A stretch of DNA of 10,378 nt from Candidatus Bathyarchaeota archaeon (GTDB lineage: Archaea; Thermoproteota; Bathyarchaeia; 40CM-2-53-6): contig VBBQ01000008.1 in NCBI GenBank assembly GCA_005888755.1, positions 952 through 11,329 on the forward strand. The letters run 5' to 3'. Both the position numbers and the translations under genes were made by a program. Of the stretch, positions 1-10,378 are shown in pieces. Position 1 is the stretch's first letter. Each line of letters opens with the position of its first letter. The notes beneath the pieces were generated by a model. It did no database searches, was not told the DNA's origin, and saw nothing but the letters and a program-made list of their open reading frames with translations.

Positions 1-352
1 GTCAGTGTTCAACCCCCTCCTTTTTCTCATTCGAGCGAGTACTAGCACTAGCATACGACAATTGCTCAGGCGCTCAGATATGGTGCATTCCAGGCCCGCG
101 CGCACTATCTCCTAAGAAGCCTATGATTCCTCCTCTCGGCCGACAACTTCGTCCTGTTCAAGCCTTGATTACGGTTCTCGAGGACACTCACCGTTGTTGA
201 ATCAGTTGCCAAGAAAAAGCATGTTTTTCTCGACCTTCGCCTCGTTAATTAGGACGAATCGAACAGTCGTGAGGTATGCGTTTTTGCATGGAGTTCGCCG
301 CTTGCCTTCTTCTAGGAATCATGTTGGGTTCAAGCTTGCTTTCGTCGAGCGT
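1..352. other. Gene-free left flank
   Basis: I see no supportable gene here. The stretch holds a pyrimidine-rich run near 12-28 with five T residues, which could end transcription of a plus-strand gene lying outside the window. A short direct repeat ACTAGCACTAGCA lies around 41-53. A weak AT hairpin, GAAAAA then GCATG then TTTTTC, spans 213-229. Both strands are open for about 35 codons at the extreme left edge, but the two frames are complementary to each other and neither resembles a known protein. Confidence 0.5.
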
Positions 353-547
353 TCAAGCCGTCGACCCTGTCAGGATTATCGCGGTTAGGGCGATTCCCTG
401 GAGATTGCCCTTGACGTATGATTGGAGGTACGGGTTGTTCAGATATTCCTGATAGATCTAGAAAGACAGGAACAGAATGATGATCGTCTGGACGAGCATG
501 AGGATCTTTGCGAACCTAGGAACGCTCTTCAAGGACGGATAGATCAT
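353..547 (-). pseudogene. Decayed two-helix membrane protein, EYxxNxYLQ family
   Basis: Read on the minus strand from ATG at 547, the frame gives 29 residues (basic N-terminus, then the hydrophobic ILMLVQTIIILFLSF), an in-frame TAG at 458-460, then IYQEYLNNPYLQSYVKGN and a second hydrophobic stretch GIALTAIILTGSTA before TGA at 353-355. The EYxNNxYLQ motif after the first helix matches the intact proteins at 7662-7970 and 10080-10378, so I read this as a third, more diverged member of that family. A single base change could have created the amber stop, and no frameshift is needed up to that point. The second helix is shorter than in the paralogues. No function is known to me. The noncoding element found after the two intact members is not seen downstream of this copy. 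Amber readthrough, or a sequencing error at the stop, remain alternatives. Confidence 0.55.
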
Positions 548-646
548 AATCTTCCCGGCTCGTAAACTTGCCTGAGAAGCAAGGAGGAGACGCTTGGTTC
601 TAGATTAAATGAAGAAGCATTCAGTAGAGCTGAAAGACGGTAGGTG

Positions 647-1061
647 TTAGAAGATAAAATTTACAAGGTTTCTGTGCATTCGCGGTGCCTTCCACCCGTG
701 GGCGATCCTGGGCTTCACTATGGACACGATCTGGTGTTGTTCGTCCGACCAGTCAGGCTTGTACCTGTACTTCCGAACATGCTCGGTTTTCAACACCCTC
801 AATTTTCCCGTGTTCTTCTCCCTTTCAGCCGTTCCCTCTACAATAGGTGTCCCTGCCGTCCTGAACATGGAACACGATTCGCGGATTCTTGACTAGGTTC
901 CTGCCTTTCGGAGAATTGGGATCCGTCTCGAAATAGAGGTTGTTATTTGTCCAAATTCCCTAGACGGAGCCGCATGCGACTTCCCATCCACACTCGCGGA
1001 GGATATCCAGTACACCTGCTCCCTTGCAAGTTCCTCGTTCGCATGCTTTCAAGTAATCCAT
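647..1061 (-). pseudogene. Frameshifted PNPOx-like flavin-binding protein
   Basis: This gene becomes visible only when pieces from two reading frames are joined. From the left-hand end of the protein: EEMDYLK (ATG at 1061), then, in the other frame, HANEELAREQVYWISSASVDGK followed by SHAAPSR. The frame then shifts back at the CCC run 958-960 to GIWTNNNLYFETDPNSPKG and RNLVKNPRIVFHVQDGRD. A last shift around 846-853 leads to PIVEGTAERE and KYRYKPDWSD, ending at TAA 647-649. The order YWI.s-DG..H..P - GIW...LYF.t.PnS.K.RNL..NPR.v.Hv.dG.D - .VEGTAE - Y.pd is typical of the pyridoxamine-5'-phosphate oxidase-like split-barrel proteins that bind FMN or F420. Total length would be about 138 residues, somewhat short for the family. 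Three shifts with no intact frame point to a dead gene. Sequencing indels are the alternative, because each break lies beside a short homopolymer. Confidence 0.75.
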
Positions 1062-1103
1062 TTCTTCGGATCATTCGGAACATGCCATTCCGCCGGCAGC
1101 CTA

Positions 1104-1332
1104 GGTCTTACTCTTCGCGGCACAAACCATCCAAGGTATCTCGATCTCTATGGGACTTCCGACGACAATTATGTTCTCGACTTTAACCTGGCGTAGAATC
1201 CTCTCTGCGCGTTTGACGAGAAAAAATATGACTGCCCGTTGCCTCCATGAGAGAACTGGGATCATGGATGTAGAGATTCGGGAGGGAGAGGTGAGGGTCA
1301 AGAACTGAATTCCAATCTAGCGGGAAGATCAC
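1104..1332 (-). pseudogene. Possible frameshifted ORF, unidentified
   Basis: On the minus strand a frame opens with GTG at 1332 and reads VIFPLDWNSVLDPHLS, LPNLYIHDPSSLMEATGSHIF, up to a run of six T residues (complement of A1223-1228). One frame over, immediately past that run, it continues as LVKRAERILRQVKVEN then IIVVGSPIEIEIPWMVCAAK and ends at a TAG around 1104. The joined product would be about 76 residues. Both halves look protein-like: amphipathic helix, hydrophobic strand IIVVG, few rare residues. I do not recognise the family. The gene starts only 9 bases after the helicase stop and could once have been cotranscribed with it. It may be a small gene with a homopolymer indel or chance open frame; the first reading is slightly favoured because the neighbouring PNPOx-like gene is broken in the same way. 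Confidence 0.3.
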
Positions 1333-1340
1333 GTGCCCGG

Positions 1341-2606
1341 TTACCGTCGGTGACGTCTGAACCTCGCGCCGCCATGGCTTCTTTTTCGTCTTCCACGATT
1401 GTCTCTCCTTCTCCGACCATCTCTTTGACCCTGAAACCCTGTGGGCCTTGGAGGAAGAAGTAAGCGCGTTCGAGCAGCACCTTCGGACCCGAATCTTGTA
1501 TCCGGCTCGATAACCATCCCCGTCATGTTCTTGACGTTCTTGAAAATATCATGATCTTCTCTGCTAACAAGAGAGATTGAGGCTCCCTTCTCCCCCGCCC
1601 GAGCTGTCCGTCCCACCCTGTGAAAATACATCGTCGGATCCTCGGGCATATCATAATTGATCACATGGCTAACCCATGGAATGTCCAGCCCTCTAGCCGC
1701 AACGTCTGTCGCGACAAGAACATCGACCTTCCCCTGTCGAAAGGCTTGAGACACTGCGTTCCTCTGGGCCTGAGACATATCCCCATGCAAAGCCTCCGCG
1801 TTCACATGGTTTCTAGCCAGGGCTGTAGCAAGATGCGCCGCCCTAATTTTTGTCGAACAGAAGACTAACACTCCCTCCGTCCTCTCAGCCTTCAAAATCG
1901 CGAGAAGAACCGGGAACTTCGAGCCCTCCTCCGCATTCACATACGACTGACGAAGAGCCTCAACCGCAATCTCTTCACTATCAACAAAGACTCGAAGCGG
2001 ATCTTTGAGATACCGTTGCGAGAGCCTGACAACCTCGTCCGGCATCGTTGCCGAGAACAGCGCAGTCTGACGAGCGCGGGGCACGTTCTCCAAGATCGAC
2101 TTTACATCATCGATAAAGCCCATGTCCAGCATACGATCAGCCTCGTCGATGACAACAAACCTCGTCCCATGAAGATTGACAGTCCGCCGTTTTAGATGAT
2201 CCAGCAGCCTGCCAGGCGTAGCCACAACAATCCTAGCATAGCTGCGCTGGAACTGTTCAATCTGCACCCTCATGCTCGCACCACCATAGACCGGCACGGT
2301 CCGTGACGGCGTATGTCTGCCGAGCCGTTCGAACTCGCCCGCAACCTGGAGAGCAAGCTCTCGAGTGGGGACGAGGACTAGTCCCTGGATCTCGCGCAAG
2401 TGGGGCTCGATCCTCTGAAGCATTGGCAAGGCATACGCGAGCGTCTTACCAGACCCGGTCTGCGCCTGACCGATTAGGTCCCTACCCTTCAATAGTGGTC
2501 CGATCGCTTCGGCCTGAATCGGGAAAGGCTCACGGAAGCCCATATCCCGGATACCCTGCAGAAGTTTAGGGTCCAGACCGAAGGATTCGAAGCCTTGAAC
2601 CAACAT
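1341..2606 (-). CDS. DEAD-box ATP-dependent RNA helicase
   Basis: This is a superfamily 2 RNA helicase that uses ATP to unwind or remodel RNA duplexes and ribonucleoprotein complexes. All core motifs are intact (numbering from the upstream GTG): Q motif FREPFPIQ at 26-33, motif I AQTGSGKT at 50-57, Ia PTRELA at 82-87, Ib TPGR at 132-135, motif II DEAD at 156-159, III SAT at 187-189, IV VFCST at 250-254, V ATDVAARGLD at 301-310 and VI HRVGRTAR at 331-338. After the second RecA domain comes a tail of about 50 residues ending in a very basic Arg/Gly/Lys-rich stretch, probably for nonspecific RNA binding. At 421 residues it has the minimal DEAD-box size. I chose ATG at 2606; GTG at 2612, two codons upstream, is possible, and neither has a clear Shine-Dalgarno. 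A TATA-like box near 2703 would give a leader of about 70 bases. The specific RNA substrate cannot be told. Confidence 0.96.
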   Translation of the reverse strand: MLVQGFESFGLDPKLLQGIRDMGFREPFPIQAEAIGPLLKGRDLIGQAQTGSGKTLAYALPMLQRIEPHLREIQGLVLVPTRELALQVAGEFERLGRHTPSRTVPVYGGASMRVQIEQFQRSYARIVVATPGRLLDHLKRRTVNLHGTRFVVIDEADRMLDMGFIDDVKSILENVPRARQTALFSATMPDEVVRLSQRYLKDPLRVFVDSEEIAVEALRQSYVNAEEGSKFPVLLAILKAERTEGVLVFCSTKIRAAHLATALARNHVNAEALHGDMSQAQRNAVSQAFRQGKVDVLVATDVAARGLDIPWVSHVINYDMPEDPTMYFHRVGRTARAGEKGASISLVSREDHDIFKNVKNMTGMVIEPDTRFGSEGAARTRLLLPPRPTGFQGQRDGRRRRDNRGRRKRSHGGARFRRHRR

Positions 2607-2698
2607 TCCCACACTGCGAGTTTACTGTTGAACGATGCCTTCGCATTCATCTATCTTCCGTCGCACCTAGGCAGCTCAATCAGCATCAAACATCCAAC

Positions 2699-2716
2699 AC
2701 TGTATATGTGGCCACA
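2699..2716 (-). promoter_or_regulatory. Putative helicase promoter with adjacent palindrome
   Basis: Read on the minus strand, a perfect 10-base palindrome TGTGGCCACA (2707-2716) runs directly into a TATA-like CATATACAG. It is the only TATA-like element in the 140 bases before the helicase. If used, transcription would start about 25-30 bases later, leaving a leader of about 65-75 bases. The palindrome would sit where archaeal TFB contacts DNA, so a factor bound there could affect initiation. It is a sequence-pattern call only. Confidence 0.3.
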
Positions 2717-2752
2717 GGCGGAACCGTTACCTCTGGCCCGAAACTCAGGGAA

Positions 2753-3385
2753 CTATTGGTGTGCGCCGCAGTTGGGGCAGAATGTCATTCTCTGGTCCAA
2801 TAGCGTCTTGCAATAGCTACAGCGAATTTGCGGTTTCTGTTGCAGGGGACCTGGAGCATATCCTGCCTGTGATCCTTGCGCCTGGCCTGGAGGTGCGAAT
2901 GGTGGTGTCGACACGTAGGGTTGAACAGGCGCGCCAATCACCGCATACGTTGGTGCTGTGAATGCGATCTGGACAGTCCCCGTCATATCTGGTCGTCCTT
3001 TGACAGCTACAACACCCTTGATCATGGTCTCAATTCTCCCGCCGGAATGAGCAGGCCTCAAGCTTGGTATTCCCACGGAGAACGGGAAGGATCTTGTTGG
3101 TCCCTGGCCGAAATCCGATGGACCGTTAATCGACTCGTCTCTCGAGAATAGAGTATTGGTTTTCTGGACCATTCTGGGGACTCTCTGGTTGTTCTCGGTC
3201 ACCCATTCCATCTCCTCAAAATGCTCGATAGCTCGCCCTTCGACCCTGACACCCTCCGACTGAACATACTCCTCACAATCCACGTTCACGTTGCCCGTCA
3301 CAGGTTCGCCCTCCACAAACACGGGCTTGTCAAGACCCACCGAGACCGTACCCTTCAGTGGAACAAGCCGCTTTAGAAAGCTCAA
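2753..3385 (-). CDS. Arrestin-like domain protein with C-terminal zinc ribbon
   Basis: The 210-residue protein has three parts. Residues 12-148 form a beta-rich arrestin-N-like (SpoOM/Vps26-type) sandwich: VSVGLDKPVFVEGEPVTGNV, a strand with VRVEGRAIEHFEE, and a late strand pair ending GTVQIAFTAPTY. Residues 152-186 are a flexible Pro/Gly/Gln linker. Residues 189-206 are a zinc ribbon with CxxC...CPNC ligands (C189, C192, C203, C206). No signal peptide or membrane helix is present, so it should be cytoplasmic. Archaeal arrestin-like proteins are presumed adaptors, but their partners are not established. The start is TTG at 3385: an in-frame TGA lies three codons upstream, so no longer N-terminus exists. 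A TATA-like box about 37 bases upstream fits a short leader. It ends 140 bases before the helicase, same strand, and each has its own candidate promoter. Confidence 0.8.
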   Translation of the reverse strand: MSFLKRLVPLKGTVSVGLDKPVFVEGEPVTGNVNVDCEEYVQSEGVRVEGRAIEHFEEMEWVTENNQRVPRMVQKTNTLFSRDESINGPSDFGQGPTRSFPFSVGIPSLRPAHSGGRIETMIKGVVAVKGRPDMTGTVQIAFTAPTYAVIGAPVQPYVSTPPFAPPGQAQGSQAGYAPGPLQQKPQIRCSYCKTLLDQRMTFCPNCGAHQ

Positions 3386-3416
3386 TTCTGATCAAGGACC
3401 GAATCCATCAACCAGC

Positions 3417-3427
3417 GCATATAGACT
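3417..3427 (-). promoter_or_regulatory. TATA box for the arrestin-like gene
   Basis: On the minus strand the sequence GTCTATATGCG is centred about 37 bases before the TTG start at 3385. This fits an archaeal TATA box with a transcription start about 10 bases before the start codon. No Shine-Dalgarno is seen in the short leader. The purine-rich BRE upstream of it is not obvious. Confidence 0.4.
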
Positions 3428-3431
3428 ATTC

Positions 3432-3446
3432 GTCCACAAAGTGGAC
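3432..3446. promoter_or_regulatory. Perfect inverted repeat upstream of TATA box
   Basis: GTCCAC, AAA, GTGGAC forms a perfect 6-base inverted repeat with a 3-base spacer, ending 5 bases upstream of the TATA-like element of the arrestin-like gene. Its size and symmetry suit a dimeric archaeal helix-turn-helix regulator. It also lies just past the terminator of the preceding secreted-protein gene, so it could instead be a small hairpin at that transcript's end. Confidence 0.35.
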
Positions 3447-3450
3447 ATCT

Positions 3451-3486
3451 GAAAAAAGGGGGGTCCTGGCGTCGTCTGACACCAGG
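3451..3486 (-). terminator. Hairpin plus T-tract after the secreted-protein gene
   Basis: On the minus strand, 10 bases after the stop codon, CCTGGTGTC and GACGCCAGG can pair as a 9-base stem (one G-T pair) around the loop AGAC (3465-3486). It is followed by six C and six T residues (3452-3463). Archaeal termination depends mainly on the T-tract; the stem makes this an unusually bacterial-looking terminator. Confidence 0.7.
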
Positions 3487-3496
3487 CTATTCCGAT

Positions 3497-5716
3497 CTAG
3501 TGCTTGAGGATGGTCAGTGTAACCGTTGTTGAATGAGACAATGATCCGCTAGTACCCGTCACTGTTACAGTGAAAGTACCGCGAGAATCACCGCTCGATC
3601 CCTGAAAGGTCAAGGTTGCACTCGCACTCCCGTTCGCCGGAACATTGACTGATGTCGGGTTGAAGGTCTCCGTCACGCCCGCCACAGGCGTAGTCGACAA
3701 TGAGACAGTTCCTGTGAACCCGTTCAGGCTCGTTACTGTGATCGTTACCGATCCAGACGCTGTCCGGTGTATCGTAAGGCTCGTCGGCGAAGCGCTGATG
3801 CTAAAGTCGCCAGGTGGAGGCGCAGTCACAGTCAAAGTGTACGTTCCGCTGTGAGACACTGATCCGCCTGTTCCAGTGACAGTTATCGTGTACGTTCCTG
3901 TTGGAGTACTCGTGCTCGTCGAGATCGTCAATGTACTGCTGAACGTTGGATTACCGCTCGGTGGGTTCAACGACGCCGTCGGACCGTTCGTTACCAATGG
4001 TGAGACAGTTGCTGAGAGGCTTACCGTCTGAGAGGTTCCGCTAATCAGAGACACTGTAACAGTCGATGTTGTAGTGCTTCCCTGCGCGACAGAACCACTC
4101 GACGGGCTGAGGCTGATGCTGAAGTCGAAACTGCCTCCCCCACCGCCGAAGGCTCCGATCTGGCTGATCACTGTGTTCCAGTTCTGGAACGTCGAATCTT
4201 TCCGGTACTCTGCTTCCAGCCAGAACGTTGATGATGCTGTGGGTGTCGGATCAGTCGCCGCCCCGAAGTAATCACCGTATCGAGTGCTGGTGTCATCGGC
4301 GCTTCCTGCTCTTATCGTCGCAGGTGACTGCAAGGTATTGATCGGATCAGTTGACGCTCGTCCCGTAGCCATAGCCGATGGAAACACGTTGCTCGACGAT
4401 GTTCCGAACGAGACCGCCAGTGATCCCTGAGAGCTCGTGACCGCTGGATAGAAGTAGTAGCCGCCGTTCGTCGCGAAGTCGAAGTCCTGGTTCTTTGTGG
4501 CAGTTGCTCCAGACGTTGTCGCCTGGACAAGTCGGAGACACGTTCTGGTTTGTGTATCACCGCTCGGCACGCACGCATCGTTCCATGCAGCCCATAGACC
4601 GTTGGATTCCCAGACGACGCTCTCGACACGGTTGTCGTTCGTCGCCAGCAGTGTGCTAGTTCCCGGCTGCCGCGCGTTCGGACCGATGACGCTGGTGGAG
4701 ATGGAGAAGCTGCTAGTGTTCACGGTGACACTTCCAGGTGGAACACCCGTCAATGACACGACAGTCTCAGTGGTCGTCGTACTGGACGGGCTTGAAACAC
4801 ATGATCCAGTACAGTCCGTCACCAGATAGAATGTTGTCGACGAGGTCAGGTGTTGAGCAGGGTGAAGCGAGAACATGTTCGGATCAGGAGTGTTCTGGGC
4901 CGTGCTGATCGTAGGATTACCTGCCACAAGCTGCGCCTTGTTCAGGACGAAATAGTGGACGCCGATGAACAAGGTTCCGGCGGTGTTGAAGTCGTTGACG
5001 GAGACCACGTACTTGTCGTCGTTGGTCCCCGTCACAGGCTGGTCCGGAAGATGGTTCGGATCAGAGATCGAGTAGAGGTTGAAGGTCCCAGTCGGATCGT
5101 TGCTGGTAGATACGGCGACAAGAACATTGTTGGTGTTGATGTCGATGATCGACGAGAACCATCGCCCACTGTTTGCGTCGAAGGAGACTTGCGGGTCGGA
5201 GAGCGAATGGCCCGGGACGCCGAAGAAGCTGTCCAGACCAAAAGTGCCTCTGACAAGCGAGCCAGTCTTCGTGTAGATGATGCCTGCAGTGTTGACCATC
5301 GAGAAGACATGGTTCGGTCCTGCACCGACAGCTCCATCAGGGGGAGTGCAGCCGCACGGATTCGGCGATGCGCCCACGGCTCCTTCAAGGACAAGTCCTA
5401 CAGTTGGCGTCAGAGGAGTCGCGGTTGCCGGTGCCGTTACGGTCTTCGTTCCTTCGTCTGCTGGGATGAACCCATTCGAATTGGCCTGGTCCTTGGCCTG
5501 CTGGAACGCCTGCTCGCCCTGGGCATGCAGAGGCGCTCTTTCCACATTGTTCTGGTTACCTTGGCTGTTCTGCAGATCACTAACGTTCACCGTGCCGTAA
5601 AGGCTAACGGTTCCTGAAATCAGGGTGGCAGAGTTTGGTATTGTTGTTGCTCTTGCTGTTGGTATGATTAGGAGTATGCTTGCAAAGAGAATCAGTAGTA
5701 TGCGACTATTTTTCAT
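3497..5716 (-). CDS. Secreted beta-propeller-like protein with two Ig-like repeats
   Basis: The 739-residue protein has a clear signal peptide (residues 1-23, MKNSRILLIL... cleavage after ARA) and no later membrane helix or sorting signal, so it is probably released or surface-associated. Residues 105-520 match a family of extracellular proteins recognised by TPPDGAVGAGPNH near 124-136, DPQVSFDANSGRWF near 174-187 and a late RYGDYFGAATDP...FWLEAEY...W block at 479-513; the pattern suggests a beta-propeller, but no catalytic residues can be named. A GGGGG linker (524-528) leads to two Ig-like repeats of about 100 residues (530-632 and 637-738), each starting DFSIS and ending in alternating Thr/Val strands, rich in Ser and Thr and likely glycosylated. 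Cysteines occur in close pairs (CGC 121-123; 302/306; 382/393). ATG follows a TATA-like box and GGTGAG. The family is common in bacteria, so transfer is possible. Ligand unknown. Confidence 0.85.
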   Translation of the reverse strand: MKNSRILLILFASILLIIPTARATTIPNSATLISGTVSLYGTVNVSDLQNSQGNQNNVERAPLHAQGEQAFQQAKDQANSNGFIPADEGTKTVTAPATATPLTPTVGLVLEGAVGASPNPCGCTPPDGAVGAGPNHVFSMVNTAGIIYTKTGSLVRGTFGLDSFFGVPGHSLSDPQVSFDANSGRWFSSIIDINTNNVLVAVSTSNDPTGTFNLYSISDPNHLPDQPVTGTNDDKYVVSVNDFNTAGTLFIGVHYFVLNKAQLVAGNPTISTAQNTPDPNMFSLHPAQHLTSSTTFYLVTDCTGSCVSSPSSTTTTETVVSLTGVPPGSVTVNTSSFSISTSVIGPNARQPGTSTLLATNDNRVESVVWESNGLWAAWNDACVPSGDTQTRTCLRLVQATTSGATATKNQDFDFATNGGYYFYPAVTSSQGSLAVSFGTSSSNVFPSAMATGRASTDPINTLQSPATIRAGSADDTSTRYGDYFGAATDPTPTASSTFWLEAEYRKDSTFQNWNTVISQIGAFGGGGGSFDFSISLSPSSGSVAQGSTTTSTVTVSLISGTSQTVSLSATVSPLVTNGPTASLNPPSGNPTFSSTLTISTSTSTPTGTYTITVTGTGGSVSHSGTYTLTVTAPPPGDFSISASPTSLTIHRTASGSVTITVTSLNGFTGTVSLSTTPVAGVTETFNPTSVNVPANGSASATLTFQGSSGDSRGTFTVTVTGTSGSLSHSTTVTLTILKH

Positions 5717-5725
5717 AAAAGAATC

Positions 5726-5751
5726 TCACCCGCCAGGGGGTACAAATATAA
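5726..5751 (-). promoter_or_regulatory. Promoter and ribosome-binding region of secreted-protein gene
   Basis: On the minus strand GTTATATTTGTA (around 5741-5752) is a good archaeal TATA box about 31 bases before the ATG at 5716. A GGTGAG at 5726-5731, complementary to the 16S rRNA tail, is about 9 bases from the ATG. The two do not fit together easily: the TATA spacing predicts a start close to or inside the GGTGAG, so the transcript may be nearly leaderless. Confidence 0.5.
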
Positions 5752-5759
5752 CAGTTCCG

Positions 5760-6268
5760 GGTGAAACTGAGATCCTATTCTCAACGGAATAGGCGTGTGA
5801 GTGTGTTATTCCCGGCCGAAACCCGACGCTTTCCCTGGCTCAATCTCAGAAAAAAAAGGGTCCGCAAGAAGAAATCTGCCTTCGTCTCGCCAAAGGTCGG
5901 AAGACGATCACGCTCGAGAATCCAAGACACATCGAAGAAATCCCCGGTATTACTGATCTCCAGCGACAGCCTCATGGGAGACGCCAGGCAAGCACCGGGT
6001 CCAAGTCATCGTCGTAAGTGATCCCTGAAAAATCGCCCGTTTCAAGCGCTAGTCATTGAAACAAGCAAGCAGTTTGCAGACACGTGATCTTTCACGCTTA
6101 TCTCACCGTAAAAGCGCCCTTCGAAAATAACCGGACAAGCCGATAACAAGCAAGAATCCGCGAAAAACGCCCAGAAACAAGCTCAGACAGAAAACGATCC
6201 CTGAAGAAAAAAATTCTAGACAGTTCCAAAAAACCCCGAGACACAAAACGCGAGGGAGGAATGGGGAT
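5760..6268. other. Gene-poor A-rich intergenic region
   Basis: About 500 bases lie between the divergent secreted-protein and membrane-protein genes. The second half is strongly A-rich on the plus strand, with runs such as GAAGAAAAAAATTC near 6207. An exact 7-base inverted repeat, GTTTCAA (6039-6045) and TTGAAAC (6056-6062), and a small hairpin CGTGA-TCTT-TCACG (6083-6096) are present. AACAAGCAAG appears twice (6060 and 6145 areas) and GATCCCTGAA twice (about 6020 and 6197). Open frames here are basic, low-complexity and lack a ribosome-binding site, so I do not call a gene. A regulatory RNA or long leader cannot be excluded. Confidence 0.45.
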
Positions 6269-6307
6269 TTGTTTTATCTGGAAACCTCCCTGTACAGTCT
6301 TTCCATT

Positions 6308-7147
6308 ATGACCCTGTTCAAGATCCAAGTATTCACCCGGCTAATGGCCAGCCTTCTCATAGTCCAGTTCCTCCTCGGAATGTACGCCAACCTCTTCGTG
6401 ACCTTCTCAACGAACACAAGCCCCAACCCGATCGCGGTCATCTTCCAAGGAGGATCAACGACCCTAATGCTTCATGTCATAATCTCAGCCGCCCTCTTCG
6501 TTGTGTCGCTGCTGATCCTGGTAACCGCTCTGTTCCTCCATCGTCGACCGATCACCCTGCTCGCAGTCGCCGGCTTCGCCAGTACCGCCACTGCAGCCAT
6601 CAGCGGCCTAGCCTTCGTCCTGACAGTCTACGCGGACGATGCATTATCATATCTCATGGCAGTCGGCTTCCTCGCAGCCATCGTCATCTATGGAACATTC
6701 CAACGATCAGAATTCCAAGAACCAGGAAAGAACAAGACCAAAACCATTGAGACCCAACCCTCAAGCATCACAAGATCAAACATCCGCCCATTGGGAATAA
6801 CCATCGTCCAGGGCATTGCAGGCGGAATCGTAATCTTCGGTGGAATCGCCCTGATTAGCTTCAACCCAGGAACAACCAACCTAGTCCTGGGAATAATCAC
6901 ACTAACACTCGGACTACTAGGGATCATTTCAGCCTACGCGATCTGGACGATAAAGGACTGGTCGATCAAGCTCGCAAGAACAGCCAACATAGCCATCCTC
7001 ATCTTCAGCACCGGCCAAGAGTCCTACACCGTTGCGACCGCAACCGCCGCCACCACCGTCGCTGGCTCCCTAGGAGGAACACTAATCGCGCTCGGCCTAT
7101 GCCTCGGAGTCGTCCTCAACCTTCCCAGCCGGAACAAGATACCCTGA
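6308..7147 (+). CDS. Polytopic membrane protein of unknown function
   Basis: From ATG at 6308 the protein has 279 residues and about seven hydrophobic segments: roughly 12-33, 52-77, 82-108, 113-130, then a charged loop (132-160, rich in Lys/Thr), and 162-184, 190-214 and 249-271. The N-terminal half starts LMASLLIVQFLLGMYANLFV and has a single membrane histidine in the second helix (LMLHVIISAAL). That arrangement is loosely reminiscent of heme A synthase or cytochrome b561-type helices, but the further histidines needed for heme are absent, so I give no function. The C-terminal half (GIVIFGGIALI ... AYAIWTIKDWSIKLA) resembles a generic archaeal small-membrane-protein module, so the gene may be a fusion of two four-helix units. 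A TTG at 6269 behind GGAGGA would add 13 residues. I prefer the ATG because a TATA-like TTTTATCT lies about 34 bases before it and the extra residues break the usual short N-terminus. Confidence 0.75.
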   Translation: MTLFKIQVFTRLMASLLIVQFLLGMYANLFVTFSTNTSPNPIAVIFQGGSTTLMLHVIISAALFVVSLLILVTALFLHRRPITLLAVAGFASTATAAISGLAFVLTVYADDALSYLMAVGFLAAIVIYGTFQRSEFQEPGKNKTKTIETQPSSITRSNIRPLGITIVQGIAGGIVIFGGIALISFNPGTTNLVLGIITLTLGLLGIISAYAIWTIKDWSIKLARTANIAILIFSTGQESYTVATATAATTVAGSLGGTLIALGLCLGVVLNLPSRNKIP

Positions 7148-7321
7148 CGAAGCCAGCCAATTCCGGGACATTCTTACAAGCAGATGGTTCAATTTGTTGA
7201 TATTTGTCCAGTAATCGCAACTCCCAGCTAACATTAGACTAGTCATCCAAGGAGCCCTGCTTCTGTAGATTCTTGATGATCCGAGCCAAATCGAATGATC
7301 AACATGTTGAACTCCCCAATG

Positions 7322-7358
7322 CCTATAGCCCGGAACTCAACCTTGTTTCTATAGGTGA
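7322..7358 (+). promoter_or_regulatory. Possible promoter and ribosome-binding site of microORF
   Basis: A TATA-like CCTATAGC at 7322-7329 lies about 41 bases before the ATG at 7367, and GGTGA at 7354-7358 lies 8 bases before it. Both spacings suit an archaeal gene with a leader of about 15 bases. The TATA match is weak. Confidence 0.3.
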
Positions 7359-7366
7359 ATTAGAGT

Positions 7367-7426
7367 ATGCGTAACCCGTTTCGACGTAAATCCAAGAAGA
7401 CAGAAGAAGCACCAAAACAGGCCTAA
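7367..7426 (+). CDS. Possible 19-residue basic microprotein
   Basis: ATG at 7367 opens a complete frame of 19 codons ending in TAA: MRNPFRRKSKKTEEAPKQA. It has a properly spaced GGTGA ribosome-binding site and is followed within 20 bases by a hairpin and then a T-tract, so it has the full anatomy of a small transcription unit. The peptide is strongly basic in its first half, with an acidic-polar tail; such composition is seen in RNA- or ribosome-associated tails and also in C-terminal remnants. It stands alone, 219 bases after the membrane protein stop. It could be chance, or a remnant of a larger gene. No homologue is recognised. Confidence 0.35.
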   Translation: MRNPFRRKSKKTEEAPKQA

Positions 7427-7444
7427 GTCAATTGTTCCTGGATG

Positions 7445-7494
7445 TCGGGGAAACTATCATTCCCCGAGATCAGTTCCTAAAAGATCCCTTTTTT
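7445..7494 (+). terminator. Hairpin and T-tract after the microORF
   Basis: TCGGGGAA (7445-7452) and TTCCCCGA (7460-7467) form a perfect 8-base stem with the loop ACTATCA. A CCC followed by six T residues lies at 7486-7494. It resembles the terminator at 3451-3486 on the other strand (C-run then T6). It would end transcription from the microORF or from 6308-7147 readthrough. Confidence 0.5.
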
Positions 7495-7656
7495 GAAATC
7501 AGTTGTTCGACGTCGCGTTTTAGAGCCGGATTCTAGGTCAGATACTCGGAAACAGGTTTCTGACCGCTTTTTGATACACTCTTAAGAACCATTTCTGGAA
7601 ACAGAGACTGAAATTTCCGGGCCCCCCGGGGGGCCTACTCGAGTCTCGCGCCGCCC
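7490..7656. repeat. Duplicated noncoding element, copy 1
   Basis: This element matches 9917-10055. In plus-strand order it holds degenerate units related to GAAACCNGTTT (for example GAAATCAGTTG at 7495-7505 and GGAAACAGGTTTC around 7549-7561), TCTGGAAAC at 7594-7602, AATTTCCGG at 7612-7620, a perfect 16-base GC palindrome at 7620-7635, and a block of 27 bases at 7630-7656 that is identical in copy 2 (it contains CTACTCGAGTCTCGCG). The two conserved 9-base blocks are 18 bases apart in both copies. On the minus strand the element starts 5 bases after the stop of the two-helix gene 7662-7970, so it is a 3'-flanking or 3'-UTR element of that gene. Confidence 0.8.
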
Positions 7657-7661
7657 CACAT

Positions 7662-7970
7662 TTAGCCCAAGTTCTTCTTCTTGAGCGATTCGAGTATCTT
7701 CTCTTCCTCTGTTCGTTTTCCAGCGTATACCGCTATGGTGTACCCCAGCAGTGCTCCCGCGTACAGTCCCGCTAGCGTTCCGTTCAGGAGGAAGCCTAAC
7801 GGTCCAATGTTTTTCCCAGCCCAGGTTTGAAGGTAGAGATTGTTCTCGTATTCGAGAGAAACCCAGACGAGCAATCCGAGGATTGACAACGATTCCGTCC
7901 AGACCAGCCAGCGCGTCCGCTTCAACAACTGTTCCTGCTTCAACCGATCCATATCCAGTCTATCGCCCAT
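7662..7970 (-). CDS. Two-helix membrane protein, EYxxNxYLQ family
   Basis: This 102-residue protein has a charged cytoplasmic N-terminus (MGDRLDMDRLKQEQLLKR), a first helix (about 21-39), a short conserved loop SLEYENNLYLQTWAGKNIGP, a second helix (about 55-82, starting GFLLNGTLAGLYAG) and a basic-acidic tail KRTEEEKILESLKKK that is likely a cytoplasmic amphipathic or coiled helix. I recognise no named family. It is clearly paralogous to the gene at the right edge: 22 of 33 residues are identical by my alignment from EY to YAG. A decayed relative lies at 353-547. The start is ATG at 7970; a TTATAA box about 30 bases upstream implies a leaderless transcript. It stands alone on its strand. The duplicated noncoding element begins 5 bases after its stop. 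Its job is unknown; the conserved loop suggests a binding or oligomer interface outside the membrane. Confidence 0.8.
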   Translation of the reverse strand: MGDRLDMDRLKQEQLLKRTRWLVWTESLSILGLLVWVSLEYENNLYLQTWAGKNIGPLGFLLNGTLAGLYAGALLGYTIAVYAGKRTEEEKILESLKKKNLG

Positions 7971-7996
7971 AGCCCCCCAAGCCCGGTCTACCCCAG

Positions 7997-8002
7997 TTAT
8001 AA
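7997..8002 (-). promoter_or_regulatory. TATA box for two-helix membrane gene
   Basis: TTATAA is centred about 30 bases before the ATG at 7970. With the usual archaeal spacing the transcript would start within a few bases of the ATG, that is, leaderless. No Shine-Dalgarno is present, which agrees. Confidence 0.55.
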
Positions 8003-8121
8003 CGCTGAAACCCGAGACCCAAAACCTCTTCTCGAGAAGAACCTACTACCTGGCTAACCTGTCATGGTGAAAGGCCAACCCCTGAACTAACATCTCTGAA
8101 CAATACCCAGTTCACAGCAAT

Positions 8122-8146
8122 GGGCTCTCGCACCTTGTGCGAGCCC
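8122..8146 (+). other. Strong hairpin before a small ORF
   Basis: GGGCT (8122-8126) and CGCAC (8129-8133) pair with GTGCGAGCCC (8137-8146), giving a 10-pair stem with a 2-base bulge and a CTT loop. Four T residues follow at 8150-8153. It sits 12 bases before a GGAGGTGG sequence. It could be a leader structure controlling that ORF, or a terminator for plus-strand transcription. No plus-strand gene is seen just upstream, so the first is preferred. Confidence 0.45.
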
Positions 8147-8177
8147 CGTGTTTTGGTTGGAGGTGGAAAAACGAAGT

Positions 8178-8351
8178 TTGGAAGGAATCCGGAACCTTCT
8201 CGTTATGGCCGCGATCACCATGGTAGTGTTTCTTCCAACGGCTGTCTATCTGGGCACCATTACCGCAGCCGCCTTGTGTCTCCCAACTGTTGCAATATCG
8301 CAGGTGGATGCCCATGGAAGGCATAGCCCAAAGCTCCCCGTTCCTCCCTAG
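8178..8351 (+). CDS. Possible small two-helix membrane protein
   Basis: TTG at 8178 opens a 57-codon frame ending in TAG at 8351. The product is mostly hydrophobic, with NLLVMAAITMVVFLPTAVYL and GTITAAALCLPTVAIS forming one or two membrane helices, then a polar tail DAHGRHSPKLPVPP. The main support is GGAGGTGG at 8159-8166, the best match to the 16S anti-Shine-Dalgarno in the window, 11 bases before this TTG. The same frame is open from GTG at 8148, and an internal ATG lies at 8205. It is bracketed by a strong leader hairpin (8122-8146) and two hairpins after the stop (8391-8437). It is unrelated to the EYxxNxYLQ proteins, whose motif it lacks. It may be a real small gene or a chance open frame; no homologue is recognised. 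Confidence 0.4.
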   Translation: MEGIRNLLVMAAITMVVFLPTAVYLGTITAAALCLPTVAISQVDAHGRHSPKLPVPP

Positions 8352-8390
8352 TTCCAACTGGCGACCTCGCTTCGCGCAATCTCAAGGCAT

Positions 8391-8440
8391 CCCCCGTAGT
8401 TTGATCGGGGGAATCTAGTATAGGGACTTTGGTCCCTTTA
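8391..8440 (+). terminator. Tandem hairpins, possible terminator
   Basis: CCCCCG (8391-8396) pairs with CGGGGG (8406-8411), and AGGGAC (8422-8427) pairs with GTCCCT (8432-8437) around TTTG, followed by TTT. The pair lies 40-90 bases after the small membrane ORF. The T-run is short for an archaeal terminator. The second hairpin resembles a tRNA-Gln anticodon arm, but no tRNA can be folded (see rejected items). Confidence 0.35.
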
Positions 8441-8521
8441 GCCATGCAGATATCCCGAGTTCTCGTACAGTGACGAACAAGGGACCGAGCCCGTTGGATC
8501 GATGGTTTCTCGATGGCTGTG

Positions 8522-8555
8522 ATTAATACCAGTCTCAGGGTCCTGCAGCAAGGAG
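8522..8555 (+). promoter_or_regulatory. Promoter and ribosome-binding site of VOC gene
   Basis: ATTAATA at 8522-8528 is a TATA-like element about 40 bases before the TTG start, and AGGAG at 8551-8555 lies 9 bases before that TTG. The Shine-Dalgarno supports TTG 8565 as the start. Confidence 0.4.
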
Positions 8556-8564
8556 TTCGTCAAC

Positions 8565-8993
8565 TTGTCCCCTAGGTCTCCAACCTCCGCAGATGCTGCC
8601 AATAGCCCTCTTGGAGTTTTGCGTTTTCTCTACATGGGAAGCTCGGATGTCGGGAAGGACCTCGATTACTACACGAAGGTCCTTGGGGGAAAGAAGGTTT
8701 GGGATTTTACCAGCATGGGCACTCGTGTAGCCGCGGTCCAAGTGTCTAGTGGACCCCTGCTCCTTCTTGCCGGCCACCGGCGTGCCCCCTCTGTTCTGCC
8801 CGTGTTCGAGGTTGAGAACCTGAAGGTTTCGGTAAGGGAGTTCAAGAGTCATGGCTGGCAACCTGACGGTGAAGAGTTCGAGATTCCCAACGGGCCCTGC
8901 TATTTATTCAAGGATCCCAGCGGGAACCAGATGGCCATATTCCAGGACGTCCGCCCCAGACTGCTGGAGAGCGGTTTTCACGAGACTGGCTAA
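8565..8993 (+). CDS. VOC-fold (glyoxalase/bleomycin-resistance-like) protein
   Basis: The 142-residue protein contains two beta-alpha-beta-beta-beta halves of the vicinal oxygen chelate fold: residues 18-70 (VLRFLYMGSSDVGKDLDYYTKVLGG...RVAAVQV...LLLLAG) and 75-128 (SVLPVFEVENLKVSVREFKS ... CYLFKDPSGNQMAIFQ). The signature DYYTKVLG and FKDPSGNQ are clear. Classical members bind a metal through His and Glu on the first strand of each half and the strand ending each half. Here the first strand has no His (LRFLYM) and the last has Ala/Ile where GNxxEL would supply Glu (NQMAIFQ). A metal-dependent glyoxalase is therefore unlikely; a ligand-binding or drug-sequestering role is an inference. TTG at 8565 is chosen because AGGAG lies 9 bases upstream; this adds a polar 16-residue N-terminus before the fold. 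It appears monocistronic. Confidence 0.85.
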   Translation: MSPRSPTSADAANSPLGVLRFLYMGSSDVGKDLDYYTKVLGGKKVWDFTSMGTRVAAVQVSSGPLLLLAGHRRAPSVLPVFEVENLKVSVREFKSHGWQPDGEEFEIPNGPCYLFKDPSGNQMAIFQDVRPRLLESGFHETG

Positions 8994-9074
8994 CTATCAT
9001 TGGTCCAGGACCCATCGCTCTCGGCGCATCTAGGGATACCCCCAGATTTCTCGCTCGCTGGATAGGTGCGCCTA

Positions 9075-9083
9075 TTCATATAG
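9075..9083 (+). promoter_or_regulatory. TATA box for gene 9113-9532
   Basis: TTCATATAG is centred about 33 bases before the ATG at 9113, which predicts a transcript with a leader of only about 5-10 bases. No clear Shine-Dalgarno precedes the ATG. Confidence 0.5.
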
Positions 9084-9112
9084 TGGCTTCGATTGCCTCT
9101 ACCTGAGTAAAA

Positions 9113-9532
9113 ATGCAATCTCAACAACAAAGCAAAGGCGAGGTAATCGCCGAGCTGCGCGGTAAGACCGACAGCTTCAGCATCAAAGACATCAGCTCTA
9201 GCGGCGTCAAGATGGAGAACAACGACGTCGGCCAGATCACAGGCAAGTACCAGGGTAGCTTCATGGAGACAACGAGTATTCACATGAAGACTGACGGTAC
9301 GAGCGAGTGGGAAGGCAAAGGCATCCAGATGGTCGGCAAGGACATGGTCGTGGTCACAGGCCACGGCAAGGGTCACAGAGGCCCGGACGGAAACGTCATG
9401 TTCGAAGGCGAGCAGAAGTACATGACACAGTCGCCGAACCTATCCTGGCTTAACACCACCAAGGCATGGATCGAGGGCGCAGCCAATCAGGCTGACCAGA
9501 CATTCACCGCCAAGGTCTACGCCAAGAAATAG
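9113..9532 (+). CDS. Small beta-rich cytoplasmic protein, function unknown
   Basis: The 139-residue protein has no signal peptide or membrane helix. After a polar start (MQSQQQSKGEVIAELRGK) it shows alternating strands: DSFSIKDISSSGVKMENNDV, GKYQGSFMETTSIHMKTDG, TSEWEGKGIQMVGKDMVVVT, GHGKGHRGPDGNVMFEGEQ and a final FTAKVYAKK. The pattern GxYxGxxMETxxxxxxxDGxxxWxGKG followed by a G-rich turn and 'SP.LSWLN' is, from memory, like a set of archaeal hypothetical proteins that look like small beta barrels (lipocalin or allene-oxide-cyclase-like). That match is inference only. The codon choice looks more GC-ending than the neighbouring genes. ATG 9113 is the first start after the stop and has a TATA box at the right spacing. 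It is followed by a T6 tract. Substrate or partner is unknown. Confidence 0.8.
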   Translation: MQSQQQSKGEVIAELRGKTDSFSIKDISSSGVKMENNDVGQITGKYQGSFMETTSIHMKTDGTSEWEGKGIQMVGKDMVVVTGHGKGHRGPDGNVMFEGEQKYMTQSPNLSWLNTTKAWIEGAANQADQTFTAKVYAKK

Positions 9533-9555
9533 AGCAACGATAGCTTAACATCCAA

Positions 9556-9568
9556 TCTTCTCTTTTTT
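9556..9568 (+). terminator. T-rich terminator after gene 9113-9532
   Basis: TCTTCTCTTTTTT lies 24-36 bases after the stop codon, ending in six T residues. It is a typical archaeal pyrimidine terminator without a stem. A second T7 run at 9667-9673 could act as backup. Confidence 0.55.
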
Positions 9569-9573
9569 CGCGA

Positions 9574-9916
9574 ACCCAAGGCGCGACCACTACGCCCGGT
9601 AGGAATGCTCTTCCGAAGACGATCGATTTCTCACACGATCCCTCCACTGGTCTTTTTCCGTAACCATTTTTTTCTAGATGTTCTTTTCAGCTAACTAATC
9701 TACGACCTCCCCGGGGGACTGTTTTTCCCGCGCCCCGCCCTGCGTGAAACGACCTGAATCCCACGTTCACGGGTCTCGCCCCAGCCATCCTTGCTTCGTG
9801 GCCGTGTCCGTCGCGTGCACGGAATTGGCTCCAACCATTCTTGATTCATGATCCGAAGATCACACTGGGACCCACGAGACAGTTCATCCAGGGAAAATCG
9901 GCTTGGAGGATGATCT
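9574..9916. other. Noncoding stretch with degenerate repeats
   Basis: No gene is supported. It contains a T7 run (9667-9673), a near-palindrome TCCCCGGGGGA (9708-9718) followed by five T residues, an imperfect inverted repeat around GCGTGAAACG (9742) and CGTTCACG (9764-9771), and a degenerate direct repeat of about 23 bases at 9781 and 9831, exactly 50 bases apart (CCAGCCATCCTTGCTTC versus CCAACCATTCTTGATTC). Confidence 0.4.
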
Positions 9917-10055
9917 ATTGAAACCGGTTATTGAAACCCGTTTTTGAAACCACATTCTGAAACCAGTTTTTGAGGTCGTTTTTTGGAACGGATTCTGGAA
10001 ACGATATTGCGAATTTCCGGGGGGCCCTGGGGCCTACTCGAGTCTCGCGCCGCCC
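9917..10055. repeat. Duplicated noncoding element, copy 2, with 13-base array
   Basis: The element begins with tandem units of about 13 bases: ATTGAAACCGGTT (9917), ATTGAAACCCGTTT (9930), TTGAAACCACATT (9944), CTGAAACCAGTTT (9957), then more degenerate units to about 9995. Most units hold the half-palindrome AAACNNGTTT. TCTGGAAAC (9994-10002) and AATTTCCGG (10012-10020) follow with the same 18-base offset as in copy 1. A GC-rich stretch and then the 27 bases at 10029-10055, identical to 7630-7656, end the element. On the minus strand it starts 24 bases after the stop of the two-helix gene 10080-10378. The GC palindrome of copy 1 is imperfect here (GGCCCTGGGGCC). Confidence 0.8.
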
Positions 10056-10079
10056 GCCATGAAACGGCGATTCTTCACT

Positions 10080-10378
10080 CTACCGTGCCTCTGGTGCAAC
10101 AGGAATCTCCTCCCGTCTCCTCACCTTTCCCGCAACAACCGGCACTGGCCGGCTAAGATGGACCGCTATCAACACGCCAGCATAGAACGCCGCGAGCGTC
10201 CCGTTCAGCAAGAACCCGAAACCGCCTAGGTGCATGCCCGCCCAGGCCTGCAAGTACTCGTTGTGATCGTACTCCTCAGCCACCACGACCAATAGGAGAA
10301 GGATAACTATCGACTGGATTCCGGCGAGGACCCTAGTCTGCCTCGCCGCCTTCTTCGCCCGAAGCCCGGCGATACTGA
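10080..10378 (-). CDS. Two-helix membrane protein, EYxxNxYLQ family (5' end outside window)
   Basis: The frame stays open to the right edge, so the start lies outside; 98 full codons are visible. From the edge the protein reads SIAGLRAKKAARQTR (basic), a first helix VLAGIQSIVILLLLVVVAE, the loop EYDHNEYLQAWAGMHLGG, a second helix FGFLLNGTLAAFYAGVLIAV and a tail SRPVPVVAGKVRRREE ending in PEAR. It is the paralogue of 7662-7970: 22 of 33 residues identical from EY to YAG. The shared GFLLNGTLA stretch differs at 5 of 27 bases, with no residue change, so the copies are old. A TTG at 10292 is too late to be the start because it would remove half of helix one. The same noncoding element follows both genes. 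Function unknown. Confidence 0.8.
   Translation of the reverse strand, partial: SIAGLRAKKAARQTRVLAGIQSIVILLLLVVVAEEYDHNEYLQAWAGMHLGGFGFLLNGTLAAFYAGVLIAVHLSRPVPVVAGKVRRREEIPVAPEAR

What the first reader, a model, noticed from the sequence alone, without database searches (positions are those of the whole stretch)
7490..10378. A duplicated module: two-helix gene plus an identical noncoding 3' element
Two paralogous minus-strand membrane genes each have the same element just after the stop codon (7490-7656 and 9917-10055). Its last 27 bases are identical, whereas an equally long conserved coding stretch (GFLLNGTLA) differs at 5 bases, all without changing a residue. Noncoding DNA more conserved than synonymous sites implies function, gene conversion or recent movement. 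The element could be a 3'-UTR structure acting on this gene family, a recombination site, or the trailing end of an RNA. No known archaeal element of this form comes to mind.
Basis: partly seen in the sequence, partly recalled or inferred. Interest (0 to 1): 0.75.

Follow-up and report, generated by a model that had tools for sequence, protein, structure and literature searches.

The report
Interchangeable intergenic repeat elements in soil archaea
The shared piece of DNA after two membrane genes belongs to a large family of two-part intergenic repeats in a group of uncultured soil archaea; they sit at the same gene borders in many species, beside unrelated genes, and at several borders one version has been exchanged for another during evolution.

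Summary
The 27-nt block starts a roughly 200-nt element: a near-invariant head (GCGCGAGACTYGAGTAGGCC), a C-run/G-run core, and an array of degenerate 13-nt units (GTTTCAAGAACCG). The host genome has 9 copies and its family about 105, beside unrelated genes (TFB, PhoU, MtnA, glmS, SHMT, a tRNA, RNase P RNA). A second family with the same 5' edge but another core and a ~17-nt array (6-23 copies per genome in 11 genomes) also lies in the window (9649-9803, minus strand). Type 1 and type 2 occupy the same orthologous gene borders in different species. Upstream of glmS all 11 genomes of one clade carry an element, and its type changed at least three times on the glmS tree. Stem covariation, RNA folding excess, strand-biased T-runs, terminal inverted repeats, Y1 transposases and Rho were tested and not found. 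Best reading: a BOX/BIME-like interspersed mosaic DNA repeat with an exchangeable 3' module, kept at fixed gene borders, probably acting as DNA. What it does is unproven. No description of it was found in the searches made.

The parts
10080..10376 (-). 2TM protein gene, paralogue b (cut by the window edge)
   Evidence: ORF; no Pfam or NCBIfam match; hydropathy peaks near residues 12-38 and 52-82
10011..10055 (-). Type-1 element copy B: head plus C-run/G-run core (27 nt identical to copy A at 10029-10055)
   Evidence: further copies
9912..10010 (-). Type-1 array of copy B: seven or so 13-nt units GTTTCARRAACNG
   Evidence: sequence; periodicity over all copies
9743..9803 (-). Type-2 element, upstream domain (CACGAAGCAAGG ... 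GTGAACGTGGGATTCAGGTCGTTTCACG)
9690..9742 (-). Type-2 element, head CAGGGCGGGGCGCGGGAAAA and core ACAGTCCCCCGGGGAGGTC
   Evidence: 19 copies in the own genome at up to 2 mismatches
9649..9697 (-). Type-2 array (GTTA...GAAAA units, spacing about 17 nt)
7662..7970 (-). 2TM protein gene, paralogue a
   Evidence: ORF; orthologues in 8 genus genomes at 48-79% identity
7610..7656 (-). Type-1 element copy A: head plus core and GGAAATTTC
7460..7609 (-). Type-1 array of copy A, more degenerate than copy B; far edge approximate
   Evidence: sequence

Best explanation
The block is one copy of an interspersed mosaic DNA repeat of one clade of soil Bathyarchaeia. Each element has a shared 5' edge (about TTTCRYGRAGGGCGSGGCGCGRGA) and an exchangeable 3' module: type 1 (CTYGAGTAGGCCCC-N-GGGGCC-GAAAATTC plus an array of 13-nt units) or type 2 (AAAATCGACCACCCC-GGGGGTC plus an array of about 17-nt units, or in some copies a T-run). 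Shown: dispersal beside unrelated genes, fixed orthologous positions, occupancy of the glmS site in 11 of 11 genomes, and exchange of type at the same site. Inferred: the modules are exchanged by recombination between shared 5' edges (ectopic, or between tandem elements such as the type 1 - type 2 pair in this window), arrays grow and shrink by whole units, and the element is retained because it works as a DNA-level border element next to transcription units, with the array as a row of binding sites for an unknown protein.
For: About 105 type-1 copies in 17 of 21 family genomes, reversed-pattern control 0. Type 2: 6-23 copies per genome in 11 genomes, control at most 1. Orthologous positions shared by up to 9 species. 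Type 1 or type 2 at the same border with both flanks conserved: 3' of MtnA, 793-aa gene, glmS; head-side flank conserved at the 103-aa gene. glmS tree: type 2 in G000+G014, in G007+G001 and in G013, each nested among type-1 genomes with support 0.986-1.0, so at least 3 changes. Array strand-specific and periodic: TTTCA 4.1 per 150 nt against 0.2 upstream and 0.07 for the reverse complement. TTTCA positions change 0.041 against 0.118 elsewhere between orthologous arrays.
Against: The selection test is weak: other frequent 5-mers are as slow as TTTCA (rank 10 of 72). Within the sister pair G000/G014 the array is not more conserved than the flank beyond it (106/735 against 106/692 sites), though both are below the 0.28 of fourfold sites in glmS. 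A decayed copy exists (G014, L206: head kept, G-run and array gone). No binding protein is identified. TFB and glmS orthologues outside the clade lack the element, so it is not needed by those genes in general.
Confidence: 0.5

Rival explanations
1. Non-functional or selfish interspersed repeats (MITE/REP-like fossils) that spread once in an ancestor and persist at their insertion sites by inertia, with later ectopic gene conversion between copies.
For: Dispersed, intergenic, orientation at about 14 sites after a gene end and about 13 upstream of a divergent gene (hand count); BOX and RUP repeats of pneumococcus are read in this way (PMC3049150); a decayed copy exists.
Against: No Y1 transposase in 13 genus genomes; no inverted copy of the head at the far end (best match 12.7 of 24 against 12.4 for shuffled heads); 11 of 11 occupancy at glmS despite at least 3 changes of type.
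Confidence: 0.25
2. Transcription terminator or 3'-UTR RNA element: hairpin followed by U-rich arrays or a U-tract, ending transcripts that come from the head side (mRNA, tRNA, RNase P RNA, or divergent promoter transcripts).
For: Where a gene ends on the head side, the head begins 8-33 nt after the stop in most cases, about 17 nt after a tRNA, 20-odd nt after RNase P RNA in G009. In G009 and G016 and in some type-2 copies a run of 5-8 T follows the core. U-tracts direct archaeal termination (PMC8716108, abstract).
Against: Stem arms pair no better with each other than with arms of other copies (own -10.33, swapped -10.37 kcal/mol); folding z-scores -1.6 to +1.4 in 12 copies; T-runs of 5 or more are not biased to the head strand (43/106 against 53/106 on the other strand for type 1; 17/37 against 28/37 for type 2); about half the sites have no gene ending at the head; RNAalifold finds no consensus pair.
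Confidence: 0.2
3. 3' part of unrecognised small RNA genes, at least at the sites between divergent genes.
For: At the 103-aa site a conserved TATA-like CTTATAATT and about 100 largely conserved bases precede the head.
Against: No conserved promoter upstream of the heads as a set; only about 60 nt between the glmS start and the head; no Rfam match.
Confidence: 0.04
4. A 3' element specific to this two-helix gene family.
For: Both paralogues in the window and most 2TM genes in relatives have one.
Against: Most copies adjoin other genes; some 2TM genes have none (L210, L212).
Confidence: 0.01

Closest known systems
BOX elements of Streptococcus pneumoniae (boxA - boxB array - boxC; PMC3049150)
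   Same: Intergenic, dispersed, modular: conserved first module, then a tandem array of variable copy number; other module families in related species (boxE/boxF in S. suis).
   Different: No sequence relation seen; units are 13 or 17 nt and degenerate; a conserved far-end module was seen only in a minority of type-1 copies; positions shared across species and not just strains; archaeal host.
GTAG-tagged REP sequences / BIMEs (PMC3733652, PMC2817692)
   Same: Type 1 has GTAG directly before a GC-rich palindromic core; extragenic, dispersed.
   Different: Type 2 lacks GTAG; long array attached; no stem covariation; no RAYT; that survey reports GTAG repeats from bacterial phyla.
Archaeal U-tract / aCPSF1 (FttA) terminators (PMC8716108)
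   Same: Position after gene ends at part of the sites; T-runs in some variants.
   Different: No strand bias of T-runs, sites between divergent genes, long conserved head.
MITEs of prokaryotes (review PMC10969869)
   Same: Short, non-coding, dispersed.
   Different: No terminal inverted repeats found; target duplications not determinable; stable positions.

Membership tests
GTAG-tagged REP | GTAG tetranucleotide at the foot of a palindrome | tested here: met
   Type 1 only (AGTAGGCCCC..GGGGCC, over 90% of copies); type 2 does not have it
GTAG-tagged REP | Short (20-40 bp) unit whose stem is kept by paired changes | tested here: not met
   Element about 200 nt with array; no covariation
GTAG-tagged REP | Associated Y1 tyrosine transposase (RAYT) in the genome | tested here: not met
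   PF01797: 0 of 13 genus genomes, control positive in 5; genomes are incomplete
BOX-type mosaic repeat | Conserved 5' module followed by a variable tandem array | tested here: met
BOX-type mosaic repeat | Conserved 3' (boxC-like) module | tested here: inconclusive
   Tail like TTGCTTGTTTCCATTCTGTGA in a minority of copies: 26 of 106 within 6 errors against 9 in upstream control
BOX-type mosaic repeat | Sequence homology to boxA/B/C | not tested
   No BOX model was searched; resemblance is one of architecture
MITE | Terminal inverted repeats | tested here: not met
MITE | Target site duplication at an empty/filled pair | not testable with these tools
   No close empty site found: glmS site filled in all 11 clade members, outgroups too diverged
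Archaeal intrinsic / U-tract terminator | U-tract on the transcribed-RNA strand | tested here: not met
   T-runs not biased to the head strand; present in a minority of variants
Rho-dependent terminator (rut site, considered because units are 13 nt) | Rho protein in the genome | tested here: not met
   PF07497: 0 of 21 genomes, control positive in 9
Known structured RNA | Rfam match | tested here: not met
   none to the element itself
3' element of the 2TM gene family | Every copy follows a 2TM gene | tested here: not met

The most novel reading that the evidence does not exclude
A new kind of archaeal gene-border (insulator-like or chromosome-organising) element: a fixed set of some 30 intergenic addresses per genome, each needing an element but accepting either of two module types, whose degenerate arrays are multi-site platforms for dedicated DNA-binding proteins.
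Probability: 0.25. Interest if true: 0.8.

Novelty: new variant of a known kind. Interest (0 to 1): 0.56.

Why it matters
Interspersed mosaic repeats with head-plus-array design are known from bacteria. Here is a family in uncultured Bathyarchaeia in which two versions replace each other at the same addresses while the address stays filled. If the address is what is selected, these sites mark gene borders that need something, and they give a list of some 30 loci per genome to test for insulation, termination or chromosome organisation in a major archaeal lineage with no genetics.

Tried and rejected
Family-specific 3' element: rejected by the neighbours. REP/RAYT mobility: no Y1 transposase. 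Rho rut sites, suggested by the 13-nt spacing: no Rho. Array units as mini-hairpins (GGTT-TCAAG-AACC): no pairing excess at the expected positions. Structured RNA: RNAalifold gives no pair, swap test negative, folding z near 0, no Rfam hit. Promoter of its own: no TATA upstream as a set. Terminal inverted repeats: none. Purifying selection on TTTCA: significant at first, but other frequent 5-mers are similar, so kept only as weak support. Hits outside the family: one exact match in a Lentibacter genome (L067) has no core or array and is chance; no viral contig. A match in G002 (L079) also lacks core and array. ARAGORN with the tool's settings missed the intron-containing tRNAs; with introns allowed it found them.
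Full report
WHAT WAS CLAIMED AND WHAT IS THERE. Both numbers are exact. The element starts with GGGCGGCGCGAGACTCGAGTAGGCCCC (7630-7656 and 10029-10055), continues with a run of C, a run of G and G(G)AAATT(T/C)C, and then with an array of degenerate 13-nt units of the form GTTTCAAGAACCG. Over 94 copies the self-identity at lag 13 is 0.405 against 0.256 in shuffles (z 35), with shoulders at 12 and 14 and echoes at 26 and 39. TTTCA occurs 4.1 times per 150 nt of array against 0.2 upstream, and its reverse complement 0.07 times.

HOW MANY COPIES AND WHERE. The own genome (2.01 Mb, 48 contigs) has 9 copies by a 61-position sequence model; its genus and family together have about 105, with 7-12 in most of the better genomes. 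The pattern with up to 2 mismatches gives 0 hits when read backwards. Outside this family nothing was found: not in 40 genomes of the same order or class, not in viral contigs, and in genome contigs only soil Bathyarchaeota/Crenarchaeota MAGs plus one chance match in a bacterium. The neighbours are unrelated: TFB (9 species), an intron-containing tRNA (7), a PhoU-like regulator (6), an MtnA-like isomerase (5), the 2TM genes, glmS (6), a 793-aa gene (7), a 103-aa gene (5), a glyoxalase-like gene, SHMT and, in one species, RNase P RNA. Functional names other than those from Pfam or Rfam hits are my reading of the protein sequences. By hand count from these calls, about 14 sites have a gene or RNA ending at the head and about 13 have a divergent gene starting there, so there is no orientation rule relative to genes.

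A SECOND FAMILY, AND THE SWAP. While reading what follows other 2TM genes I found elements with the same 5' edge (TTTCRYGRAGGGCGGGGCGCGRGA) but another continuation: AAAATCGACCACCCCGGGGGTC, then an array with GTTA about every 17 nt and A-rich stretches, or in some copies GAGAAAAGCATGCTTATTTTT. This type 2 has 6-23 copies in each of 11 genomes of the genus (pattern control at most 1). One copy lies in the window, minus strand 9649-9803, in tandem with the type-1 copy after the gene at 10080. At many borders one type stands where a relative has the other. At MtnA both flanks align and only the element differs: type 1 in G010 and G013, type 2 in G007 and G006. The sister genomes G000 and G014 differ at the 103-aa site (type 1 against type 2 with T-run; head-side flank conserved, far side not alignable) and at the 793-aa site (type 2 against type 1, both flanks alignable). 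Further mixed sites are a border upstream of a divergent tRNA, the 123-aa site and the 380-aa site. Upstream of glmS all 11 genomes of one clade carry an element, 6 of type 1 and 5 of type 2, while 6 genomes outside the clade that could be read have none. On a tree of glmS, type 2 appears in G000+G014, in G007+G001 and in G013, each nested among type-1 genomes with high support, so at least three changes. TFB is followed by type 1 in all 9 clade members that could be read and by nothing of the kind in 7 genomes outside.

TESTS OF MECHANISM. RNA hairpin: the 5' arm of a copy pairs no better with its own 3' arm than with those of other copies (-10.33 against -10.37 kcal/mol, 60% of permutations at least as good); RNAalifold predicts no consensus pair; twelve copies fold no better than dinucleotide shuffles (z -1.6 to +1.4). 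Terminator: T-runs of 5 or more are not biased to the head strand, although a run of 7-8 T follows the core in G009 and G016 copies and T5-T6 in some type-2 copies. Mini-hairpins in the units: no pairing excess. Mobility: no Y1 transposase in 13 genus genomes with positive controls; no inverted repeat at the far end. Rho: absent. Selection: between the sister genomes G000 and G014 the core head differs less than fourfold sites of glmS (0.28), but arrays (106/735) and the DNA beyond them (106/692) are alike. In orthologous arrays TTTCA changes three times more slowly than the rest (0.041 against 0.118), but a control with all frequent 5-mers shows others that are as slow. Selection on the array motif is thus suggested, not shown.

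INTERPRETATION. The facts that need explaining are a fixed address, an interchangeable content, a shared 5' edge and a strand-specific array that keeps its motif while units come and go. A simple fossil repeat explains dispersal but not why the glmS address stays filled through at least three changes of type; however, if type changes arise by recombination between the shared 5' edges, for example within a tandem pair such as the one in this window, a filled address is the natural outcome and needs less selection than it seems. I therefore give about 0.5 to a mosaic repeat kept as a DNA-level border element, 0.25 to a passive mosaic repeat, 0.2 to a terminator or 3'-end element, and little to the rest. 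The description (mosaic repeat, dispersed, swapping) is much firmer than the function.

COMPARISON. The closest designs are BOX elements of pneumococcus (PMC3049150: boxA, variable boxB array, boxC) and BIME/REP sequences (PMC3733652). It is like BOX in design but no homology was tested or seen; type 1 shares the GTAG foot of REPs but fails the transposase and stem tests. Searches of open papers for intergenic hairpin repeats of Bathyarchaeota found none and related searches found nothing similar; subscription journals are largely not covered.

Noticed in passing
window 9649-9803 (-): Second repeat family in tandem with the reported element; it became part of the finding.
   Followed up: yes
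window 7367-7426 (+): A 19-codon ORF MRNPFRRKSKKTEEAPKQA just beyond the far end of array A; the same peptide is encoded, letter for letter, near the orthologous 2TM site in L102 (G007) and L135 (G017), so it may be a conserved small protein.
   Followed up: partly
L206 (G014), after the 2TM gene: Decayed element: head GCGCGGGACTCGAGTAGGCC kept, G-run and array missing; a natural deletion.
   Followed up: no
L114, L164, L165, L168, L097 (G009, G016): Type-1 head followed by GAAAAGATT...GAATTTTTTT(T) in place of, or before, the array: terminator-like variant in a sister clade, once after RNase P RNA.
   Followed up: partly
L236 (G003), after RNase P RNA: GCTCCCCGGGGGGGTCGAGAAATAGATAACAGAAAGAGA: a C-run/G-run core plus purine-rich array without the known heads; possibly a third family.
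   Followed up: no
L251, L270 upstream of the type-2 head: Additional upstream copies of TTTCACGAAGGNCGG, about 55-150 nt apart, suggesting a still longer composite form of type 2.
   Followed up: no
L082, L144, L145, L149, L151, L153, L157: An intron-containing tRNA directly followed by the element in seven species; ARAGORN assigns it different identities in different species, so its anticodon is unsure.
   Followed up: partly
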